Assembly (NCBI GenBank): GCA_946699065.1
Contig: CAMPDV010000039.1
Location: 186,001-250,000 of the forward strand
Reading direction: 5' to 3'
Length of the DNA: 64,000 nucleotides
From: Loxodes magnus
Lineage: Eukaryota; Ciliophora; Karyorelictea; Loxodida; Loxodidae
The notes under the pieces are model-generated. The model was given only the letters and a program-made list of their open reading frames with translations, made no database searches and was not told the DNA's origin. The position numbers and the translations under genes are program-made. This document shows positions 1-64,000 of this stretch, one piece after another; the stretch's first letter is position 1, and every line of letters begins with the position of its first letter.

Positions 1-1
1 A

Positions 2-157
2 TAAGTTATGTAAAAAGAAAGGAAATAATAAAAAAAATGATGAGATGAAAAAGAAAATAAAATCAGGCAGAAAACTAAAAAAAGATAAAATGAAAATAAT
101 TTACAAGCAGAACTTATAGAGTTGAAAAATCAATTTTATTAACTCAAAATAAACTGA
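2..157 (+). CDS. 3' end of a coiled-coil protein gene (partial)
   Basis: The frame starting at base 2 reads as a highly charged Lys/Glu/Gln-rich helix that ends in heptad-like sequence (LQAELIELKNQFYQLKIN) and then TGA at 155-157, followed by A/T-only sequence. TAA and TAG codons inside it read as Gln. The composition (GAA, GAT and CAA at first positions) is coding-like, and the other two frames give less regular peptides. The gene starts to the left of the window, so its product cannot be named. It could be chance in A-rich DNA, so confidence is moderate to low. Confidence 0.35.
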
Positions 158-858
158 AAATAACTCTTTATTTTTAACAGAAAAATTTTTAGCAAAAGCT
201 TTTAAGCGGAAGTTTTACTAAAAAATTAGAATCAAAATCATTAATATTAAAGCGATAATAGAATTATACTTCTTTTAGAGAATCTCTTCAAAAAACGGAA
301 TCGTAAAGAGTTAAAACAATAAAAAATTGAAATAAAATAAAATAAAGCAACAAAATAATTTCATAAAAAATAAAATAAGAAAAATTTGCATTAATTTTCC
401 CTGTTTTAAAACTTATTTTTTTAAAGAAAAAATAAAAAAACTTAGTTACTCTTAAAAAATTTAAATTAAAAAAATGATTATAAAAAACATGTTCAAAAGC
501 AAATAAAATTAAAAAAAACTTGTAGGAAAAAATTATTTTTAAATATAAAAAAGTAAAATTTTTCATAAAATATAATATCCTAATAAAAGAAATAAACTAA
601 AATTTATTAAATTAGATATTAAAATAAATTTAATTTAATTTAAAAACATTTAAAATAACTTAAATTGATGAGTAAAAAAAGAATAAAAAATATGAAATCT
701 CTAGAAAAAAATTAAAAAAGCCATAATAAATTTTTTATAATTAAAAAAATGTATAATTTTACTTTGACTCTTTTTAATACGATAGTTCATATAGAAGTAT
801 TGAAATAATTTAAAGAATTTTATAATATATAAGTATATTAAATAAAAATATAAATTAA
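158..858. other. AT-rich intergenic stretch
   Basis: Almost pure A/T with A-runs and no codon-position signal on either strand. A TATA-like stretch near 821-833 lies about 30 bases upstream of the GC-rich RNA island and could be its Pol III TATA element, but such strings are common here. Confidence 0.4.
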
Positions 859-1091
859 GCCGTGGTCAGGAGATCTGGTGTAGTATATAATGCATTGCGA
901 GTAATCTCGCACTAGAAACCACGACAGGGAATGGTGGATAAGCTCGTAAGAAGCAAACCTAACTTGCCTGAGGTTTCTCTAGCAGTATGAAAGTTTGACT
1001 GACGGGCTACTAATGATTTAATTATTAATTCTTATTTGGATCCTATTCAAAAAGACTGGAGCATTTGATTCGATTCTCAAGAATAGTTTTT
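859..1091 (+). ncRNA. Structured GC-rich non-coding RNA candidate, probably Pol III transcribed
   Basis: This is the most GC-rich stretch of the first 6 kb and is not convincingly coding in any frame. It shows nested pairing: CGTGGT (861-866) with ACCACG (918-923), CTGGTG (875-880) with CACTAG (910-915), and GCGAG (897-901) with CTCGC (906-910) around a TAAT loop. A further stem pairs AAACCT with AGGTTT near 955-976. A run of five T at 1087-1091 is a normal Pol III terminator, giving about 233 nt. Structured sequence may continue to about 1140, where TGACT and AGTCA flank a CATT loop. The size and two 5' hairpins with TGTAGT nearby recall the SRP RNA Alu domain. A GTGTAGTA string also recalls U2 snRNA, but the rest does not fit U2. 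RNase P/MRP remain possible. Existence is likely; identity is unresolved. Confidence 0.55.
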
Positions 1092-1337
1092 AATATACAG
1101 ATTCTTTGTTCAGAGAAGCTGACGTGACTCATTAGTCAAATATAATGAAAAAAAGAAGTATGATAACATTTTTTTAATGATGAATATTAATATTGAAAGA
1201 ATTGCACTTAATGAGGTGTTATGCGTTCTATAATCGTATTTATTTATTAAATATGTTTTAATCTAAAAGAAAATTAATTTACTTAAACTGAATGACACTT
1301 TATTATCTCTCGCAAATTTTCTAAATAACACTTTTTA

Positions 1338-1620
1338 ATGGAATTTTGTGAATATAAAAGTGATTTTAAAAGATTTGAGCTTGTTATAGTTAAGTCTTAT
1401 ATGTTTAATATAATTATTTTTTATAATGGTGCAAGAATGACAAATAAAGATATATACCTTTCTCTTTTAAAAATTGAATAAACTATTTTAGATGAAATCT
1501 TAAGGAAATAAATATTCTTTACTTCAAATTGAAAAGGAAAATAAACCCATTTCAAGTCTAAGTCAATATAATTTGCTGCGTAGAAGAAGAAGACATTTTT
1601 CCGGATGTCAACCTCATTGA
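1338..1620 (+). CDS. Possible small gene, reading frame unresolved
   Basis: Sequence here is less AT-rich than its surroundings and contains coding-like stretches in two frames. One runs from ATG 1338 (MEFCEYKSDFKRFELVIVKS...). The other runs from ATG 1492 (MKSQGNKYSLLQIEKENKP...) and closes on TGA at 1618-1620 after an arginine run. Moving between them would need a 16-nt-class intron (length of 1 modulo 3), but I could not find a GT-AG pair giving it, so this may be two fragments or a decayed gene. No similarity recognised. Confidence 0.22.
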
Positions 1621-4600
1621 TTTAGCGAAAAGTAAATAAATATTATTTTAATTTATATAATCTATTTTTGAAATTCTAATTGAAATTTCTCAAATTTTTA
1701 TGAATAAAATTTATTAGCTATTATTTAATAATTTTTATTTTATAAATCTAAAAGAATATCTAAAATTTTTTACTAAATATTTTTTGATTTATGAAACAAA
1801 ATTAAATTTTATATTTATTCCTCGAATTTTAAATCGAATAAATATCAATTTAAGATGTCATCTAATGATAGAGCAAAGTTGCATATTTAATTTTAAATAA
1901 AAATTTTAACTTTTTAGTTCTTCCTAGCTTTTAGATTTTTCTTTCTAATTGATCTTTTAATTATTTTAGTTCTTTTAGTTCTTTTAATTCTTTTAATTCT
2001 TTTAATTCTTTTAATTCTTTTAGTTCTTTTAATTCTTTTAATTCTTTTTATATAAAAAGAATATATTTCATATATTTTTTTCAAATTTTTTTATTTTTAT
2101 CATAATTTCTTTTAAGTTGAATAAAATCTTTTTAATTATTTATATTTTTTATTATTTTTTCGCAAAAAAAAATGTTTATTAATTTTACAATTTTTTATTA
2201 TAATATTTTTATTTTATTTTTTTAATTATTTAAAAAAATATTTTATTTTTAGTATTTTGTATATATTTCTTTAATTATTTTATACAGATAACTGATTTAT
2301 TTAATGTTTTTAATATTTTTTATCAATATATTATTATATTAAATTATTGATTTTATTGCTATTTTTAGATATTTTTTTAATTATTTTTTAGCGTATGATA
2401 AAGTACCTGTTTAAAGAATAAATAAAATATAATTGAATTATTATTTTTATAAGTATTTTACGCTTTTCTAAGATCCATTAAACTTATTTGGATTAAAAAT
2501 AGAAATTTATAAGTTTATTAGTAATTAAAATTTTAGAGATAAGCCTCAATTCTGATTTTCTTGGTATAATTTTTGATATAATTAAGATTAAGCTAATTAT
2601 TAAAGAAATAAACGGAGAATGAATCAACATGTTTCTAGTTTTGCAAATATTAAGACTTTTTTTATTCTTTTAATGTTTTAAAAGTTCTGAAGTTAGAGTG
2701 AAACTTAAAAAATATTATTCTTCAATTTATTATGTGTGATATTTATAAAATCTTTAAGAACTCACACGTATTATACTTCTCATCTTCAAATTAATAAACA
2801 TTTTTATAGAAATTGATATCATTTCTTCATAATTTTCAACTATTTTATTACAAATCTTAATTTAATAACTTATTCTTGCTTTTAATTATCATTATAAGTT
2901 GTGTTAATATTGAAGAAATTTTAGAGATTAAATTTAGAAAGAAGTTGAGATTTTTTTTAATATTTTGATCATAAAAAATTAATTTAATGCAGAACTTATT
3001 ATTTAAAATAAAATTTTACTATAAAATGCATTTTAATAAAAAAGTAAATTATTCTTTAAAATTGTTTATATTTTAGATTAAATTTCATAAAAAAGAAAGA
3101 ACATTAAGTAAATAATAAAATTTGCAAAAAATGAATTATAAGATAAGTTTAGATTGTTAAATTTAATGAATATTTAATTTGCTAGATATTTTATTATTTT
3201 TTAACAATTTATTTAATATAAGTCTTATTTTCTTAATTTTATAATTAAATTCCACTTTCAACTATTAATAATTGTAATTTTGAATATTCAATTCTTAAAT
3301 TATTTTCTTTAGACAATTAAGTTTTCATATTATAATGGCAGATAAAAAAAAAGTGTATTTGTATTTTTTTTCGAATAATTTATTATAAACTTTATTTTAT
3401 TAATTAATATATTTTAGCACATAAATAATCCACTTCATGATTTAATTTTAAGCATTTTTTAATTCTTTAGTTTCCTATAATTTCAACAATCATTTTATAC
3501 TCAATTTTCTTCTAAATATATTTGTCTCTTGATTAAAAAAAGATAACTTCTCTTTTAGATTTTTTAAGCGATTTTTACTCAACTTACAATATTTTTTTCT
3601 TTTACTTTAAATTTTTTTGATTCGAAGAAAATTTAATAAATAAGATTAAGATAGTAAAAAGTATAGATATTTATAATTTCATAACTATGACTAATTTTCT
3701 TTAATTATAAGTAATGAAAAAAATTTATATTTAAAAATAATATTAAAATAAATAAAATATAAGTCTATTAAATATATTCTAATTTTTAATTTTATAAATG
3801 CTTTTTTAATTAATATTTAAAATTTTTTATTAAACAGATACTTTCCTTATTCAGGTTATTTTAGTTAAATTTTTTATTCTAGTTAAAAAAATCATATGAA
3901 AGTATTTCTAAGATAATTTTTAACTGTTTTACACAAAAATAAAATAATTGTATATTATATTTAATTATGTATTTTGATGATTCAAACTAAAATTTAGTAA
4001 ATATTAAATTTATATTACATTTTTTATCATTCTGAATCTTAAGATTTAAGAATAAACTTATATTAAATAATTTAAATTTACTAGGATTTAGAAAAAATCA
4101 TAACAAATTATTTTTTATATCTCAACTCATGTTTAAATGATCAACAATGCTTCAAAAATTTAAAAACACTATTAATGCCAGTTATAAATAAAAAAAATTT
4201 AAAATCATTCAGATTTAATTCAAATTCTTATAAATTATAATATCATAAACTATTATGAAATAACCAAATATTAAGTAAATTAAATATAAATTTTATTTAC
4301 AATTATATAAAAGATTCTTAAATAAAGGATTTCTTTAATTTTAAAATAAAATTATAATAAATTATTTAATAAATATTTGATATTAGAAAATTTAGTTAAA
4401 TTTAGTTTAATTAAATTTTTACATGTAGTTTGCTATTATAAATAATATTAAGCATTTTACAACTATGAAAAATTAAATTTTTTCAAATTTTTAATTGTTA
4501 ATTTTCTAATTTATTCATAATAAAAGAAGTTTAATTATGAATTTTAGAATTTTTCTATAATTTTGAATAAAAAATTCTAAAATATTTTTCCTCTAAATTT

Positions 4601-5137
4601 ATTTAAATTAACTAAACTGAATTAATAGTGAACCTTTCAAGAAAAATTATTTAAATAAAAATCTTGTTAATCTTATAAAAACTTCTAATTTTAAAGATGA
4701 TTAAAGGCTTATTTATCATACCTTTTATGAAAAGTTTTTAAATATAATTAAAGAATAAAAGCTTTTTTAATATGAAATTAATTAAAAAATAACAATTAAA
4801 ATAATTAATATCAAATTAATTTAATTAAAGTTTAAATAATAACTTAATAGATGTAATTACATTATAGATAAAAGAATAAATTTACATATTAAAAATGTTA
4901 AAATTTTAAATAAATTAATAGTTTTAAGAATAAAATTTAAAAATTAAATTATTAAATATTATTTAAAATCCAATAATCATTTATTTTGCAGGTATAAAAG
5001 CTAGAATATTAAATAATTTTTTGTTTTGATTATAGATAAAGCAAAAATAAAAGAATGCTTAAAAACCTATATAATTTTTAAACTTAGATATATATATAAT
5101 TAAAATTAAATACCTAACGGATTTATGATATAAAGTT
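1621..5137. other. AT-rich intergenic region with little signal
   Basis: Homopolymer-rich A/T DNA. It contains the 9-bp repeat at 1970-2050. On the minus strand across that repeat a frame reads as a Leu-Lys-Glu heptad-like helix followed by QLKDQLERKIQKLGRTKK, so a small coiled-coil gene is conceivable, but no TGA terminator was found in that frame. Other ATG-started frames (for example 2619-2948) show no codon-position bias. Confidence 0.3.
1970..2050. repeat. Nine-copy 9-bp tandem repeat (TTCTTTTAR)
   Basis: Nine consecutive copies of TTCTTTTAA or TTCTTTTAG with a final T-expanded unit. Because the unit is a multiple of three, one minus-strand frame reads (Leu-Lys-Glu)n and stays open beyond the array. 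The array is otherwise a simple AT minisatellite. Confidence 0.85.
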
Positions 5138-5734
5138 ATGATAATTTAATCTTTATTGACCAAAATCAAAGTTAATTCTCTTCTACTACTAAAATTTTAT
5201 TTTCATCTAAATCAACTACATTATATTCTGTTTAATTCTGTTAAGGGAATGAAATGAACTTATACTCCTGAATCTGACTTTGCGAATATTTATGCATTTT
5301 TCAATCTTAATTTACCAAATTTTTTATTTTTCCAAGTTAAGGAAAAATAAAGTTTCTTATAAGTTATTCGAGGGATATTATACGATCATCATATATAAGC
5401 TTTAGCAAATAATAAATAATTGATTAATTATTTAAATAATTATAAGCATTCAATTATTTTTAAATAAAATAAAAGAGAAATTATTATAATATAATTCAAA
5501 AATATCTAAACTTGGTTAGAGAATATAGTTAATCAAAATTCTAAATTTATTTTATAGCTTAAATTTATTAATTATATTTTAAATCTAGTAGTAAACTTTC
5601 ATGTTTAGTTAATATTCTCTTCTTACTTATTCAGTAAAACTTTGTCTCATTGCAATAATTGTAGAGTTTTTGATTTATAAGTTAAATATATGAATTATAA
5701 AATTATAATTATAACTAATTTCTTCTAAATGTGA
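5138..5734 (+). CDS. Hypothetical protein (small, weak)
   Basis: The frame from ATG 5138 to TGA 5732-5734 gives 198 residues. Over the first 87 codons a hand count gives G+C at about 36% of first codon positions, 21% of second and 15% of third. That is a coding pattern not seen in neighbouring DNA, and it includes the peptide KGMKWTYTPESDFANIYAFF. The second half is more AT-rich and may not be part of the gene. No motif or family was recognised. It lies about 370 bases upstream of the LNR gene, on the same strand. Confidence 0.35.
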
Positions 5735-6100
5735 TTAAAAGAAATTTATTAATTATTCTTTAATTCTAAATTTAAACATTAAATTAAGAAATTATTTTAG
5801 ATTGAATACCAATGAATATGCATTTAAAAACTAAATTGTAAAACATCCAATTACAACTTAAGAACTAAAAGGTTTTTATGAGTAATTTTTATAAGATTAT
5901 ACTTAAATAATTTAGTTTCTAAAGAGAAAAAATAAATAAAGTTTGCAATTTAACTTGGATCCATTAAAGAATAAAAAATAAAAGAATAAATTATATGAAG
6001 AATAAACTAATTCATTCTTATTTAAACTGAATATAAATCTAAAGAATCAATAATTTAAATAAGCATGCTTTATAAGGGAAAAAATCGTTAAAAATTATAA

Positions 6101-8761
6101 ATGAAATATTCATTCTTCATTCTAACGCTTCTTTTCCTCATAATACAAACTAGAAGACTCTAATCTGATTGCTTCGAAGGTTGCTAAACTTCCTGAATTG
6201 GAGATGGTCACTGCGATTGGGCTTGCTATCGTCCTGAATGTAACGATGATGGAGGTGATTGTGAAAGAACTTACTGTAGCTATGATTGCAAATGGGCTTG
6301 AACTGGTGATGGAAAATGCGATGTAGGATGTTAAGTCGAAAAATGTGATTTCGATCTTAATGATTGCAATAATGGAACAGATGAATCAATTTATTGCTAT
6401 AAAGATTGTAAGTGAACATCAATTTAAAATGATATCTGTGAACTAAACTGCTTTGTTGAAGATTGCAGCTGGGATGGAGGAGATTGTAAAGATGATGGAG
6501 TACCTTTAACTTCATGTGGAACTGGATGTGCTGTCGAGTGGGAAGGAGACTTATGATGTGACTAAGCTTGCAATATTGAAGAATGTAACTACGATGGAGG
6601 AGACTGTAATACTTAAACCATTGATAATTTATATAATGGTTATCCAAGTGGTTATTGTTCAAGTGGCTGTGCAATTAATTGGATAGGAAATTATGTATGC
6701 GACTAAGCATGTAATATTGAAGTCTGCTAATTTGATAAAGGAGATTGTGATCTTACTTATTGCGATTCGAGATGTCCTGAAAAGTGAATAAACGATGGAA
6801 AGTGTGATCTAGCATGCTTTGTAGAAAAATGCTAATATGACGGAAACGATTGTAGTAGCGGATCTGGAGGATCAGTATTTTGCAATACAAATGGATGCGC
6901 TTGGAGTTGGTTAGGAGATGGACACTGCGATAGTAAATGTCTTGATGAATCATGTGGATTCGATTATGGTGACTGTCCCTCTAATAATGCAGTAACTGAA
7001 AGCGAATGTCCTAATAGTTGTTTCTGGTAGTGGCTAGGTGATGGATCCTGTGACTAAGAATGTAATTGCGAGAAAAAAAATTATGATTATGGAGATTGTT
7101 AAAGTCAGTCTGCAAAACAATCTGGAGAAGAAAGTGAAAGTCTTACAAGTGATGAATTCTGCGGATATAGCACTAAACTAGCTTGTGCAAAAAGTGATGA
7201 TTGCCAATAGAGTGGATGTTCTAACTAAGTATGTACTTCTGTTTCTGATTCAGTAGTAACTAGCTGTGAATATAAAGAATGCTACGACAGCTCTAAATAT
7301 TCTAAAGGATGTTCTTGCTACTAAGGTTAGTGCTAATGGACCGATTAAGGAAGTGAAAATTCAGAGGAATAGTAAAATAGTGGTTGGACTGTTCAAGAAG
7401 AAAAATAAATAAATGAATAAGATAAGGAAGATACACAACCTCTTGATGGCACTGTTTAGCAAGTAAATTTCACTGATAGACTCTACTTTTTCTGGATAAA
7501 TCAGAAATAAACTTCAGTAATAAAATCAAAATGCAAATTAGATGGAACAGAATGCGAAATAACAATATTTTTCACTCTTGATAAAAGTGACGATCAACGA
7601 AGATTAAGTAATGCAAGAAGATTAGTAGATTTTGATACTCAAATAACAGCTTATAACTTTGTAGTTTATATGAAACCGATTATTTGTAATGAGAAAATTT
7701 GCTCTTTTGGTTTTGATTTTAAATCCTCTACTTATGATTTTATAGTTCTCAATACAGATGAGAATTTAGAAATTAAAGAAGCCGTTAAAGTTAATTATGA
7801 GACTTAAAACAAAACTTACACCAACTAATGAAATTATGATTTCAATAAAGAAGGTGAGGTAGTGGCAGCTTACGTCGATGATACCAAATTTTATGTAAGC
7901 ATTTATGATTCTGGCTTGATACTTTAAAATTCTGCTTATATAAATTTATGCTAAAACTGCGATGGAAGAGTATAAGCTGTGATCTGGGTACAAGAATATG
8001 TAGTTATCGTAGCAGATGGATTAGTAAAGGGATATGTAATTGCCTTAATTCTAACAAAAGATTTAACAGCAGGTGAATATGTGTATGCTGGATAGGAGGG
8101 TGATAAGTTAGCATATTGGTATGTCATTGACTATACTGCTTATCTGTTTTGGTAGAAAAGTCCAACTAGAAGATAGATGAGAGATAGAGAATTATCAATT
8201 CATTATGGATATTCCTTTTAATAGTATAACATTTCAGACGAAACACTAAATTTAGAAAAAAGCTACAAATTTGGGGAAGAGGCTGACAATGTTAATGTGT
8301 GCATTTCTTAAGGAGTTTATATGGCTTTTTATGAAACTACATCAAGTGAATCAAAAGATCTCATGTTGAGACTTGAAAATTATGCAAAAGATGATATTCT
8401 TCTAGTAAAGGATATAGGAAACTATTAGTGGGAATGCTAAGATATGCTAGTTTTAGTTTATGATTATAAATCAAATCCCAATGATTTATTCTACAAAACT
8501 GTCAAAATGGTAGGAGACACTAGTTAAGGTTATAGGCTTAAGATTAAGATATCTGAAGAGGTCGACTTAAGTTGGAGTGCTGATTTGAGCAAGGAAATAT
8601 TAGACATTAAAGTAACGAGTGAAGGATAAGTATCAATTGCAAAAGCTTCTAACAATAGAGTTCTGTAGAAAGCCGTAACAAAAGAAACATACGAAGATGA
8701 ACAAGATTCTTTCGGAATTCTGCTAGTAGGTTCCTTCCTCTTGACTTTAGGTCTTCTTTGA
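6101..8761 (+). CDS. LNR (Lin-12/Notch) repeat type I surface protein
   Basis: Uninterrupted frame of 886 codons plus TGA. Residues 1-20 form a signal peptide (MKYSFFILTLLFLIIQTRR). Residues 24 to about 330 hold eight Cys-rich units of the form C..GC....W.GDG.CD..C....C..DGGDC, the Ca-binding Lin-12/Notch repeat. In unit 2 the conserved second Trp (WAWTGDGKCD) is TGA, and CDQAC in units 4 and 5 uses TAA for Gln, which helps establish the code. A second Cys-rich patch (CAKSDDCQQSGCSNQVC) and a Ser/Glu/Gln linker follow, then a roughly 400-residue region of beta-rich character without a recognised domain. The last 17 residues are hydrophobic (FGILLVGSFLLTLGLL), ending directly at TGA. They are either a short membrane anchor or a GPI-type signal. 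If TGA 8759-8761 were read as Trp the tail would extend only with AT-rich sequence. Likely a secretory or cell-surface protein; ligand unknown. Confidence 0.85.
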
Positions 8762-9310
8762 AAATTCTTTTTAATTAAATCATTAAAAAAATATTTTTAA
8801 TAAATATTTTTAATAAATATAAATAATCAAATATCTAATCATTATAAATAGCTTTAAATTAAACTTAAAGTAAATTAATAAGGTTTTTCTTCATTTTTAA
8901 ACTCACTTTAATTTTAAATTTTCCTTTCAAGATTTTTAGAAATACTTGAATTTGATAAAATTAGCGAAAGTAAAAAATTCTTTAAATAATAGATAAATAA
9001 AATTATTAATTTATTTCATATTTTATTTAAATTATAGCATTAGCTAAGCCTAGGATAGCTTTTTACTTGTTCATTAATTAAAAATTTTTAAATTGTTTAT
9101 CTTAAAAAAAATAAAAAATTAGAACAAAAAAATTTTTTTATCACTTTTAATTATCTATAATATCTGTTAATTTCAAATAAATTAAAAAAATAATTTCAGT
9201 TCTTTTTCTTGTCTTGGAAAAATAGTTATATCTTAATTATTTAAATGCAAATCTAAATTTTTTTATTATTGCTTTTCTTTTTAAAAAAATAAATTAAAAT
9301 TAGAAAGCAA
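8762..9310. other. AT-rich intergenic
   Basis: No coding signal or repeat recognised. It contains the presumed 3' UTRs of the LNR gene and of the small minus-strand ORF, which converge here. Confidence 0.4.
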
Positions 9311-9526
9311 TCATTCTTTCGGTGCTTTAAATTTTGAATAAAAAATTCAAATTCAATTATTTTCTTCTTTTTGTTATTTTTTATCTTTTTTTGCTTTAAC
9401 TTAAATCTTCAATTTTGTCTCTATTTTAACGATTAATTGAGAATTGTTTATTGATTGAATAATAAATTTTGCAAATTGTTTACAGTATTCAGATTATGTA
9501 TTTTAAAAGGTTAAAGTATAAAGCAT
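9311..9526 (-). CDS. Small hypothetical basic protein
   Basis: Minus-strand frame from ATG 9526-9524 to TGA 9313-9311, 71 residues (starts MLYTLTFQNTQSEYCKQF). A hand count gives G+C at about 24% of first, 21% of second and 11% of third codon positions, which is coding-like for such AT-rich DNA. The C-terminal half is Lys/Gln-rich and then has two Trp encoded by TGA. No family recognised. Size makes chance possible. Confidence 0.38.
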
Positions 9527-12500
9527 AATTTATTATGAATTTTAATGATTTATTTAAAAAATTTAATAATTATTAGTATTATTTATTTTCTATTTTAAGA
9601 AAAAGTTTTAAAATCTCAAGAAATTTTCATTTCATATTTTTTAAATTTAATTAAAAATATAATTAGAATAATTTCATTTAAATTTTTCAATTTCAAACCT
9701 TTATTACACTTTATTAAAATTACTTTTTAAGATAAAAAATAAAGAAATAAATGAAAAATGTAATTTTATAATAAATTTAAAATAAAAAACTTAATTTCAA
9801 TTAAAAAAATATACTACTTTATGATAACTTAAATTTAAAAAGACAGGAATTAAATTAAAAAAAGATAAATAAATAAATATTTTTATAAGTTTATATGTTT
9901 ATTTATTCAATTTTATCCTTAGTAAAAAGACTTTCATAAAGCATAATATTAATAATTTTTTATTTATTTAATTATTATATACCAATATAATAATTTTCTC
10001 AAATATTGGATATAAATTTTTATTAAATTATATAAATATACAGAATCAATTTATTAATTAATAAAACTAAAGACCATTAAATAATTTAAAAGAATCTTAT
10101 AAATAACCAAGAATATAAGGTATTAATTAAGTTTAGCTTTGCTTTTTTCTTCATAAAAATATATTTACTATTATTTATTTATTATTATTCATTTAAATTT
10201 TAAAAATGAAGAGACATTTTACTATGAATAGGCTTCTTCTTTCTTTAAATTAGTTTTGTTGTAAAATATTAAATAGGATTTTTAATTTCAAGTATATGCA
10301 AATATTCTAAATGCTAGCTATTAAAATTTAATAAATATTATATTTGCAATGTTTTATTCTATCTATGCTTCCTTTATTTAAATTATTTTTTATTTGTTTT
10401 ATAATATTTTTATGTATTTGATTTACTTCTAATTAGAAATTTACTATTTATTTCTTCTTTTTATTTCTTTATCAATCATTTACTTTAGATCTATATTAGT
10501 TAGTCTTAAAATGTTCAAAACTTATTCCTATATTTTAATATATAAGGTAGAAAATTTATCTAATTAAGATATGATGTGTCTTTCACTAGACAAATAAATG
10601 CTTTATCTAAATTCTAATTCAATTTCTTAGGCAAATTAATATTAATCTTCTCATTAAAATGAGTTTCTTATTAATTAACTTTTTAATAGCCTATATATCT
10701 ATGATAACTTTGGAAAGTTAAAATCATTTTAGAAGAAAATCTTTTTATCTAAATCTAAATAATTACATCTAATTATTAGAGTGAATCTAAATTTTTTAAA
10801 ATCCTCTATTTTCTTTCTAACCACAAATTTAAAGTGTATATATTTTGGATTTTTTTATAGTTAGCATTAAATAGTAAAGATAATTTTATTGTTCTATAAA
10901 GATTTATTTTAAAAATTATAGAAATAATTACTAGATTTAGTGCTTATTAATAGAATAATATGCAATAAAGCATTAGATTCATTATTTATTACATTTAAAA
11001 TGCTTAATGTGCTAACATGCAAAGATATCTGCTTTAGTTCAAATTTCTGAGATAAATTTTAGTTTTAAATTTAAATAATTTCCTTATATAAAAACTTATT
11101 ATAAAACTAATTTCCTCTAAATTATAATTAAGAATCAAATTCATATTTATAAAGATAATTATAATTTTAATAAATTAACAAATAAATAAAGAATTAATTT
11201 GAAAGCCTCTTATTCTTTTTAAAAGCATTCTAAATTAAAATAAAAGTTAATATACTTATAAAATTATTAATTAAAGTATAGTAAAATTGAGCCAACTGAG
11301 TCAACTCTTATATATGAATTACAGAATCCTAATAATTTTTTTTCTATTTGATAAAGCTAAAAATTATTAATCTTTTGAGCTTTTATTTGTAAGGTAAATG
11401 CAAGTAGCTTAAGCATAAATTAAATATTTATTCTATTATCAGTTTATGATTTAGTTTAGGCTTATTCAATTATCAATTTCCGAGCAAAGAAGTGGATGCA
11501 AACCATACAATGCAGTAAAATAAATATAAAAGACCATAAAGCCTCAATCATAGATTAGGAAATAGAATAATAAAAACAGTTTTACTAATAGAATTCAAAA
11601 AAGGTAACAAATAAGCTTTCTTTCCTTTTTGTAAACTTTCTAACTACTATAGTTTAAAAAGTAAGCATTAACTCTAGAAAGTTTTAAAATTAATAAGCAT
11701 ATGATTATTTATAAAGTATTAAATTCTAACTATTTACAATTAAATTAAATATTGTAAAATATTAAAGAATAAACTATTAATCCTTATTAATTTAATTTAA
11801 AAATAAAGAAAATTTTACATTTTTTAGCATTTTTGCTTGAATTTATAAATACTTGAAGAATCTTTGAATATATTTATTAATTTAAATAATTAGTATATTT
11901 ACTTATATGTTTTAAATTAATATATTAGATATATGTTCAATAAATTATTTTATTTAGAATTAATTACTTATAATAGTTATATTTTTAGATTTTATTTCAT
12001 TTAAAAAAGTCTTAGAAGTAAAGAAAAGTTAATAATTATATGGTTATTAATAAAGCTATTTAGAAATAATTATTTAATAGTAGAAAATCCCTAATATAGA
12101 TTACAAAATTTTAATAATAAGTATGTAGTTATTAACAATTATCTAACTGATCATATTTATTTTTAAGATATTAATAGCTATTAGGTTATTATAAATCATA
12201 AGTATTATTAAAAATGTGCTTTTAACTACATTCAGAACTTAATTTCATCAATTTAATAAACTTAAAGATTAATATTTAGTAGTAGATGAATTTATTTAAA
12301 GGAAATTAAAATTGGTAAATAATTTTAAATTTGCCAGGTTAATAGAAAAAGGAAAATAGGCCTAATTAGTCCTTTAATTATCTTTATATGTAAAACATAT
12401 TGCTTAAACAAAATAATAAGAACAGTTTTATGCTAAGTATATAAAAAACATTTCTTTTACTAATAAATTCTTTTTATTACAAGAAAAATCATTCAATAAA

Positions 12501-13083
12501 GTTTGTCTAAATTATATAAGCTTACATTCCTAGTGATTTAATTTAACTAGAATATTTAAAGGTAAGTTAGATAACTTAAATAAATGTATTGATAATTCAA
12601 ATTATAAAATAATATATTTTAGGAATGCTTAAAATGTATATATTTTTGCGATATCCATTTATTAATTTATTATAGATTAAAAAAGATTAAATAAATTCAT
12701 ATAAAAGATAAAAATATAGTAACTTGTATTTAATATTTATTAAAATTATTTTATAAATCAAAATCAAAACATAAGCATTAAGTCGAAAAAATACTCTATT
12801 CTAGGCTTATTTTCAATAATGGACTGATAACTTTTAATAGAATTTTTTACTTGAAGTTTACTATTTAAATTTAACAAGCAAAGAAAAAATAATTTAAATT
12901 CCATTAATTAAATTGTTCTAATAAGATAATTCCTTCAAACTAAATTTTATTCCTTTCTTTCATTTAGCTACAGAATAATTTTTTCTTATTATAGAAGCTT
13001 TGTTTCCTTTTTTTTTATTTTTTTTTCCAGTTAAGATTTAACGACTTTATTATTTTTATAGTAATTAGTTAATGTTAGTAAGA
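9527..13083. other. AT-rich region without a supported gene
   Basis: Mostly A/T. A plus-strand frame from about 10349 to TGA 11702-11704 yields a plausible-looking membrane-type peptide, but over about 99 codons it has equal GC (about 20%) at all three codon positions, so I do not call it. The stretch 11460-11640 is slightly less AT-rich and could be a gene relic. Confidence 0.3.
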
Positions 13084-13851
13084 TCAAAGGATTTAGTCAT
13101 TACTTTTATTTTCTCTTTATTATTTGATTTGATTTGAATAACTACCTATAGTCCTTTTAAATACCTCATCGTTTGGAAGAATTTTAGAAGATCTGTTGCA
13201 TTTTTATTCTTATTATGTTTGCATTTAATATTCGTTTAAATCAGTTTTAGAGGCATTTTACGAACTTGATCGAACAAATTTATTAAAGCTATTTAGCTCT
13301 CATTCACTTAGATTTTTCTAAAAACTTATTTCAGTGAATAATGAGTTTGTATCAGTGCTAAAAATTTCATTTTATGCAAATTTAGTTAAATTAATCTTTC
13401 GACTTAGGTTAATATAATCTCTAGACTTTCTAAATTATTTTTCATGAACTTAAAATTTATGGAACTTTTGCTATTAATAATTCTTCTTGCAAAGGATTCA
13501 TTCGCTTACTGTAGTTTCTTCTCATGTAACTTTCGTTATTGATTATAATTTTGTTTCTTCATAGAACTTTAACTGGATTTATTTTGATTGCCAATTATGA
13601 AGGGTAGTAGGAGAGTTTGTTGTTGCTTAATGTTTCATTTGATCATTTAATTCAACTTTTGTTTTTCATTCCTCTTTACTAAATTTAAAATTTACTTTTT
13701 CATTTTTTTGATAATTGCTACATACAGAATCTCTCCTTTGAAATTAATATATCCTCTATTTAACCTTTCTTTTATCATCCTTTCTGCTACATTTTTTTAT
13801 TAATTTAGTTCAATTATTCTGTAATTCACTGCTAACTTACTAATAAAGCAT
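13084..13851 (-). CDS. Hypothetical protein, Ser/Gln/Lys-rich
   Basis: Minus-strand frame from ATG 13851-13849 to TGA 13086-13084, 255 residues, no intron required. The start gives MLYQQVSSELQNNWTKLIKK. The protein is hydrophilic with many Ser, Gln, Asn and charged residues and several TGA-encoded Trp. G content falls from first to third codon position across the region counted, and the other two minus frames read worse. No domain, signal peptide or membrane segment seen; it looks largely disordered with short helices. Isolated gene, about 3.7 kb from the next one on either side. Confidence 0.55.
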
Positions 13852-16800
13852 CAAGCTATTTATCCTAATTTCAAAGTCTATCAGAAAGAATTTCAAGAGT
13901 AAATAGGGATATATTTGAATTAATATATACATTTAAATAAATTTATATCTCTATTTATTTAATTTATTATTTCCTTACTATCTACTTAATCAAATTTAAA
14001 TCTAAGAAAATACAACATTTTAGTATAATTTAAAGTGCTCTTTTAGTTTTATATTAAATTTGCTTTAATTAATCCTTTTAAAAAAGAAGCAAATTCATAG
14101 TTCATTGCTTCAAATTTTTAAGAATAAATCTAAAATATAAAAAATGGTAGGATTAAATAAAGTTATTCTATTAATAGAACATATGAATAAACTAAAAATT
14201 GTAGATTTAATAAGCTATTATTTCTATTTTACTTTAAACAAATCAAATTTTTATTATTTATCTGTTTAATAGCTAAATTGTAGAAACTTCTTCTAATTTA
14301 AATTTACTTCTATATCTAATTTAATTTCAAAGCTAATTTTTTAATACTTTATGATTAAAGGCTGCTTCTTATTTACCTTTGTGGAGAGTACAAGATAGTC
14401 TAAATTGTTTATAATAAGCTTTAATTAAAAGTTTATATTTAATTGCATTAAAAACTTGAGATTAGCTTTTAATATTTTAAATGAATATATTAAGCTAATT
14501 TTAAGAGCTAAAGTATTTGTGATTGCTATATTTTAAAATTTTAATTATATAAGCATATTAATATTATAAACTTAGGACGGCAAAATATTAATTTTTTAAT
14601 TAAGCTATACTAAAGTTATAAGATATTAATCATAAGGAAAATTCGAATTTATCTTTATTTATTAAATAGCTGGCTTTTGACATCTGCTTCATGGAAGTTT
14701 AACTAAGGATCTTATATTAAATTTTATCAAAAGGTTTGTTATTTAAGTTGTAGCCTAATTTTATTAAATTAGATCAACTTAAGCATTTAAAATGACTCAT
14801 ATAAATTCTTAATAATTTTAACCTTCTAATTCTTGTTTTATTTAATTACTCTTTTAGTTTTCATAAAATCACCTATAATTCTAATTATTTTGTTATTTTA
14901 GAACTGCTCAGCGAATAAATAAATTTAAAAATGTAAAATGAAATAGTGAAATCATTTAAATTTAAGGATAAAATATTAAACTGCTAGCTTAAGAAATTAA
15001 TTAATTAATACCAAAAATAATCTAAATTAATATTGGTGATTTGGCTAGTTAGAGAAAAATAAAAATAAATGCTAAATTCATCCCTAATTCTTTTAAAAGC
15101 CTTAAACTTTAATTATTTACTTTATATCTAAAATGTATATCTATTAATTATCTCTTTGGATTTTTTAAATACGAACAATAAGTAGCAAATGTATTTATAC
15201 TAAAGCTTTCTTTTGTTTAGAAAAACAAAATATTTATTTGTATAACTAATTCTTAAAATCCTACCTTTTGTTTAATTTTTATAAATTTTTCATATTTAAG
15301 AAATTCCACCCCTAAAATACTAAATCACATTATTTAAAATATTTGAAATATTAAGTTTAAAAATTATTCTAATATAACATGTTTAAAACAACAAATTTTA
15401 AAAAAGTTCTTAGTTGCAAGATTTACTTTATTGAAAAGCTGTACAGATTTAAAAGATTATAAAAGTTATTTAATTTTAAACTTATAATTATTAAGAATAT
15501 TAAATCTTATATATAATAAATCTACAAATATTTTAAAATTAAACTTACTAAAAGGAATATAAAATTAAAATAATTAAAATTAAATATGCATTTTTAATAT
15601 ATTTAAAAGAAATCCATATAAACTTTTTTAAAAGATTAATTATACAGCTTTCTTAAAATAAATATTAAATTATTAAAGTTAAATAAAATTATAAGTGTAA
15701 TGCTTATATTAAAAAGTTATATTAAGTAAATTAAATTAATTAATAGATACTTATTGATAAAAGATAGCTCTCTATAAATTAGAATAATATTTAATCATTT
15801 TAATTAAATTTTGATTGTCTAAATCTTTGTTTCTTAGCTGTCATTCTTCTACCAATTTAACAAAATTATCTTATAATACTAGATAAATTATTAATTATTT
15901 ATAATGTAAAAACCTGTTAAATAAAATGATTGTTATTATTAAACCATTTATAAAATAATCAAAAATCTACTTAAAAAGTGATTTTTTTTTAATTTCGTTT
16001 GCTTAAATAAATTTATTAAAATTAAATTAAATTTTTTAATTTAACTGGCTAAATTAAAATCTTTAAATTTTAAATAAGATAAATAATAATTTAAGCCTTT
16101 TGCATCTTAATTTTACATATGTGCTTTAAATTATATTCTTAGTTTAATTTTTTAAATTTTAAAAAGAACTTAAATCTAAAATATTTTTTATATAATAGAA
16201 TAAATAAACTTTAATTATTTATTTTTAACTTTTTTCTTAGAAATTAATCTCTCTAATTTACTTATAAGTGAGAGATTTATAGATAATAATTATTTAATCA
16301 AAAAGCATTTTGCTAAAATAAAATTAAAAAATTAATTATAAATTTAATTTAAAAACCTAGACTAAGTAATAATAATTTAAATTAATATAATTTTTTTAGC
16401 TAATTTAAAAATAAATATTTATCTATTTTTTATTTCAAAAATAATTGATTTATCAATCAAAAAATAAATTATTTTTATTATTATTATTTAATATTTAATC
16501 ATATAAATATAATAATTATACACTGTCTTTTAAAACATTTCTAAAAATAATTATTATTTAAATCTTTTATGAAATATTGCAAGTTAATTTAAATCGTTAA
16601 TAAAGATATAGTTAAAGAACTATAAAATTTATTATTTTAAATTATTTAATTTAGTGTCTTATTAATTTCAAATATCATTTCTTTAAAGTCCTTAACAATG
16701 CATTAAAAGGTTTATTTTAGATATATTTATTTGCTTTTAATTAAACAATTATAAAAGAAAAAATTATTCTTATAAGAGTAAAATTATTTTAAATATATTG

Positions 16801-17593
16801 CTATAGTTGAAAAACACATACTTTTTTAACAAAACTCTACTTTCATTTAAAAAAATTGAATTATAAATAATGAAAGCTATTTTATTTGTAATATAGTTGT
16901 AAATTTAATCATCAATTCTTTAGTATTTTAAATTAAGTAATTATATAATTTTTTTAATTAATTAGGAAATTTTTTAAGAAGGTAATTAGTTATTTTAAAA
17001 TATCTTACATTATAGTTTTATCAGTTTAATTTATGACTATTAATAAAAATTTAAATGAACCTAATTAAAATTAAAGGTATATATTGAACTTTATAAGGTA
17101 ACTATAATTTAATTTCTTATTGTAGCAATAAAATAAAATTAATGAATATCTTAATGAGATTTAATTTGCAAAGCAATACATTTCCTTTAATAGCTCAGAC
17201 AATATAAATAAGTTTTGTCAGTTTATCTATATTATAGGAATTTAAAGCTTAAATTAGAAATTCTTATTACTTAGCAACTAAATTTTTCCTCATATTAATT
17301 TTGTAAAAATATTAAGCTAAAAACTGGGCTTAATTCACTATTGTAGTGCTTTATTTACTTGGTAATGAATTGTATAAATTAGAAACAAACTTAATACTAT
17401 AAATGTAGAATATAGACATACTTTAATTAATTTAAACTAAACTGTAAAAAGTTTAAATCCCTTTAAATTTATTAATAATAAAAGACTGTAAAGAGACAAA
17501 TAATACTCTTATATATTTGACTAACTGTCTAACTATTAGGGTTTATAAACTTAATCAATTAAAAGTAAATTTAAGTATTTAAAACTAATTAAA
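13852..17593. other. AT-rich intergenic region
   Basis: No coding signal, repeat array or structured element recognised on either strand. A/T homopolymers and short direct repeats only. Confidence 0.35.
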
Positions 17594-18772
17594 ATGGAAA
17601 AGAAATACTAAATATAAATTTAAAAGAGCAAAAGTCCTATATCAATTAACAATAATGCAGCTGTAAATCAAAGAAACTAATTACAACAAAGTACTGGAGA
17701 CTTTATTACACCTAATAAGAAAGTGAATTCCAACAAATATTGCTTTGCTTGAGATTATATTAAAGTAAAAAAAATCCAGCCTAAGGCTTAGCATAATTCT
17801 CTGTCGAAAAGTTTGATTCTTCCTAACATAAGATCTAAAAAGTATGAATCAAGGATGTAGCAAAGTAAATAGTGAAAATCTTAAATCTTTTTTAATAATT
17901 AAGAATATTTTACTCCAGAAAAACAACTTTCCTTACAAAAATTACCATCTCATGAATCTGTTTCTCAAACTGAAGATAATAGCTTATATAAATTCTTAGT
18001 GAAATAAAAAATTTAACTTTAAAAGGCGAACAACTAGGGATCTCCAAATTTAAATAATAGTTTTTCAGATTAAATTTCAGAGAAGAATTAGTCGAGTAAA
18101 AGCTAAATTGGTGTCAAAGAATAGACATTAAAGACTATTCAAAGAGCATTATAGCAAATAATCAACTCAAAAGAGCAAGATAAAGTTAAATAAGAATCAC
18201 CAAATCCTTAAGGAAATACTTGTACCTAGTTTACTTTTAAATAAGTAAATAAAAAACGTAAAATTATCTAAAGTCCTTATAAGTAAAATAATAAATAGTT
18301 CACTTGGAAATAAGCAAAGAAAAAAAATTTAGAAGCAATCTAACTAAATAAAATCTGTTCTTCATAATTTTCATATTTAAGCGAATGTAATACGAGCTTG
18401 AATGATACTTCTTTCACTGCCTGGAGTATCAAAAATACTCAAAGATCTTTTGTTGATTACAAATAAAATGAAAAATTTATTTATAATTTAAACTCAAAGG
18501 CAGAAAAAAAATAGAGTGAAAACTTTGAAGAAGAATTATATGTTCAATTATTCTCTGAAGTAAACCTAGATCTAAATAATGCAAACAATAATTAAAATTA
18601 AAATCCGAATGAAAAGAATGAAAAAGTAGTTAATAAATTAGTCTAAAAGAAGATTAATATCAAAAGTAAAGAGAGGTCAAAGAAGTTTCTAGATAAAAAT
18701 ATTGACTTACATTTAACTAATTGCGGAAGAAATAAAAAATAAAAAATACAGAACGAGAAAAATGAGGAATGA
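17594..18772 (+). CDS. Hypothetical Gln/Ser/Lys-rich protein
   Basis: Single open frame of 392 codons from ATG 17594 to TGA 18770-18772, without introns. Composition changes sharply from the flanking A/T DNA (GAA, AAG, CCT and GCA codons appear). The protein is low-complexity: a Gln-rich N-terminus (MEKKYQIQIQKSKSPISI), then Ser/Lys/Asn-rich linkers with motifs such as SSKSQIGVKEQTLKTIQRAL, an acidic segment (FEEELYVQLFSEVNLDL) and a Lys/Arg-rich C-terminus. Many of its Gln codons are TAA or TAG. No catalytic or membrane features; probably intrinsically disordered with a few helices. Possibly a cytoskeletal or nuclear protein, but that is a guess from composition only. Confidence 0.7.
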
Positions 18773-20253
18773 AACAAAAATTTATTTAATTTATTTACAA
18801 ATATTAGTAACTTATTTTCATTTATTTAATAAAAACGAGTATTAGCTAAATTTATTTAAGATTTGTTACCAAAATCATTTTATAAAAAACTTAAAAATTA
18901 AATCTATAATTATTGAAAATATATTTAGCTACAAATATAAAAAATTAAAATATTTTAAAGTTTAAATTATTTTTTATAACTATTTATTCAGCTCAACCTT
19001 ATACTATTTTTTCTTTTCTTAATTTTAATTTTTGCTAAATTAGCGTCATATGTATGTTTATAGAAATTGTTGAGATTCCAAATAATCTTTATATAAAATT
19101 TTTTCATAGATTTTGTAATTTATGTTATTAGAATTTAGTTCTTTTCTCTATTCTCTATTCTTAGTCGTAAGATATAATGGATTATAATTATTCAAATAAA
19201 AATTTGAAGCATAACAATAGTTAATTTTCGTAATAATATAGTAGTTAAGCTTTTAAAATGATAGCCAGATTAGGATATTAAAAATAATTTAATATAGAAG
19301 CTCTTTTAATTAATGATAAAGATAAATCTTTAACTTATAAATCTACTTTTATATTTTAAATTTATAGCCTAACTCAATATATCTATATTATCATATTTAT
19401 CTAAGTTTATTTATTCCTTAATATTTAAATTAAAGCAAAAAGAATAATAATATCAGCATTAAAATACTTTAATTATGCTTTATAAAAATATTAAGTTCTT
19501 TAGTATAATATATTAAATTAAATAAATAGAAAGCTAAAGGCAATTATACATGTCTTACCTGATTAATTATAAAATAATATATTTAAATAAATATTTTAAT
19601 TATTTTAATTCATAAAAGAATAAATAACTCTAGTAGAGTTATAAAATAATAATTTTATTTAATTAAAGCTTATTCTTAATATTAAAATTAACGGCTGATA
19701 TTATTTAACTAGATATCATCTACAAAGAAAGCTTATAATTAATAACTTTCTATTAAAAATTAAAAACTTAAATTTAAAAATGAAATATTAAAATATAATT
19801 AAGTTAAAAAGCAATTATAAATCTCTATATTATAGTAATGATCACTTTAATATTAATATTTACAATGAACTATCTAATTGATTAACTATAAATAAAAATG
19901 AAATATGATAGATAAATTCTAACTAAACCAATTAAATAATTAATTTTTCTATTTATTTAATTATTTTTTAATATATTTAATTATTATTACTTTTTATTTG
20001 GAATAATTTAGATTGTCTCTATTCATTTTAAAGGATTTAAAATTGCTATATAACATTTTTAAAAAAGCTAGGAATTAAAATAAATTTTAAATTAATCTTC
20101 TGATTAATGGCTATTAATTTTAAAAAGCTCTAAATTATTTTTTATTTATAAAATTTAAAAATTTAATTCTATTTCATATATCTAAATAATTTAAGAATGA
20201 TATAGAATAGAAAATTAAAGAAATATTAAGCGAATAATTTAATAAAAAATTAA

Positions 20254-20273
20254 ATATATATATATATATATAT
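20254..20273. repeat. (AT)n dinucleotide repeat
   Basis: Ten uninterrupted AT dinucleotides in A/T-rich DNA. Simple microsatellite. Confidence 0.8.
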
Positions 20274-21431
20274 TAATTATAGCTAATCATAATATTTCTA
20301 TTTAATTAGTTATTTAAAAAAAGAAATATTCATTTTTAATTTATATTTCAGGTAATTTTTTTAAATTCTATAGCGTTAATTTTAATTTTAAATAAGATGA
20401 AAAAAATAAATTTTTATTAGAAAGGTCTTTAGAATTAATCTATGATTAAGTTAAATTAAATTTTAAGCAATAAAATATAATATTTAATCTAAAGTTTTAA
20501 AAGTATTCTATTTTTTAAATAAAGATTATAATAATTTATTAAGCATTATATAAATTTAAGTTAAACTTAATAACTTAAATGAAAGAATTTAGATTTTTTG
20601 AATTAAAACTCTTGAATTTAAATAGCTTTAAACTTTCCTTTTTAATTTAATGGTAATTTTATCTTTATAGTAACTATTTTTTAGTTAAAAGCTTTAAAAA
20701 AGATAATTATGTTTAAATTATTTTGCTTAATTTAAAATACTATACATTTATAATTATTTTTAATTTAATATAATGAATACTTAAAAATAATTTTAATGTA
20801 AATATAATTATATTATATTATATTATATCTATGTATTTTATGTGTCTAATTCAATTTAAAAGAAATAATTATTGAAAACTATTTATATTTAGCATTAACG
20901 TAATATTAACTATTTTATCTTATAAATTTTCACTTATATCTTTTAATAGTTTTCCTTAATTTCCTCTTATTTAATACATTTTTTATTTCTATTAAAGTCT
21001 ATAAATTTTATTTTGTAGCATGAGTGAATTTGATTTAATTTTGTTGAATATATGAATATATAATGCTTTAAATAATGAGCTAAGACTTATAAAAAGTAAT
21101 TTTGATGAAATAAATATATAGCACATATCTTTAAATTTATAAATTTAGCTTTAACCTATTTCATCTTTAAGGATTTTGCTTTGCAATAATTTTATTAATA
21201 AAGTATTTAAGTTAAATTAAGCAATAGATTTAAATTTTCTTAGTTCCCTTTCATTTATTTTTATATAATAAATCTAATTTAATGATTGCTAATCATTTTT
21301 AACTTAATTACAATATAACTTTTTTCTTTTGTAAATGCATTTTAACATAATTATTTTATGAAATAACTTTTTGCTAAGCGGTAGCTCGGGCTATTAAATT
21401 TTAATTTTGACTAGATTGATTTATTATTAAC

Positions 21432-21467
21432 ATTTTATAATTTTCTTAACTAAGAAAATTATAAAAT
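21432..21467. repeat. Perfect 17-bp inverted repeat with 2-bp spacer
   Basis: ATTTTATAATTTTCTTA (21432-21448), AC, then its exact reverse complement TAAGAAAATTATAAAAT (21451-21467). It would form a cruciform or RNA hairpin. It lies about 410 bases upstream of the otubain gene and just downstream of a small GC-rich hairpin. No T-run or gene end places it as a terminator. Confidence 0.8.
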
Positions 21468-21879
21468 AATTAAATTTAAAAAAGTAGATTTAATATACTT
21501 ATTAAGCTAGATATATCTATTTCATCAAATCATTTTTAGTGTGTAAATAAATGCTATTAATTTGAAGGTTTTCACTTAAAAATATTAGTATTTAATGCTT
21601 ATTTTGCTTATATAAATAAAATAATAGTTCTTTTTTAAGTATTCTTCATTATAGATTTTATTCTATCTCTATTAAATCTTTTGAAACCTCTGAGAATTTT
21701 AAACTAACAATCTTTTAAATATAAGTGGAATTAGGTATTTCTAGTATAAAGCGAATAAAAAGTAAATAAAGGAGATAAATAAATATTAAAGTGCTATTAT
21801 AATTTGCTTTAGTTTTAAATTAAACAGAAATTAACACTTAATAATCATATTCATTGATCAAACTTAAAATAATTATAAA

Positions 21880-24275
21880 ATGGGAAATTAGTCGGACAAA
21901 TAAACAAATTAAAAAAGCCAGCTTTAGAAATAACCTTAAACTTAAGATTCCAATGCTTAGCCTAAAATATAAAATCAACAATCACCAGAAAGACCAGAAA
22001 ATATTGAAAATGTGTAGAATTCTAAGAAATTTTAAGATCCTCAGCAAGAAAATCAAGCATTTTTAGAATAAAAGCAAAAAAAAAAGAATAATGTTGGATA
22101 AATGGTAAGTAATTATAAATATAGGATTAGAAAAAGGAAGAAAATGAGGATAATAGTAATAAAAGTGAATAATTTATTAAAAGCATGAACTAAATCAAAA
22201 TGGAGCAAAATGATAACTTAAATTAATAATCAATGCAAGGAAAACATATCTTATATTGGCAAGATCCTTTAACTATTATGATGGGTTAATAAGATTACCT
22301 ATAAGAGAAAATTCAGCAAGTTAAATAGAATAAAAATCTTAAAATTTACTAAAATAATGATTTTTAAAATTAATCTCAAAATTAAGATTAAGAATGAGAT
22401 CAAAATGAAATAGAAAATGAATAAACGAATAAAATAAATTATGATCAGCAAGAATTTGTATCGAATTATAACTACAAAGCCATTATATAATAAGAATAGA
22501 ATATATGTAAACAGCTTAATTTTTAGAATAAAGAAGAAAACAAAGATATTGAAAATTAATTTTAATCAGATTTATAAAATTTAAAAGCATTGAAGAAAAA
22601 ACTATAAGAGGAGTAAAGAGTAAAAAACAATCAAAAATTGGAATACGAATAAATTATAAATAATAAAGATTGATAAATATAAAAACAAAATGAAGAAATA
22701 AATTATCTGTAACTTTAAAACTCTTTACTTTAAAAAGACTAAAACATTTAGCAAGGATAATAAAATATACTATTATATACAGATAAAATTAATAAATTAG
22801 AATAATAATAATAAAAAAACTTATAAAGGATTTAATAATTAGAAGATGAGAAAAGTATATTATCGCAAGTGATTACTAATTGAAAATAAAAATCAGAAGA
22901 ATGGGATAAATAACGTAAAATGGAATAATTTAAATAACTTAATAACTCATAAATCATAACTTAAGCTTATTAAAATTAAAATCCTTAAATGATATTAAGT
23001 AATTAGCCTTCTTCAAACTAACAATAGCAGATTTAGTTTTTATCCTTTTAAAAACCTTAAAATTAAATAATATCGATATATGAAAGGAAAGCATTATAAA
23101 ATTTAATTGTCGACTACTAATAAAGTACCAACATTATATAGGCTATCAATTAGCTTTAATAAAAATTTGATTCTTACAGAATCATTTAAAATGACGGTAA
23201 CTCTTATTTTCGAGCTGTTGGAATTTGTTTCTTGGAGCATTTAGTCAGACATACAACTCCTATTTAGCATTTAGAAGATTTTATCAATAAATTAGAAAGC
23301 AAAAAAGGCTATTATTAGATAAGATCTTCTAGCTTAAACCCTTAAGAGCATTTAAATCTTAGAATTATTTTCCTTGATCTGTTAAATTACTTAATGAGTC
23401 AAAAGTAATAAAATGAATATTTTATATTTTAGTACTTGAACGAAGAACTTTAAGGTAACAAAAAAAATTAAGACGAAGCCCTAGTATGATAAATGCGTTG
23501 CCTCACAGCTAATTACCTGGAATCTCATCGAAAATATTTTGAATCTTCTTAATAAATCGATTATAGAAATCTCATTAAAAATATTCTTACAATGGGTAAA
23601 GAGTCTGAAGGTTTAGGAATAGGGCCTCTTTAGATAGTCCTTAATGCTAAAATAGAGTTAGTTTAAATAGAAAAGAATTTTACAGAAGAATCATCCTTCA
23701 ATTAAATAAAAATGTTTGGTAAATGTCCTCATCTCTTTATTATGGCAAATTCTGGACACTATAATGTTATTTACACTTCTCATTAATCAAGAGCAGATGG
23801 ATTTGATTGAGATTAGTAATAACATACAAAATAAATTATTCTTCCTGCGGGCTATAATACGCATGATCCTGGAGTTCCCTTTTTTATTGAAATTCCTAAA
23901 AATGGTAATGAGAGTCCTAAAGATGATTTTAAGCATTTTTAAATTTAGTTTGATTATCCTTATTTATCTACTCTATAACAAAAAGCCTATCCTAAAACAT
24001 CATAAATGTATTCAGAAACGAGAGTTAAAGGATGCAAATTCTGTAATCTAGAAACAGAATTTCATAATTTTGTTAAGTTGTCATGCCATCAAGAAATTTG
24101 CCTTTATTGCTAATAAGACTGAATTTCTTAAAATATACAAGGCAAAATTATTCTCAATGAATAAGGAATTGATTAAAGAGCAACTTGTAGATTGTGCAAA
24201 AAAGTTCTAACAAAGTAAGAGCTTGAAAGCGTACTTGGGAAGGAAAAAATATTAAAATTGTCTAAAAATAGCTGA
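21880..24275 (+). CDS. Otubain-like (peptidase C65) pseudoenzyme with RING-like finger
   Basis: Two exons, 21880-22104 and 22125-24275, 791 residues, ending at TGA 24273-24275. The frame closes exactly when a 20-nt GT-AG intron is removed. Residues 1-430 are Gln/Asn-rich with coiled-coil character. Residues about 405-640 match the otubain fold: FDSYRIIQNDGNSYFRAVG around 432, MGKESEGLGIGPLQ, and ANSGHYNVIY with His620 in the catalytic-His position. In active otubains the first motif is DGNC; here codon 435 is TCT (Ser), so the nucleophile is missing and deubiquitinase activity is not expected. Residues 712-770 carry a RING-like set (CKFC, then LSCHQEICLYC, then CRLC). A protein that binds ubiquitin or E2 enzymes without cleaving is the natural inference. 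Seen: motifs and substitution. Inferred: function. Confidence 0.8.
22105..22124 (+). other. 20-nt spliceosomal intron in otubain-like gene
   Basis: Sequence starts GTAAGT and ends TATAG. It lies after codon 75 exactly between codons, and removal joins two Gln-rich coding segments in one frame through to the otubain motifs. Confidence 0.75.
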
Positions 24276-25412
24276 GTGGATTAAAAATAATAACTTAAAT
24301 TATAAAGCTAAATAAATCTAGATTTATACTAAATCTTCTTTATAAATTTACATTTCTATCAAAGTCTCGCTTTTTTAATTGTTTTTCCTTTTATTTAGTA
24401 CGAATTATACTTTTTACTATTTTCTAAAGAAGGTTTTCAAGATAAATGACTAAATTTAACTAAACCTGCTTAAAAAATTAAAATTTATACTTTATAAAGC
24501 TATTTATATTCCACTCTATATGAGATTGAAAAAGTAAAAGCAAGATTTTATAACTAGCTTATGATTTCCACTAGATATAAAATTCTATTTACTCTTATAA
24601 TAATAAAGACTTAGACTGAAAGCAAATCTATAGTAGTTTTATTAATATATACCTAAATTTTATTATTTTAATACAATTAAGCAATCATGTCATTTAAAAA
24701 ATCATCTTCCTTTATTAAAAATTTAACTTAGATTTGCATAGAGAAAATAATAAAAAGGAAACAATTTATTCTAAATTGAGGTCACTTTTAATTGAGATTA
24801 TAGTTATTTGATTTCTCTTTAATTTCCTAAAATGTTAATAATTAATTTAATTTTAAATAGTTAAAAAATATATACTTGATGCTTTGATATTTTATCATAT
24901 TGTAAATCTAGTACTTTTTATTTTAATTAATTGCTCTAGTTTTAAGCCAATTAAAATAAATAGATGAAGATATGTAAATTAAATAAAACTTAATAATTAT
25001 TAGATCTAAAGAATACTAAGAAACCTACAATATAATAATACACTCTAGTTATAAAGTTTGTTTCTTAGATATACTTTAATTTAAAAATAATAATAAAGTA
25101 TTATAAATAAAAATTGCTTTGCTTTGATATCTTTTAAATTAAATATCTATTTAAGATATTTTGATTTACTTGTAATAGTTATCTTTGCTTTGTTTATTTT
25201 TATTTAATTTATCTATTAGTTATCTATCTTGTAATTTGAGATAATTATTAGAAAATAAATAAAGAATATCTACTTTTTCTATAAAAGTATGACAATTTTA
25301 ATTAAACTTCTTTGACTTTAGTTAGATGTAATAATGTATAAAAAGCTTATTGTTTTGAAGATAAAAGATATATAAATTGTAGATATAGTTTTATTTTAGG
25401 CTTAAATTCTGC
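24276..25412. other. AT-rich convergent intergenic region
   Basis: Lies between the 3' ends of the plus-strand otubain-like gene and the minus-strand B-box gene. No element recognised. Confidence 0.4.
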
Positions 25413-26702
25413 TCATACTATCTAACTCTGACTAATTAGGATTTTATCTGCTTTTTATCTTAAATGATTTATATGCTCTATTATTAAATCTGTTTAAATT
25501 CTTTTGGAACAAGTAGGACATACCATTTCATAAATTTCGTTAGGACTAATAAATTAGTCTATTTAAATAATCTATTAAACTTGATCTTATTGTTTTTACT
25601 ATTACGCTAAAAATGAAAAAACAAAACAATTATCACAAAGATTACAAGTTGAATCGATACATTACAACTCACTTAAACTCAAGCAGAATTTACATATTCC
25701 TTGCTAAAAATTAAATTAGGATTAATATTGCTTCTCTGCTTATTCTATTTTTTTAAATCCTTCTCCAAAATATTCCACTTTTTAGAGTTTACTGAAATTT
25801 TGGGCTTAATTATCTGTTTTGATCTACTAGTCTAGAGCAATAATTTTTTCATTTAAAAATTAGATTTAATTATTTTTTTCTTGCTAAGATTGTTTGAGTT
25901 TTACTATTTCTTATTAAATCATTTCAATTTAACCCTTCTTGCTATTTATTTCCTCTTAAGTTTAATTTATTTGCGTTTAAAGCCTCTTAAGTTCTTTCAT
26001 TTCCTTTGCTTCCCAATCTTTGACTAAATTTTCTTAAAAAGATTTAAGTTAATTTTAGCTTTAATAAATTTAAGCGCTTTATTAAGATTGTATTATAGTT
26101 TGCTAATACTACGGAAGATCTAAAATACTTCATTGAAAAATACTTGGAATGTAATCATTATTATAAAAAGCATAGCAGGGAGCGTATAAATATAAGACGT
26201 TCTATTCTTGTGGTAGAAAAGAAAGCTGATATAATTATTGAGAATAATGCTTATAAATTTGGCTTAAAGTTTGCAAATCTTAAAAGCTATTATATATTTA
26301 GGGTTCTTTTTCGTTAAAATTCGTATTTTTTAAATCTTCTAAAACTTTAACTGCTAGTATAATTTCTTAATTGAGATTCTAAGTATGAACTTGAAAATCG
26401 TTTTGGTATTATTAAAACTAAATAGACTTTTCAATTGTTTTGTTATTTTTATAGTAATTTTCCTAGATTTTGACTATATTTTCTTTTTTCCCATTAAATT
26501 CATTCTTTAAACTTTCCATATTTTACTTAAATCATTCAAAGGTATCTTCATAGGATTTATGCTTATGCTTTCCATGAATTTATCCCATTTCACAGGCCTT
26601 ACAGAGAATATAATCTTAGTCTTTTAAAAAGCAAGTGATGCAGAAATAATTCCTCTTTTACTAATGCTCTTAGCAAAACTCTAATTTATAATTCTATTTC
26701 AT
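25413..26702 (-). CDS. B-box zinc finger, coiled-coil protein with C-terminal Cys-rich finger (TRIM-like)
   Basis: Minus-strand frame from ATG 26702-26700 to TGA 25415-25413, 429 residues, no intron. Residues 9-55 form a B-box-type zinc finger: FCQEHQQKRNYFCITC, then LCKACEMGQIHGKHKHKS. A long helical region follows, with strong coiled coil near residues 200-310 (KEMKELKRLQTQINQTQEEI). The C-terminal 100 residues hold a second metal site made almost only of Cys: CKFC, CIDSTCNLCDNC, then CPTC. There is no RING upstream of the B-box, unlike classical TRIM proteins; the C-terminal finger may take its place. Known for the family: E3 ligase or scaffold roles; here that is inference. The same frame stays open upstream to 27443, but the joining 210 bases lack codon bias, so I start at 26702. 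Confidence 0.75.
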
Positions 26703-26912
26703 TTCCAAAAATTATAAAAGAATTAAAGTTAACTTTCTTAAGTTTAAATTTAGCTGCTTATTTTTAAATCTCTTAGTTATATTTTTATCTTAAATTTAAT
26801 AAATAATTGACTAGAAATTATTAAACTTGCTTGCTTATATTATAATTAGCTTATATCTAGCTTACTTTACTAAGAATTATTATATAGTTAGAAGTATATG
26901 TCTTGCATATAT

Positions 26913-27443
26913 TCATTTAATTGGCTTTTAACAATAATTCTGATTTGCATAAACATTTGTCCCAATTTAAATAAATAAAGGTACATTTAATTTTCTATTT
27001 TTAAAGTTGTAATAGTGATGGAATTATTGCAGTTGATTGAAAGAATCTGAAATAAATAAATCATTAACACCAAATCCTTGATATAGCATTCCTTTAATTA
27101 TTTAGCTAAAATCAATTAAATTACTACCATGTTTCTCATCTACATTCTCACTATCTTTCTTCAAAATTTATGAGACATATCATATTCATAACTCTAAGAA
27201 AAGTTTGAATTGTAGAAGGTATAAAATTATATCTGCTTGATAAATAAAACAACTAGAAGGTTATTTATATAGCTTATAAAGAATGATATATTCTATTTGC
27301 TTTATTATTTAATTTATTAAGTTTTAATTTAGATTATTTCAAGCAAGCTAACAACCAGAAGTTTATTATTATTTCAGAATTTAATTTAGTCAACTATTTA
27401 ATTATAGCATATACTTGCTTTAGTTAATAATAGAGGACATCAT
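26913..27443 (-). CDS. Hypothetical protein upstream of B-box gene
   Basis: Minus-strand frame from ATG 27443-27441 to TGA 26915-26913, 176 residues. From about codon 69 onward first codon positions are clearly G+C-rich (hand count 29 of about 75, against 13 and 16 at positions two and three). The peptide there is well-formed (ILKKDSENVDEKHGSNLIDF, then IIKGMLYQGFGVNDLFISDS). The N-terminal third is less convincing, and the true start may be internal or preceded by an intron. It is in the same frame as the B-box gene downstream, so a single longer protein is possible if TGA 26913 is read as Trp. No family recognised. Confidence 0.45.
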
Positions 27444-29118
27444 CAAACATTTTTATATCTAATTGATATATTTTTAGCTAAGTAGTGATGGTTTATTTTA
27501 TTTAAATAAGTTTATTTTAGAGATGATATGCACCCTCTAAAATAATAAGAATTGTGAAAAGCTGGTAATATAATAAAAAAGAGTTTAAATTTGTATAAAG
27601 GAGGGACATGAGACTCAGAGGTAAGAAAATTAAAATTATAAATTTAGTTTTACTAGGAATAATTTAGATTAAATGCTTATAATTTAAAATAATAACTACA
27701 ATACAAGCATCAAACTTTATCCCTAAAATTTAAAATAGTGCTAATGTCCTATTTATAAAGTTAGCATTATTTTAAATAATAGATCTAAAATTTTTCAAAT
27801 AGTATTAAATGAATAATTATGAAAGCTTTGATTTTATTATTTAAGTATTTCCTATTATTGCCTAATATTTAAATTTAAGTGCTATAATTTAATTAAAGTT
27901 AATAAATATATATATATTTTCTTATTTGTTAACTAGTTATTAAAGGCTCCTACTAATATCCCTTCTTATTAAATTATTGTTAATAGAGTTATTAATAATT
28001 ATAAAATTAAAAATAATTAAGCATTTAATAACCTTACTAAGCATTCTCTTTTATTACTAATTATATTCATTCTAGATTTAAATTAATTAATTACTAAACA
28101 CTTATTTTTCTATTTCAGAGGAGAACTATTTTAGTAATTAGATTTAAAATTTGGTTTACAAGATTGATACCAATTAACAAGCATGAAAGCATAATAATTA
28201 GGTTTAAATATTTAAATGGTTTAATAAGAATTTCTCTTATTTCAAGATAATTTAAATATTGTAAGATATATTCCTTAAGTATTTGGATAGAAGATTTACA
28301 CACTTATTCATTGACTAAAGTTTCTTTCTAGTAAGTTGTATGGAGGCAAATAAATAAAAATAAAATAAGTATTTTAATCTTATCAATTAATTATAATTCA
28401 ATTTTAAAGTACTAGCTAATCTTATTATGGCTAAGTATTATAAATTCGTCTAACTCTTTATATCTTTTAATTCTATTTATAAAGTAGTTACTATTAATTT
28501 CCTTCTAATAGTTTAATACTTACTGTTAGTTTAGTTATAGAGATTATTAATTAGCATTATTTTATAAGCTCTTTATTCTTAAGAAAGTTATTCCCTTTAA
28601 TTAATACAGCTACTTTAGATTATGTAAATAGATAAAGTTTAAATAAGCAATACCGCATATAGCAAGATTAGAATAAATAGGGTACTTATTAATATAATTA
28701 CTATTAAATATCTTAGCTAGCTAGAGTACATCTTCCTTAATATCAATCTACAATTCTAATTTTAATAACTTTGCTAGTGTTTATTTATATTCAACTCACC
28801 TTAGTTCTGGTAATATGCTTATGAGAACGTTTCTTACTTTGATTTAATTACTAAAGCAAACTAGGATGAAATCCTTTTAAAGTGCTTAATCGCTTAATAG
28901 AATTTAAAGACATTTTATAGAATCTGAATGCTCTTTCAATACTTGAGTGTAGTAAAGTATAAAGAGTTAGTTTATAAGAAATGAAGTACTTAAAAAGGAT
29001 AAAGAGGATTTAGTTGAGTAATTGAATTAAATTTATGAGTTGATTTTATTTGAATGTTCGTTGAGGAGTCTAACGAATAATTTAAATATAAAGAACATTT
29101 TTTCAGATAATAATTTTA
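27444..29118. other. Divergent intergenic region, possibly coding near its right end
   Basis: AT-rich up to about 28780. From about 28790 to 29118 the base composition is closer to coding, and one plus frame reads well (QDEILLKCLIAQQNLKTFYR, then YKELVYKKWSTQKGQRGF). It overlaps the start of the next gene in another frame and has no independent support, so it is noted rather than called. It may equally be promoter or 5' UTR sequence of the gene at 29119. Confidence 0.3.
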
Positions 29119-31708
29119 ATGAGCTAGGAAAATCCTAACGATTATTTTTAGAGCCAAAAAGAAAGCACTTTGCAGAGCTAGCTGCCTCAAAGTAACTAAG
29201 CAAACGACTAAACTAATGCTACAACTAATGATAAGCAGGCTACTGTTCCTGAGAAAGAAGAAAGTCTTTAAGAATCGGAAGTTATTTTCGAAATTAATGA
29301 ATCGGAAGAAAATCAGTCCAAAAAATCTTCACAAAGTTGTAGCTAGAAGTAGACTCAATAGGACGAGAAGGATAACCCATAGCTTAATGTGGAAGAACCC
29401 TAAAAGTAGCTTAGCGAGTAAGCAGAGTAGGTAGAAAATTAAGAAAAATAAAGCTAAGAATAAATTTAAGAACAAAAGGAATAGCAAAATGAAAGTATAG
29501 TTCAGCAATAGTAAGAATCAACTTAAAAGCCAATTTTAGAAGAACCTTAAACCACTCAAATCAATCTAATTTAGGAGGATTAACAGTAAATTTAGGATGT
29601 ACATACAGGAAATTAATAGGAGAGCGAAAAAATTCAAGATCAAAGTTTGAAACCAAGTGAAAATCCTCCATACTAAGAGTAAAGCAACATTCAAGAAGTA
29701 AGTAAAGAAAGTGAAACATTACAGTAAACCTTGAATTCGCCAGTAATTGATTTGAGCATTGAAACTCAGATCGAAAGTAATAATGTTGCTAAAACTGAAG
29801 TTCAACAAAATTAGATATTGCCAGATACATATTAAAAGGATGAAAAACAAAGTGAAGTCATACAATAAGTAAATTAATAAGATCAGCAAGCAACAACTCT
29901 GTAAAATCAGGAAGCTTAGCCAGAAAACTAGCAATAAAGTGAGAAAAATATTTAAGAAGCCTTGTAAAATATTTAAGAAGCCGAGTAAAATATTTAAGAA
30001 GCCGAGTAAAAAAATTCTCAAAGTCAAAATATCAGTGCGGTTGAAACCTAATAGTAAAAAGAAGATGAAAACAAATAAAATCAAATGGAAGCAGAAGTAG
30101 TAGCAATTCCTGACCAAGAAAATGAATAAAAGACTGAGCAATAAATTAATGAGTAAAGTGTGGACATGTAAATAGAAGAAGCAACTAAAGAAAATATAGC
30201 AAATGGAGTTCTAAATACTTAGAAAGTACTAAAGAAGTAAAAATAAAATTTGCAAAATCTATTAGATTACTTTAATATAGCAGTTGAGCAATTTTAGAAA
30301 TAAATGCAAGACTTTGAATATCTAAATGATTTAAAGAACTAAGTAGAGCAGGAAAGATAAAATTAATTAATATTAAATGAGAACTTAATGTAGTACTACA
30401 ACAAGTATGCAATGCGCCTTGAAGAACTAAAGTAAAAATACATAGAAGATTGTATGAAAATGTGAAATAATCCTATCAATTAAAGTGGATATCAAAGAGC
30501 AGTAGACAAAGCTAATACTTAGATTGTAAGCATTTATATAGGTTCTTGAGCAAATTAAGTAAAAAGTACTCTTAAGTGAAAGTAATTTACAAAAAGCAAA
30601 CTAAATGATATCATAGCTCGATAAGTTAATCTAGAACCGTGATAATTAACTTTTTGTGTAAACTCAAAAAAAAGTAAATGAAATGCTTTGGAGTATTAAT
30701 GAAATGGGAGTACAGAAATTCACAGAATATCTTTAAAGTTTAGAAAACCAAGTTATATTTTTTAGGTAGTTTCAAATTCAAAATGTAATTATTTATATAG
30801 TTTTTTAATTTAAGATCTGACGAAATTTAATCCACTATAGTGGATATGCAAAGCTAGAAACCAATTTTAATCTTTGAAGATCCTTCTAATCAGCAAAATA
30901 ATAAAGGAAGTAAAAAAAATAAGTCAGGAGAAGAAAAATAAAACTAAGCTAATGAAGATTATTAAAACAAAAACTCAACCAAAAAAGTTAAACTTTCAGA
31001 TAAAAAATCTAATAATAAAGATTAGGAAAATCAGAACGAAGTAGGATCTAAAAAAGAAGATCAGGACAAAGAAGAAAAAAAATCATCTTCAAAAGATCAA
31101 GAAAAAGGAAATCAACAAAAATCAAAATAAAAAGATGTCATTAATGTTTCAGATAACGAAGATGGATCCTCAAAGAACGATTAAAGTTATCCTCATAAAG
31201 TGAATGTACAAGATATAAATATGAAAAATTTACTTAAAGCTGCAGTAAAATCTAATGAAGATCATGCGAACGATATTCTAAACATGGGAAGAGGCTTCGA
31301 CGTTGATAAAAAATATTTAGAATCTTTTAATGACAAAGATCTAGTGGAAATAGTAAAAAATGTTTAACAGAAAATGCAGAGCTTCCTTTAAAAATGCGAA
31401 AAAGCCAATGCAAATGAAATTAGTCTCTAATATGACGTAATTGCTTGGCACAATTTAATTTAGTAGATTAAGTTAAGAAAGAAATTGACATAGTAGAAAA
31501 AGTTATTAAAGGAATGCGAGGCCTTAATTACGAAGGTCTGTAAAAAAACAAATCAGTGAATTTTATAAGAGGTTATGGAAATTGATGAATAAAAAAATAA
31601 AGCTCTTGTAAAATGGTTCTACTGGACAAAAAAACCTACTTGGGAGCAATTAGTAAGTACTTTATACAGGAAAATTTGCCAGCTGCAGCACTTCAAAAGA
31701 AACTGTGA
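29119..31708 (+). CDS. Gln/Glu-rich coiled-coil protein, four exons
   Basis: Exons 29119-30525, 30542-30784, 30801-31652 and 31670-31708 (469, 81, 284 and 13 codons). Removing three introns of 16, 16 and 17 nt gives one frame of 846 residues ending at TGA 31706-31708. Residues 1 to about 400 are acidic and very Gln-rich, including three copies of a NIQEAxQ heptad near residue 276; many Gln are TAA or TAG. Residues about 400-560 are a coiled coil (FQKQMQDFEYLNDLKNQVEQ). A Lys/Ser/Asp-rich linker follows (KKVKLSDKKSNNKDQENQ), then a helical C-terminal domain ending WEQLENLPAAALQKKL. No enzyme motif, signal peptide or membrane segment. It resembles cytoskeletal or chromatin scaffold proteins in composition only; function not assignable. 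The intron bookkeeping makes the gene itself secure. Confidence 0.8.
30526..30541 (+). other. 16-nt intron 1 of the gene at 29119
   Basis: GTAAGCATTTATATAG, between codons. Without removal the frame breaks into unconvincing sequence; with removal it continues NTQI|VLEQIKQKVLLSESN. Confidence 0.8.
30785..30800 (+). other. 16-nt intron 2 of the gene at 29119
   Basis: GTAATTATTTATATAG, between codons; restores the frame into the Lys-rich linker. It shares the ATTTATATAG 3' end with intron 1. Confidence 0.8.
31653..31669 (+). other. 17-nt intron 3 of the gene at 29119
   Basis: GTAAGTACTTTATACAG, between codons. Removal lets the last 13 codons end in TGA; without it no TGA stop follows nearby in frame. 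Confidence 0.75.
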
Positions 31709-34423
31709 TCTTACGAACTTTAATTTTTCTACTTTAATTAATATTATTATAAGGCAAGCAATATTTTACTCAACTTTATATTAATTTATATTTAAATATT
31801 GCTATTGCAAAAATTTTTTCATTACTTAAGTTAAAATATTACGAAGAATGTTTCCTCAAGAATAAATATAATAATTTTCAAATCCAGTTCACTTAGCAAA
31901 TCAGTTATAAAAAATCGTTAGAAAATGCTTGAAAAATTGAATTTTTATTTTAAAAATCTCTTTACAATAAATAATAATTGAATAGAAGCAAAATCATTGA
32001 TTTGGATAAAAAGTCTGTTGATATATTGCATTAGCTAAAGAAAATATCAAAACAATCAATTTTAAGATTTTTTTTTTATAGATAAAAAGAAAAAATGTTT
32101 TAGTTCTTAGTCTCCAATACATTTCTTTCGATAGAATTAATTATTTCATTTCTAAAGATAAAAAACAATTGTAATTTTAAAGTTTTAATAAGTTAAATTT
32201 ATATTTCGGAATAAATAATTTTAAATTATATAATCCACTCTAAAGATTATCCAAAAAGTTTACTTAAATGAAAGATTCTATAATCTCTTTAAAGTGACTA
32301 TTATATTTTATTTCTTCAATTTAGATAAAAATTTTATTTAAGTTTTAAAGCTAGTTTTAAATCTTAATAAGCTTTAATATAGCCTAATTAAATTTTAATT
32401 TGAAATATCATAAATTTAGTTATACCTAGACTTATTAATTATCTATGGTATAAGTTTAATTTATATTAAATTATATTAAATCTATTCATTATTTTATGAT
32501 TATTCTTACTAAATTTCTGATTTATTATTAAATAGCTTTAATATTATAATTTAAACTTATCTACATTGTAGATAATAGTAATTAAATTAAAGTCTAAATT
32601 CTAGTTATTTTCTGTAAATTTTATTTTTAGAATTAAATTTATAATTTTAGACTTTAGAATTAATTTAATTATAAAAGAGAATGAACTAAGCTTTTAAAAT
32701 TTATTTCTCAGTTATTATTTAAGAATAAACTAAAAAATAATTTATTTATCAAATTAAAAATATTTAGTTAAATATATTTCACAAACTGATTCTGCATAAT
32801 TTAAGTGCCTAAATAGCTACACAAATTTCTAAAATTTAGTTGCAAAGCTTGCAAAAAAGAGTAAAAATAAAGACTTTTTATAATTAACATTAACTAATTC
32901 TAATAAAATTTGAAGTTGGATTACTAAAAATTATTGGTCTTTAGTTAAATTTTTAACTAAATCTAAAATAAAAAAGTTAAATTTATTTTATTAGTTAGAT
33001 TATAATTTTAAAAGCTAAATGTTTTTCTTTAAGTAAATAGCTTTATTTATAATTAGATCTCTATTAAGCTGTAACTATTATTTATTAATCTTAAATTATC
33101 TAATTTAAAACAACTATTAACTTTATCTTTTAAGTGGATAAGGATAGTAGGGGATAATTAGTTAATGAGATAAATATTTCAAGCTTTAATTTATAGAAAT
33201 TATAAAATTAGTTATTTTGATAATTTAGAAAAAATAAGAACAAGTCTACAAGCTAGATAAGTAGATATTGGTTCTAAATTAAAATTTTTTAATCAAATAT
33301 GTATCTTAAAATATAAAAATTATTTATTTGGTTCAAGCAATGTTTTTAAATAAATTACTTACTTAAATAAAAGCTAAGATTTTATTTATAGTTGCAAGCA
33401 ATATTTATATAATCTTTTATAAAGTTTTTTTATCTATTATATAAAATTATACATTAAAGTAGGCTTACATTGTTAAAAAATTTAATAATAAATAAATTTT
33501 CTCTGCCCGTTTCCATACATTTTTCCCGCCTTAAATAAAAGAAATTTAGTTATGATTTAAAGGATAGAATAAATTATAGAATAGTAACCTTCCTTAGATA
33601 ACTTTTAAATTATTGAGATCTGTTTAGCGAGAATTATATTTAAAATAATTAATTTAACTTTTAATCCAAAAGAAACTAAGTAGATTAATTATATATTAAA
33701 TTACAATTTTATTAGATTAAATTATAAGAAAAGATAAAGCTAAAAGTAAATAACAACTTTAATACAATTATATTCAAATATTTGTAGGACTAGATAGTTA
33801 ATCACCTTATAAAATATTTTAAGTGACTTTATGATTTATTCATAATTCTTTTAAATTTAATTTAATTTTTAACTTTGCATTTTTAAAAGAAATATAAACT
33901 AAAAATAATAATAATTGATAAAATTTATAAATATCTACTTAAAAAATAAGATAAAATTAGAATTTAAGATTAATAACAATTTTCAATTAGGCTATTTAAA
34001 ATTAGAAGCGATGTTTATCTATAATTTTAGTTTCTATTAGCTATGTATACTGATATACCTTATAAAATTAATTTGATTGTAAACTTTTAAAAATAATTAT
34101 TTAGTTTATTTAATTTGTATCTTGCATCTTCACATTTAATAAAAACTATTCAACTAATAAAAGTCTTAAGTTGTTAATTGTTTTTGTTACTCTTTGTTTA
34201 GTTAAAGATTCTTTATAAATTAAATATTTAGATAAATAAGAACAAATTAAAATGCTTATTTTATAATTATTTGCCTATAAAATTTAAACAGAGGATATTA
34301 TATCGATTTCACAGTTAGAATCCAAAAACTAAACTCTTTAACATGTTAATGTTTTATAATAATTTGAAATATCAATTAGGATTATGCACAATATAGGCAT
34401 TAATTAAAAGCTAACAGATATAA
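31709..34423. other. AT-rich intergenic region
   Basis: No supported gene. An ATG-started frame at 31848 reads plausibly for about 30 codons but lacks codon-position bias. A small GC-richer patch at about 33501-33532 (TGCCCGTTTCC, then TTTCCCGCC) stands out from its surroundings and may be a regulatory or RNA remnant; I cannot assign it. Confidence 0.35.
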
Positions 34424-35746
34424 ATGAAAGAAATAGTTTTTTTGAATATTGGTTAAGCAGGAACTCAATTAGGATATAATTATTGAAGTAAACTCTGTCA
34501 AGAGTTTCAAATTTCTTGAGATGGCATACAGCAAACTGATAATAATTAAACCATATTAAATCCTGAAATTGCTTTTCATGAAAAAAGTAATGGAAGTTTT
34601 AGTCCTCGAAGTGTTTTTATTGATTCAGATGTAACTTCAATAAATGAAATAATGATTAGCAAATGTGGAAAAAATCTTCAATCTGATTAGCTTTTATCTT
34701 TTTATTAAAGTGCTGGAGGAAATTATGCTTGCGGTCATTATTAGATAGGAGAGAAATGAATTGGAAAATTATAAGATGCAATAAGAAAGTAAATAGAAAA
34801 ATGTGATAGTTTTCAAGGCTTTTACTTATCAAGATCTTGTTCTGGTGGAACAGGTTCAGGCTTAACAACCAAGATTGTATAAAAACTTTAAGAAAACGTA
34901 GGATTTAAATTTTAAATTAATGATTTTTCTGTTTATCCTCAAGATCAGATGCTTGATCATATTTTGGAATGTTATAATGCAGTTCTAGATACTAATTAAA
35001 TGATCCAAATGTGTGAATCTTAATTTATATTTGATAACCTAAGACTCAAAAACTTATGCTAAAACTTTTCGCTTATTAAAAATCCAAATTTTCAAGATTA
35101 CAATGAGATAATTTCTAGGATAATTTCCACTTTAATTGTTTCTTAAAGCTTAAATTCTTTAGATAACATGAGAAACTTGGCTACAAACTTGGTAGTACAC
35201 CCAAGACTTCATTTTTTAATGACTTCTTAATTACCACTTTCTTAAACTTCTATCACTCACTTTTAAGAATAAGAAAACTTTAAATTTTTAACCAATTAAC
35301 TATGAAATTATCAACTAACAATGGCATCTATTGACTTTAGAAATCGTTATTTTTATAATAGCTTTTTAATCTTTAGAGGTAACACTGATATGAATCAAAT
35401 AAATAAATGCTTACAAAATTTTGATCCAAAAACGAATAAAATAAAATTTATTGAATTTGCTAAATCTAATTTAACTGTAAAAGCTTGCTAAAAATTCCTT
35501 TAATTTGATAATTAAATCAATCAAAGTAATTACTCATGCATGTTTTATAATTGCTAGGCAATTAGAGATATTTTTAGTTAAATAAATTATAACTTTGATC
35601 TGCTTTTTTCAAAAAGAGCATGAGTTCATACTTATTGCATTGAAGGAATGGAAGAGGGAGAATTAGTAGAAGCAAGAGAAGACCTAGCTGCACTGGAAAA
35701 AGACTATGAAGATTATGGCACTGGATTAACAACTTTTGAAGAATGA
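34424..35746 (+). CDS. Divergent alpha-tubulin-like protein
   Basis: Intronless frame of 440 residues from ATG 34424 to TGA 35744-35746, the usual tubulin length. N-terminus [13 protein letters not shown] matches the GTP-binding loop of alpha-tubulin; the nucleotide-binding GGTGSG motif is present ([10 protein letters not shown]). [12 protein letters not shown] corresponds to the YPRIHF region. The C-terminus [33 protein letters not shown] is the alpha-type signature, including the E of the GTP-hydrolysis region. TAA encodes the invariant Gln in GQAG, and TGA encodes Trp in RAWVH. Elsewhere the protein is very diverged, and the typical acidic tail is short. It is probably a specialised or fast-evolving alpha-tubulin paralogue, as known in other ciliates, rather than the main alpha-tubulin. 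Role in a specific microtubule set is inference. Confidence 0.88.
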
Positions 35747-38700
35747 ATAATAAAAAAATGTATATTAGTTAATTTATCTTTAAAGCATGCTTAAAAGGTA
35801 GTTCAATCTTAAAATTTAGTTTAAAGAATTTTTCAACTAATTATAAATTAAAGTTATTTAAATTTCTCCATTATTTATAGCTTTAAAATCTATTTTATTC
35901 TTAATAATTATGAAAGATTTATTCATCAATAAAACAGGTGAAAATTTTAAAATTCTAATTAAAACTTTAATTTTATATTTAGCAAAACAAGAAATTATAT
36001 TCATTTAAATGTTTAAATTAATAATAAATATATCATAAGCTATTTTTCTATCAAACAATCTAAATTAATTACAATATATCATGAACTTCTTTTCTAATGG
36101 CATTACAATAAAAGTACCTATATTTAAATTATATCATAATTTAAATTTTCTCAGCTTTTATTAGTTGTTTCTTATTTCCCAAATGTTTTTATTTGTTTAA
36201 CAAGGTTAAATTAATTTATTTATAGCTTTAATTTATTTTATTAATTAGTGAGCTTTTTCAGAAATTATTATATGGAAAATTTTAAGCATTATTAAAATCT
36301 AAGGAGACTATTTAATAAATTTTTTTTGGTTTACTCTCTCTTCTCCTTTTTATTATGTAAATAATAAAAATAGAAGATTTATTTCTTTATTAATTCTTTA
36401 TTATTTTATAAGATTAAAAAAATAAAATATCAATCAGCATTAAAAAGTCTTTATTATACTTAGAGAATTTAATTAAATATATTAATTTATTTTAATTATC
36501 AAAATTAAATTCTTATTAATTTATATATCTACTTATTAATTAATTTATTTTAAAATTACTATTTTGTACAGTCGCTTATAGCAAATAATTAAGTTTTTAT
36601 GTGATTCTCTATGTAGGTTTATTAAGAGAATATTATCAGCCTTTTTAGTTTTAAATTCTATATAAAGTTTATTATTTTAACTATGAGGCTTATTCCTAAA
36701 ATTTATATTAAAATTAGGAATATATTTATTTTTAGAAAAGTTAGAGCTAATTCATAATTTTAGTTAGTTTCTTTATAAAAAATAAAGCCTTTATTAATTG
36801 TTTAGGGATTATAAGAAAAAAATATCTTAAAAGGTTAATTTTTACAAGTTTGCTTTTAGTAAAGCAAAATTTAGTAAATCTCTAGAACTTTCATATACAT
36901 TTATCTAATTAAGATATTCTTAAATTCCAGAAAGAATATAATTATCATATTATATAGTTAATTTTAATTAAGTGCTAAGCAACTTTTTAATTTATTTAAA
37001 ATAATCATATTTAAGTTTGACAACTTTTATTTAAAAAATTAATAAGCTTTAGATAGCGAAAAAATTCAGTCAGTTAAATAGAAATTTTATAATTTCTATT
37101 TTTAATCTTTGTATGATCTTTTGATGAAATGCTTTAAATAATAAATTTCATTTTTTTAATTTTTACTATAAATTAAAATTTTAATTTTAAGCTTCTTTAA
37201 GTTTTATCTTAAAATAAAGTTCAGGTAAATTTATAGAGCATGCTTAACTATTTTTCACTGCAATTTAGCTACTCATAAAAAGCATTATTAAAATAAAAAA
37301 GCCAATGTCTAAGTTATTTCCTTTTATCAAACTGAATACATTAAAAATATATATAGCATATTAAAAGAAATTTAAATAGCATAAAGAAAATTATGATATT
37401 AAAGAAAGGATGATATTATAAGTAATTGATGCAAAATTTAAAGAAAATTTTACATAGTTTTGCAAGTTTCTTGATATAAGATAAAAAGCTAGCATTATTA
37501 TAATTGTTAAATATTAGTAAAGTATTATTATTCTTTAGATAATTTAATATCAAGATATTCTTTTAGTTTTTAATACTTATCTAATTAAAATAAAGTCCTT
37601 CATTTAAATTTTAATTTAGAATTGATATTTTAAATAAACTCTTAATAAATTTTAAATTTAATTATTTTGCTTCAAACCTTTGATGGAAAATTTTAAATTT
37701 ATAAAGGTTGATTTTTTTTTTAATTTGTAGAAATATGATTTAATATAAGTTTGAATGTCCAAAGTATTTTAATTTTCTCATTTTTCTTTAAAATATTATA
37801 TCTCGAAAATTTTAATGATTTTCATCATTAAATGCTTCTTAATATAATTAAAGTAGGTAAATCCTTTATGATAATTAATGATTTGATATAATATTTAATA
37901 TTGCTAAATCAAAGTTCTATAAATTTTTAATTTTTAAACAATTGGAACAATTTTAAATAATTATTTCTTATTTTAAGAATTATATAAATTTTATTTTTAA
38001 ATTATCTAAATCTTTATTCAGATCTGTTTATGCAATCAATTTTGTTTAATTTTAGCTATATTTTAAATGAAGAATATTTGCTTATTTATTGAAAGACTTT
38101 ATAATTCGTTTAAGTTTGTACTATTATTAATTTCTTAATAATTATTGTGATAGATAATCTAAATGTCTTTATAGCAAATATTAAATTTGTTCTTATATCA
38201 AATTTAAGCTTAATTATGTCCTTTAAATATATAGTTATTAATTTAAAAATATCTTAACTAATAATTAAAGCTAAGTATTAGAATTAGATCTAATTCTATC
38301 GAACATATATAAATAATTATTACCTTCTATATAATAAAATAAAATTATATAGTTTAAACTATAAAAAGCTTTGGATTATTAATAAGTGCAAAACTAAAAT
38401 AAAAGTCTTATATAGTTATTCTTTATTATTATTCTTTAATAAAGGATGCTCATCAAAATATAAAACTATTAACTCTTTAGACTAAAATTAAATTTATCTA
38501 ATCTTTATATGTTTAGATAAATATTATAAATTTTATTTATTCAAATTAATATTAAGCTTTAAGTTAAATAGAAGAAAGGGTTATCTAATTATCACTTAAA
38601 TCTATTCATATATTAAGATACCACTAAATAAAAAACAGAAATTAAAAAGCTCTTTGGCAAAGATTATCTTAAATGGAATTTTTTAAATTTCTTTTTTATT

Positions 38701-40120
38701 TTCGAAATCAATAACTTTTAATTGGTTAACAAATAGAAGGCAAGCTTTAAACTTAAATAAAAAGAAACAAAAATGCTAGTGATTTAACTATATTTAAGAT
38801 TTATATTAATAAAAGAACTTTTTATTAATTCAAACATGAGCTATACAATTATTAATTGTAAAGAAACTGTATAAAACTTATAATTATAAGCTTATATTTA
38901 ATCAGATTAAGTTAAAAAGTTGTATAATCCATCCAAAACATATTATGCAAATAAATTAAAATGAAACAAAAGGGAGAAATAATTTATGATTATATTCATT
39001 GAAGGTTCATTATAAAATAGAACTAGCTTTCTTTTAAGATATAAAATAGTTTAATCTCAATTAAAAATTATATTTAGATAAACATTTCAGCTAATAGATC
39101 AGGGAAAAAAACTAAAAAATAATAGAGATCATATTGGTATATTTATAAATATAAAAAGAGAATAGGATAAAACATATTTAATTAATAATTTAATTATTTT
39201 AATAAATAAAACTTATTTTCTTTATATCTTGCAAATTGGAGAAATATAATGATAAATTTTTTTTTTTTGTGATGTGTGAAATTTCAAATAAGCAGTGGAA
39301 ATAAACTAAACCATTTTATAAATAAATTTTCCTCAATTTTAGGAAATAAATATTATAAAATTCTTTGATTCATAAGTATTTTTATTTATTTTTAGATAGA
39401 TAGATAAATAAATCAATTAATAAAATCTTTATGATTTATAAGTATTAAAGATACAACCAAAAATATTAATTAATAAAGTTCTTATAGTTGCTGCTTATAT
39501 TAAAACTTTTAAAATTCTATATTGATACAATTTTATCTTAAATCTCTTAATACTTTTCATCCTTAGTCATGTACTTTATTTAAATTTATTAAATTATAAG
39601 AATTTTAAATTTTAATACCTTTTTTGATTCTTTAAATAAGCATTTATTTAAAGCATCTTATTTATAGTATAATTTATTTTTAACTATCTGATTTTTTTAA
39701 TTATTGCATGCTAGAAAGATAAAATAATGCATGAAACTAAGAAAATTATAATTATATAATAAATTTTAAAGTTATGATAAGCAGATTTACTCAAAAAGCC
39801 ATATAAAGAAGTCATCAGGATAAATGATTAAAATCTTAGAAATAATAAATTTTTCTTGATAAAGGTGAATGCAGACTAAACCAAAAATTAAAGGTTATTT
39901 TAATTTATTAGATAAAATATCTTATAAAGAATTATTTATAAATTAGATAAGTACTTAGAGAAATCTATCAAAAATTTTAATTTTTTCTTTAAATAAAAAA
40001 TAATTATATTGTGATGATCTGCATCTAATTTAAAAAGAATTTATATCCTTACAATAAGAATATAGTTGAATTTGATCAATTGATTGAATGTGATTTTCAT
40101 AAAATAAAAATGAAAAGATA

Positions 40121-40144
40121 ATTAAATTAAATTAAATTAAATTA
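40121..40144. repeat. (ATTAA)n pentanucleotide repeat
   Basis: Nearly five tandem ATTAA units. Simple repeat. Confidence 0.8.
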
Positions 40145-40164
40145 GATAAAAATAGATAATGATA

Positions 40165-40195
40165 AATGGAGACCTTCTGTAAATTTATCTCCATT
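40165..40195. repeat. 8-bp inverted repeat (hairpin)
   Basis: AATGGAGA (40165-40172) and TCTCCATT (40188-40195) are perfect reverse complements around a 15-nt loop, in a slightly GC-richer spot. No adjacent gene gives it a role. Confidence 0.6.
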
Positions 40196-42133
40196 GTGCT
40201 ATTTGCTTTTTAAAAAATATATAGCTTGCAAAGTACTCAAATCTTTAGGGAAGCCAGACAATTTCTTATATATTATTATTTGAATTATCCTTATTATTTG
40301 AATTTTTTATTTATTTTTTTAGATTTTTTCTTCCTTTTAAGTCTCGATTCAACAATTCTATTTTTATTTTTATAATTTAAAGTCTTCAATATGCTGTGAT
40401 AGGAATATATTTTAAATTTTTTATTTTTACTAAATGAAATTATAAAATATGGAACTTAAATTAAGTTATCAAAGTATATGCTATCTTAATAAAAAAGGAG
40501 CACTTGAATAAGCTTAAATGGGCAATATGATCTTAAGAAATCGACCCATTAAATTTATTAATTCTAATTATCTAATTCTTGTTATTTTTATATAAGCATT
40601 TAAGTTAAATATAATAGTTTTTAAAATAAGTTATAAATTAACTTAAATTGGTTAGTCTCATATACTTAGCATTAAGAAAGATTATAATATTAATTTTAAA
40701 ATATCAAAATTGGGATTTTAGTTTTGGAATAATTAGATAACTTTAATATTTATTTCTAAATAAAATTTAAATTTGGTATAATAAGCAAGTTAATAAATTG
40801 TATTATTTTCTTAATAATTTAATATCTAAATTATTTATTTATATTAAATTAGTTATTATTTACAGCCTTTAGTTATTTCTTTTTCAATTACATATAATTA
40901 TTATAATTATCTCTTTTATCTCATTCAATTTTAAGATAATATCAATACTAAAAAATTTCCTAGCAAAATAGGATATTTCATATAATATTAGCTTTCAATT
41001 ATTTTCGCTGTACAATAATTTAAGATTTTCAGATTTGAATAAATGAATCATGTCTTATTTTTAATTATGGATATTAAAATTATAAAGTTATAAAAAATAA
41101 ATTATTTGTTTATAAATTAAAAATAAATAAATCTTAAAAGTTAAATATCATATTATAATCATTAGTTATTTATTCCTATGCTTATCTTAGTCCAAAATAT
41201 TTTTAAAAATATCTATTTTTCCTTTTTTCACATTTGCTCTGCTGATTTTTTTCAAATAATTATAAGAGGATGTATAAATATTTTAAAAAGGGATTCAAAT
41301 GCAAGTGTTGAGTTTAGGAATTTACAAAAGCTTAATTTTTCTTAATATTCTTTAATGTCTTAAAATAAAAGCAAACACATTTCTTATATAGAAGAAGTAA
41401 CTAGAAGTACATTAGTTTACTTTTTAGAAAATACAAAGCAAATTTATAATTGCAAAAATCATATTTAGGCAACTTAATTCATTTAAACAAATAAAGAAAT
41501 TTTATTAATATTTAAGCTGAGCATTCATATTTTAATATCGGTTTATCATCTTTACAACTTTGCAATGAAATTATAATAAACAACTTCAAATAAAATAAAA
41601 AAATGAAATTATATCATAACAATTAGAACTTATTAATATTTTATAAATAGCTTACCTTATATTTTTAGAAGTATGCTTTTAGTTATATTAATTGAATGAA
41701 ATTTTTTTATTGTTATTAATTTCTAACTTGATATAAGATGTGTTAAAATAAATAATCTATTATTTACAATCTGGCCTTTGCTCTTAGATATAAAGCCAAC
41801 TTTATCTTATTAAAATAAATAATTAAGAATAAGAGATATAATAATGGAATTAATTAGGATTTATTAAATAAATTATAATAAACGCTAGATTTAATATTGC
41901 TATTTAGATTTTATTGAATTTCTTTAAAGAAAAATCTATTAATTAAGAGATATAATGATATTTAAAACCTAAATAAATAATATCATAATTTAAGCAAAAT
42001 AAAATTTTATCAAGCTTTAATTTAAAATTTTATTAGAAGTTTATCACTTTTGATTTTGAATTTTTTCTTATTCCTTAAAAAAAATGATAGCAAAGCATAA
42101 AATGAGGAAAACACAAATGAATTAAAATAAATC

Positions 42134-43645
42134 ATGTATATTGATAAATTTAAAAATCATTTAATAAGAAAAATAATAGATGAATTAAATCTTTTATTAA
42201 AACGTCATCAAAAAGTTATTTTGTTTATCATAATTTAGGTGACTTACATTCAATTTATTAAAAGTCTAAATCAAATTTATGCTAGTTAAAGTGAAATTTA
42301 CAATAAAGTTTACTAGTAAGTATAATAACTTAATAATTAGGAGTATCTAGAAATGAAAATCATATATATTCTTAAAATTGTCAGTTTGTATTAAAATTGC
42401 GTATTAGAGTCAGCAAAGTGAAAAAATTTTAATTATGACTAAAGTTAAGCTTATATTAATTCCTTAATATTTAACTAAATAAAATTGTTATAGAAAAATT
42501 TAGAGTGTAAATAATACGAAAAATAAATGGGAATTTTAGAAGAACAGTAATAAAAAGATCTCAAATTAATTCTAATAATGGTAAATATCGTATAAGTCAA
42601 AAACTAGAAAGTTATTAATATTAATTAGTGCATTTCTGGATGATAAAAATCGAGATAACCTCTATTATTATCTGATTGTTTGAATTTTATCTTTAAGTTT
42701 TCATTATTTTATTTAATATATTCTTTAAATTTATAAAAATTTTAATAGTTTTCAAACTTCTAGAAAAAATTCATTTATAAAAAGTGTTTTTTATCTAAAA
42801 AGAAAAATAGTTAACTATATTAAAAAACAGCAAAATTGAATTTCATCTTAAATAAAATAAAAATAAAGGATGCTAGAAATAAAATTATAGAGAAGTGCAT
42901 AATTTCTTTATTCAAAGAGTTATATTAATCTATTAGTCCTGATATTTATAAAATTTACTAATATTAATTTATCATTGAAAGCTTAAGTTAAATTTAAATA
43001 AATGAATTTAATAAAACTATAAAAACCTAAACTGCTATTTTATTAATTTCTAAAGCTTAAAAATTAAATAAATAATTAGAAGCTTATTGCAAGCATAAAC
43101 AATTATAATAAATGTAGAAAAAAGATTAATAAAATTCATATTAGTTGAAGCATGTAAAATTAGAAATGACAAAATAAATTTTGATAATTTTATAAATTGA
43201 GTATTTAGAACGTACAGAAGAGCTTATAAATCCAAACAGTTCCTTCTAGGTTAAAAATTGAATTTAAATGATTTGCTTGAAACAAATTTTTGATAAACCT
43301 TTTTAAAAATTTAATTCCTTAATTCCTTAATTATAATTTTTTTTAAAGCTTAATACTCTTTTTAATTAAATAGATTTTTGGATGAGACCTATGAAAGACT
43401 AAGTTACTTAAAAAAAATTGAAATTCTAAAAAATAATAAAATTTCTCAACTAAAGAAGAATTAAATATTTTTGCTTCGAGATTTCCAAATAATTAGATTT
43501 AATTTATTTATAAAAAAATCATTTATAAAGTGAAAATTACATCCAGTTTTCATATTATCAAATGTGTTTTTATTAAAATAGTTATTTCTATTTGCAAATA
43601 CATTTATTTTCTAGTTATTTTAAAATTTTATTATAGATTTATTGA
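42134..43645 (+). CDS. Weak AT-rich gene candidate, hypothetical protein
   Basis: Frame from ATG 42134 through TGA 43643-43645, up to 503 residues; another in-frame TGA at 42641-42643 could end a shorter 169-residue product. Over the first 140 codons a hand count gives G+C at about 26%, 12% and 19% of codon positions one to three, a modest coding-like bias. The peptide is helical and charged in parts (LECKQYEKQMGILEEQQQKD; QIEYLERTEELINPNSSFQ). Around 42660-42780 it becomes AT-rich and may contain an intron or non-coding DNA. No family recognised. It could be a degenerating gene. Confidence 0.3.
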
Positions 43646-44559
43646 TTTGAGCTTCTAAACAGATATATAAAGATAAATTAATTTTAGTAAATAAAAGACT
43701 TATTCCATTAATTAAAAAAAGAATGATTTCAGCAATTATTTTAAATGTCTTAAAAAGGGAGGAAGTTGCTTGATTGAGCTTATTTAATTTATAAAATTGC
43801 TATAGATTTATAAATATAATGAAATTAAATAATAATCCAACTATATAATTTTCTACTAAATTTAGTGCTTAATAAACTCCCTTAAGAGAAATAATTAGGC
43901 TTATTTGTATCACTATTAATTCTAATTTTTTAATTGTCATTTGTTTTCATTATAATTTATTGACTATTACTATTTAAAATTTATCATTCAGATGTATACA
44001 TTTATTTGAATATGTTCTCTTTTAAAAATGATTATTATTTTTTAATATGACAGAAGCATTTTGAGATAAAGGCTTTTTATGATCTAAAGCTTTTTGTAGA
44101 TATAATAAAAATAAAAAAATCTTAAAGGTAACTTAAATTTTAACACTTAGAGTAGATTTAATTCTATTCTTAAAATTTACTAAGTACTTATCTCTTTAAG
44201 TTTATACACCTTTTTAAAAGCTTTCGAATATAATTTTTACACATTTTCAAATCCTTTAGAAGCAAAATTTTATTTTTTATCTAATTTAGCTAAATTTTTA
44301 AAAGTGTTTATGGGATTTCTTTCATAGTTGCTTAGACACAAATTAAGATAGTTCGCAATAAAAATTTAAAAGTGAAAATAGCAACAGAAATGGACTTGTC
44401 TCTTTTATATAGTTTTATTTTTGAAAGAAGTTATAATGAAAAAGAATGTAAGCTTTGCAGTCTTATTATGATTTATTAAAATTAAATATGAGAATCATAC
44501 CATATTTAAACATAAGCAACTTTTGCTTTATAAGCGATTGCACCCATGAATTTATAAAA
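43646..44559. other. AT-rich upstream region of the polycystin gene
   Basis: Noncoding A/T DNA. The last 150 bases before ATG 44560 are slightly less AT-rich, as expected for a promoter or 5' UTR; no specific element recognised. Confidence 0.35.
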
Positions 44560-47500
44560 ATGCAAGAAACAAATTCTGTCTAGCAAACTGTCCTAAGTTA
44601 GGACTCTTTAAATGCTTCAGATGAAATTTGTAAAAGGATCTCTAAAAAAAGCGAAGATCCGAAGAATGATCAATAAGTAAATTCACAGGAAAGCCAAGAA
44701 GAAAATTCTTAAGAAGAATAAAAAGAAAAGTTACTTGTTTAAAATGAAAAGCAAAACTAGGAAGATAATCAAGAGAAGGATCTAAAGGAAAATCAATCTG
44801 ATCAAAATATTTAGTAGACATTAGAAGAAAACGACAATTCTTTGAATAAGTTGAGCAAATTTAACTTTGTAAGTTTACTAAAATATATAATATACTACGT
44901 CTTGCTTTTTATAGTCATTTAAGATGAGTTAAAGTTACATGATTCCCATTTAGTAAACTAATCTTTTTATCAATGAATTAATAAAGTTCAAAGTAAGAAA
45001 TTCTCTGATATAGCAAATTATTATGATTTTTACGAATGAGTCATGGCTGTGATTCCAACTGAGATATTTCCTCCTCAAATTGAAAATTCGTAAGAACGTT
45101 TAGAACCTTAAACAATAAGGTTTTATAATAAAATAATATCAGAAATAAGAATAACTTAGAGAAGGGTTAAACTAGTGAAAAATGACTCTCCTAAATATTA
45201 CCAGTTTTAAAATACTAAATGAGCAGTAGAAAAACTTCCTTCTTATTTTGATAGTTCGATAGAAAGTGATCGGCCATATGGACCCAATTAAAGTTATGAA
45301 TATACAAAAGGAGGTTCTTTCGGGGATGGTGGATTTATTACAAGTTAAAAAGTTTAAAACATCAGCGGAGAAACTTTTGTTGAATTATTTAGTTAGCTAA
45401 TATAAAATAAGACAGTAGATGATCAAACAATAGTTTTTTATATAGACTTTGCCACATACAATGCAAATTTCTAGCTCTTTACTTATGTAATTTTGTAGTT
45501 CGACATCACGCCTGCAGGAATTTGACTTCCTAAAACAATGGTCTAGTCAATGCCAGTGGAGCTTTTCTACAGTAAAGACAGTTGGTGAAGATTAGTTCTT
45601 GAGATAATACTGACATTGGTGACAATTTGGTATATTATATAAATTTTATTAAGAATCAAGGCTTTAACTAAACTCTTAAAGCTTGATTTTGAACAAAAAA
45701 ATCCTTAAAATGACTAGGAATAGCTGGAAACTTAAATTTAAAATTAATAAGAAGCAAAAGAACCCAGTGATAAATCTTCTTTAGAAAATGAAAAAGATCC
45801 GCCAAAGAAAAAAAAAGATGAAGAATCTAATAAGTAGCATAGGCTAAAGGAACTGAAAAAGAAAATGTTCAATTAAAAATGAGCTAAATTTATTTTAAAA
45901 GCAACAAAAATTTGGTTTAGCTAATTTTGAAATATTTTAGAGATGATATCTTTCATGTTAATCTTAGCCGGATTCTGTATGTGGTTCTCTTATATTTAAA
46001 ATGAATTTAGAGTAGATATGGTTGAGACTGATAAATATCCTCTTGGAAGTTACGAAATGATAGGTAAATTTAATGACTTATCAAAGTTTTTCACTAATTA
46101 TAGAAGACTATAATCTATCAGTTTTCTCTGCTTAACCGTTCGAGTGATTAAGTTCATATATACAATTCCTTAAGCTTCCCTGGTTTCTAAAACAATTCTT
46201 TTTAGTAAAGAAGAAATAAAAAATTTCTTAGTATTTATGATGACTATTTCTTTTGCTTGCGCTTTCTTATTTCATATTTAGTTCGGACATTCAATTGAGT
46301 AGTTTAAAGAAATTAGCAGCTCTTTAGGCCACATTTTCTTCATAATGATATTTGAAACTGATAGTATGAGACTAAGTTACCACATAGATAAAGTATACAC
46401 TTGAATATTTTACATTGGCTGTTAAGTATTTTTATCCTGAATATTTATGAGTCTTTTAATAGCAATTATTTTCACTTAATACGAAAAGCAAAACGATAAA
46501 TTTGAGATTTAGCAAGCAATTAAGAAAAATGATAAACATTTCATCTTTAAAATGTGAAGATTTTACAAAATTAAATGAGTTTAATTCAAAAGTTTTAAAA
46601 AAAATAGAAGATTCATATCCTAAGAGTTGGCATTTGAAATCTTTTAACAGAAAATTGAAAAACTAAAGGCAGAAGCTCAAGAAAATAACCAAAATAAAAT
46701 TCTATTTCATTACGACATTAATTTCCATTAAATCTTAGATCAGCCAAACAAAGATGAAGAAAATATAACAGAAGAGAATTTTGAAAAATACTCAACTTCT
46801 AAAAGGAAATAATGCGGGTATAAAATATTAAATTTTCTAATTTCTCTAATTTACTGAATCGTATTATTAATTCTTGTCATTTTAACCTTAAACTAAAAGT
46901 AGGCTTATAATATTAGCCATTCTATTAAAATACCATTGGAAAATAGTTACTTTAATGAAGAAAGATTAACAATGAAAGATATCATAACTCCTCAATAATG
47001 AATTTCATGATTCAAATTTTATATTGAGAATTTTTTTGAATTAAATGACTTCCGTGGACCATCAAATTGATATTTCAATTAAGCAAATTATCTAGTAGGA
47101 TAAAATTTAGTGAACGAAGGCCCAATTTAAGTAACTTTTAGATATTTTTAAGTTGAATAAAATGAAGTTGAGAATTTTATAAAATATAAAAACTAAACAA
47201 GACCTTCCTCCAATAAATTCAACTATAATTCTGACAAATTTTCTGATGAATTCACTTAAGTTATCACTGGCCTCACTACGGGACAGAAATATTAGTACTA
47301 AGCTAACAGAGGCTATAATAATAAAGGTGGATATGTTTTCTACTTTTAACCTAAAAATTTAACGGCCATAAATCTTTTGGCTCTTGATGGGATAGCTAAT
47401 TTAAGATTAAACAGTATGGTAATAGAATTTGTCACTTATAATTCCGATATTAATAACTTCATGTATATAGCACTGATTTTTTAGCCATAATCTTAGGGTA

Positions 47501-48981
47501 AAATATTATAATATAGCGATTATTTGCCTAACAAAATTCAATATTATCGTACAAGTTTGGACTTCTTTAGGCTTTTTTTAGAAATAATTTTTGTCTTAGC
47601 CACTCTCTTTTATATAATAAAGACAGTTAAAGAAATTGCTTAAAGAAATAACTAATATTAGAAATGACAAAAATTAAACATAGATTATTAGACAGAATAT
47701 TTTAAATTTTTAAGATGGTAATCAAAGCCTGAATGAATTAGAAAACTGAATTTCATTTTTAGTACCTTAATGATTCTGGAAATAATTAGCTAGACTCTAT
47801 CGATAATTAGCATAATAAGTTGGATTATTTTTATAGCAGCAGACAAATCATTCTCAAAACTTCCGCTTTCATAAGAATAAGACAACTTTTGGTTTGATTT
47901 TTTGAAACTTGGAAATTAAAAGTTTACGTAGTCATTTATTGCTGGGCTTAATTTACTGTTTTTGTCAGTTAAGTTTATAGTATCACTTTCCGAATGAAAA
48001 GGAATGAGGTCTGTATGAATAGCCTTTTCGTTAGCAACTAAAAATTTAATATACTTCTTACTTGTGATTTCCATGCTAATGTTGGCTTTTGCTAATTTGG
48101 GATACTTTGCCTTTTCACATTTACTCGGTCAATTCAGCACTTTACCAAAATCATGGTTGACCTGCTTTATATATTTCGTGTTCGAATTTGATTATGATAA
48201 ACTGAAGACAGCAGATCCGATCCTTGCCGACATATTTATATTCCCTTATATATTTATTCTAATCTTCATATTTATAAACATTTTCATTTCTGTTCAAAGA
48301 AAATGTCTAAAAATATCACACTAGAAATCCTAAAGAGAGAATATTATAGGGGTATCATGGATGATTAACTTCTCTTATCAAAACTTCAAAAGAAAATTTA
48401 AGAAATGACTAAAGAAGCGAAATTCGAAAGGAATAAAATACAAAGCAAATGAGAAAGAACTCGAAAAATAAGTTAAAGAGTTGATTTCTTTAAATTATTA
48501 AGAAAGGCAAATTCAAGAATTTAAATAAAAACTTGAACATCTAGACAACGCGATTAAGGAAGCTGAAGACCCTAGTTTCTGAGCCAAAAATTAATCGGAT
48601 TCGATTATAGAACTATTCTCAAGTTTAGATTTTTACAAGTTAAAAATTGATAGCTTTATTAATTTCTCCAAAAAAAAATAGTTCTAAGGTACAGAAGATT
48701 ATGAATTGTTGCAAGATTCATCAAATCTATTACACAAGCTGATGATTTATTGGCATTTTAGCAGGCTAATTAGAATCGTTTTAGAAAGGTAAATTATTGA
48801 GGCTGATTAAGAATGTTATTAAATATTTAAAAGCATTGACAATGAATTCAGCAAGTATTAAGAAGTTTTATAATTTAATAGAGATTTTAGTAATAAAATA
48901 AAGGAATAGGAATTTATATTTTAATTACTCCAGGAAAAAAACAAAAATTTACAAGCTTTGAAAGAAAATCTGGGCATTTGA
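44560..48981 (+). CDS. Tandem two-module polycystin (PKD2/TRPP-type) channel protein
   Basis: One uninterrupted frame of 1473 codons plus TGA 48979-48981, with about 21 in-frame TGA codons read as Trp. Module 1: TM1 near residue 105, a large extracellular TOP-type loop to about 335 (YTKGGSFGDGGFI near 248), TM2 near 345, three more segments, pore region SSLGHIFFIMIFETD near 590, TM6 612-640. Module 2 repeats the plan: TM1 near 757, TOP-like loop with RGYNNKGGYVFYF near 917, TM2 near 998, TMs near 1064, 1125 and 1162, pore FSTLPKSWLTCFIYFVFEFD near 1192, TM6 near 1225. The second pore matches the PKD2 F..L..S..T.F..I.G.FDFD pattern best. The N-terminus is acidic and Gln-rich; residues 1280-1470 form coiled coils. 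No EF-hand seen. Polycystins are cation channels, often ciliary, normally four subunits; a double-length protein would need only two. Function and location are inferred. Confidence 0.87.
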
Positions 48982-49289
48982 ATGAGTCTCTTTTAAACTT
49001 ATATCTAACTCTTTTATAAATTTAATCTTTTTTATCTAATCTAAATTAATAGCTTTTGCTCAAAATCTTAATTTTATCCAGATAAAATAACTTATAAAGG
49101 ATATTTAATATGCCTTTTCCTTTTAATTTTAGCCTTAAACTCCAAGTTATTTGATATAGGGCAAACAATAAATTATTTTAAAGCATAATAATCATATTAA
49201 TAAATCTTAATAATAATATAAAAGGATTTAATTTCAGGTTTTAATATTTAATTAATTAAATATTTATTTTGATATTATACTTAGACAAT
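48982..49289. other. Short AT-rich intergenic stretch
   Basis: About 300 bases of A/T DNA between the polycystin stop and the next ATG. Nothing recognised. Confidence 0.4.
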
Positions 49290-50885
49290 ATGAAAATAAG
49301 AAGAAATGTAAGATAAGCTGTTAATTCCAATAAAACAACTTAAGAATCAAGTCCTTTTTAATTTAATCTTCTACTACTTTAAAATAAATATAAATTTAGG
49401 GATAATGTTGATAGAAGGTTAAAGTTGTGATCTAATAAAAAAATTGATTTCTAATTTATAGCTCTAAGTTGCTTATCTGATAAATTAAAATCTCATTTAG
49501 ATATAAAGCAAATAGGCCATTTACTTTTATCAGCTTTATAAAAGTTAGAATAAATATACGAAATTTTGAATATTTTTTCAGATAAAAACTTAATTAGAAA
49601 ATATTTAAATTGTATCTGCTATTTATTTAATATCTAATAATACCTGAAATTCATCACTTCATAAAAATAAAAATTAAAAAGTTATTTAAAATAATTATTT
49701 TTAGAGCAGATAAAAGACTTAAACTTATATAGTCGAATAATTGATAAAATCTCAGATTTGCTGGAAATTTCTAAATAATGAGAATTTTTAAGAACAAACA
49801 AAATTTTAGACAAACTAAAATTAAGAAATTTGAGTTATAATATTTTGTTAATTTTATAACTCATTTTATAAATAAAGTCAATAAATTCAAACTTATTAGC
49901 TTTTGAGTTATATAAAAATTAATTTTAAGCATTATAGGCATAAAAATCAAATTTTATATTTAAATAAAATTTCTTACTAATTTGAATCTTTGCAAAATAA
50001 CTAAAAAGAAAGGCAAGTTTTAAATTATTATATAGATAACTATTATATATTTAATAATCATATTAATGATGCTCTTAAAATTTTATAAAATTTTCGAATT
50101 TCATATAAAAAATAGAGATTAAGAAAAAACTCATTTTAAAGAAATAAAATCCTAAAAATTAGATTTTTTATTAAGTAAATTTGACCAAAGATCGAATGTC
50201 TTCAGTCAAATATTTATTTTTTTCCTTCAGCTTTTTAAAAAAATTATAATTCTTTGCTTATTTAAGCATTGCATAATTTTTTTTAAATCTCAATATCCAA
50301 ATTTTTAAAATTTCTTTAATGATTTTATTAGCAATATAAGCAAATATATTCAATTAACTAAAAGAAGATATTAATTTAAATTTTAGTAAGGAAAATTATA
50401 AAAATTATGAATTTTAATTCCTAAATTTATTGATAATCTCTTTAATTATCATTGTTCAATAATTATAATTGATCCATTTATTTCATTGCCCTTTAATATA
50501 AAAAATAAACTTATAAATCTTTAGAGGCTTTTTAAACTATTTATTTGATTTATATGCTTAATACTTTATCATAATAAAGGATTATTTTATAGAATATAAT
50601 TAAAAAAATAGTTAAATTTTAAATTTAAAGCTAAAAATAAATTTGGTTCTGTGCTTATTAAAAATTGAAGCTACAAATCATTTTTAGTTATCAAAATTTT
50701 TCTAGTTGAAAGTGATAATGAGTTAAAAACTTGAAGAATAGCTAAAGAACTTAAATGTTTATTAATAATTAAAAAATTATAAGATATAGCGTAATTTAAA
50801 TATAATAAATTTATTATTTTCCTCATAAAAAATTAACTTTGATTAAAGCAATTTTATCTAGAAATTATTTTATATCAAATAATGA
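49290..50885 (+). CDS. AT-rich hypothetical helical protein
   Basis: Frame from ATG 49290 to TGA 50883-50885, 531 residues. Over the first 115 codons a hand count gives G+C at about 23%, 22% and 11% of codon positions one to three, a clear coding signature. It starts MKIRRNVRQAVNSNKTTQES and is then rich in Leu/Ile amphipathic helices (IKQIGHLLLSALQKLEQIYE-type), ending KVIMSQKLEEQLKNLNVYQQ before a short tail. It could be an armadillo/HEAT-like helical repeat protein, but no repeat consensus is firm. In-frame TGAs at 49779, 49983 and 50067 are read as Trp; if one is the true stop the protein is 163 to 259 residues. Continuity of good peptide past each favours the long form. Confidence 0.5.
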
Positions 50886-53432
50886 TTTAAATATTAGAAA
50901 TTAAAAAAATATTATAGAGCATTATTTATAACTTGTATTGCTATAAGTAAACTTTTCATTATAAATAAGTTGTTTTTTATAATTATTTTTATGAATTTTT
51001 CAGACTTTTTTCTTTATAACTAACACAATTTTATATGAGAATAAAATTTTATTATGATTATATGCAAATTTTGCTAGAAGTGATGAAAGACTTTAAATAC
51101 ATAATTTTTTAAAAAGTTTCTTATAAGTTTAAATAAAATAAAGCTAATTTTGAAAAATAAAGAATAATTAGATAAAAGTTTAAAATCATAAAAGTATCTA
51201 ACTTCATTAATCCGAAAGCTTTACAGTCTTTTAGTTTTCAGGGTATTCTTTTAGAGCATATATTAAAAAGACATAATATTATTAAATGATTTGAAAATTA
51301 TAATTCTTTCTTAATAGATATCTTTTACTATTTTTATTATCTATAAAATTAAAAATGACTATGATTTAAAAAATTTATTAAAATAACCCTTTATTTTTTA
51401 ATTTATTATAGCTTTATCTAATTTAACCTTAATTATTGTCAAAAAATTATTATTACATTTTTATATTTAAGAAAAATGTCAAAATTCCGAGATAAATACA
51501 ACTTTTATATTTTTTCTTGGTAATTTAAAAGTAAGCATTATAATAAAAGAATAAAAATTCAATATTTTAAAGTTCATATAATTAGATTCATCAAAGAGCT
51601 TCTATTAAAATCAAACTGGAAATACATTCTTGTAAAAATTTGTTTGAACGGGTTTCATTAGTATTTCAATTTAGTCAAGTTTCCCATGATTTTATGATCT
51701 AACTTTTGCATTTATAATATTTAGTTTTATATAGTTCCATTATCATAATCATAAAGTTATTACCATATTCTTAGGTTAAAGCCTATTAATATTTAAATTT
51801 AAAAAAAAAAGCATAATTAATTCTATTTAAATTAATATAGCTAAAATAATTTTATAAGTTAAATATCTGATTTAGGTTTTTTAATTTTATTAGTCATAAA
51901 CCCCTTTTATCAATAGATGCGAAATGATTTATTTTAGATTTGAATAAATTTAATGTATTGTTGGTGAGTTTTCTTAATATAAATGGTATTAAATAAATAA
52001 AGAAAATAAAAATAATTAAAGTTTATATTCTAAACATTTTCGCTAGATATTAATAATTTTTATATTTCTTAACTTATTAAAAATTGAATTTCACGTTTTA
52101 AAAGATTATATTTAAGTTAAAAAACTTTTATAATTTTTAGTTGTCTTATATAATTAAAAGGCTAATTTAGATAAAATATCTATAAATAAATGATTTATTT
52201 ATTTTACATAAGTGATTAATAATAAAATAATTTATTATAATTATAAGAGAAAGGCTAATGAAAAAGTTAGATTATTTTATATTTTAGCTTTTATATTTAC
52301 TGCTTGCTTGCTAAATATTTGATAATTTATAAAAAATATTTCTATAATTAAATAGCTTATAGAAGCTTTTTAAACTTGTTGAAAAAAATTTTAAAGTTCT
52401 TTCTTTAATTATAGGCATTTTAAGCATGTTAGAACTTTATTCCATCAATAAATATAATCAAACTTTTTCACATTTGTGCTAAGTTAAAATCTTAGAAAAT
52501 TAAAAAATTAAAGTTCACTTGAAAGTAAAAAAAAATTATCCTTCACTCTAAAAAATAAACCTTTGACTATAAATTAAATTATAGGAAATTTTCAAAATAT
52601 AAACTTTTATGAACCTCTCTAACAAGCAAAATGAAGATGTAATATTTTAAAATTTAATTCTCCTTTAAAATTAAAAGATTAATTATTTAACATCAAGATA
52701 CCTATTTACGTAAATTATTAATTAATTGAGTAAAAAAATAATTTGCAATTTTTAAATTAAAGATTTGTAAGCGAAAAGTAAATCATTTTTAGTTTTTATA
52801 ATAGCTTAAGAGGATAATTTTATAATAATACTTATTTTTATTATTTTATAGATTTAGATTTAATTTTGAATTAAGAGTTAAATAAGAAAAAAATGAAAAC
52901 TAATTTATATAATTTATTCTTATAAAAGTGATTTCCTTGAAAATGTTAAGAAGAATCTGTAAAATTTGTTTAGAATTTATTTTAATTTGAAATCTTTATA
53001 TAAAACTTTATAAATTATATTAAGAAGTTATTATTTCAAAAATTTAAACTGTTAATAGATTTTAATAACATCTAAAAAATAAAGTTTGAATATCTTATTT
53101 TCAATTTAGTTAAGTTCAAATTTTATTTTAAAAGAAGAGTTTTAGTAAGATGATATACATGAATTTTTATAGTAAGATTAAGAGAATTATATTAATCTTT
53201 ACTTTTTAATTAAATCTCATAAGCAATTTTTAAATATTTATAAATTAAAATTTTATGATAGAACATCTTAAGATAATACAAGCTTATAATCATAGAATTT
53301 AATTCTAATAAAATTTAAATTTAAAGAATATTAATTAATTAAAAAACTCACAGCTAGAAATACTCTAAATAGATATCTACTTTAGCTTTGAAATAAATTT
53401 AGATTTTAAAAGCTTCATTAATTGAACAACTT
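50886..53432. other. AT-rich intergenic region
   Basis: No supported coding frame, repeat or structured element. A/T DNA throughout. Confidence 0.35.
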
Positions 53433-53760
53433 ATGAAATTAAAAATTAAAACAGTAGAGTTAATAAGCCAATTGAACAAACTGAAGAGAAATATTTTAGG
53501 AAAAAATGTTACATCTACAGGAGAACAGACCACCTATAGAAACGATGCTGGAAAAGAAAGAAGATTTAATAGAAAATATGGAATGACCTAACCTAATTTT
53601 TCCCAACCAGGAATGGAGAAATTTATAAGAAGAAAGCAAGCTATATGAAGAGACAACCATTCCGAAAACTTGACAGTGAAGGGAGGAGAAGACCACCTAG
53701 AGATCAAGTTCCTATTGGTTGGATAGAGAAGTAGGAAGCTCTTAAGCAGACGATCCATCT
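53433..53760 (+). CDS. Small basic protein gene with apparent frame change
   Basis: A GC-richer island in A/T DNA. From ATG 53433 a frame reads MKLKIKTVELISQLNKLKRN, then GEQTTYRNDAGKERRFNRKY and FSQPGMEKFIRRKQAI, with low third-position GC, and meets TGA at 53646-53648. From 53645 the -1 frame continues plausibly (MKRQPFRKLDSEGRRRPPRD, then QVPIGWIEKQEALKQTIHL) to about 53760 with no TGA stop found. The ATG of the second segment overlaps the TGA (ATGA). Options are a 71-residue protein, two overlapping ORFs, a frameshift (real, programmed or an assembly error), or a missed splice; I see no GT-AG pair giving the right length. The product is Arg/Lys-rich and may bind nucleic acid, which is inference only. 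Confidence 0.45.
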
Positions 53761-53767
53761 TTAACAC

Positions 53768-53817
53768 TTTAATTTAATTTAATTTAATTTAATTTAATTT
53801 AATTTAATTTAATTTAA
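53768..53817. repeat. (AATTT)n pentanucleotide repeat
   Basis: Nine tandem AATTT units (53771-53815) plus partial units, immediately after the small basic gene. Confidence 0.85.
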
Positions 53818-55447
53818 AACAATATAGTAAATTAAATTTTAACTAAATTTTTAATTTTTAATTTTAGAAATATACTAAAAATAATGAAAAACATCTAAAA
53901 TTATTTAATATTCAAATGTTAATGATTTGTCATAAAATGAATTTAAATAAAAAATTTAAAATAATTATTTAATTTATTTTTATTTTTATCTCTTTATTAA
54001 CTTAATATAAATAAAAACATTAAAAAGTTTGAATATTGATATAATTTGCTTGAAAACATTATAAAAAAAGCATAATTAATTTATAAAAAGCATTATAATA
54101 TAACATTAATTTTTTTATTTTTATTTTTATTTGTTAATCTTAATAAAATAATTGAAATAAATAAAATTATTTTTTAATTTTATTTAAATTTTAGTTATTA
54201 TAACTAAAGTTTTTCTTTATTCCGCTAAGTATGTAAATTAAAATATAAACAATAAATATCTAATGTAACTTTTTAAGTTAATATAATAATTTAATAGCTA
54301 TATTTAAAATTTTTTATCTCTCTTAAATTTTATCTTTTAAATCTTTTTATTATTTCGCTTAAAAAACTTAAATACAATTATTATTAATCTTTATGAAACT
54401 TTCTTCTCTCGATTTTCTGATTTTTTAAAGATGATTAATATTTTTGATCTAACAATAATCTAATTTTTTATTTAAAAAATAGAAAATTTACTAATAATAT
54501 TAAAGCTTTAACTCTAAAGAATGTTCATGATAATTAAAAGAATTTTTTTAAATAGCTTCAAATTATTAAAATATTAAAAAAGTATTATACATCTTGATAA
54601 ATTTAAAAAATCTCGATTTCTTAATAATTTAATCCCTCTTAAAATTATTGATAAAGCTTATTTAAAAATAAATATTTTTTAAATTAAGTTACTAATTAAT
54701 CTAATTAATGTTTTCTTTACTTTTGAGAATTTCACCAACAAAAATGTATTATTTTCTATTTTTAATCTACAAATAAAGCTTATTATAAATTTAAAATCTT
54801 AGTCTAGCATCTTAGTATAAAATAATAGATCTTTTATAATTTGCTTTTTGAATTTTACCTTTTAATTTCTCTAAAATTTATTATTTTAATTTCCTTTTTT
54901 TAATTACTAGACTAAGCTTTATTTAGCAAATTAAAATGTTACTATTAGAATGATAAGGCAGACTTAATAATAAACTAAGATGATTTTACTTTTAGCTTTT
55001 ATTTTTTCGCTTTAATAAATTTGTTATATTTCTTTAAAATTTAATTTATGAAATAACTTTAATAAAATGTATAAAATAAAATATTCCATTGAAATTGCTT
55101 AGTTACTAATAGTTTAAAACTTAGCTAAATTATGAAGTTTATAGTTAAAAGTTTATATAAGCTAGTTCATATTAAAGGATTTAGCTAATAATTCAAAAAT
55201 AATTTAGCTTTATAAAGCAACTTAATTTGAGTTAGCTAAATAGATTTTCTTTTATATTAGATATGAAAATAATTTATTTATAGATTGAAGTTTGTTCATA
55301 ATAGTAAAGAAATAAGAAAGTTATAAAATATGAAGGCTAGTGTTTATCTATATTATAATTAATTTATAAGATAATTTCTGTAAATTTAAGCTTATAAGAA
55401 TGCTTAGGAATTAAACAATAAAATAAATCAACATTCTAAATTTAAAG
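53818..55447. other. AT-rich intergenic region
   Basis: No gene, array or structure recognised. A/T DNA with homopolymer runs. Confidence 0.35.
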
Positions 55448-57334
55448 ATGAATAACTCTGCTTATCCTTAAATTTCCAAGAAATGCAGATGTGGAGCTGA
55501 ATTTAGCGAGTATAATAAACCTTGATTATTTTCAAAGTGCGGTCATACAATTTGCTAGGGATGCTTAGACTCCTTTTAAGATAAAGTAATATACTATTGC
55601 AAAATTTGCAGTTCTACTACTAATTTTGCAGGAATTTAGGTAAATGATGCGATCCTAAACAGTTTAGCTCCATCTAATTAAAAGAATACCTTTCAATAAA
55701 GCATGTTTTTTACTTAAAATTAATTCTCTAACATGAATAAAAATCCCATCTTAAATTAAAATTAGACTCCAGTGCAAGATTAATATTAAGAAAATATTTA
55801 ATAATAAGCTAATAACTTTACTCCAACTTTTTAAGCATTTGGTATTGGTTAAAATATCTAAGCAGAAAATTTATAAAACTAAAGAAATAGCTTATAAGAT
55901 GCTTTTAGATGCTATCCACAAGAATAATTAAATTAATTGGAATTTAAAAAAGCTCAGTCAGACAATCAATTTATAAAATAAGACCTTCCTAATCCATCTA
56001 TTTAGCATTAAAATAGCCTTAATGCGGCAACAATGCATCAGAATAATTAAAACACATAAAGAATTAGTTACGAAAATTAATAGTTTCCTAACTAGAATAA
56101 TCAAGCTTCTTAAATAGACAACTAAATTAAATATAATGCTTAAAATTAGCAACCTTTTTATTAGCAAGCTTAATATCAGTAGTAAAACCAAAAATTTAAT
56201 CAATAACCTTATTACGAGCAGCAATCTATCCCCTAAAAACCCTAACTATTTCAATTTCCAAATGAATAGCCTAATTACTAGCAGCCTTAAATTTAGCAGA
56301 AACCTTAACTTTCTAATAATGAAAACAAATAATTTTAAAATTAACAGCCTCAAAACCAATAGTTCCATTAGAACTTTAATTAGCAATAAAATTAATAACC
56401 TTAAAACTTTTAGCCCTAAACTCAGCAATAAAATTAATAGCCTTAAAACTTTTAGCCCTAAACTCAGCAATAAAATTAATAACCTTAAAACTTTTAACCC
56501 TAAACTCAGCAATAAAATTAATAACCTTAAAACTTTTAACCCTAAACTCAGCAATAAAATTAATAACCTTAAAACTTTTAACCCTAAACTCAGCAATAAA
56601 ATTAATAGCCTTAAAACTTTTAACCCTAAACTCAGCAATAAAATTAATAGCCTTAAAACTTTTAACCCTAAACTCAGCAATAAAATTAATAACCTTAAAA
56701 CTTTTAACCCTAAATTCAGTAGTAGTCCTATTAAAATGTACCTTTGAATTAATAATTCTAAAACTAGCAACAATAAAATTAATACTAACCTTAGAACATC
56801 AGCTAGCCAAAAATTTAATAGTCTCCATCCTAGAATCAAATACCTAATAATTAGCAAGGAATTGAGATTCCAATGGAACTTTAATTAAAGTATAATATTA
56901 AAGGATAATAACTAGAGCATGCTTCTTTAGTAATTAATTTAATTTAACAAATGCAAGTAAAAGTTGATTTTGATATTGCTATTTCTTAGTCTTGTTTATA
57001 TAAAGATGCCTGGGTAGCATTTTAAAACTATGAAAGCAAATTGGAAAGTATACAGCAAAAAAATTAATAATAAAATTAGCCAGAGTCAGCGAAATAATTT
57101 TAAGATTAATAGGATTTTACGCCGTATAATATAATAGATCAAATAATAACAGAGTAAGATATTATAACATTATAAATTCAGCCAGATGAACTTATTTACT
57201 TAAGATAAATTTTTATTGAAATAACTTAATCTTCTCCTAATATTCCTTTAGATATAGATAAAATAGTAAAATTATCAAGAGAAATATAAAACAATCCTAA
57301 GCAAGTAGCATCTAAATTTATTTTTCAAGGATGA
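55448..57334 (+). CDS. RING-finger protein with Pro/Gln tandem repeats
   Basis: Single frame of 628 residues from ATG 55448 to TGA 57332-57334. Residues 13-55 form a RING-type finger: CRCGAEF, then LFSKCGHTICQGCLDSF and YYCKIC, with the C-x-H-x2-C-x2-C core intact and a C-x-C first pair (commonly C-x2-C). A roughly 250-residue Gln/Asn-rich region follows. Residues about 312-423 are eight 14-residue repeats (QQQNQQPQNFQPQT) with almost every Gln encoded by TAA, TAG or CAA. The C-terminal 170 residues are ordered-looking and non-repetitive (MELQLKYNIKGQQLEHASLV; IDQIITEQDIITLQIQPDEL). RING domains usually recruit E2 enzymes for ubiquitin transfer; the PQ repeats suggest condensate-like or coat interactions, which is inference. 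Standard-code frames across the repeats on either strand are artefacts. Confidence 0.8.
56381..56716 (+). repeat. Eight 42-bp tandem repeats inside the RING gene
   Basis: Units start at 56381, 56423, 56465, 56507, 56549, 56591, 56633 and 56675. Each reads (TAG/CAG)CAATAAAATTAATAR... and encodes 14 residues. Copies differ by few bases (AATAACC/AATAGCC, TTTAGCCC/TTTAACCC), indicating recent expansion. Six of the eight units carry AACCCTAAA, which looks telomere-like but is part of the codons for Gln-Pro-Gln. Confidence 0.9.
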
Positions 57335-58510
57335 TTATAAACTTCATTAACATATTAATTATTTACCTTTTTAATAAATCATAAGTATCTATCTTATTAG
57401 CTGTCTCTATGAAATATTTGCATATTTAAGTTAGCTTTATTTATAATCTTATGATATAGTTTTAAATTAATTAAATTTAAGCCTTTGTTATATAAAAAGA
57501 ATATTAAATTTCTAATTTATTAATTAAAATTAAGAGTGCTTGTCTATTTTCTGGGAAAAGGATTAAGAAATATAATTATGAGATGAAATGTATCTCATTC
57601 TTTAATACTTTAATAGTATAAGACCTTTAGATCTGTGAAGTAATAATGATTGATAGATAAATAGCTTTTTGCTTTAAATTAAATAAAAATAGTAAATTTA
57701 TTTTAATAAGGCAGCTTATTATAATTTTAAATTATGCTTTAAAGTCTATTGCTAGGATATTTTTCTTTCATTTACTCTTAGTGGTGTTTATTATAGGTTA
57801 ATAACTTTAAATTTAATATAAGCTTTCTTTAAAATCCCATGCTTATGTATTTGATTTTTAATTAAATTAATTTTATACTTAATTAAAAAATTAAAAAAGT
57901 AGAATTATATAATTATGAAAATAAATAAATAGAATTAAATTATTGCAAATCCTTTTTTTCTTTAAGGCGATATGTAAATTTTAGATTAGAAATGAGGAAA
58001 TTTAAAAAAACTAGTAACAAAGAAATAAAATAAAGGTTAATTAAAGGCTAGCTATTCCTTTATAAAATTATAATAGATATAAAAAGCTCTGTTACTAGAG
58101 TTCTATATAAAATACACATAAAATAAAAAGAACGGATAATCAAAATGAATAAAATGAAATGTAAAGTGCCAAGTAATTTTAATTATAGTTTCTAATGATA
58201 CGAAGTATTTATAGAAACAATTTAAAAATAAAAGTAATTTAAAATTTTCAGAAAATACTTAATAAATTTCACTTAAAAGCAAAAAATTCATTAATTTTTA
58301 AACTAAATTAAAATGTTTTAAGAAAGATTAAAAGTTTTGATGTGAAAATCTTAGATCAATGATTAAGAAAAAGTTATTTAAAAGCATATTTCTTTATTAA
58401 TTAAAAGCGTAGGCTAAATTAAGATGATCCTTAAAATAATAAATTATCATTTAAAGTAAAAAGAAATTGTGAACTTTTTTTAATTTATCTAATTAATAAG
58501 TTTAATTTAG
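57335..58510. other. AT-rich intergenic region
   Basis: No supported gene. A 7-bp inverted repeat (ATGAGAT...ATCTCAT) lies near 57578-57599. Nothing else recognised. Confidence 0.35.
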
Positions 58511-61408
58511 ATGAGCAATAAAATAGAAATAGAAGAAACCATTCAAACAATAAATAAAAAAAATTAAAATAAGATTCCTTCTAGCTAAAAATAAAATATC
58601 TAATCAAATAAAAATCAAAGAAAAAAATTCTTAAAAATTAAGAAATATCCAGTTGAAAAAAATCGATTTTGATATTCCTAGTAACCAAATTTATCAAAAT
58701 TTATAATTGAATGAAACTTTAGATGAATAAATTAATAGTAGCTAAAAAGGAAAAAGTATCTAGAATTAAAACTTAAATTCAGAAGAAAATTAATAAATAT
58801 TTCAAGAAGAAATCATTGAACCCAGAAGAGCTCTTTTAAATTTGGAAAATTAGATAATAAAATAAATTAAATAAAAGCAGCCAGAATGATTTTCTAACTT
58901 TTTTGGATAGAATATGATTAAAATTAAGTTAAAAAACTCTGAATGATATAATGAGACCGAAAACTAAGAAATTAAATTTAAATGAGGACAATATCTTTGA
59001 AGTTTATTAATTGATTTTACATTCAAAATTTTTGGACCTTTTGCTACCTTAGTTTTTTCTTGAGCTTATAGTTATAATTTCATGTGAAATATGGCTTCAA
59101 CCGGAAATTGATTTGTATTCTATATAGAGTTCTTATTTTGATTATTCAATGTTTTATCAGTAATTTTTATCTTTTATACAAGCGATTTTTAAGAGTATTT
59201 GGAATTTTAATTTTATACGCATGAATTATAACGTTAAGGTAGATTTATTTCAGCTAAGTATGGCAATTTAACTCCTGAAAGATTTAAAATTGTTAAAAGC
59301 CAAAAAATTAGTTTTAAGGATGAAATGTTGCGAAACTTATGAATGAATTATGATAAAGACTATTGTGAAAACGAGCTAAAAAAACCATGACACGAAATCA
59401 AATTTACAAAAACCAATTTATTATATAATTTCTAGGTTAAAATCAAGAACCATGAATAACTTAATTCTTAAATAATAAATAGAATGAAGATGTTTTGGTA
59501 ATGAATACAGATTTGCATAAAATTTCAGGAGAGTTTCTTACAAAAGAATTATTTAAATTTGTGTTTAACAAATTTTCTCGTTCAAAATAAAAAAAAAGCA
59601 TAATTATCTCTTTAGTGCTTTTGTATGCTTTTATACTCCTGCTGTAATAAATAACTAGAGGAAACGTTAAAAATTTCTTTATTTTTGAATGGATTTATTA
59701 CTTGATATGAATTTTTATAATATATTTTATAACTTAGCACTTAGTTCCGCTAATAGAAATAGGGTAATACGATTTCTCAAGGAAGCAATAATTATTAAGT
59801 TACCTTTCATTGCTTTTATCAAATAAAGTCTGTTTAGACTAATAGAAAGATTTTAATTTTCCTATGTTTAATATGTTTGATTAATAAACCATTTTATCTT
59901 GATACTGGGTGAGATTTATTTTTCTAGACTTTGGAAAGAGATTAACGAAAAGAGTTTTTGTATATGCAAGAGTAATTTAATCAGTTTCAGCAATATCAGT
60001 TTTAATATTCTCTCTAGTAGTTTATGATGTTATAACAGGCATTTGAACTCGGCCTATTATGATATTTGGCTTTATAATTTTTATTGTTATGCTCATTCTC
60101 TTTAAAACAGTTCTAATCTCTGCTTATTTGAATGAATAACTTTATTTTCACTAAAATTTGTTACTTATAAAATAGATCGAGATAAGGAGCCAAATAATAG
60201 AATTCTAAGAGATTGGAAATAAGAAGGAGTTAGTAAATTAGCTAATATAAGTATAGAAATCTTTAGGATTAATTATTAAAAAATTAGAAATTGATGAAAA
60301 GACATAGCTTATCAAGATATTAGGAGCTGTAACTAACAGTAAATTTTTTTAAAAGATAAATGTTTTATTTGCTAGTTTACTTTTTACTCTATCCAATTAT
60401 ATTCTAAAAGAAAACTAACACTGTTAGTTCATTTATCTCCTTTACGCTTTTATTCTATTTCCATCTTTTAATATTTTAACTTTTATTAACCATTTTTATT
60501 TGAATTCTGCTTATATAATAATAGAGGAAATTCTTAAGAATTCTAAGACATTTTTATATCATACAGTATTAAGCAAGCTAAAGAATCAAATAAGAAAGGT
60601 CTATTAGTTAAATAAAATAATAAAATTTACAAATCAGATTCATAATTATTAGAAATGCTAATATTAAGCTACTATATTTATGCTTTTTAGCACTAAGCTA
60701 GCTTAATTCAACAGCTCTAATATTTTTCCCTTAGCTTAAGTATATTTGAGATATAGAAGAAACTAAATTTGTTTATATTTATAGTTGATTAACTAATATT
60801 TTAAAATGTGAACTTAAGAAGGAATTTATACATATTTCTATAATTAATTTTAGAAAGAATTGCCTCAATTGCCAAATAACAATTTTATATAATTTTGCTT
60901 ATTTAATTTTAATAATTCTATCCCAATAAAGCATCTTAATTATTAAGCTTTTATTTAGCTTTTTAAAGCAACTTAAATAATTAAAGCAAATAAAATCTCT
61001 TTTTATAAATGATATGTCCAATATAAGTATTTACTCAATTCAAATAATAAGCAAGCTTTGAATGGATTAAGTTAAATTACAGTTAGTCTCATTTTTAAGT
61101 AATGCTAGGATTTAAATACAAAAGCTATAACAAACATAATAAATTCTTTCTTTGCTTACAAGTATCTTCTAGTTTTGTATGTATCTTTAACTCTTCTTTT
61201 TAAGGTTACTAAATTAATTATATTCCTTTACTAAGAGAAAATTTTGTTTATTACTTAAAAATTGATGAAAAGTTAACTAACTCAAAGAAGCAAGGAAACC
61301 TTTAAATTATAAAAATTCTTAATAAAGATAATAGAACTAAACAATAAGCATAAATATGAATACTCTAAATAATAGTAAGAAAAGCCTTTAGATTAGATAA
61401 AGAAATGA
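58511..61408 (+). CDS. Multi-pass membrane protein of unknown family
   Basis: Protein of roughly 950 residues, ending at TGA 61406-61408. The N-terminal 140 residues are Asn/Gln/Lys-rich. The first membrane block has at least three segments (LLIDFTFKIFGPFATLVFSW; NWFVFYIEFLFWLFNVLSV). After a cytosolic-looking loop (KISFKDEMLRNLWMNYDKDY) come further hydrophobic segments (IIISLVLLYAFILLL; VIQSVSAISVLIFSLVVYDV; MIFGFIIFIVMLILFKTVLI; INVLFASLLFTLSNYIL; YLLVLYVSLTLLFKVTKLI). About ten TMs in all. Two frame changes need explaining. One lies between 58511 and 58653, where an eight-A run at 58556-58563 may hide an indel. The other is near 59436-59482, where a 47-nt GT...TAG intron would restore the frame. 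I do not recognise the family; a transporter or channel is possible but unproven. Confidence 0.65.
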
Positions 61409-61698
61409 ATTTTAAATTAACATAAGCATTGCAATTAATAAAAGCTAAAATAATAATAGCAAGTTACTAGTATAGTTTAAATAAGTAGAAATAGAAGTTA
61501 AAGGGATTTATTGAAATTAGGCTTATTTTACTTTAAAATAAATAATTTAAATCTTTATTTTTAAAAGTCATTTGCTTTCCTTCTATTTGAATTAGACTTT
61601 ATTTCGTATTTTAAAGCATAAAATGTTAAAAGAGGAGATTCTTCATTGAATTCCTCATCTAAACATTAGTTCAAAAATAATTACTAAATGGACTAATA
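61409..61698. other. AT-rich intergenic stretch
   Basis: About 290 bases of mostly A/T between two plus-strand genes. An ATG at 61623 opens another frame, but that frame becomes unconvincing beyond the true start at 61699. Confidence 0.35.
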
Positions 61699-62834
61699 AT
61701 GAAAGATATAGAGTATACTAATGAAATGATCTTGGCACTTTTCAAGTAATAGAAATAAAGTAATATTGACTTAATGGATAGAGAAACTCGCATTTCATTA
61801 AAAAATTTCTTATACAATCTGATGGAAAAATTAAGAGATAGCATTTATGAGTTTTATGAGTAGAAGCAAAATAATGAAATGCAAGAAGACTTTACTCAAA
61901 TTAATTCGCTAGAAGAAACTCCTTGCTTAGGATATGAAGAGGAAGATCAATAAATTAGATAAAGTTGCTATGAAGAAGTTACTCAATTTTTTGGAATCAG
62001 AGAGATCTAGATCTATGTTTAGAAGGTAATACATCTAATGGACTCGCTCTACAATACTTCTTTTAAAGATCAATGAGAAGAATAAAAATGGAACTTCTCT
62101 ATCTTATGCCTTTCATTAGTATTTAAATAAGAAGGTAGAAGAGATGGCTTAATGAGAACATTGGTTAAGGCTGTACTTAAACAGCTATAGGATTTATAAA
62201 CTAGTAATATTTTAGAGAAAGAAAGTTTAATTATCCAGATTTTAATATAAAAAAACTTGCCAATAATTCAGTAAACTACCACAGAAAGTATAGGAATTGT
62301 ATTAAATTGAATCACCAACTATCAGAGTTTGCCAAATATTTTAATTAATAAAGTCTACATCCTCAGCTTAGTTTATGGAGACATCTGCTATAACAGTAAT
62401 TTATTTATATTAGGTAATTAAATTTTGAAGGGTAATATAATTACTTCAATTTCAGGCCTCAAATGTGCCTTCTTTCACTATGGGTACGAAATAAAAGAAT
62501 GAGTAGACGAAATGTTAAAGCAATGCGATAACTTTTAGTAAATAGATTAAATAGAAGTAATCTTTAATTTATAGAGCTCCATTATAGAATGCTCATTATA
62601 TATAATGGAAGAAATATAAAAAATTCAGAATTCTTAAAAAAGTTAGCAAAAATGCCTTTAAATTATAAAAAGACTGCAGCGAGAGAAAATATAATTAAGT
62701 TAGAATAGAAAGCTAAACCAATTTTAGAATAAATTAAATATGTAAGCTTAAATTATATTAGAAAAACTCTTAATGACAAATATTAAGCAAGTGACATTGA
62801 GAATAGAAAGTAGCAAGGTTTAAATGACATATGA
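61699..62834 (+). CDS. Hypothetical helical protein, two exons
   Basis: Exons 61699-62741 and 62762-62834; removing a 20-nt intron gives exactly 372 codons ending at TGA 62832-62834, 371 residues. Starts MKDIEYTNEMILALFKQQKQ. The protein is helix-rich with an acidic segment (LGYEEEDQQIRQSCYEEVTQ), HEAT-like helical stretches (LVKAVLKQLQDLQTSNILEK; SIGIVLNWITNYQSLP) and a basic coiled C-terminus (IIKRLQREKIQLSQNRKLNQ). No motif for an enzyme, signal peptide or membrane segment. An adaptor or scaffold role is possible from its all-helical look only. The exact frame closure by the intron and the higher GC make the gene itself secure. Confidence 0.75.
62742..62761 (+). other. 20-nt intron in the gene at 61699
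   Basis: GTAAGCTTAAATTATATTAG, interrupting a codon after its second base. Without removal the downstream frame runs on with no TGA; with removal it ends 24 codons later. Confidence 0.75.
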
Positions 62835-63597
62835 TAGTTCTTTATTTTATTAATGTTCTTTTACTTTATTTATCATTCAACTCGCAAGTTATTACATAAT
62901 TCTATATAAGCTTAATTAAGATAATTTTAACATAATAGTACTTTAATCTAGCTCTTTAGTAAGAATAAATAATAAATCCATTAAAAAAAAAATTGTCTAA
63001 ACTTATTATAAGATTCTATTTAAATAAGCTTTTGATATACTTTAAATTAATTTAACTTGCTAAATAACTAAACTAAAGCAATTTAAAAATAAATATAAAT
63101 TAAAGAAATAATAATTAGAAGTTATTAAGTTGATAGTGATATAACTATAATTATTTAAGCTGAAAATAAAATAAAGCAGAAAGAATTAAAATATATAATA
63201 AATTTAATATTTATAATATAAAATATATTCAATGGTAATTATTTGGGAGATCAATGTCTTATGAAAAGAAAAATATTCGTAGTATTTTATTTTGCCATTA
63301 TTTAAATAAAAAATGTAAAACTTGATCTCTGTGCAAAAAATAATTTAGATAAAAGACATCAAATTTTTCTATCTTATATCTATTTCGATAAATTTTTTTT
63401 TAGTATAGTAGGAAAAATTTTCTAAGATAAGAGAAAATACTAAGGCTTTGCCAAAATGCATAGAAGTTATATTTAAAAGTTTAGAGTTTGATTAATAATT
63501 AAAATTGACAATATAACAAATTTAGAGAAATTAAAATATTTAATTGTTATTTATTTAAAAAAATAAAATCCATTAACTTAATCTGATAAATATCATA
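62835..63597. other. AT-rich intergenic region
   Basis: A/T DNA. No gene, repeat array or structured element recognised. Confidence 0.4.
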
Positions 63598-64000
63598 ATG
63601 GCAGAATACATTAAATAGATTGAGTAAATTTTAAAAGGTTTTACGGAGAGAAATCATATGTCGCATGAAAATGTAAGTGAAGAAATAGATAGCTCTTTTA
63701 AAAACAAATAAGATTAAGAGAAAGAATAGATATTCGGATTTAGAGTCGTTTCATCTGAATAAAATTTAAGTCAAATGTAGAATAACTAAAAAAATTAGCC
63801 AAATCTTAGGTCTTTAAGCAATCAAGTCAAATTAAAGCAGAAATAAAGAAAGCCAAGAGACTTTGAAGAGTTTTTGAAGATAATGGACTTGAACTTCTAG
63901 GAACAGATGATACTTTATTTATTGCTGTGAAATTCATATAAAGAAAATCCTTATAAATTCCAAGAAATATTTTCTCTTCAAATGATTCATAAAATTTCAA
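63598..64000 (+). CDS. Hypothetical protein, truncated by the window end
   Basis: Frame from ATG 63598 to the last base, 134 codons, no stop yet. It begins MAEYIKQIEQILKGFTERNH, continues with a Gln/Lys/Ser-rich linker (QKNQPNLRSLSNQVKLKQKQ), then a helical acidic-hydrophobic stretch (RDFEEFLKIMDLNFQEQMIL). Composition is clearly coding (GAA, GAG, TCG and GTC codons) against A/T flanks. No domain recognised in the visible part; the functional domain may lie beyond the window. Confidence 0.65.

Follow-up and report, generated by a model that had tools for sequence, protein, structure and literature searches.

A gene in this window of the Loxodes magnus genome is predicted to encode a protein with 12 transmembrane (TM) segments, consisting of two polycystin modules joined in one reading frame. 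We regard it as likely that this tandem polycystin, with a layout like that of the two-pore channels, works as a dimer; its assembly and conduction are deduced from sequence. The window, which is the whole 64,000-nt stretch of DNA that was analyzed, covers contig C39 from 186001 to 250000, and the genome searched comprised 705,730,643 bases in 7843 contigs. Residues are numbered along P0001, a translation of 1585 residues from 44446-49200 with TAA and TAG read as glutamine and TGA as tryptophan, in which residue 39 is the ATG at 44560.

Table 1. Features of the tandem polycystin gene (positions in the window, residues of P0001)
Feature	Position	Strand	Description
Tandem polycystin coding sequence	44560..48981	+	1473 codons plus terminal TGA; start codon uncertain
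Module 1 TM1/S1	44863..44919	+	Residues 140-158; hydropathy
Module 1 extracellular TOP (polycystin) loop	44920..45591	+	GGSFGDGG and YNAN motifs; PF20519, E 3.5e-10; PC2 alignment
Module 1 S2-S6 channel domain	45592..46470	+	PF08016, 35.1 bits (cut-off 22.4); hydropathy
Module 1 S4	46114..46170	+	Two basic residues (R, K) at PC2-equivalent positions; hydropathy, alignment
Module 1 filter triplet I-F-E	46348..46356	+	Aligned to PC2 L-G-D
Inter-module linker	46507..46818	+	Residues 688-791; conserved in the frame of the tandem protein
In-frame TGA, residue 711	46576..46578	+	Sole linker TGA without a TGG counterpart in any relative
Module 2 TM1/S1	46834..46890	+	Residues 797-815; hydropathy
Module 2 TOP-like loop	46891..47562	+	GYNNKGG and YNSD motifs; aligns with module 1, last part with PKD2L1; no PF20519 match alone
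Module 2 S2-S6 channel domain	47563..48288	+	PF08016, 54.0 bits (cut-off 22.4); hydropathy
Module 2 S4	47932..47988	+	First basic residue retained, second gone; hydropathy, alignment
Module 2 filter triplet V-F-E	48178..48186	+	Aligned to PC2 L-G-D
Conserved C-terminal tail	48316..48978	+	Residues 1291-1511; no Pfam family
Terminal TGA stop	48979..48981	+	Common to 12 of 13 alignable relatives

The nuclear code of Loxodes magnus is given in passages of PMC11441545 as table 27, with UGA as the sole stop and yet also as a tryptophan codon. Because TAA and TAG encode glutamine and TGA encodes tryptophan, with no dedicated stop codon, an open frame carries no evidential weight. The uninterrupted frame, which a preliminary description of this DNA had pointed to, was therefore given none, since every codon can be sense. 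P0001 contains 22 in-frame TGAs, 21 of which lie upstream of residue 1512. At these 21 sites, 336 of the 413 aligned residues in 20 relatives were tryptophan (136 as TGG), unevenly distributed: 20/20 at several sites, 2/20 at residue 711, and 0/20 at residue 1184. Residue 1512 is itself a TGA; the alignable relatives had TGG there in no case and TTT in one, and similarity among relatives dropped past that point, so the end at 48981 proposed earlier stands. Judged by these alignments, most in-frame TGAs are read as tryptophan and the TGA at 48979-48981 is a shared stop. The ATG at 44560 is a plausible start, with further ATGs upstream and an N terminus that is variable among relatives. The description of the gene as intronless was upheld to the extent that no intron was visible in the alignment of the conserved core; a short intron of 3n length would still be compatible with it. 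A pseudogene was ruled out by the protein-level constraint in the modules and linker.

Hydropathy analysis of P0001 showed twelve TM-like peaks, six each within residues 140-675 and 797-1281, and an extra peak at residues 1554-1572 falls past the stop. In both halves, TM1 was followed by a loop of about 220 residues with GG and YN motifs and then by S2-S6, which agrees with the earlier description of TM1, a TOP-like loop with a GG motif, TM2, a pore and TM6 in each half. The chain would be ordered as S1, TOP loop and S2 to S6, a linker of about 105 residues, a second S1, TOP loop and S2 to S6, and the conserved tail.

Pfam searches of P0001 at a loose limit (E 1) found two stretches each of PKD_channel, Polycystin_dom and Ion_trans. 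Analyzed alone, each module exceeded the cut-off of PKD_channel (PF08016), and module 1 also matched Polycystin_dom (PF20519) with 40.2 bits (cut-off 23.6). Failure of one half to match the PKD profile had been named beforehand as an outcome that would count against the fusion. All first modules (16/16 members) matched PF08016 and PF20519, and all second modules (15/15) matched PF08016, at an E value of 0.001 or better; from the 21 copies, the first-module set omits three near-copies, L025 and L027, and the second-module set omits three near-copies, L025, L026 and L027. The TOP-domain profile suggested for both halves supported the assignment for module 1, but not for module 2, which alone showed no PF20519 match in 15 members. 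Its loop aligns with the TOP loop of module 1, and module 2 of the C134 relative passes PF20519 with 30.1 bits; the module 2 TOP loop is nevertheless the weakest part of the polycystin assignment. Against solved structures, the best match of the module 1 profile was PKD2 (1.4e-32; best 60 of 90 matches), and that of the module 2 profile was PKD2L1 (7.2e-38; best 60 of 84 matches); PKD1L3 was also matched by both profiles among the matches listed. The two modules were aligned to each other with an hhalign probability of 99.6 and 19% identity over 473 columns. By these profile comparisons, the two halves are homologous to each other and to PKD2/PKD2L1, and chance similarity to polycystins was ruled out by the Pfam and PDB E values. 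An AlphaFold2 monomer model of module 2, with module 1 as the sole other alignment row, was discarded (mean pLDDT 38.5, pTM 0.19).

We examined the genome for further copies. P0001 had at least 32 matches (30 scored of 506 candidates). With L035 (contig C103), which is 30% identical to the window gene, as the query, 33 loci were scored of 661 candidates, and in 30 of these, including the query and the window gene, the match ran through both modules and the linker without a change of frame, with the start of module 1 as a separate piece in 4 of the 30. The other three loci were partial (C640:165934, C91:268830 and C2150). The 30 tandem loci were spread over 19 contigs, with six on C39 and six on C48; all these locus counts are lower bounds. 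Two pairs, L026/L027 and L019/L020, may be alleles (DNA identity of 98.8 and 99.1%, respectively), and frame breaks late in module 2 of L025, L026 and L027 could reflect assembly error, an intron or decaying copies. By this search, tandem polycystins form a family of about thirty loci in the Loxodes magnus genome.

A genome search with PF08016 gave at least 144 matches (150 scored of 299 candidates), comprising 37 same-strand pairs and 70 unpaired matches, where an unpaired match does not equal a single-module gene, as the window gene itself shows module 2 alone there. Thirty of the 37 pairs were in frame, and no groups of three or more modules were found among the matches listed. In the other seven, the modules were in different frames; two of these pairs, C82 and C640(-), may represent an intron, a break or separate genes. 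L032 (C11) and L031 (C5), with three and one Ion_trans stretches, are other multi-domain Ion_trans channels that match PKD_channel weakly, and the pairs on C10, C18, C23, C56, C75 and C615 resemble them, judged by the matched profile range alone. Because some of the pairs are non-polycystin and unpaired matches are not equivalent to single-module genes, family size was taken from the L035 search. One probable single-module polycystin, the very divergent L033 on C8 (end branch of 3.66), was found. A profile scan for relatives of module 2, which covered viral and prokaryotic contigs, found none there.

In the tandem frame, the linker showed pN values of 0.36 to 0.41 and pS values of 0.74 to 0.86 between the window gene and five relatives, whereas its pN/pS in the other two frames was 0.76 to 1.61 in the same comparisons. 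The tandem frame had the lowest linker pN/pS of the three frames in 7 of 10 pairs, with some bias toward it for divergent pairs because the alignments were built on protein; the three pairs in which the test failed to single it out had 8 to 37 differences and were all near-copies from the C48 group. The linker stretch 46516-46800 had a G+C content of 0.235, compared with 0.206 and 0.176 in the flanks and 0.26 to 0.29 in other coding parts. The lowest G+C content of any 60 bases in the coding region, 0.15, lay in the linker at 46560-46619, beside TGA 711. This low point would fit two adjacent single-module genes, in which translation of the window copy stops at TGA 711 and module 2 belongs to a separate transcript, and so would the codon itself, for which none of the 20 relatives has TGG (L028 and L029 also have TGA, and the remaining 18 have neither codon). 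However, pN was lower than pS for codons 712-791, after this TGA, in all five comparisons, and the frame was kept through the linker in 30 of the 33 scored loci. Moreover, TGA 704, at a site where 13 of the 20 relatives have TGG and five have TGA, lies seven codons before TGA 711, although coding TGAs are depleted ahead of true stops (passages of PMC11441545), a 20-codon rule that is weak in the tandem gene, as one TAA lies within 20 codons before the accepted stop. We therefore consider two separate genes very unlikely. The earlier claim of two polycystin modules in one reading frame is borne out by the conserved coding linker and by an architecture common to at least 30 loci.

The window contained no tRNAs and no Rfam families at gathering score in its 64,000 nt. 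A G+C-rich island at 6002-8001 on the forward strand (0.33) encodes four LNR (Notch, PF00066) repeats (E 1.1e-30), indicating an unusual protein with extracellular-type domains. G+C was likewise elevated (0.26) in the region 28001-32902, part of which (30001-32000) is strongly skewed in both AT and GC; a six-frame Pfam search of this region at E 0.001 found no match.

In a tree of 34 rows, the first modules (n = 16) formed one group with support of 96/90 and the second modules (n = 15) formed another with support of 99/99; near-copies were omitted from the tree and the distance comparison. C134 and then C119 branched off earliest on both module sides, and the remaining branching order was supported among the first modules and not settled among the second. 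First-module and second-module distances across 15 loci were strongly correlated (Mantel r of 0.98, 0 of 10000 permutations as high). The separate module groups and correlated distances indicate one old joining followed by later gene duplications of both halves together. Because the outgroups are few and long, the tree is silent on whether the joining was an internal duplication or a fusion of older paralogues.

The two pores had been described as strongly different (FETD against FEFD), which the alignment with PC2 contradicts. The contrast falls mostly outside the filter, and both filters are of the same unusual [I/V]-aromatic-E type where PC2 has LGD, a triplet absent from both window modules. 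In the main clade, which comprises the window gene and 18 relatives, the module 1 filter was I-F-E in 18 of 19 copies and I-F-K in L013. With L025 set aside because its frame is broken at this point, 18 module 2 filters could be read, of which 17 were V-[F/W/Y]-E and that of L023 was V-Q-K. Thus, lysine replaced the filter glutamate in only one module in each of L013 and L023. A mixed Glu/Lys filter ring affects selectivity in sodium channels, and by analogy such a ring could alter selectivity in these two copies. Deeper members carried other filters (LGQ and IGE in C134, LGY and TGT in C103). The loss of LGD was not taken as excluding polycystin kinship, because oomycete polycystins also depart from it (PMC7399828).

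On the evidence of the alignments, S4 is a clearer asymmetry between the modules than the filter. Both basic residues aligned with the S4 pair of PC2, which we take to be K572 and K575, were kept in module 1 in 19 of 21 copies. In module 2, the first was kept in 20 of 21 copies and the second in none (0/21). The asymmetry is not universal, as the deep member C134 keeps both charges in both modules.

In the assembly that we favor, two tandem proteins would pair to form one pore with four alternating pseudo-subunits, as in two-pore channels. With two filter glutamates in each chain, the pore would have an acidic ring of four, suggesting Ca2+ permeation. Module 2 retains one of the two S4 basic positions, the first, and module 1 retains both, so the two S1-S4 domains would be unequal and gating asymmetric. 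A fused protein might instead line its working pore with one module and use the other for structure or regulation, the function usually ascribed to PC1-type subunits. Such an arrangement would fit the main-clade filters, where an aromatic residue stands in place of glycine in either module and could equally impair conduction, and also the lysines of L013 and L023 and the unlike S4 segments. However, within this clade the filter glutamate has been retained by 18 of 19 first modules and by 17 of the 18 second modules that could be read, a pattern suggestive of constraint on the two modules alike, and we judge a single working module unlikely. If the tandem protein instead paired with polycystins encoded as single modules, L033 in the same genome could serve as a partner, but that protein is very divergent and this kind of pairing appears extremely improbable. 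Any sensory function of the tandem polycystin, whether ciliary or in the gravity organelle of Loxodes, is speculation. Loxodes has Mueller vesicles with a BaSO4 statolith, as described in part of PMC10954788, and a link between these vesicles and the tandem polycystin is likewise speculative. A large channel family in a genus with a gravity-sensing organelle (PMC10954788, in part) is of interest in its own right.

Finally, we compared the tandem protein with known systems. Each module shares with polycystin-2/PKD2L1 (TRPP) the order S1, TOP loop and S2-S6, and these channels were the best solved-structure matches among those listed. The tandem protein differs in having not one but two six-TM modules in one frame of the same chain, a filter of the [I/V]-aromatic-E type rather than LGD, and no cysteines aligned with the TOP cysteine pair of PC2. 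Paramecium Pkd2 is also a ciliate polycystin, with two close paralogues and one distant gene; it is set apart in that Pkd2 in general is described as a six-TM protein, with no tandem form mentioned in the relevant passages of PMC6627415. The oomycete PKDRR proteins are likewise protist polycystins with altered filters (LGA or AG(D/E)), but they carry RyR domains, and no tandem channel is described in the sections concerned (PMC7399828). TRP channels in general are described, in part of PMC9242649, as tetramers of six-TM monomers. A literature search, covering the best-ranked papers in part, with subscription papers and protein databases outside its scope, found no tandem polycystin; tandem entries that have gone unnoticed may already be present in ciliate protein databases. 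The described polycystins that it returned have one unit per protein, and the tandem form appears to be new.

The PC1/PC2 and PKD1L3/PKD2L1 complexes also combine unlike polycystin modules in one channel. These complexes have a 1:3 ratio, whereas the tandem protein joins unlike modules covalently and 1:1. In such a natural tandem, unlike modules come in a set order and ratio, for which PC1/PC2 work otherwise needs artificial concatemers. Two-pore channels (TPCs) are presumed to form a dimeric pore. Each of their chains links two six-TM units, S1-S12 (PMC7312350, in part), and the six plus six TM peaks of the tandem protein follow the same plan. In contrast to TPCs, its modules are polycystins with TOP loops, and no TPC was found among the best 60 of 90 PDB matches for module 1 or the best 60 of 84 for module 2. 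The tandem polycystin appears to resemble TPCs in layout and not to be a member of the TPC family. Tentatively, and with somewhat more doubt than confidence, we suggest that the TRP superfamily independently reached the two-pore-channel layout, in the form of a covalent unlike pair with a fixed 2:2 four-glutamate pore, present at about 30 loci and with Glu-to-Lys changes in one module at a time (L013 and L023). If this is true, the layout that is intermediate between one-module and four-module channels would have arisen a second time.
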